40,324 nucleotides of DNA, taken from Alphaproteobacteria bacterium. Its GTDB lineage: Bacteria > Pseudomonadota > Alphaproteobacteria > CADEGL01. The stretch lies in contig JAPLOM010000030.1 in NCBI GenBank assembly GCA_026400755.1, positions 78,279-118,602 on the forward strand. The letters are read 5' to 3'. Of this stretch, positions 1 to 40,324 are shown in pieces. A program made the position numbers and the translations under genes. The notes under the pieces are model-generated. The model was not told the origin of the DNA and searched no databases. It saw only the letters and a list, made by a program, of their open reading frames with translations. Positions within the stretch are counted from its first letter, which is position 1, and the number at the start of each line of letters is the position of its first letter.

Positions 1-1596
1 GCCCCGCATCGCCTCGATCTGGCGGGGATAGGCGCTCGGGTCGACTTGGACGTCGATGAGGGCCGGGCCTTCGCCCGCGAATGCCTCGTCCAGCGCGCGG
101 TCCAGTTCGGCTGCGTCCGCCCCGCGAAAAGCCCGACAGCCGAAGCCGCGCGCGATGGTGACGAAATCGATCGCGCCATAGCGCACGCCACGCGTCGGCA
201 TCTGCCGCTTCTGCTGCTTGATGTCGATGAGCGAAAGGGCGCCGTCGTTGAAGACGACGACCACGATCTTGCTGCGCTGCTCCACGGCGGTGACCAATTC
301 CGAGATGCACATCAGCAGCCCGCCGTCGCCGGTGAAGCAGACCACCGGCCGGTGCGGCTCTGCCAGCGACGAGCCGACGGCCGAGGGCAGGGCATAGGCC
401 ATGGTCGAAAGGCCGTTGGAGATCAGGACGCCCGATGGCTCGTCGGCCTGCCAGAAGCCCATGGCCGAGAACATATGCGCGCCCGCGTCGACCGTGGCGC
501 GCGCGCCACGCGGTGCCTTGCGGGCGACCGCCTCGACCAGCGCGGAGGGCGACAGGCCGTTCGTGCTTTCCACCCGCAAGGCGTCACGCATGGTGGTCTT
601 CAGCGCCTTGATCTCGTCCGGCTTCCATTGCGAATCGCAAGCTTGCGCGCGCAGCGCGTCGAGCGCGGGCGCCAGCGGACCGATCAGGGAGACATCGGGT
701 GTTTTGTAGTGCGGCAGGCCGGCCACGCGGCCGATCTCGATGATCGGCGCTTTGTAGCGCCAGGGCTGTGGGATCAACTCGATGGGATCGAAACCGATCA
801 GGATGATCAGGTCGGCCTGCGACAGGGTCGGCGCCTCGAGCGCGCCGCCCGTGGTCAGGCCCACCGCGTGCGGGCCGCCCTCCGGCACGATGCCCTTGGC
901 CTTGTAGGTCGCCAGTACGGCGCCGTTCACCGTGTTCACGAATCGGCGCACGGCGTCGCTTTCTTCGCGCGCCTGTACGCCCACGATCACGGCCGGACGC
1001 TTCGCGCCCGCCAGCAACCGCTTCGCCGCCGCCAAGGCATCGGCATCGACCGGCGCCGTGCTCCGCGCCTGGCGTGCAACCACGCCCTTGACCGGAGCCG
1101 CCGCCTGCCGGCTCGACAGATCGAAATGGACGGGGCCTTGCGGATGTGCGACCGCGTGCTCCAGAAGCGCCACGATATCGGCCGCGCCGTCGCCGGCCTT
1201 GAGCCGCATCGAACCCTTCGCGATCGGGCCGAATAGGGCCACGTGATCAACGGCCTGGTGGCTGACATAGGCGTCGCGCTCGGCGTCGAAACAATCGGTC
1301 AGGATCACGACCGGCGCACGGTCGAGATGGGCGTAAGCCACGCCGTTCGCGGCCGCGGCCGCGCCAGGCCCGAGGCCGGTCAGGACGACACCGGGCACGC
1401 CCGTGATCTCGGCGGACGCGGCCGCCATGAAGGTGGCCGACGTTTCGGTTCGCGCCAGCACGAAGTCGAGGCCGCGTTGCGCGCCCGCTTCGATGATGTC
1501 GAGGCTCGAGCCGCCGCCCGGAATGCCGAACATGCGCTTCACGCCGAAGGCGGCCAGCGCCTCGACGATGGCGCCCGCGATGGTCGATGTGGTCAT
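1..1596 (-). CDS. TPP-dependent enzyme, acetolactate synthase-like (partial, C-terminus off window)
   Basis: A reading frame of 532 codons starts at ATG 1596 and is still open at base 1, so the very end is missing. The N-terminal PYR domain carries the catalytic glutamate (E51, in the RTETSATF stretch) that activates thiamine diphosphate. A central domain follows, and near residue 420 the PP domain has the GDG...ND cofactor motif (GDGGLLMCISEL, then VVVFND). This is the three-domain layout of acetolactate synthase, benzoylformate decarboxylase and sulfoacetaldehyde acetyltransferase relatives. The substrate cannot be read from the sequence. It is the third gene after RidA and a gamma-glutamyltransferase homologue, with 23 bases between its start and the preceding stop, so an operon is likely. 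It is not a complete ilvB set: no small regulatory subunit is visible. Confidence 0.85.
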   Translation of the reverse strand, partial: MTTSTIAGAIVEALAAFGVKRMFGIPGGGSSLDIIEAGAQRGLDFVLARTETSATFMAAASAEITGVPGVVLTGLGPGAAAAANGVAYAHLDRAPVVILTDCFDAERDAYVSHQAVDHVALFGPIAKGSMRLKAGDGAADIVALLEHAVAHPQGPVHFDLSSRQAAAPVKGVVARQARSTAPVDADALAAAKRLLAGAKRPAVIVGVQAREESDAVRRFVNTVNGAVLATYKAKGIVPEGGPHAVGLTTGGALEAPTLSQADLIILIGFDPIELIPQPWRYKAPIIEIGRVAGLPHYKTPDVSLIGPLAPALDALRAQACDSQWKPDEIKALKTTMRDALRVESTNGLSPSALVEAVARKAPRGARATVDAGAHMFSAMGFWQADEPSGVLISNGLSTMAYALPSAVGSSLAEPHRPVVCFTGDGGLLMCISELVTAVEQRSKIVVVVFNDGALSLIDIKQQKRQMPTRGVRYGAIDFVTIARGFGCRAFRGADAAELDRALDEAFAGEGPALIDVQVDPSAYPRQIEAMRG

Positions 1597-1619
1597 GACG
1601 TTATCCCGGTGATTGATCG

Positions 1620-3218
1620 TCAGTAGCCGAGGGCGCAGCCGTCCTTGCGCGGGTCGGAGCCGCCGACGAGCACGCCGTCGTCCTCCATCCAAACCGCCTG
1701 TCCGCCGCCATAGGGCTTGTCGACGCGCGCGACCTTGTGGCCGAGCTTGGCCAACCCCTGCGCCGTCGCTTCGGGCACGCCGTGCTCCAGGTTGGCCTGG
1801 CCGTCCCAATAGAAGGCGCGGGGCAGATCCAGCGCCTGCTGCACGTTCATGCCGTGGTCGACCATGTTGGTCAGGAAATGGGCCTGGCCCACGGGCTGGT
1901 ACTGGCCGCCCATGACGCCGAACGGCATGACCGTGTTTCCGTCCTTCTGCACCATCCCGGGGATGATCGTGTGCAGCGGACGCTTGCGCGGACCGATGCA
2001 GTTGCGGTGCTTCGGATCGACGACGAAGCCCGAGCCCCGGCTTTGCAGCAGGACGCCGCTTTCGGGCGCGGTCAGGCCGCAGCCGAAGCCGTCGAAGATC
2101 GAGTTGATGAAACTGATCGCGTTGCCCTCACCATCGACGACCGACAGATAGACCGTGTCGTTGTGGGTGGGGAAGGGCGAGCGCGGCAGCTCGGTCATCG
2201 CGCGGTCGCGCTTGATGTGCGCGCGCATTTCGTCGGCATATGCCTTGGAGAGCATCTGCTCGACCGGCACGTTGGCCTTGCGCTGGTCGGCGACCAGATC
2301 GTTGCGGTCGCGATAGGCGATGCGGCCGGCCTCCATCTGCAGATGGAAGCGCTCGGTGCTCAGCGGATCGAGCGATTTCAGGTCGAAGCCCGACAGGATG
2401 TTCAGGATCATCAGCACGATGATGCCCTGGCCGTTGGGCGGGCACTCGAACACCTCGTAGCCGCGATAGGCGGTCTTGATCGGTTCGACGTATTCCGGCT
2501 CGTAAGCCTCGAAATCCTCGACCGTGTGAAGCCCGCCGAACTGGTTCAGATGCTTCACCATGTCTTCCGCGATCTTGCCTGTGTAGAAGGCGTCGCGTCC
2601 GTGCGCGGCGATCGCGCGCAAGGTTGCGGCCAGCGCCGGCTGCCGGTGCGTGGCACCCGCGCGCGGCGACTGCCCGTTCGGCAGAAAGGTGCGCACGGAA
2701 CTGTCGTCGTGGCGCAACCGCTCGCCATCGGCCTTCCAGTCCGCGGCCACGCGCGGCTGAACGGTATAGCCGTCCGACGCCGCGCGGATGGCGGGCGCCA
2801 GGATCTCGGCCAGGCTTTTCTTGCCGTGGTCGGCGGCCAGGCGCGCCCAGGCGCCGACGCAGCCCGGCACGGTCGCGGCATGGGCGCTGCGGCTGTCGAT
2901 CGCGGTGATGCCCTGCTTCTGGAACCACTCGACCGTGGCCTTGGCGGGCGCATGGCCTGAGCCGTTGAGGGCGACGATCTTGCCGCCCTTGGGCGCATAG
3001 AGGACGAAGCAATCACCGCCGATGGCCGTCATGTGCGGTTCGACCACGCACTGCACCGCGCAGGCCGCGATGGCGGCATCTACTGCGTTGCCGCCCGAGC
3101 GCAGCATGTCGACCGCCGTCAGCGTCGCCAGCGGATGGGAGGTGGCGGCCATGCCGCGCGATCCGAGCGAGGGAACGCGGCCGGAGCCTTGGAAGTCTTT
3201 TTGCGTGAAATCCAGCAT
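1620..3218 (-). CDS. Gamma-glutamyltransferase family protein (cytoplasmic type)
   Basis: This belongs to the Ntn-hydrolase gamma-glutamyltransferase family, which cleaves gamma-glutamyl or related amide bonds after autocatalytic splitting of a precursor. The expected nucleophile is the threonine of HNDTVYLSVVD, which aligns with the TTHYSVVD site of E. coli Ggt, about two thirds through the protein. The N-terminal SHPLAT and GGNAVDAA motifs and the PPNGQG motif are also present. I chose ATG 3218 (532 residues). The frame could begin at TTG 3233, but that would overlap the upstream gene. No signal peptide is visible, unlike the periplasmic E. coli enzyme, so a cytoplasmic acylase or hydrolase role is possible. 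The start lies one base after the RidA stop, which indicates translational coupling. Confidence 0.9.
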   Translation of the reverse strand: MLDFTQKDFQGSGRVPSLGSRGMAATSHPLATLTAVDMLRSGGNAVDAAIAACAVQCVVEPHMTAIGGDCFVLYAPKGGKIVALNGSGHAPAKATVEWFQKQGITAIDSRSAHAATVPGCVGAWARLAADHGKKSLAEILAPAIRAASDGYTVQPRVAADWKADGERLRHDDSSVRTFLPNGQSPRAGATHRQPALAATLRAIAAHGRDAFYTGKIAEDMVKHLNQFGGLHTVEDFEAYEPEYVEPIKTAYRGYEVFECPPNGQGIIVLMILNILSGFDLKSLDPLSTERFHLQMEAGRIAYRDRNDLVADQRKANVPVEQMLSKAYADEMRAHIKRDRAMTELPRSPFPTHNDTVYLSVVDGEGNAISFINSIFDGFGCGLTAPESGVLLQSRGSGFVVDPKHRNCIGPRKRPLHTIIPGMVQKDGNTVMPFGVMGGQYQPVGQAHFLTNMVDHGMNVQQALDLPRAFYWDGQANLEHGVPEATAQGLAKLGHKVARVDKPYGGGQAVWMEDDGVLVGGSDPRKDGCALGY

Positions 3219-3219
3219 G

Positions 3220-3702
3220 TCATTTGATCTCAAAATCTGACCAGGTTTCGAAGCAATTGTTGCGCGCCAGCGTCATGACGCCGATCGTCGCCCGGCAGCC
3301 GATGCCGGCTTTCTCTCCGTATACCTCATAGAAAAGGTCGGAGACGCCGCTCGACACCTTATGCACGTCGTAGAAGGTCGGTGCGCTGACCACGAAGTGA
3401 AGCATGCGGATCACGCCCTTCACCCGGTCCAGGCTGCCCAGCGCCTGCTTGATGCCGGCCAGGCAATTGATGCCGGTGATACGCGCTGCCTGATAACCCT
3501 GTTCCGGGGTGACGGTGTCGCCCAGGCGGCCGGGATAGATGACTTCGCCGTTAATCTGCGGGATCTGGCCGGAAAGGGTCAGAACCTTGCCGACGATGTG
3601 ATACGGCTTCATGCGGCCGTAGCTCTGCCCGTCATATTTATTTTCCCGGCCGAAGTCCGGCAGTTGGATGCCGAGCTGCTCCAGCCGCTTTTCCGCCGAC
3701 AT
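3220..3702 (-). CDS. RidA/YjgF family protein
   Basis: This 160-residue protein is of the RidA (YjgF/YER057c) family, which hydrolyses reactive enamine or imine intermediates or uses the same fold in catabolic pathways. The C-terminal GCRATIGV stretch keeps the arginine (R137) that binds the substrate carboxylate in RidA. It is about 30 residues longer than E. coli RidA because of an N-terminal extension. The frame is open upstream to 3795, but ATG 3702 has a strong GGGAGGG ribosome site 4 bases before it and the upstream residues look like non-coding sequence. It is the first gene of the RidA, GGT-family, TPP-enzyme operon. Its place in an amino-acid-derivative operon suggests imine or enamine removal, but the substrate is unknown. 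Confidence 0.85.
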   Translation of the reverse strand: MSAEKRLEQLGIQLPDFGRENKYDGQSYGRMKPYHIVGKVLTLSGQIPQINGEVIYPGRLGDTVTPEQGYQAARITGINCLAGIKQALGSLDRVKGVIRMLHFVVSAPTFYDVHKVSSGVSDLFYEVYGEKAGIGCRATIGVMTLARNNCFETWSDFEIK

Positions 3703-4001
3703 GGCGCCCTCCCGATCAAGCCTTCCCGCGTCGCGGGGCGGAGTTTGCCGAGCGCGCCTGCCCCTGTCCAGGCAAGCGGGCAATCCGGCCGACAAATGCT
3801 TAGGCTTTGATCATTCCCAATCACACAACCTGAGATCGTTTTGACGAACACGGCCTCGCGCCGGCGTCAATGACGCTTGCGCGCGGCTGGCGCCGCCGGT
3901 TCATCCGGCCTCGCCCGGGTCATGCGCCCCCGGTGATATAGCGCTCAATGCTGTGGAGGAGGCGCGGCTTTTCAGCTGTGCCGCCAAATGAGGAGTAGTG
4001 A
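3703..4001. other. Divergent intergenic region between the RidA operon and the liv operon
   Basis: This is a 299-base gap without a convincing gene. It must hold promoters for both directions. Visible elements are the GGGAGGG ribosome site of the RidA gene (3706-3713), the AGGAG site of the first binding-protein gene (3991-3995) and an inverted pair TTGACG (3841-3846) / CGTCAA (3865-3870). I cannot assign a regulator or a confident -35/-10 pair. Confidence 0.5.
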
Positions 4002-5261
4002 ATGCAACGAGTAAAATTCGCCAATTGGCTGGCGGCCGCGTCCATCCTAGGCGCCGGCGCGTTGGCCGCGACACCCGCGCTCGCCGTCAAGGTTGGTCCG
4101 GTCTACGACCCGATCGGTGTCGTCAAGGTCAACAAAGGCCAGCCCATCACCATCGGCGGCTACTGGGTCCTGTCCGGTGCGGACACCGCGCTGGGTCTCG
4201 ATTCGAAGCGCGCGGCCGAGGTCTATTTCAATCAAATCGGCAACAAGATCGCCGGCCACCCGATCCGCTTCGTCGTTGAAGACGACGGCTGCAACGCGGA
4301 AGGCGGCCAGACGGCCTGCACCAAGCTGGCGGCCAACCAGAGCATCGTCGGCGTGCTCGGCCCGGCCTGCTCCAGCGCGGCGACGGCGGCCGCACCGATC
4401 CTGTGGAAGCAGGGCATGGTCAACATCGGCACGGCGTCTTCCGCGCCGCGTCTGACGGCAGCCGACCGCGGCCCGAACTTCGACGGCTTCGCACGCACGA
4501 TCTTCAGCGACGCCGAGCAGGCCAAGGGCGACACCAACTGGATGTACAACGTCAACAAGTGGAAGACGGCGGCGACCATCCATGACGGCAGCCCCTACGC
4601 CCAACAGCTGGTGGCCGAGTTCAAGATGAACTTCGAGAAGGCCGGCGGTAAAGTCGTCGCGGCGGAAGCCATCTCGCCGACCGACGTCGACATGCGCCCA
4701 GTGCTGACGCGCATCGCGACGTCCAAGCCGGAAGTTGTTTATTACCCGGTGTTCGTCGCGGCGGGTGGCCAGATCACTCGTCAGGCCAAGGAGACGGTGG
4801 GCCTGACCAAGAACCTGATCGGCGGCGGCTCGATGATGACCAAGGACATCATCACGGCCTCTGGCGACGCGGCGAAGGGCTTCCGCATCACCTTCCCGGA
4901 CGTTTCCAAGGAAGCCATGGGCAAGGATTATCCGAAGCTGGTGGCCGAATATAAAAAGCTGTTCGGTGAAGAGCCGATCCAGGGCTTCCACGCCCAGGCT
5001 TACGACGCGGCTCGTTTGCTCGTCACGGCGATCGATAAGGTCGCGGTCACGGACAAGGACGGCAACACCTATATCGGCCGTAAGGCGCTGCGCGATGCGG
5101 TGTTCAATGCACCCGAGTTCGATGGCATGAGCGGTCCGATCAAGTGCGATGCGAACGGCCAGTGCGGCAAGTTCAAGTTCGCCGTCTACGAGTTCGTAAA
5201 CGCCGACGCCTCGACGTTCGAGATCGGTAAGAATTCTAAGAAGATTTTCCTAATCCAGTAA
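4002..5261 (+). CDS. Branched-chain amino acid-type ABC transporter substrate-binding protein, copy 1
   Basis: This 419-residue periplasmic binding protein is of the LivJ/LivK type (Peripla_BP_6). Residues 1-28 form a signal peptide ending in ALA before VKVGPV. C97 (DDGCNAEGG) and C123 (GPACSSA) are placed like the disulfide pair of LivJ-type proteins; C106 is extra and unpaired. A second close pair sits near the C-terminus (KCDANGQC). ATG 4002 follows AGGAG with 6 bases spacing. The next gene is a near duplicate, and the permease and ATPase genes follow downstream, so it delivers ligand to LivHMGF. The ligand is unknown; neighbours point to amino acids or gamma-glutamyl or amide derivatives. 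An intrinsic terminator follows. Confidence 0.92.
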   Translation: MQRVKFANWLAAASILGAGALAATPALAVKVGPVYDPIGVVKVNKGQPITIGGYWVLSGADTALGLDSKRAAEVYFNQIGNKIAGHPIRFVVEDDGCNAEGGQTACTKLAANQSIVGVLGPACSSAATAAAPILWKQGMVNIGTASSAPRLTAADRGPNFDGFARTIFSDAEQAKGDTNWMYNVNKWKTAATIHDGSPYAQQLVAEFKMNFEKAGGKVVAAEAISPTDVDMRPVLTRIATSKPEVVYYPVFVAAGGQITRQAKETVGLTKNLIGGGSMMTKDIITASGDAAKGFRITFPDVSKEAMGKDYPKLVAEYKKLFGEEPIQGFHAQAYDAARLLVTAIDKVAVTDKDGNTYIGRKALRDAVFNAPEFDGMSGPIKCDANGQCGKFKFAVYEFVNADASTFEIGKNSKKIFLIQ

Positions 5262-5602
5262 CATGGGCTTGGATTGTTGCACTGCGAAGGGGGGCGCCGC
5301 GAGGCGCCCCCTTTTTCTCTAGGATTCAGGAATTTAGCTTTGCTTGCTGCAACGCAGCGCGCGGTCGTCGATGCTGATTTCATGGCGCAGGCCGTCCCGG
5401 GCGAACACGAATCCCCGGCGTTTTTGTATGCCGCTACTCTCGCCACGGCTGGCGAACTCATGGCATGTTTTTGTCGTGCATGGCCGCTGAACAATCCTTT
5501 GAAAAAGGATCGGGCTTGAGAAGCACAGGCGCCGGCCATGTGGTCGGTGTTACCGGGAGCGCGTGGCCCCTTAGCTGCGCAAATGAGTGAAGGAGTGGTT
5601 AA
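5262..5602. other. Spacer between the duplicated binding-protein genes
   Basis: This 341-base spacer holds the terminator of copy 1 (5290-5316), a 7-bp hairpin ATCCTTT/AAAGGAT (5494-5510) and the AGGAG ribosome site (5591-5595) of copy 2. The presence of a terminator means copy 2 probably has its own promoter here, but I see no convincing -35/-10 pair. No gene is supported. Confidence 0.5.
5290..5316 (+). terminator. Intrinsic terminator after binding-protein copy 1
   Basis: A 9-bp GC stem GGGGGCGCC / GGCGCCCCC with a GCGA loop is followed by five T residues. It lies 29 bases after the stop codon. Confidence 0.85.
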
Positions 5603-6862
5603 ATGCAGAGAACCAAGCTCGTGAACTGGCTAGCGGCTGCGTCCATTCTTGGCGCAGGAGCCCTAGCTTCAGCACCCGCATGGGCGGTCAAGGTCGGGCC
5701 GGTCGATGACCCGCTGGGCGTCGTCAAGATCAGCAAGGGCCAGCCGATTACGATCGGCGCGTATTGGGTCATTTCGGGCGCCGACACGGCCCTGGGTATC
5801 GATTCCAAGCGCGCGGCCGAGGTCTACTTCAAGCAGATCAACAACCAGATTGTCGGTCACCCGATCCGCTTCATCGTCGAAGACGACGGCTGCAACGCGG
5901 AAGGCGGCCAGACGGCCGGCACCAAGCTGGCGGCCAACCAGAACATCGTCGGTGTGCTCGGGCCCGCGTGCTCAAGCGCCGCGACGGCAGCCGCGCCGAT
6001 CCTGTGGAAGCAGGGCATGGTCAACATCTGTACAGCCTGCACCGCGCCGCGTCTGACGGCGGCCGACCGCAGCGCCGAGTTCGCCGGCTTCGCACGAACG
6101 ATCTACAGCGATGCCGAACAAGCCAAGGGCGATGCTAACTGGATGTTCAACGTCATGAAGTGGAAGACGGCGGCGACCATCCATGACGGCAGCCCCTATG
6201 CCCAGCAGCTCGTGGCGGAGTTCAAGATGAACTTCGAAAAAGTCGGCGGCAAGGTCGTCGCGGGGGAAGCCGTCTCTCCCACCGACGTCGACATGCGTCC
6301 GGTGCTGACGCGCGTCGCGGCGTCCAAGCCGGACGTCGTCTACTACCCCGTGTTCGTGGCGGCGGGCGGCCATATCACCCGCCAGGCTGGTGAAACCGCG
6401 GGTCTGACCAAGAACCTGATCGGCGGCGGTTCGATGATGACGAAAGACATCATCACGGCGTCCGGTGCGGCGGCCAAGGGCTTCCGCATCACCTTCCCGG
6501 ACGTTTCGAAGGAAGCCATGGGTAAAGACTATCCGAAGCTGATCGCCGAATATAAGTCGATGTTCGGCGAGGCGCCGATCCAGGGTTTCCACGCCCAGGC
6601 CTACGACGCGGCCAAGCTCCTGACCATGGCCATCGAAAAGGTCGCGGTGAAGGACAAGGACGGCAACACCTACATCGGCCGCAAGGCTCTTCGCGACGCG
6701 GTGTTCAATGCGCCCGAGTTCGAAGGCATGAGCGGTCCGATCAAGTGCGACGCGAACGGCCAGTGCGGCAAGTTCAAGTTCGCGGCCTACGAGTTCACCA
6801 ATGCGGACGCTGCCACGTTCGACATCGGCGTGAACCCGAAGAAAATCTATCCGACGAACTAA
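5603..6862 (+). CDS. Branched-chain amino acid-type ABC transporter substrate-binding protein, copy 2
   Basis: This is the 419-residue paralogue of the gene at 4002, about 85 percent identical by eye. It has a signal peptide ending ...APAWA before VKVGPV. C97 and C123 are conserved, C106 of copy 1 is glycine here, and two new cysteines appear as C143 and C146 (NICTAC). Most substitutions between the copies fall in the first 190 residues and near the C-terminus, which may alter ligand range. The ATG follows AGGAG at 7 bases spacing. It has its own terminator (6885-6910), so it is probably transcribed as a separate unit that serves the downstream LivHMGF. Confidence 0.92.
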   Translation: MQRTKLVNWLAAASILGAGALASAPAWAVKVGPVDDPLGVVKISKGQPITIGAYWVISGADTALGIDSKRAAEVYFKQINNQIVGHPIRFIVEDDGCNAEGGQTAGTKLAANQNIVGVLGPACSSAATAAAPILWKQGMVNICTACTAPRLTAADRSAEFAGFARTIYSDAEQAKGDANWMFNVMKWKTAATIHDGSPYAQQLVAEFKMNFEKVGGKVVAGEAVSPTDVDMRPVLTRVAASKPDVVYYPVFVAAGGHITRQAGETAGLTKNLIGGGSMMTKDIITASGAAAKGFRITFPDVSKEAMGKDYPKLIAEYKSMFGEAPIQGFHAQAYDAAKLLTMAIEKVAVKDKDGNTYIGRKALRDAVFNAPEFEGMSGPIKCDANGQCGKFKFAAYEFTNADAATFDIGVNPKKIYPTN

Positions 6863-6884
6863 CCAACACGTAAAATTCGTTACG

Positions 6885-6910
6885 AAAGGGGCGCCGAAAG
6901 GCGCCCCTTT
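6885..6910 (+). terminator. Intrinsic terminator after binding-protein copy 2
   Basis: A perfect 11-bp stem AAAGGGGCGCC / GGCGCCCCTTT encloses a stable GAAA tetraloop. The T-tract is only three bases because the relic coding sequence begins right behind it. Confidence 0.75.
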
Positions 6911-6911
6911 G

Positions 6912-6953
6912 GATATCGGCAAGAATCCGAAAAAGGTCTATCCGGGGAACTAG
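6912..6953 (+). pseudogene. 3-prime relic of a further binding-protein gene
   Basis: Read in frame, these bases encode DIGKNPKKVYPGN followed by a TAG stop. The three intact binding proteins end in EIGKNSKKIFLIQ, DIGVNPKKIYPTN and PGKNPKRIYPDKF, so this is clearly the tail of another member. No start, body or signal peptide is present upstream: the sequence joins directly to the terminator of copy 2. Codons differ from copy 2 at many silent sites, so it is an old fragment rather than a fresh duplication. It is followed by its own terminator. Confidence 0.85.
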
Positions 6954-6978
6954 CCTCGGGGAGGGTTCGAAATACTGG

Positions 6979-7010
6979 GAGGGGCGCCCATTGGGCGCCC
7001 CTCTTTTTTT
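6979..7010 (+). terminator. Strong intrinsic terminator behind the gene relic
   Basis: An 11-bp perfect stem GAGGGGCGCCC / GGGCGCCCCTC with an ATT loop is followed by seven T residues. It shares the GGGGCGCC core with the terminators at 5290 and 6885. Confidence 0.88.
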
Positions 7011-7305
7011 GCTCGCGCGATCATTGCGACCAGTGGCGGAAGCGGGTCGTTGCGTGCAGTGCCGAACATTTATATTGCATCTGCGGCATAACTCTTTCGC
7101 TTATACGAACAACAAGATTCGAAAGGACTTTCTGGATCGGCCCGTTGACAACCAAACCACCAAATGATTAGCCTTGCTGTAACAAAATGCTGGGACGGAA
7201 TTCCGATCACCAGAGCGGGGTACAGGGGCGGTAGTACGACGTTGCGTTTAAGGAGGCAGCCACCTCAGGGGGGAACGTCCGGATTAGGTTCTGGTCCGGT
7301 TTTCG

Positions 7306-7330
7306 GCGCCGTTTTGTCGGCGCTCTTTTT
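7306..7330 (+). terminator. Possible weak terminator
   Basis: A 6-bp stem GCGCCG / CGGCGC with a TTTTGT loop is followed by TCTTTTT. No gene ends just upstream, so it may be an attenuator in the leader of the next gene or another leftover of lost gene copies. Confidence 0.4.
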
Positions 7331-7468
7331 GCCATCGAAGATGAAGAGGCGGTTCCAGTGTCCGCTCGTGAGCGGTTTCGGAACGGCTTAACGCTTAGAT
7401 AGCAATTCGCCCGACGGGTGGACAAAGCCTCCAGCGCGTATCTCGCAGCAGGTTAGGTATGTAACCGA

Positions 7469-7506
7469 CATGCCCGTCCGGGCATGCCGGGTCGTCTAGT
7501 TCTAGA
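7469..7506. promoter_or_regulatory. Two adjacent palindromes in the leader of binding-protein gene 3
   Basis: CATGCCCG-TC-CGGGCATG (7469-7486) is a perfect 8-bp inverted repeat. TCTAG-TT-CTAGA (7495-7506) follows and ends just before the GGAGG ribosome site at 7508-7512. They could be operator sites or an RNA hairpin that controls ribosome access. Confidence 0.4.
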
Positions 7507-7522
7507 TGGAGGCTCGCAAATA

Positions 7523-8788
7523 ATGAAACCGTCATTCTTTTTGAAGTCGCTCGCCGCGGTGTCGATCGTCGCGGTCGGCGCGCTGGCTTCGTCGGCCGCT
7601 TGGGCCGTCAAGGTCGGTCCGGTTGAGGATCCGATTCGCGTCGTGAAGATTGCGAAGGGTGCGCCAATCGTCATCGCCACCTATCACGTGATTTCCGGCG
7701 CCGACACGGCCCTGGGCCTCGACGCCCAGCGCGGTGCGGTCGTGGCGGCCGATGACCTCGGCAACAAGTTGGTCGGCCACCCGATCAAGTTCATGCACGA
7801 AGATGACGGCTGCAACGCCGAAGGCGGGCAGACGGCAGCGACCAAGATCGCGGCGAACCAGCAGGTCGTCGTGGCCATCGGCGGTGCGTGTTCCAGCGCG
7901 ACCCGTCCGGCGGCGCCGATCCTGTGGAAGGCCGGTATTCCGGACGTCGCCACGGCGGCCAGTTCGCCCGTGCTGACGGCTCCGGATCGCGGTCCGTCCT
8001 ATGACGGCCTCCTCCGCATCGTCTACAACGACCTTTGGGCCGGCCGCGAAGTGGCCAACTGGGCCTATAAGGTTCGCGGTTACAAGAGGGCCGCCACGAT
8101 CCACGACGGCAGCCCGTACGCCGAGAAGCTCGTCCGCGTCTTCCAGGAGAACTTCAAGAAGCTGGGCGGCGAGATCGTCTCCGACGAAGCCATCGCTCCG
8201 AACGATACTGACATGCGTCCGGTGCTCACAAAGATCGCGACGTCCAAGCCGGACTTCATCTACGCACCGACGTTCGTCGGCGCGACGTCCTACCTGATCC
8301 GCCAGAAGAAAGAGATTCCTGGTCTGGAGAAGGTCGCTCTGATCGGTTCCGATGCTTCGATGGGCGCGCAGCTCATGGAAGCGGCGGGCAAGGACCTTCT
8401 TGGCTTCGAGATCTCGACCACGGCGATGGAGCCCGAGGCCCAAGGCCCCGGCTACACGGCCATGCGCGAGAAGTACAAGAAGATGTTCGGCGAGTACCCG
8501 ATCCAGGGTTTCCATGGCAACGGTTACGACGCCATGATGCTGGCCGCGAACGCCATCAAGAAAGTGGCGATCACGGAAAAGGACGGGACCACCTACATCC
8601 CGATCAAGGCGCTGCGTGATGCCATGTTCGCGACCAAGAACATGCAGGGCGTGACCGGCAAGATAACGTGCGACCAGTACGGCGACTGCGGCGTGTACAA
8701 CTTCGCCATCTACCAGTACACGAACCCGGATCCGAAGACCTTGGAGCCCGGCAAGAATCCGAAGCGCATCTATCCTGACAAGTTCTAA
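7523..8788 (+). CDS. Branched-chain amino acid-type ABC transporter substrate-binding protein 3
   Basis: This 421-residue LivJ-type binding protein has a signal peptide ending in AWA before VKVGPVEDPI, the same mature N-terminus as the two upstream paralogues. The paired cysteines (DDGCNAEGG and GGACSSA) and a C-terminal pair (CDQYGDC) are kept. It is clearly more diverged from copies 1 and 2 than they are from each other. ATG 7523 was chosen because GGAGG lies 10 bases upstream and the signal peptide begins there; the frame is open from 7484. It is the binding protein closest to livH and probably the original partner of the transporter. Confidence 0.92.
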   Translation: MKPSFFLKSLAAVSIVAVGALASSAAWAVKVGPVEDPIRVVKIAKGAPIVIATYHVISGADTALGLDAQRGAVVAADDLGNKLVGHPIKFMHEDDGCNAEGGQTAATKIAANQQVVVAIGGACSSATRPAAPILWKAGIPDVATAASSPVLTAPDRGPSYDGLLRIVYNDLWAGREVANWAYKVRGYKRAATIHDGSPYAEKLVRVFQENFKKLGGEIVSDEAIAPNDTDMRPVLTKIATSKPDFIYAPTFVGATSYLIRQKKEIPGLEKVALIGSDASMGAQLMEAAGKDLLGFEISTTAMEPEAQGPGYTAMREKYKKMFGEYPIQGFHGNGYDAMMLAANAIKKVAITEKDGTTYIPIKALRDAMFATKNMQGVTGKITCDQYGDCGVYNFAIYQYTNPDPKTLEPGKNPKRIYPDKF

Positions 8789-8800
8789 GCCTGAAATGAG

Positions 8801-8840
8801 GAACGGGAGATGGATTGAAACCCATCTCCCGGTTCTTTTT
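8801..8840 (+). terminator. Attenuating terminator between binding protein 3 and livH
   Basis: A stem GGGAGATGG / CCATCTCCC, extended by GAAC/GTTC across a one-base bulge, is followed by TTTTT. Placed between binding protein and permease genes, it probably lets only part of the transcripts continue, giving more binding protein than membrane complex. Confidence 0.75.
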
Positions 8841-8897
8841 ATTACTTAGTCCGACCTAAGACACCCTTTCGTAAGACTTCCCCGCGGGGCGCAGGAC

Positions 8898-9959
8898 ATG
8901 AATCTCGAGAGACTGAAGCAAGTCACCTACGTCGACGTCACCCTGTGGCTCATGCGGGCCGCCGTTATCCTCCTGGTCATCGCTGGCACCATCGGCTCGG
9001 TCATCAAGGACCGTTACACCACAGAGCAGTGGGTCAGCATGGTGATGTTCGGCCTGACGATCGGCGGCATCTATGCCCTGATCGCGCTGGGCTACACGAT
9101 GGTCTACGGCATCTTGCGCCTGATCAACTTCGCCCACGGCGACATCTTCATGACTGGCGCCTTCACGGCGTACTTCGTGGCCGCGCCCCTGGCGAAGTCC
9201 GGTTTCCTCGACGAATACCTGATCGTCGGCATGGTCCTCATCTCGCTGGTCGCGATGACGGTCTGTTCGTGTATAGCGCTGATCGTCGAACGAATATGTT
9301 ACCGGCCGTTCCGCTCCGTGCGCTCGCTCGCCCCGCTCATCTGCGCCATTGGCGCCTCGTTCTTCCTGCAGCATGCCTTCCGCGGCATGTACGGCTCGTC
9401 GGTGCGCGCCTATCCGGACGTGAGGTGGTTCGACGTCGTCGTGACGATCCTGGGCTTCAACTTCCCGCGCATCCAGTTTGTGGTCGTGATCGCGGCGCTG
9501 GCATCGATGTACGCGCTCTACCTCATCGTCCACAAGACGAAGATGGGCACCGCGATGCGCGCCGTGTCCGAAGATCGCGACGCCGCGGCTCTCATGGGCA
9601 TCGACGTGAACAAGGTGATCATCTTCACCTTTGTTCTCGGCGGCAGCACGGCCGGCATCGGCGGCGTGCTCTATGCCTTCGTCTTCAAGCAGGTTTATTT
9701 CTTCATGGGCTTCTTCCCGGGCATCAAGGCGTTCAGCGCCGCGGTGCTGGGCGGCATCGGCAACGTGCCGGGCGCCATGCTCGGCGGCTTCTTCCTCGGT
9801 GTGGTCGAGTCGTTGGGACCGGCCCTGTTCCTGGATGGTCTGGGCATTGTCGCGCCGTATCAGCTTCGCGACCTGATCGCCTTCACCATGCTGGTCATGG
9901 TGCTGATCTTCCGGCCGCAAGGCATCCTGGGCGAGCGTCTGGCGCGCCAGCGAGCCTAA
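8898..9959 (+). CDS. livH: Branched-chain amino acid-type ABC transporter permease LivH
   Basis: This 353-residue inner-membrane permease is of the LivH family. The hallmark NFAHGDIFMTGAF segment follows the second membrane helix, and the family motif GIGNVPGAMLGG lies near the C-terminus. An extra hydrophobic helix at about residues 18-36 makes it some 40-50 residues longer than E. coli LivH. It pairs with LivM to form the channel. The start ATG 8898 has only a weak ribosome site (GCAGGA very close, GGGGC further up). It is the first gene after the attenuating hairpin and is followed 52 bases later by livM. Confidence 0.92.
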   Translation: MNLERLKQVTYVDVTLWLMRAAVILLVIAGTIGSVIKDRYTTEQWVSMVMFGLTIGGIYALIALGYTMVYGILRLINFAHGDIFMTGAFTAYFVAAPLAKSGFLDEYLIVGMVLISLVAMTVCSCIALIVERICYRPFRSVRSLAPLICAIGASFFLQHAFRGMYGSSVRAYPDVRWFDVVVTILGFNFPRIQFVVVIAALASMYALYLIVHKTKMGTAMRAVSEDRDAAALMGIDVNKVIIFTFVLGGSTAGIGGVLYAFVFKQVYFFMGFFPGIKAFSAAVLGGIGNVPGAMLGGFFLGVVESLGPALFLDGLGIVAPYQLRDLIAFTMLVMVLIFRPQGILGERLARQRA

Positions 9960-10011
9960 GGGAAAGCAGTTCCGATCGTCACGGCGAGTTCGGCCGAACG
10001 GGAGTTGAAAG

Positions 10012-11751
10012 ATGTCGTTTGAAATTGTTGCCTCGTCCTTCCAGCACAAGGACATCGAGCAGGAACAGTTCCGCCGCACCCTGAAGTGCGGCGCCATCGG
10101 CGGCGGAACCGTCGTGGCGCTTTGCGTGTTCGGGTTGATCAACCAGTTCATGGAACGCTGGATCATCGAGAACACGCTGTCGCTGGCGCATGCGACCTTC
10201 ATTGGCATAACCCTCACCGTCGGCGCTCTCATCTGCATCCGTTCGCCGAAGCTGAGCTCGGCCGCGCGTATCTTTCAGGGTTTTCTCGTCGGCGTGGTTT
10301 CGGGCGCGTTCCTGAGCATCCTTATCTTGATCATGGCGACATTCGACGTCCGGCACATGTTCGTTTCGTTGTCGCCGAAGCTGCTCGCGTTCCTTTCTTA
10401 CGGCTTCGATCCCTATACGGCCTGTCTCGTCACGATCTTGGCGGGTGGTGTGCTGGCGATGGCCGGCGCGCTGATCCGCGAGAGCCCGACATGGCTGCGC
10501 AAGCCGTTGATCGTCGGCTTGGCCACCGCGTTCTTTATTGGCCTGTTTGCCGAGCTCCTCCAGCTCGCGATGCAGTACGAGAGCGTCGAGCCGATCCGCG
10601 ACTATATGTTCACGTGGGAAGGCCAGACGCTCACGGGCTTCATCACCATGTTCGTGCTGGGCTTCGCGATCTCCCTCTTTTGGGTGACGCGCGGCAAGGC
10701 CGTGATGATGAACCATCGCGCGAAGTCGAGCGGAAGCCAGCGCTCGATCCGGTACTTCCTCTATGCCATTGCGGTCGTCCTGCTCCTCCTGTTTCCGATG
10801 GCCGCGGGTTCGTTCTTCGGCCAGGTCCTCATGCTGGTCGGCCTCTACGTGCTGATGGGCATGGGCCTCAACCTCGAGGTCGGTTTGGCCGGCCTTTTGG
10901 ATTTGGGCTTCGTGGCCTTCTTCGCAACCGGCGCCTACGCCATCGCGCTATTAACGGCCGACAACGAGCATCTCATCCTGTTGCTCGACCGGCCGCTGAC
11001 CTGGTGGGAGGCATTGCCGCTGGCCATGTTCGCCTCTCTCCTCATGGGCTTGGCGTTCGGGATCCCGGTGCTCAAGGTGCGCGGCGACTATCTGGCCGTG
11101 GCGACCATGGGCTTGGGCGAGATCATCCGCGTCGTCGTTCTTTCGGACATGGCGTCGCCGTTGCTCGGCGGCTCCCAGGGTCTTCTGCACATTCCGCGGC
11201 CTTGGATCGGGAACTTCGAACTCAGCGATCCGATCCACCTGTTCTACCTGACGCTGATCTCCTCGATGATCGCGGCCTATTTCGCATGGGCGCTGGAGAA
11301 TTCGCGGCTGGGCCGGGCGTGGATGGCGATCCGCGAGGACGAGGACGTGGGGCAGGCGTTGGGCATCAATTTGGTCAATGTGAAGCTTCTGGCCTATGCC
11401 TTGGGCGCATGGTTCGCGGGCCTGGCCGGCGCCATTTTCGCCGCCATGCTGGGATCGATCTTCCCGCACAGCTTCCAGCTCCTCATCTCGATCAACATCC
11501 TGGCCCTCATCATCGTCGGCGGCATCGGTAGCTTGCCGGGCGTCGTCGTCGGCGCGCTGATGCTGATCGGCACGCCGGAACTCCTGCGCGAGTTCGGCGA
11601 GTACCGCTTCTTGGCTTACGGCTTCGTTCTGATCGTCATGATGCGCGTGAGGCCCCTGGGCCTCTGGCCGTCGGCGGTGCGTAAACGCGAGATGCAGTCG
11701 GCGGAAGAAGCCGAGGCCTTGCTCCGCGCGCAATCGGGGCAGAAGGCATGA
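10012..11751 (+). CDS. livM: Branched-chain amino acid-type ABC transporter permease LivM, long form
   Basis: This 579-residue permease has a normal LivM core from about residue 245 to 560, including GLNLEVGLAGLLDLGFVAFFATGAY, KVRGDYLAVATMGLGEI and the loop SRLGRAWMAIREDEDVGQALG that contacts the ATPase. Before it lies an N-terminal region of about 240 residues with roughly six hydrophobic segments (near 28-46, 62-76, 88-112, 130-152, 165-190 and 208-228). E. coli LivM is about 425 residues and has a shorter N-terminal extension. GGGAG (10000-10004) precedes the ATG. The frame is continuous with no sign of two fused genes, such as an internal ribosome site. Confidence 0.9.
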   Translation: MSFEIVASSFQHKDIEQEQFRRTLKCGAIGGGTVVALCVFGLINQFMERWIIENTLSLAHATFIGITLTVGALICIRSPKLSSAARIFQGFLVGVVSGAFLSILILIMATFDVRHMFVSLSPKLLAFLSYGFDPYTACLVTILAGGVLAMAGALIRESPTWLRKPLIVGLATAFFIGLFAELLQLAMQYESVEPIRDYMFTWEGQTLTGFITMFVLGFAISLFWVTRGKAVMMNHRAKSSGSQRSIRYFLYAIAVVLLLLFPMAAGSFFGQVLMLVGLYVLMGMGLNLEVGLAGLLDLGFVAFFATGAYAIALLTADNEHLILLLDRPLTWWEALPLAMFASLLMGLAFGIPVLKVRGDYLAVATMGLGEIIRVVVLSDMASPLLGGSQGLLHIPRPWIGNFELSDPIHLFYLTLISSMIAAYFAWALENSRLGRAWMAIREDEDVGQALGINLVNVKLLAYALGAWFAGLAGAIFAAMLGSIFPHSFQLLISINILALIIVGGIGSLPGVVVGALMLIGTPELLREFGEYRFLAYGFVLIVMMRVRPLGLWPSAVRKREMQSAEEAEALLRAQSGQKA

Positions 11752-11788
11752 TGGTCGGGTCAAGACGCAAGCGATCGAGAGACATGCG

Positions 11789-12580
11789 ATGACGATAGGA
11801 CAGACACTCCTCAAGACCAACGCGCTGACCAAGCGCTTTGGCGGCCTCGTGGCCATCGACGCCCTCGACCTCGACGTCAAGGAGCGTTCGATCCACAGCA
11901 TCATCGGTCCCAACGGCGCGGGGAAAACGACGGTCTTCAACTGCATCATGAATTTCTTCCCCATCGAGGGCGGCGAGATCCGCCTCTCGGAGGAGAGGAT
12001 CGACAACATGACGCCGGACCGCGTGGCCTATCGGGGCGTGGGGCGCACGTATCAGAACATCCGCCTGTTCAAGAACATGTCGTCGATCGAGAACATCTTG
12101 GTTGGCATGCACATGCACTTGAAGTCGCGCTGGTGGGGGGCGGTTTTGCGCTCCCGCCATTCCCGCGCCGACGAGAAGAAGGCTTCGGAAGAGGCCAGCC
12201 GTCTGCTCCAATATGTCGGTTTGCGCGGCAAGGGCGACGTCCTGGCCCGTAACCTGCCTTACGGCGACCAGCGCAAGCTAGAGATTGCCCGCGCGCTTGC
12301 CATGAAGCCCAAGCTTCTGATGCTGGACGAGCCGACGGCCGGTATGAACCCGTCGGAAAGCCTCGAGATGGTCGGTTTCATCCGCGGTCTGCGCGACGAT
12401 CTCGGCATCACGATCCTTTTGATCGAGCATCACATGCCCGTGGTCATGGGCATGTCGGACATCGTCACCGTTCTCGACCATGGCACCAAGATCTCCGAAG
12501 GCCCGCCCGACCACGTGAAGCGGGACAAGAAGGTGATCGAGGCCTATCTCGGCCAGAGCGGAGTGGGCCACATGACCTGA
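11789..12580 (+). CDS. livG: ABC transporter ATP-binding protein LivG
   Basis: This 263-residue cytoplasmic ATPase powers the LivHM channel. The Walker A motif is GPNGAGKT at residues 40-47. The signature motif is the LivG-typical LPYGDQR in place of LSGGQ, and Walker B is LLMLDEP followed by TAGMNP. The H-loop histidine is in LLIEHHM. The YQNIRLF Q-loop region is also typical. The start ATG follows GAGAGAC, 37 bases after livM. The protein forms a heterodimer with LivF. Confidence 0.93.
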   Translation: MTIGQTLLKTNALTKRFGGLVAIDALDLDVKERSIHSIIGPNGAGKTTVFNCIMNFFPIEGGEIRLSEERIDNMTPDRVAYRGVGRTYQNIRLFKNMSSIENILVGMHMHLKSRWWGAVLRSRHSRADEKKASEEASRLLQYVGLRGKGDVLARNLPYGDQRKLEIARALAMKPKLLMLDEPTAGMNPSESLEMVGFIRGLRDDLGITILLIEHHMPVVMGMSDIVTVLDHGTKISEGPPDHVKRDKKVIEAYLGQSGVGHMT

Positions 12581-12621
12581 GCCGCAGTTTGGCTTTGGGC
12601 ATGGGGCATTAGGAGATCGAG

Positions 12622-13329
<708 letters not shown>

Positions 13330-13357
13330 GCGGCCTTTCCAGGCACGTGTTTCCGGC

Positions 13358-13390
13358 GGCCGGCCCCCAAGGGGCCGGCCGTTCGCTTTT
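13358..13390 (+). terminator. Terminator at the end of the liv operon
   Basis: A perfect 10-bp stem GGCCGGCCCC / GGGGCCGGCC with a CAA loop is followed by GTTCGCTTTT. The T-run is separated from the stem by six bases, so efficiency may be moderate. Confidence 0.65.
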
Positions 13391-13492
13391 GGGGACTGGC
13401 CGTTGTCGGCGGCCGTTGGTTGGGGTTACGATCCAGACCCTATTCGCCGCCTGCCGGCGGCCGACTTTCACGCCCGGAACAGGGAGTCCGTC

Positions 13493-14434
13493 ATGCGCTT
13501 CGATGGCGTCTATTCACCGGTGATCACGCCGTTCAACGACGATGAGACGATCGACGAAGCGGCCTGGTACGAGATGATCGATTGGCAGATCGCCAACGGC
13601 GTCCACGGCCTGGTGATCGGCGGCTCGACCGGCGAGGTCTACGCCCTCTCGAAGGAAGAGCGTCTCGACCAGTTCCGCAAGGCCAAGGCCTTCATCAAGG
13701 GTCGCGTGCCCTGGTTGGCCGGCGTCAACGCCATGACGACCAAGGAATGCTGCGGCTTCGCCGAGGCCGCGCGCGAGATCGGCGCGGACGGCCTCCTGAT
13801 TGCCGCGCCGCCGTATTCGCTGCCGACCGAGAAAGAGCTGGCGCTCCATGTGCTGCGCATCGAGCGCGCCGCGGGCCTGCCCATCATGCTTTACAACTAT
13901 CCGGGCCGGACGGGCGTCGAGATGGGCGAGGAGTTTCTCGCGCGCGTGGCGCAGAACGCCAACATCCGCGCCCTCAAGGAAACCAGCGGCGACATCAACC
14001 GCGTGCACCTGATCGCGCGCGAATTCCCGCAGTTGGAGCTGATCTGTGGCGCCGACGACCAGGTTCTGGAGTTCTTCGTCTGGGGCTCGCGCGGCTGGGT
14101 CTGCGGCGCGGCCAACTGCGTCTTGAAGGAAGCCCTCGCCATCTGGGAGGCCTGCGTCGTCGAGAAGAACTTCGAGAAGGGCCGCCGCATGACCATGGCC
14201 ATGATGCCGCTGTTCAGCGTGCTAGAGCGCGGTGGCAAGTTCCTGCAGTGCGTGAAGTACGCCTGCGACATCCAGGGCCTGCCGTCCGGCGCCGTCCGCC
14301 GTCCGCTGCTGCCGCTGAAGAAGGAGTTCGCGCGCGAGCTGCGCGACGCGCTTCTGACCGGCCAGGCTGCGGTGCGCGCCATCCAGGAAGAAAGCAAGCA
14401 CCCCGCCGCCAAGGTGCATCAACTCCGCGCGTAA
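13493..14434 (+). CDS. DapA/N-acetylneuraminate lyase family protein
   Basis: This 313-residue (beta/alpha)8 aldolase-class protein keeps the family residues: GGSTGE at 43-48, the proton-relay tyrosine Y134 in YNYPGRTG and the Schiff-base lysine K162 in LKETSGD. Members include dihydrodipicolinate synthase, sugar-acid lyases and pyrroline-4-hydroxy-2-carboxylate deaminase. The YNYP...KETSGDINR region and the GWVCGAANC segment recall the Pseudomonas-type hydroxyproline deaminase, but this is from memory of the family. ATG 13493 was chosen because AGGGAG precedes it; the frame is open further upstream but reads intergenic sequence. The aldehyde dehydrogenase gene begins 12 bases after the stop, so the two products probably act in sequence. 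Confidence 0.88.
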   Translation: MRFDGVYSPVITPFNDDETIDEAAWYEMIDWQIANGVHGLVIGGSTGEVYALSKEERLDQFRKAKAFIKGRVPWLAGVNAMTTKECCGFAEAAREIGADGLLIAAPPYSLPTEKELALHVLRIERAAGLPIMLYNYPGRTGVEMGEEFLARVAQNANIRALKETSGDINRVHLIAREFPQLELICGADDQVLEFFVWGSRGWVCGAANCVLKEALAIWEACVVEKNFEKGRRMTMAMMPLFSVLERGGKFLQCVKYACDIQGLPSGAVRRPLLPLKKEFARELRDALLTGQAAVRAIQEESKHPAAKVHQLRA

Positions 14435-14446
14435 GGAACGCCAGTC

Positions 14447-15973
14447 ATGTCCGATCTTCTGACCCGCGAGGAATTCCAGTCCATCGCGGACCGCATGGAC
14501 TTGCCCAACAACGCCTTTATCAACGGCCGCTTCACGGCCGCGCAGGCGGGCAAGCGTTTCGACACGCATAACCCCGCCACGGGCAAGAAGATCACCGAGA
14601 TCGCGCTGTGCGACGCGGCCGACGTGGACACGGCGGTGACTAAGGCGCGCGAGGCGTTCCAGCGCGGCGTGTGGTCGAAGATGCATCCGACGGAGCGCAA
14701 GAAGCGCCTGATCCAGGTGGCCAAGCTGATCCGCCGCGACCGCTTCCAGTTGGCGGTGATGGAGAGCGTGGAAAGCGGCAAGCCGATCCGCGACATCATG
14801 ACCGTGGACCTGCCGGAGACGCTGCAGTGCCTGGAATGGCATGCGGAAGTGACCGACAAGCTCTACGACCAGGTCTCGCCCTCGGGCGACGATGCGCTCG
14901 GCCTCGTGGTGCGCGAGCCGCTGGGCGTCGTGGCCTGCGTGCTGCCTTGGAACTTCCCGCTGATGATGGTGGCGTGGAAGATCGGCCCCGCGCTTTCGGC
15001 CGGCAACAGCGTGATCGTGAAGCCCGCCGAGCAGACCAACATGACCACCCTGCGCCTGGCCGAGTTGGCGCTCGAAGCCGGCATTCCGCCGGGGGTCTTC
15101 TCGGTCGTCACCGGCCCCGGCGAGGTCACCGGCCGCGCCCTTGGCCTGCATCCCGACATCAACGGCATCTCGTTCACGGGCTCGACCGAGATCGGCCGTA
15201 AGTTCCTGGAGTACTCGGCGCAGAGCAACCTGAAGCGCACGGTTCTGGAATGCGGTGGCAAGAACCCGTCGGTCGTCCTGGCCGACGCCGAGAATCTCGA
15301 CGAGGTGGCGCGCCACGTCGTCTATTCCGTGCTGTGGAACATGGGCCAGAACTGCTCGTCCAACTCGCGCCTGATCGTCGACCGCAAGATCAAGGACAAG
15401 CTGATGGAGCGGGTCGTGGCGCGCGTGCGCGACTGGCGCACGGGCTATCCGCTCGATCCCGCCAACGCGCTCGGCGCCATCATCTCGAAAGAGCAGTACG
15501 ACAAGATCCTGCGCTATATCGAGATCGGCAAGAAGGAAGGCGCCTCGGTCGCGGCCGGCGGCGACGCCATCAAGGACGGCGAGGGGCTTTACATCGCGCC
15601 GACGATCTTCGATGGCGTAAAGCCGAACATGACCATCGCTAAGGAAGAGATCTTCGGCCCCGTTCTGTCGGTCATCACGGTCAATAGCACCGAGGAGGCC
15701 GTCCAGGTCGCCAACGACACCAGCTATGGGCTGCAGGCCTCGCTGTTCACCGCCAACGTGCGTTCGGCCCACCGGGTTTCCCGCGCGCTGCAGGCCGGCA
15801 CGGTCACGGTCAATTGCTATGGCGAGGGCGACATCACGACGCCCTTCGGCGGCTACAAGCTGTCCGGCTTCGGCGGCCGCGACAACTCGCTCAAGGCCCA
15901 CGACCAGTACACTGAAACCAAGACCATCTGGATCGACCTGAGCGATCGCCACATGGACGAGACGGTGGCCTAA
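14447..15973 (+). CDS. NAD(P)-dependent aldehyde dehydrogenase, PuuC-like
   Basis: This 508-residue aldehyde dehydrogenase has the full catalytic set: N169 in LPWNF, K192 in VKPAE, the GSTEIG nucleotide loop (245-250), E268 in LECGGK and the nucleophile C303 in GQNCSSNSR. The overall sequence, including the ending PFGGYK..G...S...TETKTIWI, resembles E. coli PuuC (gamma-glutamyl-gamma-aminobutyraldehyde dehydrogenase) and betaine-aldehyde-type enzymes. It is coupled to the DapA-family gene, so it may oxidise the aldehyde product, for example a semialdehyde. The exact substrate is not readable. Confidence 0.92.
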   Translation: MSDLLTREEFQSIADRMDLPNNAFINGRFTAAQAGKRFDTHNPATGKKITEIALCDAADVDTAVTKAREAFQRGVWSKMHPTERKKRLIQVAKLIRRDRFQLAVMESVESGKPIRDIMTVDLPETLQCLEWHAEVTDKLYDQVSPSGDDALGLVVREPLGVVACVLPWNFPLMMVAWKIGPALSAGNSVIVKPAEQTNMTTLRLAELALEAGIPPGVFSVVTGPGEVTGRALGLHPDINGISFTGSTEIGRKFLEYSAQSNLKRTVLECGGKNPSVVLADAENLDEVARHVVYSVLWNMGQNCSSNSRLIVDRKIKDKLMERVVARVRDWRTGYPLDPANALGAIISKEQYDKILRYIEIGKKEGASVAAGGDAIKDGEGLYIAPTIFDGVKPNMTIAKEEIFGPVLSVITVNSTEEAVQVANDTSYGLQASLFTANVRSAHRVSRALQAGTVTVNCYGEGDITTPFGGYKLSGFGGRDNSLKAHDQYTETKTIWIDLSDRHMDETVA

Positions 15974-15998
15974 GGGCGCGTCTTTCGCGCCCGCCCTT
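15974..15998 (+). terminator. Hairpin between aldehyde dehydrogenase and transporter genes
   Basis: A 7-bp stem GGGCGCG / CGCGCCC with a TCTTT loop begins right after the stop codon and is followed by GCCCTTTCC. The T-tract is poor, so it is a weak terminator or an mRNA-stabilising hairpin. It occupies the place where a ribosome site for the next gene would be expected. Confidence 0.4.
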
Positions 15999-16001
15999 TC
16001 C

Positions 16002-16904
16002 ATGAACGCGTCTGCGTCCGGCGGCGGCCTCAGACTCGCGGCCAACGCGAGCTTGGCCGGCGCCGTTCTGCTCTGGAGCTCCTTCTATGGCGTGATGGAG
16101 GAGCTGGTCCGCGGCTGGGACGTCTTCTCCCTCACCACCTTCCGCCTCACCCTCGGTAGCGCGATCCTCTGTCTCATGCTCCTGATCCGTGAGGGAAAGG
16201 ACGTTTTCCTGCGCCCGCTGCCTTGGGCCCGCATCGCGCTTCTGGGCGGTGTGGGTTTCGGCCTGTTCTGCGTCTTCATCACCTTCGGCATCCTCTACGC
16301 CGGCGCTATCGCGGCGGCCTTCGTGTTCACGACGACGCCCATCGTGACGGCCTTCGTCGCGCGCGTGGCGGTGGGGCAGAAGCTCGGGCCCGGAACGCTC
16401 GTGGGCGCTGTGCTGGCGCTCGTCGGCGGCACGCTGGTCGCCATGAAGGACGGCGCTGTGGAGTTCCGCGGCGGCGAGATCTTCATCCTGGGCTGCGTCA
16501 CCTGCTTCGCCTGGTACTCCATCATGCTGCCGCGCTGGCTGCCCGGCCTGTCCACTCTGGCGGCGGCGACCTTCACGGTTGGCGCGGGCACGCTGGTGAC
16601 GGTGCCGGTCGGCGCCGTGGCGCTCCTGGCCGGCCTCGCCGATTTCCACGTCGACCTGTCCGCGCGCTCGCTTTCGCTGATGGTCTATCTGGCCGTCACT
16701 TCGATCTGCTTCGCGGTCATGCTGTGGAACTTCGGCGTCCGGCACGTGGGCGCCACCGTGGCCGCCATGTACTCCAACCTGAGCCCTGTCTTCGCGGCCT
16801 GCATCGCCATGGCGCTGGGCATCTATCCCACCCTGATCCAGGTCCTGGGCGGGCTCGTGATCCTGACCGGCGTCATCATCGCCCAGCGCTGGCGCGCATC
16901 GTAA
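16002..16904 (+). CDS. EamA/DMT family transporter
   Basis: This 300-residue inner-membrane protein has ten predicted hydrophobic helices in two repeated EamA halves, typical of drug/metabolite exporters. The first half begins SLAGAVLLWSSFYGVMEELV, the second FILGCVTCFAWYSIMLPRWL. No Shine-Dalgarno sequence precedes ATG 16002; a GC hairpin occupies that space. No later methionine precedes the first membrane helix, so the start is kept. It sits between the aldehyde dehydrogenase and SDR genes and could export an intermediate or product. The substrate is unknown. Confidence 0.88.
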   Translation: MNASASGGGLRLAANASLAGAVLLWSSFYGVMEELVRGWDVFSLTTFRLTLGSAILCLMLLIREGKDVFLRPLPWARIALLGGVGFGLFCVFITFGILYAGAIAAAFVFTTTPIVTAFVARVAVGQKLGPGTLVGAVLALVGGTLVAMKDGAVEFRGGEIFILGCVTCFAWYSIMLPRWLPGLSTLAAATFTVGAGTLVTVPVGAVALLAGLADFHVDLSARSLSLMVYLAVTSICFAVMLWNFGVRHVGATVAAMYSNLSPVFAACIAMALGIYPTLIQVLGGLVILTGVIIAQRWRAS

Positions 16905-17007
16905 TACCGCTCCGGAGCGCCGCTTGCGCGCGTTTGGACGCTGGGATAAGCCCTAAGGCGAAGGCGTCGTCCGGCGCCATGGACATCCCCGAACACGGAG
17001 GCGTGCA

Positions 17008-17739
17008 GTGAAAGGCAAAGCGGTGGTCATTACCGGCGGCGCTCAGGGCATCGGCTACGCGATCGCGGAGCTTCTCGTCGAGCGCGGCGCCAAGGTCGCG
17101 ATCATGGACGTGGCGCAAGGCCCGATCGACAAGGCCGTCGCGGGTCTGAAGGCCAAGGGCGGCGAGGCCGTCGGCATTCCCGTCGACCTGCGCGTCGGCG
17201 CCAACTGCTACAAGGCGTTCGACCAGGCCGTGAAGGCCTTTGGCCGCATCGACGCGCTGGGCAACGTGGCCGGCGTCTATGTGCGCAAGCCGATCCTCGA
17301 GATCACCGACGACGAATGGAACGAGATGCTGGGCGTCAATGTGCGCGGCCTCTACCACATGACCGTCGCGGCCTTCAAACACATGAAGGAAAAGGGCGGC
17401 GGCAAGATCGTCAACATCGCCTCGATCGACGCCTGGAAGGCGCATCCGAAGAATTCGCACTACGCGGCGTCGAAGGCCGCGGTGGTCAGCCTGTCGCGCA
17501 GCTTCGCCCTCGAAGGCGCGCCCCACAAAATTTACGTCAACACCATCTCACCCGGCCCCGTGGCCACCGAGAAGGCCAAGAACGCGGGCTGGCTGCCCGA
17601 GGAAGCGGCCAAGGTTCCGCTCGGCCGCGCGGCGGAGCCCAAGGACATCGCCCAGGCCTTCTGCTACCTGGCCAGCGACGAAAGCAACTACGTCGTCGGC
17701 GTGAACCTGTTCGTGAACGGCGGCTACATCATTCTTTGA
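17008..17739 (+). CDS. Short-chain dehydrogenase/reductase (SDR) 1
   Basis: This 243-residue classical SDR has the nucleotide motif TGGAQGIG, D34 at the end of the second strand (favouring NAD over NADP), N111, S139, Y152 and K156 (HYAASK). The usual NNAG motif reads NVAG here. The start is GTG 17008, supported by GGAG about 8 bases upstream; no ATG fits. The next SDR gene begins 14 bases after its stop. It is clearly the outlier among the four SDRs in this cluster. The substrate is unknown; a hydroxy or oxo acid or alcohol of the neighbouring pathway is likely. Confidence 0.9.
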   Translation: MKGKAVVITGGAQGIGYAIAELLVERGAKVAIMDVAQGPIDKAVAGLKAKGGEAVGIPVDLRVGANCYKAFDQAVKAFGRIDALGNVAGVYVRKPILEITDDEWNEMLGVNVRGLYHMTVAAFKHMKEKGGGKIVNIASIDAWKAHPKNSHYAASKAAVVSLSRSFALEGAPHKIYVNTISPGPVATEKAKNAGWLPEEAAKVPLGRAAEPKDIAQAFCYLASDESNYVVGVNLFVNGGYIIL

Positions 17740-17753
17740 GCTGGGAGCGAAAC

Positions 17754-18530
17754 ATGGCGGGGACCCGGCCTGAAGCCAGTTTGGACGGCAAGATCATCAT
17801 CGTGACGGGCGCGGCCATGGGCATGGGCCGTACCCATGCCCAGCTTCTGGCCGGACGTGGGGCTCACGTCGTGGTGCAGGACATCGACAAGGCCAAGGCC
17901 GAGGAAACCGCGCAGCTGGTGACCAAGGCCGGCGGCAAGGCGCGTGTCATGGCCTGCGACATCTCGGACACGGACGCTGTGGCGCGCGCGTTCGCCTCGG
18001 TCGAAAAGGCACTGGGCCGCGTCGACGTGCTGGTCAACAACGCCGGTATCCACAATCGCCGCGCGATCGAAGAAGTCACGCCCCAGGACTTCGATGCCAC
18101 GTTCGGCGTCCACGTGAAGGGCACCTTCTTCGCGACCAAGGCCGTGATCCCGGGCATGAAGGCGCGCAAGTCCGGCAAGATCATCAACATCTCGTCGGCC
18201 TGGGGCATGGTGGGCAATCCCACCGACAGTCACTATTGCGGCGCCAAGGCGGCGCTTCTGGGCGTGACCAGGTCGTGGGCTAAGGAATTCGCGCCCTGGA
18301 ACATCAACGTCAACGCCATCGCTCCCGGCATGGTATTGACCGAGATGACAAAGCAGAACCGTTCGGCCGCTGAGATCAAGGAATTCTGCGACAAGCTGAT
18401 CCCGCTCGGCCGCATGGGCGAGCCCATGGAGTTCAGCTACGCGGTCGCTTTCCTGGCGTCGGCGGAATCGGACTTCATCACCGGCCAAGTCCTGTCGCCC
18501 AACGGCGGCGAATTCATCGTCGGATTCTAA
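17754..18530 (+). CDS. Short-chain dehydrogenase/reductase (SDR) 2
   Basis: This 258-residue classical SDR has the motif TGAAMGMG, D43 after the second strand (NAD preference), NNAG, S148, Y161 and K165 (HYCGAK). The usual asparagine of the catalytic tetrad (NVKG) is histidine here (H120, HVKG). It resembles SDR 3 and SDR 4 downstream far more than SDR 1. ATG 17754 follows GGGAGCG. The frame is open far upstream, but that part overlaps SDR 1. The next gene starts 12 bases later. Confidence 0.9.
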   Translation: MAGTRPEASLDGKIIIVTGAAMGMGRTHAQLLAGRGAHVVVQDIDKAKAEETAQLVTKAGGKARVMACDISDTDAVARAFASVEKALGRVDVLVNNAGIHNRRAIEEVTPQDFDATFGVHVKGTFFATKAVIPGMKARKSGKIINISSAWGMVGNPTDSHYCGAKAALLGVTRSWAKEFAPWNINVNAIAPGMVLTEMTKQNRSAAEIKEFCDKLIPLGRMGEPMEFSYAVAFLASAESDFITGQVLSPNGGEFIVGF

Positions 18531-18542
18531 GAGGCAGTGAAG

Positions 18543-19261
18543 ATGACAACCGATCAACGCAAGAGCGCGCGGCTCGACGGCAAGGTCGCGATCGTCACCG
18601 TAGCCGGCGCCGGTATGGGCAAGGCCGAAGCCATCTTCCTGGCCGAGCGCGGCGCGCGCGTGGGCGTCCAGGATATCGACGCCAAGGTGGCCGAGGCCAC
18701 GGTGGCCGAGATCCGCAAGGCGGGCGGCGAGGCCCTGGTGCTGGTTGGCGATCTGTCCAAGCCCGCCGATTCGGCGCGCAACGTGGCGGAGATTGCGGCC
18801 AAGTGGGGCACGGTCGACGTCCTGGTGAACAACGCCGGCATCCACGAATTCAAGGATTCCGAGCAAATGGACGAAGCCAGCTTCGACCGGATGTTCGGCG
18901 TCAACGTGAAGGGCCTGTTCTTCGCGACCCAGGCCGTGATCAAAGGCATGAAGGCCAAGGGCAGCGGCAAGATCATCAACATCGCCTCCACCGCCGCCAT
19001 GGTGGGGCAGGCAGGCAGCCCGCACTACTCGGGCTCCAAAGGGGCCGTGCTGGCGATGACCAAGTCGTGGGCCAAGGAGTTGGCGCCCTGGAAGATCACC
19101 GTGAACGCAATCTGCCCGGGTCCGATCATGACCGACATGGTGATCCGCGCTCGCGGCATCGAAGGCGCAAAGAAGCGCGCGGAGACGGAAATCCCCCTGC
19201 GCCGCTATGGCGAGGCCAATCCATGGCCATCAACGGCGGCACCACCATCGTCGGCATCTGA
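18543..19261 (+). pseudogene. Short-chain dehydrogenase/reductase (SDR) 3, C-terminally damaged
   Basis: The first 224 codons are a normal SDR close to its neighbour: S149, Y162 and K166 are intact, and D44 suggests NAD. After RRYGE the frame breaks. The expected ending QSMAINGGTTIVGI and stop (19259-19261) lie in another frame, and about 20 codons that SDR 4 has at this point (between RRYGN and GQSM) are missing. A deletion of roughly 60 bases, not a multiple of three, explains this. The first glycine of the TGxxxGxG cofactor motif is also valine (V20). In the present frame no stop occurs and translation would continue into SDR 4, giving a 503-residue fusion (18543-20054). ATG 18543 follows GAGG; GTG 18537 is too close to it. 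Confidence 0.8.
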
Positions 19262-19268
19262 GGGTTCC

Positions 19269-20054
19269 ATGGGCGCAGCGATCGACAACCGCACTTCCGC
19301 CAGCCTCGACGGCAAGGTCGTCTACATCACGGGCGCAGGCGCCGGCATGGGGCGCGAGGACGCGCTTCTGGTGGCCACGCGCGGCGCGCTTGTGGCCGTG
19401 CAGGATATCGACGGCAAAGCCGCGCAAGAAACCGTGGCCAAGATTTCGGCCGCCGGCGGCCAAGCCTTCGCCATCGTGGGCGATGTGGCCAAGCCCGAGG
19501 ACTGCAAGCGCATGGCGCAGGAGGCCGAGGCCAAGCGGGGCCGCGTGGACGTGCTGGTCAACAACGCCGGCATCCATGAGCGGCGCGACTTGGAGGCTAT
19601 GGAGGAAGTCCACTTCAACCGCATGTTCGACGTGCATGTGAAGGGCAGCTTCTTCACGACCCAGGCGCTGGTGCCCGGCATGAAAGCGCGCGAGTCCGGC
19701 AAGATCATCAACATCGCCTCGACCGCGGGCATGGTCGCGACCGTGGGCGATGCCCATTACTGCGCGGCCAAGGCGGCCTTGCTGGGCTTCACCAAGGCCT
19801 GGGCCAAGGAACTCGCGCCCTGGAACATCAACGTGAATGCCATCTGTCCGGGGCCGATTGCGACAGAGCTGGCCGTGCGCAACCGCGGCTGGGACGGCAT
19901 CCGCGAGCGGGCGGAGAAGGAGATTCCGCTGCGCCGCTACGGCAACCCCATCGACGTGGCGTATGCGGTGGCCTTCCTGGCCTCGGCCGAATCCGATTTC
20001 ATCACCGGCCAGTCCATGCCCATCGCGGGCGGCCTGGCCATCGTCGGAATCTGA
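19269..20054 (+). CDS. Short-chain dehydrogenase/reductase (SDR) 4
   Basis: This 261-residue classical SDR has TGAGAGMG at 21-28, D47 after strand two (NAD preference), NNAG, S151, Y164 and K168, with the tetrad asparagine replaced by histidine (DVHVKG) as in SDR 2. It is complete, ending SMPIAGGLAIVGI. GAGGG precedes ATG 19269 by a few bases, so it can be translated on its own. The same frame is also open through the damaged SDR 3 upstream. It ends three bases before the stop of the convergent orphan gene. Confidence 0.88.
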   Translation: MGAAIDNRTSASLDGKVVYITGAGAGMGREDALLVATRGALVAVQDIDGKAAQETVAKISAAGGQAFAIVGDVAKPEDCKRMAQEAEAKRGRVDVLVNNAGIHERRDLEAMEEVHFNRMFDVHVKGSFFTTQALVPGMKARESGKIINIASTAGMVATVGDAHYCAAKAALLGFTKAWAKELAPWNINVNAICPGPIATELAVRNRGWDGIRERAEKEIPLRRYGNPIDVAYAVAFLASAESDFITGQSMPIAGGLAIVGI

Positions 20055-20057
20055 AAT

Positions 20058-20651
20058 CTATATTCCGAATATCTCTTTCTTTTTTGTGTACGGCATTTGT
20101 TTGCTTATGAGTTTCGCCGCGTCGATCTTGCTCTGTATCAATTGCATATCGCTCTGAGACAATGCTGAAAATTTTTCAAACGCTTCCCGATCTGGGTTGT
20201 TCGCTATCTTCTTCGCGAGGCTAACAGTATCGACCTTGCTGAGATCGACGTCAGTTAGATCGAATCCTAGGTCAAATAGCGGCCGAGGTCCTACACCCTC
20301 TTGATATTCTGATAGGAAGATCGCAGCGGCAGCCATAACTTCAATTTTTGTTTCATCAGTCTCTCGGACGATCTCGCTGCCTATTGCATCAAGAATTTGT
20401 TCTTTCGAGTAAGGAAGTAAATTAACGTCTTTGATCGCGTTAGCGCCGCGTTTTTCACGTTCCAAAAATGCGCCATATTCCGCGACGATTTTTATATTCT
20501 CTAGGGTGAGGTTTTTCTTTTCAGTCGGCGGTGCAACTATCTGACCAGATATCGTCGTGCCGGGTTTTTTCTGAGTCACAGGTTTTCTTCGTCGCCATAT
20601 AAAGAAAGCGACCAAGAGAATAAGTACGACAATCCACGTCCATTCGGTCAT
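20058..20651 (-). CDS. Hypothetical membrane-anchored protein, AT-richer than its surroundings
   Basis: This 197-residue protein is not recognised. Residues 5-18 (WTWIVVLILLVAFF) form a single membrane helix followed by the basic WRRRKP segment, so most of the protein should face the cytoplasm. The rest is charged and mostly helical. There are no cysteines, no metal sites and no repeat. The DNA is visibly richer in A and T than the genes on both sides, with codons such as ATA, TTA and AAT that are rare elsewhere in the window, which suggests recent acquisition. A GGAAGG sequence lies about 13 bases before ATG 20651. It is convergent with SDR 4. Confidence 0.7.
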   Translation of the reverse strand: MTEWTWIVVLILLVAFFIWRRRKPVTQKKPGTTISGQIVAPPTEKKNLTLENIKIVAEYGAFLEREKRGANAIKDVNLLPYSKEQILDAIGSEIVRETDETKIEVMAAAAIFLSEYQEGVGPRPLFDLGFDLTDVDLSKVDTVSLAKKIANNPDREAFEKFSALSQSDMQLIQSKIDAAKLISKQMPYTKKKEIFGI

Positions 20652-20674
20652 TAGGCCGTGTCAACCTTCCAGCT

Positions 20675-21919
20675 TTAAAACCGCTCGATCCGATACGGCT
20701 TCAGGTCGATCACGGACGGCCGGTCGGCCATCATGTCGGACACCAGGCGGCCGCACACGGCGGCTTGGGTCAGGCCGTAATGGCCGCTGCCGAAGGCGTA
20801 GAAGACGTTGCGGAAGCGCGGCGCGCGCGAGATCACGGGCACCGAATCCGGCATCATCGGCCGGTCGCCGCTCCACTGGGTGTAACCTTCGGTCTGGATG
20901 CCCGGGAAGACGCGCTGCGCCACCTTCAGCACCGCGTCCGCGCGGCGCCAGTCTGGTGGAGAATCCACGCCCGAAAATTCCAGCGTGCCGGCGAAGCGTA
21001 AGCCCATCGACATGGGCGTGATGGCCACCTGATGCTCCGCCGCTACGACGACGTGGCGAAGTTGAATGCCGGAGTTGGGCAGGGTGACGTGATAGCCCTT
21101 GCCGGATTCGAGCGGCACCTTGCTGCCCATCAGCGCGGCCAGACGATGCGAGTATGCGCCCGCCGCGACCACCAGATTCTGGACCGGGCGCACGGCTTGA
21201 TTGGTGCGCAGGGCGCGCGGCCCTTCCGGTCCCATCTCGATGGCGCTGACGGTCTCGCGCAGGATCGTGCCGCCGTTGCGCTGGAACGTCTCGGCCAGGC
21301 CGGTGACGATGCGGAACGGATCGGCCACGTGCCGGAACTCGGGCTCGAAGATAGCGCAGGTGTATTTGGACGGCAGGCCTGGTTCGAGTTGGCGCAGTTC
21401 GGCGGCGTTCAGGCGCTGGCTCTTATAGCCGCGCTCCCACAGCATCTGCCAGATCGGCAGGTCGGCCTCGAGGTTCGCTTCGCGTTCGTAGGGGTTGATG
21501 CAACCGCCGTGGCTGACTTGGTCCTCCAGCCGCGCATCCTTCAGGAGCGGCAGCCAGTGGTCGTAGGCGATGTGCTGGATCGCGCCCAGCGACTCGATGG
21601 TGCTGCCGATGCGCGCATTGCTGCCCGTGGGCAGAAAGCGCAGCAGCCACGGAATGAGGCGCGGGAAATAGGTCGGCTTGAGCGCCAGCGGGCCAAGCGG
21701 GTCCAGCAGGTAGCGCGGGATTTTCTTGAGCATGCCGGGTGTGGCCACGGGGAAGGCATGGTCGACGCCGATGCCGCCCGCGTTGCCGAAGGAACAGCCC
21801 TCGCCCGGCGGCAGCCGGTCGATGACCGTAACTTGGCGTCCCTCGCGCTGAAGGGTGAGCGCGGTGGCCATACCGACCACGCCTGCGCCGATGATGGTGA
21901 CGGGAGACGTGGCATTCAT
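20675..21919 (-). CDS. FAD-dependent D-amino acid dehydrogenase (DadA/DAO family), probably for D-hydroxyproline
   Basis: This 414-residue flavoprotein of the DAO family has the dinucleotide motif GAGVVG at residues 11-16, an acidic residue ending strand two (TVIDRLPPG) and the DadA-type segments CSFGNAGGI and WSGDRPMMPDSVPVI near the C-terminus. It oxidises a D-amino acid to the imino acid and passes electrons to the respiratory chain. It is divergent from a hydroxyproline 2-epimerase-like gene with shared palindromic operators between them, so D-hydroxyproline (cis-4-hydroxy-D-proline) is the likely substrate. The family alone would also allow D-alanine or D-proline. Confidence 0.85.
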   Translation of the reverse strand: MNATSPVTIIGAGVVGMATALTLQREGRQVTVIDRLPPGEGCSFGNAGGIGVDHAFPVATPGMLKKIPRYLLDPLGPLALKPTYFPRLIPWLLRFLPTGSNARIGSTIESLGAIQHIAYDHWLPLLKDARLEDQVSHGGCINPYEREANLEADLPIWQMLWERGYKSQRLNAAELRQLEPGLPSKYTCAIFEPEFRHVADPFRIVTGLAETFQRNGGTILRETVSAIEMGPEGPRALRTNQAVRPVQNLVVAAGAYSHRLAALMGSKVPLESGKGYHVTLPNSGIQLRHVVVAAEHQVAITPMSMGLRFAGTLEFSGVDSPPDWRRADAVLKVAQRVFPGIQTEGYTQWSGDRPMMPDSVPVISRAPRFRNVFYAFGSGHYGLTQAAVCGRLVSDMMADRPSVIDLKPYRIERF

Positions 21920-21954
21920 GGCGGACCTTCAGGGGTTCGAGGCGGCGGAGGGCG

Positions 21955-21970
21955 ATCTATTGCAATAGAT
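21955..21970. promoter_or_regulatory. Perfect 16-bp palindrome (candidate operator)
   Basis: ATCTATTGCAATAGAT is its own reverse complement. It lies in the 110-base gap between the divergent dehydrogenase and epimerase genes, 35 bases before the dehydrogenase start and 60 bases before the epimerase start. Confidence 0.55.
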
Positions 21971-21975
21971 AAGCC

Positions 21976-21988
21976 CTTGTGCAACAAG
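21976..21988. promoter_or_regulatory. CTTGT-GCA-ACAAG inverted repeat (candidate GntR-type operator)
   Basis: The TTGT-N3-ACAA pattern resembles operators of FCD-type GntR regulators, which often control D-amino acid and hydroxyproline genes. Its centre is about 20 bases, near two helical turns, from that of the adjacent palindrome. No GntR gene lies in the window. Confidence 0.45.
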
Positions 21989-22029
21989 CTTTTTATCCGG
22001 CCCGACCGGGCCGTGCAGGGGTTCGCGCC

Positions 22030-23028
22030 ATGGCCAGCCATACCTTCTTCTGCATCGATTCGCACACCTGCGGCTGCCCCGTGCGGGTGGTGGCGGGTGG
22101 CGCGCCGCCGCTGAAGGGTGCTTCGGCCAGCGAACGCCGCCAGAATCTCCTGGCTGAATACGATTGGGTCCGCACCGGCCTGATGTTCGAGCCGCGCGGC
22201 CACGACATGATGTCGGGCAGCATCCTCTATCCGCCCACGCGCCCCGATTGCGACCTGGGCATCATCTTCATCGAGACCAGCGGTTCGCTGCCCATGTGCG
22301 GCCACGGCACCATCGGCACGGTGACGGTGGCGCTGGAGCGCGGCCTGGTCCATCCCATGACGCCCGGCAAGCTGCGGCTCGACACGCCGGCCGGCGTGGT
22401 CGAGGCCACCTACGTCCAGAACGGCGAGCATGTGGACACGGTTCGCATCGTCAACGTGCCGTCCTATGTTCACGCCACGGGCATCGAGGTCGATTGCCCG
22501 GAATACGGCGCGCTGACCATCAACATCGCCTATGGCGGAAACTTCTACGCCATCGTCGAGCCGCAGAAGAACTATCGCGGGCTCGAGCACATGACGGCCA
22601 ACGATATCATCCGTCTGTCGCCGAAATTCCGAGAGCGCGTGAACGCCGCCCTCCTATGCGTGCATCCCGAGGATGAAACAATCCGCGGCGTCGAGCACAT
22701 CATGTGGACAGGCAAGCCGTCCAAGGGCGCCGACGGCAAGAGCGCGGTGTTCACCGCCGAACGCGCCATCGACCGCAGCCCGTGCGGCACCGGCACCTCG
22801 GCGCGCATGGCGCTGTTGCATTCGCGCGGCGAATTGAAGCAGGGACAGGATTACGTCCACGAGAGCCTCATCGGCAGCCTCTTCCACGGCCGTGTCGAAG
22901 GCCTGGCCAAGGTTGGCAACCATCCGGCCGTGATCCCCAGCATCGAAGGCTGGGCGCGCATCACCGGCTACAACACGATCTTCATCGACGACCGCGACCC
23001 CTACGCCCACGGCTTCACGCTGCCGTAG
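22030..23028 (+). CDS. Proline racemase family, 4-hydroxyproline 2-epimerase type
   Basis: This 332-residue enzyme of the proline racemase/hydroxyproline epimerase family has both catalytic cysteines: C90 in MCGHGTIG and C252 in DRSPCGTGTSAR. The Cys/Cys pair and the length of about 333 fit 4-hydroxyproline 2-epimerase, which converts trans-4-hydroxy-L-proline to cis-4-hydroxy-D-proline; relatives with Thr in place of the second or Ser in place of the first Cys are dehydratases or other epimerases. ATG 22030 was chosen because AGGGG precedes it; the frame is open back to 21979 but would cover the operators. It is divergent from the DadA-like gene, which would oxidise its product. Confidence 0.88.
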   Translation: MASHTFFCIDSHTCGCPVRVVAGGAPPLKGASASERRQNLLAEYDWVRTGLMFEPRGHDMMSGSILYPPTRPDCDLGIIFIETSGSLPMCGHGTIGTVTVALERGLVHPMTPGKLRLDTPAGVVEATYVQNGEHVDTVRIVNVPSYVHATGIEVDCPEYGALTINIAYGGNFYAIVEPQKNYRGLEHMTANDIIRLSPKFRERVNAALLCVHPEDETIRGVEHIMWTGKPSKGADGKSAVFTAERAIDRSPCGTGTSARMALLHSRGELKQGQDYVHESLIGSLFHGRVEGLAKVGNHPAVIPSIEGWARITGYNTIFIDDRDPYAHGFTLP

Positions 23029-23051
23029 GTTCACGCGGCGTATTTTTCATT

Positions 23052-23156
23052 CGTCATGCCGGCCTTTGAGCCGGCATCCAGTCTCGGAGCGCGCTTAGGA
23101 CTCTTCTTATCGGCCTCACGGCCTCCACTGGACCCCGGATCAAGTCCGGGGTGACG
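23052..23156. repeat. Inverted pair of REP-like palindromic elements
   Basis: Element one (23052-23081) folds as ATGCCGGC-CTTTGA-GCCGGCAT flanked by CGTC and CCAG. Element two (23128-23156) folds as ACCCCGGA-TCAAG-TCCGGGGT and, read on the other strand, has the same CGTCA...CTTGA...TCCAG frame. They face each other across about 46 bases between two convergent genes. Such elements are widespread in alphaproteobacterial genomes (from memory). They may end transcription from both sides. Confidence 0.7.
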
Positions 23157-23162
23157 GCCCTT

Positions 23163-24173
23163 TTACCCTGCCGTCGCGCCGCCGATCAGGTTCACGCTCA
23201 ACAGGAACTCGGAGGGGAACTCGCGCCGGATCACGGGCTCGGTTTCCATCGGCGCGGCCAGCGCCTCGGCATCGGCGCGGCGCGCGGCAACGGCGTCGTC
23301 CACCGAGACGGTCTTGAAGCGGAACGCCTGGTTGGGGCGCAACTGCGCGAGACGTCCCACGTCGGGTGCGATGATGGTCGCGATCTTGGGATAGCCGCCG
23401 GTCGATTGCCGGTCGGCCATCAACGCCAAAGGCTGGCCGTCGCCGGGCACCTGGATCGAGCCCATGGCGATGCCGTCCGAGATGATGTGGAAGCCGCGCG
23501 CATGGGTCAGGCGCGGCCCGTCCAGCCGGAAGGCCATGCGGTCGCTGCGCGGTGAGACCGTCCAAGGTCCTTGGCGGAACACTTCGATCTGGTCTTCGGA
23601 GAAATAGTCGTCCTGCGGCCCCAGCACGGCGCGGATCACGTCCGTCGGGCGTTGCAGCCACGGCGTCAGCAGACGCTCCGGCGCGCCCGCCTGGGCCTTC
23701 GCGCCGGCGATGGGCAGGATGTCGCCCGCCGCGAGCCCGCGCCCCTCTAAGCCCCCCAGGGCCGAGCGGGTGTGGGTCGAGAGCGAGTTGAGGAACGGCG
23801 GCAGGTCGATCTGCCCGGCCACGGCCAGGTAGGTCCAGGCGCCGCCAACTCCGGCGCGTATGGTCAGCTTGGAGCCCGGCGCCAGTTCCAGCCGCACCCA
23901 GCCCGGCAGTTTCACGCCGTCCAGCAGCACCTCGAAGCCGCCGCCCGCGACGGCCAGGGAGAGGGCGCCGCCTTCGGCCGCGACCTCGATGCCACCCAGC
24001 GAAATCTCGATGGCGACCGCGCCCGCTTCGTTGTCCAGCGCCAGGTTGGCGGCCGCGTGGGCCAGACGGTCCATGGCGCCCGCGGCGGTCACGCCATAGC
24101 GCAGATATCCGTCGCGCCCATGGTCCTGCAGCGTGACGCCCGGCCCGGCGGTGAGGATTTTGAGGCTGGTCAC
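23163..24173 (-). CDS. pxpC: 5-oxoprolinase subunit PxpC (biotin-dependent carboxyltransferase family)
   Basis: This 336-residue protein is of the KipA/PxpC family. It starts with the typical LKILTAGPGVTLQDHGRDGYLRYGV and has the SDRMAFRLDGP and PGDGQPLALMADRQSTGGYPKIA segments. With PxpB it forms a heteromer that supports ATP-dependent opening of 5-oxoproline to glutamate by the PxpABC complex in the cytoplasm. ATG 24173 overlaps the pxpB stop by four bases, so translation is coupled. It ends just before a REP-like inverted pair. Confidence 0.93.
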   Translation of the reverse strand: MTSLKILTAGPGVTLQDHGRDGYLRYGVTAAGAMDRLAHAAANLALDNEAGAVAIEISLGGIEVAAEGGALSLAVAGGGFEVLLDGVKLPGWVRLELAPGSKLTIRAGVGGAWTYLAVAGQIDLPPFLNSLSTHTRSALGGLEGRGLAAGDILPIAGAKAQAGAPERLLTPWLQRPTDVIRAVLGPQDDYFSEDQIEVFRQGPWTVSPRSDRMAFRLDGPRLTHARGFHIISDGIAMGSIQVPGDGQPLALMADRQSTGGYPKIATIIAPDVGRLAQLRPNQAFRFKTVSVDDAVAARRADAEALAAPMETEPVIRREFPSEFLLSVNLIGGATAG

Positions 24174-24889
24174 GACAGGCTCTCCGAGCGCGCCACGACC
24201 TCACCCTTCTCGGCGCGCGCGTCCAGCGCATCATAGGTCGCGCGGTCGATGGGCTCGAACGTGATTTGGTCGCCGGCCTCGGCCAGGAAGGCCGGGTTGC
24301 GGTTGCGCGAAAAGAAACGCTCCGGCGTGCGCCCCACCAGCCACCAGCCGGTCGGCATGGAGATGGTGGTGATGATGCTCATGCCGTCGGCGATCATGAT
24401 GACCTGCGATAGGGTCGGCGGGCGCGGCGTCGTCCGGCGCGAAAGCGTGAGTTCCTTCGGTGCGCCGCCCAGATAACAGAAGCCGGGCGCGAAGCCGTAC
24501 ATATAGGCGCGATAGGTTGCGCCCGCGTGAAGCTGCACGACCTTTTCGACCGTCAGTCCCTTTTCCTTGGCGATGTGGCCCAGATCCTCGCCGAACGCGG
24601 GGTCATAGCAGCAGGGAACGATCCAGCGCTTGCGCGCGGCAGGCGCGGGCGTGGCGTCGAGCGATTCGACGATCTTCACCAGCGACGCGCGGTCGAGCGT
24701 CAACGGATCGTAATGGATCATCAAGGAACGGAAGGTCGGTACCGTCTCGCGGATGCCGCGCACCGACTTCGCCGCCAGGCTGGCGTCGAGCGCCATCACC
24801 CGGTCATGGATGGCCGGATCGATGTGCAAACCGTATTCGACGACGAGGGCCGCTTCGCCCGCATCGAGGAAGCGTGGCGCGATACTCAT
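24170..24889 (-). CDS. pxpB: 5-oxoprolinase subunit PxpB (KipI family)
   Basis: This 239-residue KipI/PxpB-type protein keeps the family core: PRFLDAGEAALVVEYG at the N-terminus, IPVCY-like IVPCCYDPAFGEDL, and YMYGFAPGFCYLGG followed by the PTGWWLVGRTP segment. It is the partner of PxpC in prokaryotic 5-oxoprolinase. ATG 24889 was chosen as the family N-terminus; the frame is open further upstream into pxpA. It starts 10 bases after pxpA and overlaps pxpC by four bases. KipI of Bacillus also inhibits a sporulation kinase, but the pxpABC context makes the oxoprolinase role much more likely. Confidence 0.93.
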   Translation of the reverse strand: MSIAPRFLDAGEAALVVEYGLHIDPAIHDRVMALDASLAAKSVRGIRETVPTFRSLMIHYDPLTLDRASLVKIVESLDATPAPAARKRWIVPCCYDPAFGEDLGHIAKEKGLTVEKVVQLHAGATYRAYMYGFAPGFCYLGGAPKELTLSRRTTPRPPTLSQVIMIADGMSIITTISMPTGWWLVGRTPERFFSRNRNPAFLAEAGDQITFEPIDRATYDALDARAEKGEVVARSESLS

Positions 24890-24899
24890 GGTGCGAACG

Positions 24900-25697
24900 T
24901 CAGGCGGGCGCGAAGGCCGCGATGGCGATGCCGGCCTGCTCGAGGCGCTGGCGCACGAGGCGCGCGATGCCCAGCGCATGCGGGCTATCGCCGTGGACGC
25001 AGATCGAATGAATCGGCGTCTTCAGCCGCGCGCCCGAGACGGTGATGATGGCACCTTCCTCGACCATGGAGACGACGCGGCTGGCCGCCGTTTCGGCGTC
25101 CTTGATGATCGCGCCCGGCTCCTTGCGGGAGACCAGGTGGCCGTCCTCGGTATAGCCGCGGTCGGCGAAGACCTCGGCGAAATGCTTCATGCCGTGCTTT
25201 TCGGCCGCCTTCACCTGTGCGCTGCGCGCGATCGCGAGGCACGCCAGGTTCGGATCAACGGCCTTCACGGCGCGCACCACGGCGTCGGCCACGTCTTGGT
25301 CCGTCTCGGAAATATTACCGAGGGCGCCATGGGCTTTCACATAGGTGAGCTTATGGCCGGTATAGGCGGCCATGCCCTGCGCCGCGCCAACCTGATAAGC
25401 GATCATGTGCTCGATCTCGGCCGGGGTGAACGGAATACGGCGGCGGCCGAAGCCCCACAGGTCGGGAAAGCCGGGATGCGCGCCGATGGCGACGCCGCGC
25501 TGCTTCGCGGTCTTGAAGGTCTCGGCCATGATCTCGGGATCGCCCGCATGGAAGCCGCAGGCCACGTTGGCGGAGGAGACGATCTCCAACAGCGCCGCGT
25601 CATCGCCGCAGGTATAGCGGCCATAGCCTTCGCCCATGTCCGAGTTCAAATCCACCCGGCGCTGGTTGGGCTCATGGCCCTTCGCGGTGCTTGCCAT
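24900..25697 (-). CDS. pxpA: 5-oxoprolinase subunit PxpA (LamB/YcsF family)
   Basis: This 265-residue LamB/YcsF-family protein has the signatures VDLNSDMGEGYG, SSANVACGFHAGDP, GAHPGFPDLWGFGRR and VKAHGALGN. PxpA is the catalytic subunit of ATP-dependent 5-oxoprolinase, which recycles 5-oxoproline to glutamate. ATG 25697 has a strong GGGAGG ribosome site; the frame stays open upstream but runs antisense to the LysR gene. It leads the pxpABC operon and is divergent from a LysR regulator with a T-N11-A site between them. Confidence 0.94.
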   Translation of the reverse strand: MASTAKGHEPNQRRVDLNSDMGEGYGRYTCGDDAALLEIVSSANVACGFHAGDPEIMAETFKTAKQRGVAIGAHPGFPDLWGFGRRRIPFTPAEIEHMIAYQVGAAQGMAAYTGHKLTYVKAHGALGNISETDQDVADAVVRAVKAVDPNLACLAIARSAQVKAAEKHGMKHFAEVFADRGYTEDGHLVSRKEPGAIIKDAETAASRVVSMVEEGAIITVSGARLKTPIHSICVHGDSPHALGIARLVRQRLEQAGIAIAAFAPA

Positions 25698-25774
25698 CTC
25701 GAATGCCTCCCTTTGCGTGGCCGCATCATAGCGGCATTCCGCGGTTTTCGGACCCCCGGGCCGGCCATCCCCTG

Positions 25775-25793
25775 CTATGCGGATTCGGTATAG
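25775..25793. promoter_or_regulatory. Candidate LysR-type binding site CTAT-N11-ATAG
   Basis: The sequence CTATGCGGATTCGGTATAG in the pxpA/lysR intergenic region has matching CTAT and ATAG arms and fits the T-N11-A rule for LysR-type regulators. It is 38 bases before the LysR start. A related site lies at 27996. Confidence 0.45.
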
Positions 25794-25830
25794 TCTGGGT
25801 GCCTGATTTGCAAAGCGGGAATGTCCGTCC

Positions 25831-26775
25831 ATGGAGCTTCGCCAGCTTCGCACCTTCCGGTCGGTGGCCGAACTGGGCAGCCTGAGTAAGGCCGCCGACA
25901 GCCTGCGCATCGCCCAGCCCGCGCTCAGCCGCCAGATCAAGCTTCTGGAACACGAGCTGCGCACGCCCTTGTTCGTGCGCAACGGCCGCGGCATGGCCCT
26001 GACCGACGCGGGCCGGCTGCTGCTGGCGCGCATCGGCGGGCTGGTGCGGCAGTTGGAGCAAGTGCGCGACGATGTGGCCTCGCTCTCCGGCGCGCCCTCC
26101 GGCCAAGTGGTTCTGGGCGTGGTGCCCACGGTCAGCACGGTGCTGGCCAGCCGCTTGGCCCAGGCCGTGCTGCGCGACCGGCCCGGAATCAGCTTGCGCA
26201 TTGTCGAGAGCTTTGGCGGGCATCTGTTGGATTGGCTCCATCGGGGCGAACTGGACCTGGCCGTGATCTATGGCCGCGGGCCCGACCTGCATCTGCGCAC
26301 CGAGACCTTGGCGCGGGACGAATTGATGGTCGTGGGCGCGCGCGGCTCGGGCCTGGCCAAGCGCAAGGGCGTGTCGATCGAATGGTTGGCGCGCCAGCCC
26401 CTGATCCTGCCCAGCCCGCCTCATGGCTTGCGCACGCTGATCGACACCGCGGCGGCCAAGCGAAAGCTTTCGCTCAACGTCCTTTTGGAAACCGATTCCT
26501 TTCGCGTTCAGATCGACGTGGTGGAAAGCGGGCACGGCTATACCGTGCTGCCGCCCTCGGCCATCTTCCGCGAGTTGCGCCAGGGCCGGCTGGAGGCCGC
26601 GCCGATCACGGCGCCCCGCCTGCCCTGCGAGCTGGTTCTGGCGTTTCCCACCGGCCGGGCGCCGTCCTTGGCGACCGAGTCTATCGCCGGCCTGATCCGC
26701 GCCGAGGTTGCGGCGGTGGGCAAGGACGGTCATTGGACCGCGATCGCGAAAGCGCCCTCGCGCCGGAAGGCTTGA
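25831..26775 (+). CDS. LysR family transcriptional regulator
   Basis: This 314-residue regulator has the LysR winged helix-turn-helix in residues 1-60 (MELRQLRTF, then LGSLSKAADSLRIAQPALSRQI and LEHELRTPLFVR), followed by an effector-binding domain from about residue 90 (GQVVLGVVPTV). It is similar in layout to Nac/Cbl-type regulators of nitrogen and amino acid use, but no specific effector can be read. It is divergent from pxpABC by 133 bases, so control of 5-oxoprolinase and of its own gene is the natural inference. A second matching site upstream of the TPP decarboxylase/acyl-CoA dehydrogenase pair suggests a wider local regulon. Confidence 0.93.
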   Translation: MELRQLRTFRSVAELGSLSKAADSLRIAQPALSRQIKLLEHELRTPLFVRNGRGMALTDAGRLLLARIGGLVRQLEQVRDDVASLSGAPSGQVVLGVVPTVSTVLASRLAQAVLRDRPGISLRIVESFGGHLLDWLHRGELDLAVIYGRGPDLHLRTETLARDELMVVGARGSGLAKRKGVSIEWLARQPLILPSPPHGLRTLIDTAAAKRKLSLNVLLETDSFRVQIDVVESGHGYTVLPPSAIFRELRQGRLEAAPITAPRLPCELVLAFPTGRAPSLATESIAGLIRAEVAAVGKDGHWTAIAKAPSRRKA

Positions 26776-26779
26776 CGCC

Positions 26780-27370
26780 TCACGTCACCGGCAAACCGAG
26801 ATGCCCGCGGACGCGGTTCTTCAGGAACACGCCATCGCGGTTGGGCAGGGCGCGGGCGGGATTGCCCGGTGCGATGCGGATAGTGGCATAGCGCGGCCCG
26901 CCGCTGATGGCACGGATGTCCGCCCGGTAGGTATCGATCTCATCCAGTCTGGCAATCTCGCGCACGGCGGGGAAGCCCGCGGCCTCGGCCATGCGGTGCA
27001 GATCGACGCCGAGGCCGCTGTGGCTCAACTGCATGCCCGTCTCGCCGTAATGGCCGTTGTCGAGCACGACGACGCTCAGGTTCTTGGGCTGCTTGATGGC
27101 GATGGTGGCCAGCCCGCCGAGCCCCATGAGCTGTTCGCCGTCACCTGTCAGCACCAGCACGGGCTGCTTGGGCTGCGCCAAGGCCAGGCCCAAACCCATC
27201 ATGGCCGCGCCGCCCATGGCGCCCCACAGATAGAAGCTGCCGTCATGGTCGCCCGCCGCGAAGGCGTCATAGCCGGGCGAGCCCAGGCCCGTGACGATCA
27301 GAAGCTCGCCGGGCTTATCGAGCAGGCGCTTCACGGCCTCGCGGCGTTCCAGGGTTCCGAACTTGGCCAT
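26780..27370 (-). CDS. TPP-dependent decarboxylase, beta subunit (sulfopyruvate/phosphonopyruvate decarboxylase-like)
   Basis: This 196-residue protein carries only the PP domain of a thiamine diphosphate enzyme: GDGEQLMGL...VVVLDN is the cofactor and metal motif, followed by GHYGETGMQ as in phosphonopyruvate and sulfopyruvate decarboxylases (ComE type). It must combine with the PYR-domain subunit encoded just upstream. ATG 27370 lies two bases after the alpha stop, with GGAGAAG as ribosome site; a GTG at 27388 would overlap more. The genes for phosphoenolpyruvate mutase or coenzyme M synthesis are absent here, so the 2-oxo acid substrate is open. Confidence 0.85.
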   Translation of the reverse strand: MAKFGTLERREAVKRLLDKPGELLIVTGLGSPGYDAFAAGDHDGSFYLWGAMGGAAMMGLGLALAQPKQPVLVLTGDGEQLMGLGGLATIAIKQPKNLSVVVLDNGHYGETGMQLSHSGLGVDLHRMAEAAGFPAVREIARLDEIDTYRADIRAISGGPRYATIRIAPGNPARALPNRDGVFLKNRVRGHLGLPVT

Positions 27371-27372
27371 GG

Positions 27373-27912
27373 TCACTTCTCCACCCACTTTTTACGGCCC
27401 AGCATGCGCTGGGACAGGATCACCGCGATCTGCTGGTCGGCTTCGTAGGCTAGCGCGGCGGCGGCGGACACCGTCTCCTCCACATCGGCCGGGTTCTCGA
27501 CCCGCATGCAGCGCACGCCCATCATCTCCAGCGAACGCTCGGTGGCCGCGCCCATGGGCACCTGCCACGGATTGAACTCGGCCCACTCGCCGCGCATCGT
27601 GACGATGGTCAGGAACGGGAAGCGGCAGGTCGCCATCAGCGACAGCATGTTGATCGTGTTGCCGACGCCGCTCGACTGCATCAGCAGCACTGTGCGCTGG
27701 CCGCCCAGCCACGCGCCGGCCGCGATGGGGATGCCTTCCTCCTCGGTCGTCAGCACGTTGGTCTCGACGTCCGGGTCGGCGATCAGCCGGTTGATCAGGC
27801 GGGTGTGGCCCGCGTCGGGCACATAGCAGGCCTGGCGCACATCCGCGTCCTTCAGAACGCGGTAGATGGCGTCGGGCCAGTTCTCCGTCGGGGTGTCGAC
27901 CGTTGCGTCCAT
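27373..27912 (-). CDS. TPP-dependent decarboxylase, alpha subunit (sulfopyruvate/phosphonopyruvate decarboxylase-like)
   Basis: This 179-residue protein is the PYR domain half of a split thiamine diphosphate decarboxylase (ComD type). It has the activating glutamate in TTEEEGIPIAAG (E57-E59), QSSGVGNTINML, and the RGEWAEFNPWQVPMG segment typical of the sulfopyruvate/phosphonopyruvate decarboxylase group. AGGAGG precedes ATG 27912; the frame extends upstream without support. The beta gene follows directly. It is divergent from an acyl-CoA dehydrogenase gene across an intergenic region with a T-N11-A site. Confidence 0.86.
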   Translation of the reverse strand: MDATVDTPTENWPDAIYRVLKDADVRQACYVPDAGHTRLINRLIADPDVETNVLTTEEEGIPIAAGAWLGGQRTVLLMQSSGVGNTINMLSLMATCRFPFLTIVTMRGEWAEFNPWQVPMGAATERSLEMMGVRCMRVENPADVEETVSAAAALAYEADQQIAVILSQRMLGRKKWVEK

Positions 27913-27995
27913 GGTGCCTCCTGCCAGCGTAGATCGCCGTGTGAGGTTTCTAGCGCGGCGGAGGCCATCGCAACCTTGCCGAGTTGCGCGACCAG

Positions 27996-28014
27996 CCATA
28001 GCGATTTGCTATAG
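27996..28014. promoter_or_regulatory. Candidate LysR-type binding site CCAT-N11-ATAG
   Basis: This site in the divergent gap between the TPP decarboxylase and acyl-CoA dehydrogenase genes fits T-N11-A and contains the inner inverted repeat ATAGC-N5-GCTAT (27998-28012). Its ATAG half is the same as in the site upstream of pxpA and lysR. Confidence 0.45.
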
Positions 28015-28074
28015 GCAGCGCCGGGCCCGCCGGGGTATCGAAGGCGCAATCGTCCCCGTGCCGGGAGTCCGCCC

Positions 28075-29238
28075 GTGTCCGCCACCGCCTCGTCCGACCA
28101 TCAGGAAATCCGCGAATCGGTTCGCCGCCTGTGCGAGCAGTTTCCGGGCGAGTATTGGCGCAAGCTGGACCGCGAGAGCGCCTATCCGGCCGAGTTCGTC
28201 GCGGCTTTGACCGAGGCCGGTTTCCTCTCGGCCCTGATCCCCGAAGAATATGGCGGCTCGGGCCTATCGCTCTCGGCCGCGGCGGCCATACTGGAAGAGG
28301 TCCAGCACGCGGGCTGCAACGGCGGCGCCTGCCACGCGCAGATGTACATCATGGGCGCCTTGCTGCGGCACGGCAGCGAGGAGCAGAAGCGGCGCTATCT
28401 GCCCGAGATCGCCTCGGGCAAGCTGCGGCTTCAGGCCTTCGGCGTCACCGAACCCGGCAGCGGCACGGACACCACCTCGCTCAAGACCTTCGCGCGGCGC
28501 GAGGGTGACCGCTATATCGTGCGCGGGCAGAAGATCTGGACTTCGCGCGCGGAATATTCGGACTTGATGCTGCTGCTCGCGCGCACCACGCCCAAGGAAC
28601 AGGTCGCTAAGCGCACCGACGGGCTGTCGATCTTCCTCATCGACATGCGTTTGGCGCTCAAGGCGGGCCTGACCATCCGTCCGATTCGCACCATGATGAA
28701 CCACTCCACGACCGAGGTGTTCTTCGACGACGTGCCGATCCCCGCCGACAGCTTGGTGGGCGAGGAGGGCAAGGGCTTCCGCTACATCCTTTCGGGCATG
28801 AACGCCGAGCGCATCCTGATCGCGGCGGAATGCGTGGGCGACGCGAAATGGTTCATCGACAAGGCCACGGCTTACGCCAAGGAGCGCGTCGTCTTCGGTC
28901 GCCCGATCGGGCAGAACCAGGGCGTGCAGTTCCCGATCGCCCGCGCCTATGCCCAGACGCGTGCGGCGGAGCTGATGGTGCGCGAGGCCGCGCGCCTGTT
29001 CGAAGCCGGCGGGAACTGCGGCGCCGAGGCCAACATGGCCAAGATGCTGGCGGCCGAGGCCAGCTGGGCCGCGGCGGAAGCCTGCGTACAGACCCATGGC
29101 GGCTTCGGCTTTGCCGAGGAATACGACGTGGAGCGCAAGTTCCGCGAGACGCGGCTCTATCAGGTGGCGCCCATCTCGACCAACCTGATCCTCTCGTTCC
29201 TGGCCGAGCACGTGCTCGGCATGCCGCGCTCCTACTGA
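28075..29238 (+). CDS. Acyl-CoA dehydrogenase
   Basis: This 387-residue FAD enzyme has the family signatures AFGVTEPGSGTD near 121-132 (flavin and substrate loop), WTSRAEYSDL, and QTHGGFGFAEEYDVER with RETRLYQ near the end. It oxidises an acyl-CoA to the enoyl-CoA. The place where short- and medium-chain enzymes have the catalytic Glu (YEGT) reads VAPISTN, so that base is missing. A glutamate is present at E245 in GMNAER, which is where isovaleryl-CoA dehydrogenase keeps its catalytic Glu. Start GTG 28075 follows GGGAG. It is divergent from the TPP decarboxylase. Confidence 0.9.
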   Translation: MSATASSDHQEIRESVRRLCEQFPGEYWRKLDRESAYPAEFVAALTEAGFLSALIPEEYGGSGLSLSAAAAILEEVQHAGCNGGACHAQMYIMGALLRHGSEEQKRRYLPEIASGKLRLQAFGVTEPGSGTDTTSLKTFARREGDRYIVRGQKIWTSRAEYSDLMLLLARTTPKEQVAKRTDGLSIFLIDMRLALKAGLTIRPIRTMMNHSTTEVFFDDVPIPADSLVGEEGKGFRYILSGMNAERILIAAECVGDAKWFIDKATAYAKERVVFGRPIGQNQGVQFPIARAYAQTRAAELMVREAARLFEAGGNCGAEANMAKMLAAEASWAAAEACVQTHGGFGFAEEYDVERKFRETRLYQVAPISTNLILSFLAEHVLGMPRSY

Positions 29239-29274
29239 GGGGCGGTCAGCGCGGCTCTTTTTGATTTCTGCGCG

Positions 29275-31056
29275 TCAACGCGCAACGGCGTAGGCGTGGC
29301 CGGTGCGCGGGTTGGCGGCGGCGCGGATGAGACCGCCCTCCTGCGAACAAGCCTGCAGCCTTCCGATGGCCCAGCCATCCTGCACCTCCACCTTGTGGCC
29401 GCGCTTGCGCAGCTCCGCGATGGTGGCCTCGCCGAAGCGGTCCTCCACGGCCAGGTGGCCGGGCTTGGCTTCGCGCGGGTGGAACGAGCTCGGCGGATGG
29501 TCGGTCACGAAGGCCGGGGCCTCGATGGCCTGCTGCAAATTCATGCCGTGATGGACATGGTGCAGGAAGAACTGCAGCGCCCACTGGTCCTGTCCGTCGC
29601 CGCCGGGCGAGCCGAAGGCTAGGAACGGCTTATCGTCGCGAAAGGCCAAGCCGGGGGTCAGGGTCGTGCGCGGCCGTTTTCCCGGCGCCAGGCTCGAGGG
29701 CAGGCCTTCCTCCAGCCAGAACATCTGGGCGCGGGTGCCGAGGCAAAGGCCCAGCTCCGGGATGACTGGCGAGCTTTGCAGCCAGCCGCCGCTCGGCATG
29801 GCGGACACGAAGTTCCCGAATCGGTCGATGACGTTGACATTGACCGTGTCGCCGCTCTCCGCACCCATGTGGACACGATTAGGCTCGCCCTCGGCTGCCG
29901 CTCGAATCCGCGTTGGATCCGGCGTTCGAAACAGCGCCTCGGGCAAGCGCCCCGGCTTGCCGCCGACGGCGCCCGGCCGCAGCTCCAAGGACGCCGTCTT
30001 GCCGATGAGCTTCCGGCGGGCGTCGTTGTAGTCGTTGCTCAACAAAGCCGCGAGCGGCACGTCCGTGAAATTCGGATCGCCGTAATAGGCGTCGCGGTCC
30101 ACCATCGTCAGCTTCAGGCATTCGGCCAGGAGATGGACGAACTCGGCGCCATTGGGCTCGAGCGAGCCGATGTCGAACCCTTTCAGCAGCGCGAGCGTCT
30201 GAAGGAACGCCAGACCCTGACCCCACGGGCCGGTTTTGGCCACAGTGATGCCGTGATACTCGTACTCAACGGCGGCTTCATAGTTGGCTTCGTATGTGGC
30301 GAGATCGCTTGCGGCGAGAAGGCCGCGCTGCCGTCCGCCCGTGCCGTCCGGCCGCTCGCTCTCGCAGAATTTCCCGATCGCCTCGGCGACGAAGCCGCGA
30401 TAGTAGGCGTCGCGCGCGGCCTCGATCTCCGCCTCGCGCCCGCCCTTGGCGGACTCAGCCTCTTTTAAAATTCGCTCGTAGGTATCGGCCAGCTTGACGT
30501 TGCGCTGGATCGAGCCCGCCGTGGGCGCCGCGCGGCCGACCAGATAGACGGCCGCCGAATCGGGCCAGTACGTGGCCAGCGTCTCGGCTACGCCACCGAT
30601 GTATTTCGAAAGCTGCTTGGTGACCGGATAGCCGTTGCGCGCGTAACCGATGGCCGGCTCCAGCACATCGCGCACGCGCATCGTGCCGTGGTCGCGCAGA
30701 AGCTGCATCCACGCATCGAACGCGCCCGGCACGACCGCGGCCATGAGGCCCGTGCCGGGTACCGCGTCGAGCCCGGCGGCATGATAGGTCGCGATGGTTG
30801 CGCGTGTGGGTGAGGGGCCTTGCCCGCATAAAACGAAGCGGCGTTTCTGGCGCGCGTCGTAGCCCACCAAGGGCACATCGCCGCCTAAGCCGTTCTGATG
30901 GGGTTCCACCACCTGCAGGGTGAAACCGGCCGCGATCACGGCGTCGAAGGCGTTGCCTCCGCGCTCCAACATTCCCATGCCGACGGTGGAAGGCAGCCAA
31001 TGGCTCGATGAGACCGCGCCGAAGCTGCCTTGAAGTTCCGGACGCGTGGTCTGCAT
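29275..31056 (-). CDS. Gamma-glutamyltransferase family protein, second copy
   Basis: This 593-residue Ntn-hydrolase of the gamma-glutamyltransferase family has the expected nucleophile T404 in ESGDTVNVNVID and the N-terminal GGNAFDAV and EPHQNGLGGD motifs. It is distantly related to the enzyme at 1620-3218 and about 60 residues longer. No signal peptide is present, so it is probably cytoplasmic and may be an acylase or a hydrolase of gamma-glutamyl compounds. Hydrolysis could feed glutamate metabolism together with the nearby pxpABC genes. It is convergent with the acyl-CoA dehydrogenase. The ribosome site before ATG 31056 is weak. Confidence 0.9.
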   Translation of the reverse strand: MQTTRPELQGSFGAVSSSHWLPSTVGMGMLERGGNAFDAVIAAGFTLQVVEPHQNGLGGDVPLVGYDARQKRRFVLCGQGPSPTRATIATYHAAGLDAVPGTGLMAAVVPGAFDAWMQLLRDHGTMRVRDVLEPAIGYARNGYPVTKQLSKYIGGVAETLATYWPDSAAVYLVGRAAPTAGSIQRNVKLADTYERILKEAESAKGGREAEIEAARDAYYRGFVAEAIGKFCESERPDGTGGRQRGLLAASDLATYEANYEAAVEYEYHGITVAKTGPWGQGLAFLQTLALLKGFDIGSLEPNGAEFVHLLAECLKLTMVDRDAYYGDPNFTDVPLAALLSNDYNDARRKLIGKTASLELRPGAVGGKPGRLPEALFRTPDPTRIRAAAEGEPNRVHMGAESGDTVNVNVIDRFGNFVSAMPSGGWLQSSPVIPELGLCLGTRAQMFWLEEGLPSSLAPGKRPRTTLTPGLAFRDDKPFLAFGSPGGDGQDQWALQFFLHHVHHGMNLQQAIEAPAFVTDHPPSSFHPREAKPGHLAVEDRFGEATIAELRKRGHKVEVQDGWAIGRLQACSQEGGLIRAAANPRTGHAYAVAR

Positions 31057-31075
31057 AGAGCCCGCCAGGACTAGG

Positions 31076-31711
31076 TTAAGAGGTTTTGGCCTTGCCTTCG
31101 CGTAGCGTCCACTCGACCAGGCGCTTCAACACCTTGCCCATGGCTTCGTTGTAAGCCGCCACGACCGCATCGATATCGGTTCCCGATGCGGTCTCGCGAT
31201 ACTCGAAGGTGTCGTCCGCGACGATCATGCGCTCCGGCATCTTCACCAGCTTGGCGTTCATGCGGATGAGGATTTGCGGCGTTGGCCCTTCGCCGTAAAT
31301 GGCGATGAACTCACGCAACTCCGTCTTAAGCGCATAGTCGGCACGCAGGCCCTCGCCATCGCGTCCGACCGCCTGGATTTTGTTGGTCCGCTCGAAGGAC
31401 TCGATGATGCGGGTTTGGATCATGCGGGGCGCTCGATCCGCCCACGCCACGCCCTTGTAGTATTCCACGGCCAGCGGCGCGGGCCGCAGTGCGATGCGGT
31501 TGGTGTTAACGTGGCTGGCCGAGACGGGCTCGGACACCACGAGTTGCCACTTCACATTGGGCAGGTTCTGATCGTAGGTGCTTTTGGCAGACAGCTCGTA
31601 AAGCTTCGGGCCTGGTCCGCTACCGGGCAGTTCTGCATTGATGCATCCCGCGAGGCTCAGGGACGCAAGCAGGGTTAACAGCGCGAACGGTCGGTTCAGG
31701 TGCCGGATCAT
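31076..31711 (-). CDS. ABC-type transport auxiliary lipoprotein (PqiC-like)
   Basis: This 211-residue protein has a signal sequence with the lipobox LAGC (lipidated C23), so it is an outer-membrane or periplasmic lipoprotein. The mature part has the ABC-transport-auxiliary (DUF330/PqiC-like) character: KLYELSA, then WQLVVSEPVSA and NTNRIALRP. Such lipoproteins accompany MCE-type lipid transport systems and dock at the outer membrane. Its start overlaps the MlaD-like stop by four bases. It is the last gene of the mla-like operon, where MlaC would be expected in E. coli. Confidence 0.85.
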   Translation of the reverse strand: MIRHLNRPFALLTLLASLSLAGCINAELPGSGPGPKLYELSAKSTYDQNLPNVKWQLVVSEPVSASHVNTNRIALRPAPLAVEYYKGVAWADRAPRMIQTRIIESFERTNKIQAVGRDGEGLRADYALKTELREFIAIYGEGPTPQILIRMNAKLVKMPERMIVADDTFEYRETASGTDIDAVVAAYNEAMGKVLKRLVEWTLREGKAKTS

Positions 31712-32664
31712 TTCGCTTGATACCCCGATTCGTTGGGATCGCCGAACAGGAAACGCGAGGGATTGGCTTCCATCCGCTCGGATACGCGGTTCAGGGTCGA
31801 TACCAGCGTGCGCATGTCCTGCGCTAACTGGGTCAGGTCGTAGAGGCCCACCGCGGCGAAGTCGCGGAGGGGAGCGCGATTTTCTGCAATCATGTCGTTG
31901 AACTGGGTGGCCATGGCCTTGCCGGCGGCGGCGGCGGCGCGCACTTCCTCGATCGTGGGCGGGATCTCTTTCGCGGTCTTGCGGATATCCGGGCTGATCT
32001 CGGCCAGCTCCTTACGAAGGTCTTCCGTCAGGCCCTTGGCCGAGCGGGCCGCATCGCTGAGCTCCTTCATGGTCTTCGAGCCGTCGGTGGCTAGCCGCGT
32101 GAAATCGTCCGTGTGGTCGGCCAGGGCGCCCGTCAGCTTGGACACGTTCTGCAGCGTCTCGGTCACGGCCTTCTGGTTGTCGTCGCTCAGAAACTTTTCG
32201 ATGCGCGCCATCACAGCGGGAATGCTGTCCAAGATCTGTTCGATCCTGGAGGCCCGCGCGGGAATTTCCGCCATGTCCTGGCCAGCCTGCGCGACCAAAA
32301 GCGGCGATTCCTGCTTACCCGGATGGATCTGGATGTAAGCGATGCCCGTGATGCCCTGCATGCCGAGCGATGCCTCGGCGTCCTGCCTGATCGGCGTGTC
32401 CTTGGCCACCTGGACGACGACCTCGATACGCTGGACGTTCTGCGGATCGATCCGGATGGTCTTGACGGTGCCTACGGGCACGCCCTGCAGGCGGACGTTG
32501 CTGCCTTCATTCAAGCCGGTCACGGAGCCGGTAAAATAAAGCCGGTAGAAGGTGTACTGCTGTTCGAGCTGGAACTTGCCTAGCCAGATGACAAAGCCAA
32601 TCAGCCCAGCCACCAGGACCAGGACAAAACCGCCGACTAACATGTTCCGGGCATGGGGTTCCAT
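31708..32664 (-). CDS. mlaD: MCE-family lipid transport protein (MlaD-like)
   Basis: This 318-residue protein has one N-terminal membrane helix (residues 8-28), an MCE domain (about 38-116, with GLNEGSNVRLQGVPVGTV), and a long helical tail of about 200 residues. E. coli MlaD is 183 residues, so the tail is much longer and may form a coiled-coil channel reaching into the periplasm. Substrates of such systems are phospholipids moved between inner and outer membrane. It lies nine bases after the mlaF stop and overlaps the lipoprotein gene. Confidence 0.9.
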   Translation of the reverse strand: MEPHARNMLVGGFVLVLVAGLIGFVIWLGKFQLEQQYTFYRLYFTGSVTGLNEGSNVRLQGVPVGTVKTIRIDPQNVQRIEVVVQVAKDTPIRQDAEASLGMQGITGIAYIQIHPGKQESPLLVAQAGQDMAEIPARASRIEQILDSIPAVMARIEKFLSDDNQKAVTETLQNVSKLTGALADHTDDFTRLATDGSKTMKELSDAARSAKGLTEDLRKELAEISPDIRKTAKEIPPTIEEVRAAAAAGKAMATQFNDMIAENRAPLRDFAAVGLYDLTQLAQDMRTLVSTLNRVSERMEANPSRFLFGDPNESGYQAK

Positions 32665-32673
32665 GGAGCGCGT

Positions 32674-33468
32674 TCAGGCCTTCTTCTTTTCTTTCTTTTC
32701 CGCCGACTGTTGCGCCGCCCGGCCGCGCGGCCCGTGGAAATAGGCTTTGATCCACGGGTGTTCGTTGGCCATGTGTTCCTCGAGCGTGCCGACGACGACC
32801 TTTTTATCCACCAGAACCGCGATACGGTCGCAGACGGACACAAGGCTGTCCAGATCGTGCGTGACCAGAAACACGGAAAGTCCCAATGCCTGCTGAAGGT
32901 TCCGCATCAAGGAGTCGAATTCGGCGGCGCTGATCGGGTCCAACCCGGCGGTCGGCTCGTCCAGGAACAAAAGCTCAGGCTCCAGCGCCAACGCGCGGGC
33001 CAGGGCCGCGCGCTTGCGCATGCCGCCAGACAGTTCCGAGGGGAATTTGTCGATCGTGTCCGGCGACAGGCCGACCAGACCGTTCTTCACCACGGTGATC
33101 TCGTCCCGAAGCTTGGGGTCGAGGGTCATGAACTCGTTCATCGCGACCTGGATGTTCTGGCCGACCGTAAGGGAGCTGAACAAAGCGCCGTCCTGGAACA
33201 GGACGCCGAAATGCATCCGCAGATCGCGCCAGCCGTCCTCGTCCAGCTTGTCGACATCGCGGCCCAAAATCTCGATGGTGCCGGCGGCATGCGAATTCAG
33301 GCCGATGATCGTGCGCAGCAGAACCGATTTGCCCGCACCGGACGCGCCAACGACGCCCAGAACCTCGCCCCGCTTCATTTCCAGGTCCAACCCCTCGTGG
33401 AGGACCTTGCCGCCGATCTCGGTCTTCAGGCCCGATACGCGGATCGCGGGTTCGGATTCGTCGGCCAT
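32674..33468 (-). CDS. mlaF: Lipid ABC transporter ATP-binding protein (MlaF-like)
   Basis: This 264-residue ATPase has Walker A GASGAGKS (41-48), the signature LSGGMRKR typical of MCE-linked ATPases, Walker B LLFLDEPTAGLDP and the H-loop LVTHDL. The C-terminal tail is rich in lysine and glutamate (KKEKKKA). ATG 33468 shares one base with the mlaE stop (TGATG), which indicates translational coupling; the frame extends upstream but overlaps mlaE. With MlaE and MlaD it forms the inner-membrane lipid transport complex. Confidence 0.93.
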   Translation of the reverse strand: MADESEPAIRVSGLKTEIGGKVLHEGLDLEMKRGEVLGVVGASGAGKSVLLRTIIGLNSHAAGTIEILGRDVDKLDEDGWRDLRMHFGVLFQDGALFSSLTVGQNIQVAMNEFMTLDPKLRDEITVVKNGLVGLSPDTIDKFPSELSGGMRKRAALARALALEPELLFLDEPTAGLDPISAAEFDSLMRNLQQALGLSVFLVTHDLDSLVSVCDRIAVLVDKKVVVGTLEEHMANEHPWIKAYFHGPRGRAAQQSAEKKEKKKA

Positions 33469-34652
33469 CAGATCCCCAGACGCGAATAGACGATCGAGAA
33501 GATGGCGTCGAACACGATCACCAGGAAGATCGATTCGACCACGGACTGGGTCGTGCGCCGGCCGACGGCGTCGGCGCTTCCCTTGACCTTGAGCCCATAG
33601 CGGCAACCGACCATCGCGATCAGAAAACCGAAGACGGGCGCCTTTCCCAGCCCAACCCAGAAATGCCGGATCGGCACGTTTTCCTGGAGCTGCTGCAGAA
33701 ACTGCTGTGGCGGCATGTCGAGAATGGTCATGGTCGCGACCGCCGCGCCGAACAACCCGACGATATCGGCGTAAAAGCCCAACAGCGGCATCGTGATTGT
33801 CAGCGCGAAGATGCGCGGCAGCACCAAAATATCCAGCGGGTCGAGGCCCAACGTACGGATGGCATCGACCTCCTCGCGGATTCGCATGGTGCCGATCTGG
33901 GCCGTGAAGGCGCTGCCCGAACGTCCCGCGACCAGGATGGCCGTGATGAGGATGCCAATCTCGCGCAGGATCGACAGGCCGGCCAGGTTGACCGTGAAGA
34001 CCTCCGCGCCGAAAGCGCGAAGCTGGTCGATACCCTGATAGGCCAGCACCACGCCGATCAAGAACGACAACAGCCCGACAATGGGCAATGCGTTGAGTCC
34101 GACGCGTTCGATCTGATTGACCGTCGCGGTCCAGCGGATGCGCTGGGGCTGGACGATGGAGCGGCCGATGCCGACGACGATCATGCCGAAGAAACTGAGG
34201 AGGTCTTTCGCCTCCGACCAGGCGCGCAGCGTGTTCGCGCCTAATCCGTCCAGCAGATGAAGCACCGGGTTTTGCGGCCGTGGCCTTGCGTCCTTGCTGG
34301 GCTCCTTCTCGAGCTCTTTCTCCAGCCGGTCGATCAGGGCTCTATGGGCATCCTTGCCGCCCGTGATCTCCACGGACCGGCCGTCGTCGCGTAGCTTCTT
34401 CCACAGCCGATAGACGGCCCAGGCACCCGAGGAATCGAGCGCCGTGACCGCGCTGAGGTCCAGTTTGACATCGCCCTCGGAGGGGATCGCATAGTCGCGC
34501 AGCGACTGGTCCAGCTTGGAGACCGTGGCGATGTCCCAACGGCCCGCGAATTTCAGGACGACGCCGCCATCCGCCCGCTCGGCTTTAAGCGAGCCGGCCG
34601 ATTCCGGCTCGTCCTTGCCGTGCCCGTGCTTTTTGGGGGCTGTCTCAGCCAC
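33468..34652 (-). CDS. mlaE: Lipid ABC transporter permease MlaE with N-terminal STAS domain
   Basis: This 394-residue protein joins an MlaB-like STAS domain (about residues 22-110, with VKLDLSAVTALDSSGAWAVY) to a MlaE permease (about 130-394, with GLLSFLIGVVLAYQGIDQL and the EEVDAIRTLGLDPLDILVLPR coupling segment). In E. coli MlaB is a separate protein that binds MlaF; here it is fused, as in several alphaproteobacteria. The start is GTG 34652, inside the end of the ureohydrolase gene (8-base overlap), so the two genes are translated in sequence. It completes an MlaEFD plus lipoprotein operon; no mlaC is visible. Confidence 0.92.
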   Translation of the reverse strand: MAETAPKKHGHGKDEPESAGSLKAERADGGVVLKFAGRWDIATVSKLDQSLRDYAIPSEGDVKLDLSAVTALDSSGAWAVYRLWKKLRDDGRSVEITGGKDAHRALIDRLEKELEKEPSKDARPRPQNPVLHLLDGLGANTLRAWSEAKDLLSFFGMIVVGIGRSIVQPQRIRWTATVNQIERVGLNALPIVGLLSFLIGVVLAYQGIDQLRAFGAEVFTVNLAGLSILREIGILITAILVAGRSGSAFTAQIGTMRIREEVDAIRTLGLDPLDILVLPRIFALTITMPLLGFYADIVGLFGAAVATMTILDMPPQQFLQQLQENVPIRHFWVGLGKAPVFGFLIAMVGCRYGLKVKGSADAVGRRTTQSVVESIFLVIVFDAIFSIVYSRLGI

Positions 34653-35616
34653 GGCCTTTGCGCCTCGCGACGGCTTCGGCCATCGGACAAAGAATCTCGA
34701 ACATCAGGGTCGCGCCGACCAGCGCGGTGTTGCCCGACATGTCGAAAGGCGGCGATACCTCGACCACGTCGGCGCCCACGATATCGAGGCCGCGTAAGCC
34801 CCGAAGCATGTGCTGGGCCTCGAAGGTGGTGAAGCCGCCGATCTCCGGCGTGCCCGTGCCGGGCGCATAAACCGGGTCCAACCCGTCGACGTCGAAGCTG
34901 ACATAGACCGGGCCGTCGCCGACCACGCGTCGCGCCTCGGCGATCACCGCGTCGACACCAATCTTGTAGAACTCCTCGATGTAGATGACGCGCATGCCAT
35001 TCTGCTCGGCGAATTCCATGTCGCGTTCGCCGTACAGCGAGCCGCGAATGCCGATCTGGACCGTGCGCTTGGGGTCCAGAAGCCCTTCCTCGACCGCGCG
35101 GCGGAACGGCGTGCCATGGGTGTACTTATGGCCGCCGAAATAGCGGTCCCACGTATCGGAGTGGGCGTCGAAATGCACCATGCCCACCGGCTGGTCGCGG
35201 CAGATCGCGCGCATGATGGGAAGGGTGATCAGGTGGTCGCCGCCGGCGGAAAGGGGTGTCGCCCCGGCCGCGTGGATGCGCTTGTAGAAGGTCTCGACCC
35301 GCTCCAGCGTGTCGACCAGATCGATCGGATTGACCCCGACATCGCCGAGGTCGGCCACCTTGCACAGGTCGTAGGGTTTCGTGCGCGTGACATGGTGGAC
35401 CAATCGCATCAACGTCGATTGGTTCCTGATCTCGCGCGGGCCGTGCCGCGCGCCGGGCCGATTCGTGGTGCCGCCGTCCCAGGGCACGCCGATGATCGCG
35501 ATGTCGACCAGGGACGGATCGTCGATCAGCGGCAACCGCATGAAGGTCGCGGGCCCGGCAAAGCGCGGCAGGACGTCGCCTCGGATCGGGCGGAAACGGT
35601 GCTGGTCGTCAGCCAT
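34645..35616 (-). CDS. Ureohydrolase (agmatinase/guanidino-acid hydrolase family)
   Basis: This 323-residue manganese enzyme of the arginase/agmatinase family has all metal motifs: GGDH, DAHSDT and SFDVDGLDP. It releases urea from a guanidino compound; agmatine, guanidinobutyrate and guanidinopropionate are possible substrates and cannot be told apart here. ATG 35616 follows GGGGA; a TTG two codons earlier is less likely. It overlaps the STAS-MlaE gene by eight bases, an unusual neighbour for a metabolic enzyme. It may be part of the wider amino-acid-derivative catabolism in this window. Confidence 0.9.
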   Translation of the reverse strand: MADDQHRFRPIRGDVLPRFAGPATFMRLPLIDDPSLVDIAIIGVPWDGGTTNRPGARHGPREIRNQSTLMRLVHHVTRTKPYDLCKVADLGDVGVNPIDLVDTLERVETFYKRIHAAGATPLSAGGDHLITLPIMRAICRDQPVGMVHFDAHSDTWDRYFGGHKYTHGTPFRRAVEEGLLDPKRTVQIGIRGSLYGERDMEFAEQNGMRVIYIEEFYKIGVDAVIAEARRVVGDGPVYVSFDVDGLDPVYAPGTGTPEIGGFTTFEAQHMLRGLRGLDIVGADVVEVSPPFDMSGNTALVGATLMFEILCPMAEAVARRKGRG

Positions 35617-35693
35617 CGGCAAAAATCCCCGGGCGGTGGGCGGCGCCAGCGATTATAGGTGATCCCGGCTCCGCGCGCGCCTTCCCTCGGCGG

Positions 35694-36287
35694 CTAGCGG
35701 CGCGGCTTCCGGCCGCTGCCGGGGCCCAGCGGACGCTGCATCAGGACGCTGTCGACCCAACGCCCCAGCTTGAAGCCGATGCCCCGCATGACCGCGGCGT
35801 TGCGGAACCCCTGCGAGGCATGGACGTGGATCGACCCGCGATTGCCCGAATCGCCGATGACCGCGATCATTTGGCGATAGCCGAGCTTCGTTGTGCGCGT
35901 GATCAGGACCTTGAGGAGCCGCGCGCCGATGCCGCGCCCGATGGCCTCGGGCGCGACATAGATCGAATCCTCGACCGTGTAGCGATAGGCCGTGCGCAGG
36001 CGGTAGGGCGAGGCATAGCTGAAGCCCAGCACGCGCGCCTCACGGTCGGTGGCGACCAAATAGGGCAGGCCGCGCACCAGCACGTCCTGGCGCCGCCGGA
36101 CCATTTCGGCCAGGTCGGGCGGAATTTCTTCGAACGAGCCAAATCCATGCGTCACGTGATGCGCATAGATGGCGTGGATCGCGGGCATGTCGGCGTCGGT
36201 CGCGTCGCGAATGCGCAACGGACCGCGCGCCGCAGCGCGCTTCACGAGCGGCGCTTGGGAAGCGCCGCGTGGCGTCTTGCGGTTCAC
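35694..36287 (-). CDS. GNAT family N-acetyltransferase (phosphinothricin acetyltransferase-like)
   Basis: This 197-residue protein has a GNAT domain from about residue 24 (LRIRDATDADMPAIHAIYAHHV), with the acetyl-CoA loop GRGIGARLL and the GNRGSIHVHASQGFRN segment typical of the phosphinothricin/methionine sulfoximine acetyltransferase group. The start is GTG 36287 with AGAGG upstream. The first 20 residues are basic and lie outside the domain, so a later start is possible. It follows the N-formylglutamate amidohydrolase gene by 14 bases. It probably acetylates an amino acid analogue. Confidence 0.85.
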   Translation of the reverse strand: MNRKTPRGASQAPLVKRAAARGPLRIRDATDADMPAIHAIYAHHVTHGFGSFEEIPPDLAEMVRRRQDVLVRGLPYLVATDREARVLGFSYASPYRLRTAYRYTVEDSIYVAPEAIGRGIGARLLKVLITRTTKLGYRQMIAVIGDSGNRGSIHVHASQGFRNAAVMRGIGFKLGRWVDSVLMQRPLGPGSGRKPRR

Positions 36288-36301
36288 CGGGAGGCCTCTT
36301 G

Positions 36302-37186
36302 TTAGGAGCGGATGAGCGAGGTCGCCTCGATGATGGCCGCGGTCAGCTTGCCCATATGGCGGGCCAGCTGACGGAAATACGGTCGTCGCTCGAGGCTGTC
36401 TTCGTCGAGATAGAGGGTGCGATTGATCTCGATCTGAAGGGCATGGACGCCTTCGGTGGGGCGTCCGTAATGGCGGGTCGTATAGCCGCCCGCGTAAGGG
36501 ATGTTGCGCGTGACATTATAACCCAGGTCCGTGAGGGCCGCCTCGGCGGCGTCCACCAGCCCAGGGGCGCAGCTCGTGCCGTGGCAATCGCCCAGCACGA
36601 AATCGACGCGTTGCCGTCCGGCATCCCGGTCCATCGGACCGCCGATGGATGGCATGGAATGGCAGTCGATCAGAAGACAGGTGCCGAAGCGCGCCCGCGT
36701 CCGCATGATCAACCCCGCCAAGGCGGCGTGATAGGGACGGTGGTTGCGCTCGATCCAGGCCGAGGCCTGGGCGAAGTTCAGCTTCTCGCCGTATATCTCC
36801 TCGCCGTTGGTCACCAGGCGCGCGATCGTGCCAAGGCCGGCGCCGACCCGCGGCGAGGTCGTGTTCACGTAGTCTGGCAGCGCGTCCGCGAACATCGCAG
36901 GGTCCAGCTCGAACGGCTCGCGGTTGGGATCGACGAAGGCGCGTGGAAAATGAGCCCGCAGCAAGGGCACGCCCAACTGCGGCGCGGCGCCGAACAGCTC
37001 GTCGATATAGCAATCCTCGGATTTGCGCAGAATTTGGAGCGGAAGCCGCGAGGCCTTGAGGAACTCCGGACGATAGTCGCGCCCGCTGTGCGGCGAGGCC
37101 AGCACGACGGGCGCCGTCTGAGCGGCGGGCGGGAGAATGTCGTAAGCCGGACACTCCTCGGCGACGATTTCGACAGCCGCATCCAT
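36302..37186 (-). CDS. N-formylglutamate amidohydrolase
   Basis: This 294-residue protein is of the N-formylglutamate amidohydrolase family, which in the histidine pathway (HutG) splits N-formylglutamate to glutamate and formate. Visible motifs are ASPHSGRDYRPEF, NREPFELDPAMF, the LLIDCHSMPS metal site and the EINRTLYLDE segment near the C-terminus. The other hut genes are not in this window, so it may act on another N-formyl amino acid. ATG 37186 has no clear ribosome site. It is divergent from the fatty acid desaturase. Confidence 0.9.
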   Translation of the reverse strand: MDAAVEIVAEECPAYDILPPAAQTAPVVLASPHSGRDYRPEFLKASRLPLQILRKSEDCYIDELFGAAPQLGVPLLRAHFPRAFVDPNREPFELDPAMFADALPDYVNTTSPRVGAGLGTIARLVTNGEEIYGEKLNFAQASAWIERNHRPYHAALAGLIMRTRARFGTCLLIDCHSMPSIGGPMDRDAGRQRVDFVLGDCHGTSCAPGLVDAAEAALTDLGYNVTRNIPYAGGYTTRHYGRPTEGVHALQIEINRTLYLDEDSLERRPYFRQLARHMGKLTAAIIEATSLIRS

Positions 37187-37289
37187 GGGTTTTTCGTTTA
37201 AAGGATTCCGCCCCCCCTGTCATCCGCGCCGAGCCTGGCGGCGGCGAAGCCCGTAGTTTTTCTCCGTGTTTCGAGCCTCGGCTGATAGT

Positions 37290-37327
37290 TTGATGAAACT
37301 AGAACTAATAATTTAAAAGGATAAAAT
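37290..37327 (+). promoter_or_regulatory. AT-rich promoter-like segment upstream of the desaturase
   Basis: An unusually AT-rich stretch within the divergent gap contains TTGATG, TAATAATTTAAAAG and TAAAAT. Spacing between -35-like and -10-like elements is not ideal, so exact assignment is not possible. Confidence 0.3.
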
Positions 37328-37382
37328 TTATCGTCGTGACAACGTGGCTCAAGCTGGCCTTCATCGCGCCTGTGAGGGGACC

Positions 37383-38330
37383 ATGGACAACTGGATGTTT
37401 CGGCGGGATTTGATCGACTCGCGTACGCTGCGCGCCCTATCGCGCCGGTCGGACGCGAAGGGCGCCATCCGTTTGTTCAGCCAATTCGCGGCCATGGGTG
37501 TTACGGGCTGGGGCATTTTCATGCTCTGGGGCACATGGTGGTGCGTGCCGGTGTTCTTGGCGCACGGCGTGCTTCTGTTCGCCTATGGCTATGCGGGCCA
37601 GCACGAGTTGATCCACCGCACCGCCTTCCAGACGCGCCAGTTCAACGATTGGGCCGCGCACCTGGCCAGCTTCATCCGAATCTTCCCCGCGGGCTATCAA
37701 CGAAGCTGGCACTTTTCCCACCACCGCAACACCAAGGACCCGGACAAGGATTCCGAAATCATCGGAACCACCCCGCTGACGCTCGGAAGCTATCTCTGGT
37801 TCCTGACCGGTCTCGATTATTGGACGTACCGCATTGGCGTCCTGTTGCGCGTCGCGCGCGGCCGGAAGATCGAGCCGTTCCTCACGGACGAGGAGTGGCC
37901 TGGGCTCGTGCGGGAAGCGCGGATCTATCTGGCGGGCTACGTGCTGATCGCGGCGGTGTCGGTGGCCTTTCAAAGCTGGGCCGCGATCATCTATTGGCTG
38001 GGGCCGCTCGCCGCGGCCACGCCGTTCTACCGCTTCTATATCGCCACCGAGCATTACGCGCGCCCGCAGGTGGGCGACATCATCGTCAACACCCGCACGA
38101 CCCGCGCCGGGCCGGTCATGCAGTGGCTGATGTGGAACATGCCCTATCATACCGAGCACCATCTGTTTCCCGGCGTGCCGTTCCACAAGCTGGCGGAGCT
38201 GTCGAGGACCCTCAGGTCCGGCAATCATCCGGCGATGGCGGCCAACCAGATCGCGCGCAGCCACTTGGCCGTGAACTGGGAAATCTTCCGCGGTCTGCTG
38301 CGCCGAGACCCCGCCTACAGCCTGCGTTGA
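37383..38330 (+). CDS. Membrane fatty acid desaturase
   Basis: This 315-residue membrane di-iron enzyme has three histidine boxes: HELIH (H74-H78), HFSHH (H110, H113, H114) and HTEHH (H256, H259, H260), plus an additional histidine at H224 (TEHY). Four or so hydrophobic helices surround them. The family includes acyl-lipid desaturases and related hydroxylases, so the exact reaction is open. ATG 37383 was chosen because AGGGG lies 5 bases upstream; a GTG at 37344 is possible but has no ribosome site. It stands alone between the divergent N-formylglutamate amidohydrolase and a tRNA gene. Confidence 0.9.
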   Translation: MDNWMFRRDLIDSRTLRALSRRSDAKGAIRLFSQFAAMGVTGWGIFMLWGTWWCVPVFLAHGVLLFAYGYAGQHELIHRTAFQTRQFNDWAAHLASFIRIFPAGYQRSWHFSHHRNTKDPDKDSEIIGTTPLTLGSYLWFLTGLDYWTYRIGVLLRVARGRKIEPFLTDEEWPGLVREARIYLAGYVLIAAVSVAFQSWAAIIYWLGPLAAATPFYRFYIATEHYARPQVGDIIVNTRTTRAGPVMQWLMWNMPYHTEHHLFPGVPFHKLAELSRTLRSGNHPAMAANQIARSHLAVNWEIFRGLLRRDPAYSLR

Positions 38331-38345
38331 ACCGGGCTGCCGGGG

Positions 38346-38374
38346 TTGAAGGGCCGGGCCGCGGATGCTACACC
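38346..38374 (+). promoter_or_regulatory. Possible tRNA promoter
   Basis: TTGAAG (38346-38351) and TACACC (38369-38374) are 17 bases apart and lie 24 bases before the tRNA. The GC-rich spacer fits alphaproteobacterial stable-RNA promoters, but the -10 match is weak. Confidence 0.35.
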
Positions 38375-38397
38375 CCCGCCGCGCCACCCGACGGCAT

Positions 38398-38472
38398 GGG
38401 CCGGTAGCTCAGTGGGAGAGCACCTGTTTGACGTACAGGGGGTCGCAAGTTCAATCCTTGCCCGGCCCACCA
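38398..38472 (+). tRNA. tRNA-Val (anticodon GAC)
   Basis: The full cloverleaf is present. The acceptor stem is GGGCCGG / CCGGCCC, followed by discriminator A and an encoded CCA end. The D-arm is GCTC / GAGC. The anticodon stem CCTGT / ACAGG encloses the loop TTGACGT, giving anticodon GAC, which reads valine codons GTC and GTT. The T-arm is GCAAG-TTCAATC-CTTGC. Confidence 0.97.
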
Positions 38473-38506
38473 TCCATTTCCCCCAATTCTCGTGCTTTGC
38501 GACCGA

Positions 38507-38536
38507 TTGGCGCGCCCCTGGCGGGGGCGTTATAGT
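38507..38536 (+). promoter_or_regulatory. Promoter-like pair upstream of the candidate small RNA
   Basis: TTGGCG (38507-38512) and TATAGT (38531-38536) are separated by 18 bases. The -10 element matches the consensus at five of six positions. Confidence 0.45.
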
Positions 38537-38541
38537 CCAAC

Positions 38542-38680
38542 GGCCAATCGGCCCTGGATACGCGGGAATGCCCGCGCTCCAAAACAAAAGAACATAAGGG
38601 CTGCTTACGGTTTCGGGAGGTACACGCCGGAAGGGCGGGTGCGGTTGCTCCGGAAGGAGCGAAACCGGCCCGCCCTTTTC
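38542..38680 (+). ncRNA. Candidate small RNA or structured leader (unrecognised)
   Basis: Downstream of the promoter-like pair the sequence forms GGCC-AATC-GGCC (38542-38553), CGCGGG-AATG-CCCGCG (38561-38576) and a long terminator hairpin (38631-38677) ending in TTTT. An A-rich single-stranded stretch (AAAACAAAAGAACATAA, 38581-38597) lies between the second and last hairpin. It has no start codon with ribosome site and no plausible protein. It matches no RNA family I recognise. It could be a free small RNA of about 140 nucleotides or the attenuated leader of the kinase gene. Confidence 0.4.
38631..38679 (+). terminator. Strong intrinsic terminator with GGAA tetraloop
   Basis: Three consecutive stems AAGGGCGGG/CCCGCCCTT, CGGTT/AACCG and GCTCC/GGAGC are separated by small internal loops, closed by a GGAA tetraloop and followed by T residues. 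No protein gene ends upstream, so it must end a non-coding transcript or attenuate the kinase gene. Confidence 0.75.
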
Positions 38681-38781
38681 GTTGAGCGGGAAGCCTCCTG
38701 GCAATCTGGCCGCGCTCGTCTAAGCTTGCGTCTGCCGGCGTCGGCCGCCATTCAGGCGGGCGGTTTCCGGAGGGGGCGGGA

Positions 38782-40324
38782 ATGAAGCGCGGCATCCTGC
38801 GGCTATCGATCGGCGCTTACCTCATCGCGTTCAATTCGGTGCTGGCCGGCCTGGTGCTCGCGATTCTGGTCGTCGAGATCGGGTACGACCGCGCGCGGAC
38901 GATCAACGAATTCGTGCGCGAGATCGACAACGTCTCCGACGTCTTGTCCGGTCATATGCGAGAGTCTTTCGGCGTGATCGACCAGGCCCTTTTGGGGATG
39001 GCCGAAATCCTGGCCACCGAGAGGATGGAACGCCCGCTTCCTCTACGAGCGCCTGGTCGAACGCCAACGTCTGACCTTCGGCACCTACGCCTATTACCTG
39101 TTGGGCCCCGACGGGACGCTGCGTTATGTCTCCAGCGCGCCGAAAGCGGAGCCTGCGGATTTTTCGTCGCTGCCGTCCTTCCAGGTCCATCGCGAGAATT
39201 CGCCCGGCCTCTATATCGGGGCACCTTCGCGCGGGACATATGGCGACACCGCGGGCAAGTGGGTGGTTCACGTCACCCGGCGAATTTCGCGCGCGGACGG
39301 CAGCTTCGCGGGGGTGGTCGGCGCGATCCTATCGCTCGACGACCTGCGACAGGCGCTGAGCCAGCTCAATGTCGGACCGGACGGCGCGATCGGCGTGTTT
39401 CGCGCCGACGGCATCCTGCTGACCCGGCATCCGGCGCGGGAAGAAATCATAGGACGCTCTTACCAATCCTCGCCCCTGTTCTCGGAGCACGTGGCGCAGC
39501 GTCCGAACGGCATGGCGCCGATGCGCTATTACAGCGACGGCGTGATGCGCTACACCTCTTATCGCACCGTCGAGGCGCGGCCCCTGGTCGTCTCGGTCGC
39601 GGCATCCGAACAAGATATGCTGAGCGCATGGAGCGAGCGCACGGTGGTCGCGGTGGCCACGGCTCTGTTCTTGATCGCGCTTCTGGGCGCGGCGACGGTG
39701 GTCGCGCACCGCGTGCTTCGCCGGCGCGAGAGCGAACAGCGCGCCAACTCCGCGCGCTTGTCGAAGCTGGCGGCGGCCGCCGCCGAACTGGCCTCGGTCG
39801 GCGACCTGGATGCTTTGTTACGGCGGACGACCGAGACCGCGCGGGCGTTGATCGGCTGTCATCAAGCCATGACGACCGTGGATGAAGGCGATGAGGCCCG
39901 GCACACCCTTTCCATCTCGGAAAAGTATACGGCATGGCACCGTTCCGACGGCGACGCCGCGGACGTCTATGGCTTTGTGTTCGAGCGCAATCGGCCGGCG
40001 CGGCTGACGCAGGCTGAACTGGAGAGTCATCCGATCTGGCGCGAGCTGCGCGATGGGAGCCCGCCTCTGCGGGGTTGGCTGTCTGTCCCCCTGATCGGCC
40101 AGGACGGCTTAATCCTGGGAAGGATCCGTCTGTCCGATCGCGAGGCCGGAGAATTCACGGAGGATGACGAGGCCATCCTCGTCCAGATCGCCAACGTGGC
40201 CTCGGCCGCGATCGAGAATATCCGCATGGCCGCGCGCGAGCGCGAATCCGCGGTACAACTCCGCCAGGCTCAGAAGATGGAATCCCTCGGCCAGTTGACC
40301 GGCTGCGTCGCCCATGACTTCAAC
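38782..40324 (+). pseudogene. Sensor histidine kinase with frameshift (partial, runs off right edge)
   Basis: The ATG at 38782 begins a normal sensor N-terminus: a membrane helix at about residues 11-32, then a helical periplasmic start ending LLGMAEILATERMER. Near 39030-39038 the frame shifts by one base: the continuation FLYERLVERQRLTFGTYAYY and all that follows lie in the next frame, which stays open to the window edge. That part holds a Cache-like sensor domain, a second membrane helix (TALFLIALLGAATVVA), a GAF-like domain (GCHQAM...WLSVPLIGQDGLILG...IANVASAAIENI) and the beginning of the kinase phosphoacceptor region QAQKMESLGQLTGCVAHDFN. The H-box histidine is in VAHDFN. A single inserted base, or two lost, in CGCCCGC explains the break; a sequencing error is possible. 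Confidence 0.8.

Follow-up and report, generated by a model that had tools for sequence, protein, structure and literature searches.

A 61-base deletion places two adjacent SDR genes in one reading frame, probably reflecting the recent loss of one of them

We analysed a window of 40,324 nucleotides from a draft alphaproteobacterial genome (G000; 87 contigs, 3.36 Mb), in which a catabolic locus of the 4-hydroxyproline type holds an array of four paralogous SDR genes, SDR1 to SDR4. Near the 3' end of SDR3, 61 bases have been deleted, which joins the reading frame of this gene to that of SDR4, and we consider it probable that SDR3 is a recently inactivated gene, a pseudogene, and the fused frame a by-product of its loss. 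This is a clean, polarised case of two co-directional genes that a small deletion turns into a fusion ORF; no sequence had to be added, since the second frame was open beforehand. It is otherwise ordinary turnover within a gene family. In annotation, the 503-aa protein would be logged as a two-domain SDR, and the reading supported here has one gene broken and the other intact.

The deletion and the fused reading frame

The ORF listing shows an open frame of 503 codons on the forward strand, from the ATG at 18543 to the TGA at 20052-20054, that unites SDR3 and SDR4 (505 aa with the GTG at 18537 as the start) and in which Pfam recognises two adh_short/adh_short_C2 stretches. In alignment with the copy from the same genus, exactly 61 bases are missing between positions 19213 and 19214 of the forward strand, the junction 19214/19215 being equally possible owing to one base of microhomology. 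That copy, L009 (MAG RBC064), matches contig 21 of G001 where the two were compared, and G001, hereafter the sister genome, is the sole same-genus relative of G000 among the genomes searched. In L009 the genes follow one another as in the window, and SDR3 (ORF end 8831) and SDR4 (ATG 8839) are separate and intact; both are likewise separate, intact and in the same order in G002, a genome of the same family that is also unbroken at the junction. Two separate genes are thus the ancestral state, and only the lineage of the window, or its assembly, has the deletion. A preliminary description of this DNA had proposed that some 60 bases were lost near the C-terminus of SDR3, destroying one SDR and leaving an in-frame SDR3'-SDR4 frame, and had called for a comparison with related genomes; the gap of 61 bases and the two normal genes in each relative agree with that proposal.

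What survives of SDR3 are codons 1-223 plus two bases (18543-19213, forward strand). The sequence around the junction reads GGCGA before it and GGCCAATCC after it, followed by the old ending of the gene, QSMAINGGTTIVGI, now out of frame (19217-19261, forward strand; CAA TCC ATG GCC ATC AAC GGC GGC ACC ACC ATC GTC GGC ATC TGA, with the TGA at 19259-19261). The fused frame passes from the SDR3 remnant through a frameshifted linker, NPWPSTAAPPSSASEGS (19214-19268, forward strand), which is modelled with low confidence, and meets the ATG of SDR4 at 19269, which sits in the shifted frame of SDR3. The preliminary description had thus correctly read both the old ending in another frame and a shifted frame that reaches SDR4 without a stop.

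Two shifted phases were possible for SDR3, one stopping at 19639 and the other entering SDR4, so that, given a frameshift, a fusion had a chance of about one in two. Moreover, no stop interrupts the frame of SDR4 in the 62 codons before its ATG in L009 or in the 31 before it in G002, and the shifted frame of SDR3 therefore reached SDR4 without new sequence. Selection is unnecessary as an explanation of the fusion frame, and the avoidance of a premature stop would be compatible, too, with selection favouring a non-polar lesion or a useful fusion. As to the origin of the deletion, we considered slippage between GCC repeats at its ends, but this would take out 62 bases rather than the 61 observed and gives no exact fit.

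We propose the following events. A single deletion would have taken out the stretch coding for the last helix of SDR3 and most of the way to its last strand; the 61 bases being one more than a multiple of three, ribosomes translating SDR3 would shift into the already open frame of SDR4. Those initiating at the start of SDR3 would make a fusion of 503 aa with a defective N-terminal half, and SDR4 could still be started at its own conserved ATG.

The SDR3 remnant and the intact SDR4

SDR1, SDR2, SDR4 and the SDR3 of the sister genome are complete members of the classical SDR family (PF00106/PF13561, FabG-like), for which the best single-SDR solved structure is 4jro. The remnant of SDR3 retains the catalytic residues S149, Y162 and K166 and the NNAG motif. 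It differs from the family in the loss of its last helix and last strand and of the first glycine of TGxxxGxG, which is V20 in the window (GTA, versus GGC in L009 and G002), a replacement that had already been noticed in the preliminary description; glycine occupies this column in all 146 of the other SDRs aligned.

In SDRs, the terminal helix-strand unit is packed against the Rossmann sheet and sits at the interface of the oligomer. The model of the intact SDR3 from the sister genome (mean pLDDT 92.4) places the last helix at residues 225-236 and the last strand at 247-250, both among the residues that the window no longer encodes in frame. In the fusion as modelled, the stretch between 217 and 258 forms neither helix nor strand apart from a three-residue turn, and pLDDT is below 50 at 216-245; the N-terminal half had no aligned relatives in this run, so confidence in that half is limited. 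Because the deletion takes away the helix and strand that end the fold, the N-terminal half is, on these models, unlikely to be a working enzyme, and loss of function of SDR3 is to be expected. A functional SDR-SDR fusion enzyme should combine two complete folds, carry an intact TGxxxGxG in both halves and be conserved as a fusion in relatives, whereas here the N-terminal half stops before the last helix and strand and contains V20, and the genes are separate in G001 and G002. As in a pseudogene, a non-triplet indel has removed essential elements of the fold, and the nearest relatives keep an intact orthologue at the same locus.

The valine had also been taken as a sign that SDR3 was already decaying, an idea that the pattern of substitutions does not support. 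Between the window and the sister genome, SDR3 has a dN/dS of 0.135, inside the range of 0.07-0.18 of its neighbours (SDR1, 0.073; SDR2, 0.175; SDR4, 0.085; DAO, 0.151), and its changes are distributed as 20/10/59 over the three codon positions; amino-acid changes, polarised by G002, number 11 on the branch of the window and 9 on that of the sister. Together, these data speak against a long decay, and no relaxation of selection is seen in them, as expected for a very recent event or an artefact. The loss is therefore either recent or an error of assembly; SDR3 appears to have been constrained until very recently, or else the gene remains whole and was wrongly assembled. V20 could be just as recent as the deletion.

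SDR4 encodes a complete classical SDR of 261 aa (19269-20054, forward strand). Its ribosome-binding site (GAGGG, four bases before the ATG) and start codon, at 19260-19271 of the forward strand, are identical in the sister genome, and since the start GAGGGTTCCATG is the same in both, SDR4 could be made alone from its own or internal start, and its activity would be expected to survive. This ribosome-binding site shares bases with the old TGA of SDR3 (TGAGGG...ATG), and the overlap points to possible translational coupling of the two genes. The two halves of the fused frame are 62% identical, so that, with such a close paralogue adjoining, the loss of SDR3 would be tolerable, presumably through redundancy with its paralogues.

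Right after the stop of SDR4, the window carries an insert of about 600 bp (20055-20672) with 44% GC, versus 65% for the window, at a point where SDR4 abuts the next gene in L009. The insert holds a minus-strand ORF of 197 aa with a hydrophobic N-terminus, which has no Pfam match and is absent from the ten relatives searched.

Assembly error and other explanations

The most serious alternative is an error of assembly or consensus in the draft genome, by which the organism would have a normal SDR3 and the 61 bases would have been dropped when contigs were joined; we regard this as unlikely, though clearly worth weighing. It would agree with the fully constrained appearance of SDR3 outside the deletion and with the short runs of N (67, 10 and 16 bases in total) in other stretches or contigs of the draft, which reveal scaffold joining. 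Likewise, a second frameshifting deletion, of 11 bp, affects a conserved histidine-kinase gene on the same contig, about 1.3 kb from the contig end. In kind, SDR3 comes closest to a recent bacterial pseudogene made by a small frameshifting deletion, a singleton fs-gene in the scheme of Antonov et al. 2013 (PMC3711429): it is broken in one genome only, is intact in its nearest relatives and has otherwise constrained codons, although its shifted frame continues into the next gene with no stop. In that study, singleton frameshifts validated by BLASTp are expected to stem from sequencing errors and not from genuine indels, and this expectation counts towards an artefact.

On the other hand, the junction contains no N and has clean flanks, 61 bases are too many for a base-calling error, and the repeat at the ends of the deletion is a single base, with none longer. 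V20 is, in addition, an independent and probably damaging change in SDR3, and this second, separate lesion therefore favours a real inactivation. To place the lesion in the context of the draft, we compared selected stretches amounting to about 175 kb of G000 and about 160 kb of G001, pairing ORFs that shared at least 85% identity along most of their length. The 79 matched ORFs (25,872 aa, including overlapping spurious frames) contain just two genes broken in G000, SDR3 and the histidine-kinase gene at 38782, which lends no support to a generally frameshift-riddled assembly. Both, however, lie on the contig of the window, and an artefact therefore has to be reckoned with. By judgement, not computation, we hold a real deletion to be about twice as probable as an artefact.

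The histidine-kinase lesion deserves a separate description. The gene (38782-40324) encodes a hybrid sensor histidine kinase, of 874 aa in G001, and lacks 11 bp near 39030, with about 93% amino acid identity on both sides of the junction; the missing bases mark either a genuine lesion or, this close to where the contig stops, a fault of the assembly. Two other indels in the window (34 bp near 27921 and about 49 bp near 38481) fall in leader or intergenic sequence, where they disrupt no gene.

It is improbable that the fused frame encodes a new and working SDR-SDR enzyme of two domains, with the SDR3 remnant as a structural or regulatory partner of SDR4. The frame is indeed unbroken for 503 codons, the SDR4 domain is complete, and proteins with two SDR domains exist: the yeast multifunctional enzyme type 2 (3R)-hydroxyacyl-CoA dehydrogenase (PDB 2et6) has two in one chain, both of which match SDR4. 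That protein, however, is an established enzyme that has a linker and an interface of its own, whereas the fusion in the window has one truncated half, a linker of out-of-frame coding sequence and, by our reading, a recent accident as its origin. Besides lacking the structural and cofactor elements described above, it is a derived state found in one genome only, and the event is too recent for selection to be visible. An ORF scan of the 80 loci that the query retrieved showed no fusion of this kind, and the tandem SDR pairs inspected are separate genes; an open-frame figure of 519 had hinted at a fusion of two adjacent SDRs in G002, where the direct ORF listing shows separate genes. A search of plasmids returned only partial SDR matches. 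A more specific version, in which the 503-aa protein is produced and the truncated SDR3 half is kept as a non-catalytic partner of SDR4, making a newborn and unoptimised two-domain oxidoreductase, is still harder to credit.

Least credible of all is frameshifting, whether programmed or phase-variable, by which SDR3 would be restored or fused and separate forms would alternate: the old ending does survive on the 3' side of the junction, but inspection by eye revealed no slippery run or tandem repeat there, the relatives have no frame transition at this position, and a frameshift could regain the old C-terminal 14 residues and the stop but never the 20 deleted residues.

The SDR array and its locus

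The recent loss of SDR3, our preferred reading, would have taken place in an array that starts with the intact classical SDRs SDR1 (17008-17739) and SDR2 (17754-18530), both on the forward strand. On one side, the array is flanked by a branched-chain-type ABC transporter, a DHDPS-family gene (13211-14434, forward strand), an aldehyde dehydrogenase gene (14447-15973, forward strand) and an EamA transporter; on the other, by a DAO-family oxidoreductase (20675-21919, reverse strand) and a 4-hydroxyproline epimerase (21979-23028, forward strand; NF010578, 556.6 bits against a cutoff of 376). The enzyme families of trans-4-hydroxy-L-proline catabolism are 4HypE, a DAAO-family oxidase, a DHDPS-family deaminase and a KGSA dehydrogenase (PMC4113996). 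All four, together with a transporter, are found around the array, as in the clusters described there, and by these roles the three remaining enzymes are candidates for Pyr4H2C deaminase (DHDPS family), alpha-ketoglutarate semialdehyde dehydrogenase (aldehyde dehydrogenase) and cis-4-hydroxy-D-proline oxidase (DAO family). Unlike these genes, the SDR array falls outside the four listed families.

The copy number of the array (17008-20054; also L103, L105 and L106) differs among genomes, with four SDRs in G000 and G001, five in G002 and three in those parts of G003 and G004 that were read. Since its size varies among relatives, copy turnover is normal in this SDR family.

Two further differences from the sister genome were seen elsewhere in the window. 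Tandem genes for an ABC substrate-binding protein (4002-5261 and 5603-6862) both match the one copy with which the G001 contig begins, which may reflect either a duplication or a contig-edge effect. Likewise, about 1.7 kb of G001 (C21:21295-23036) is absent from the window between positions 26760 and 26782.
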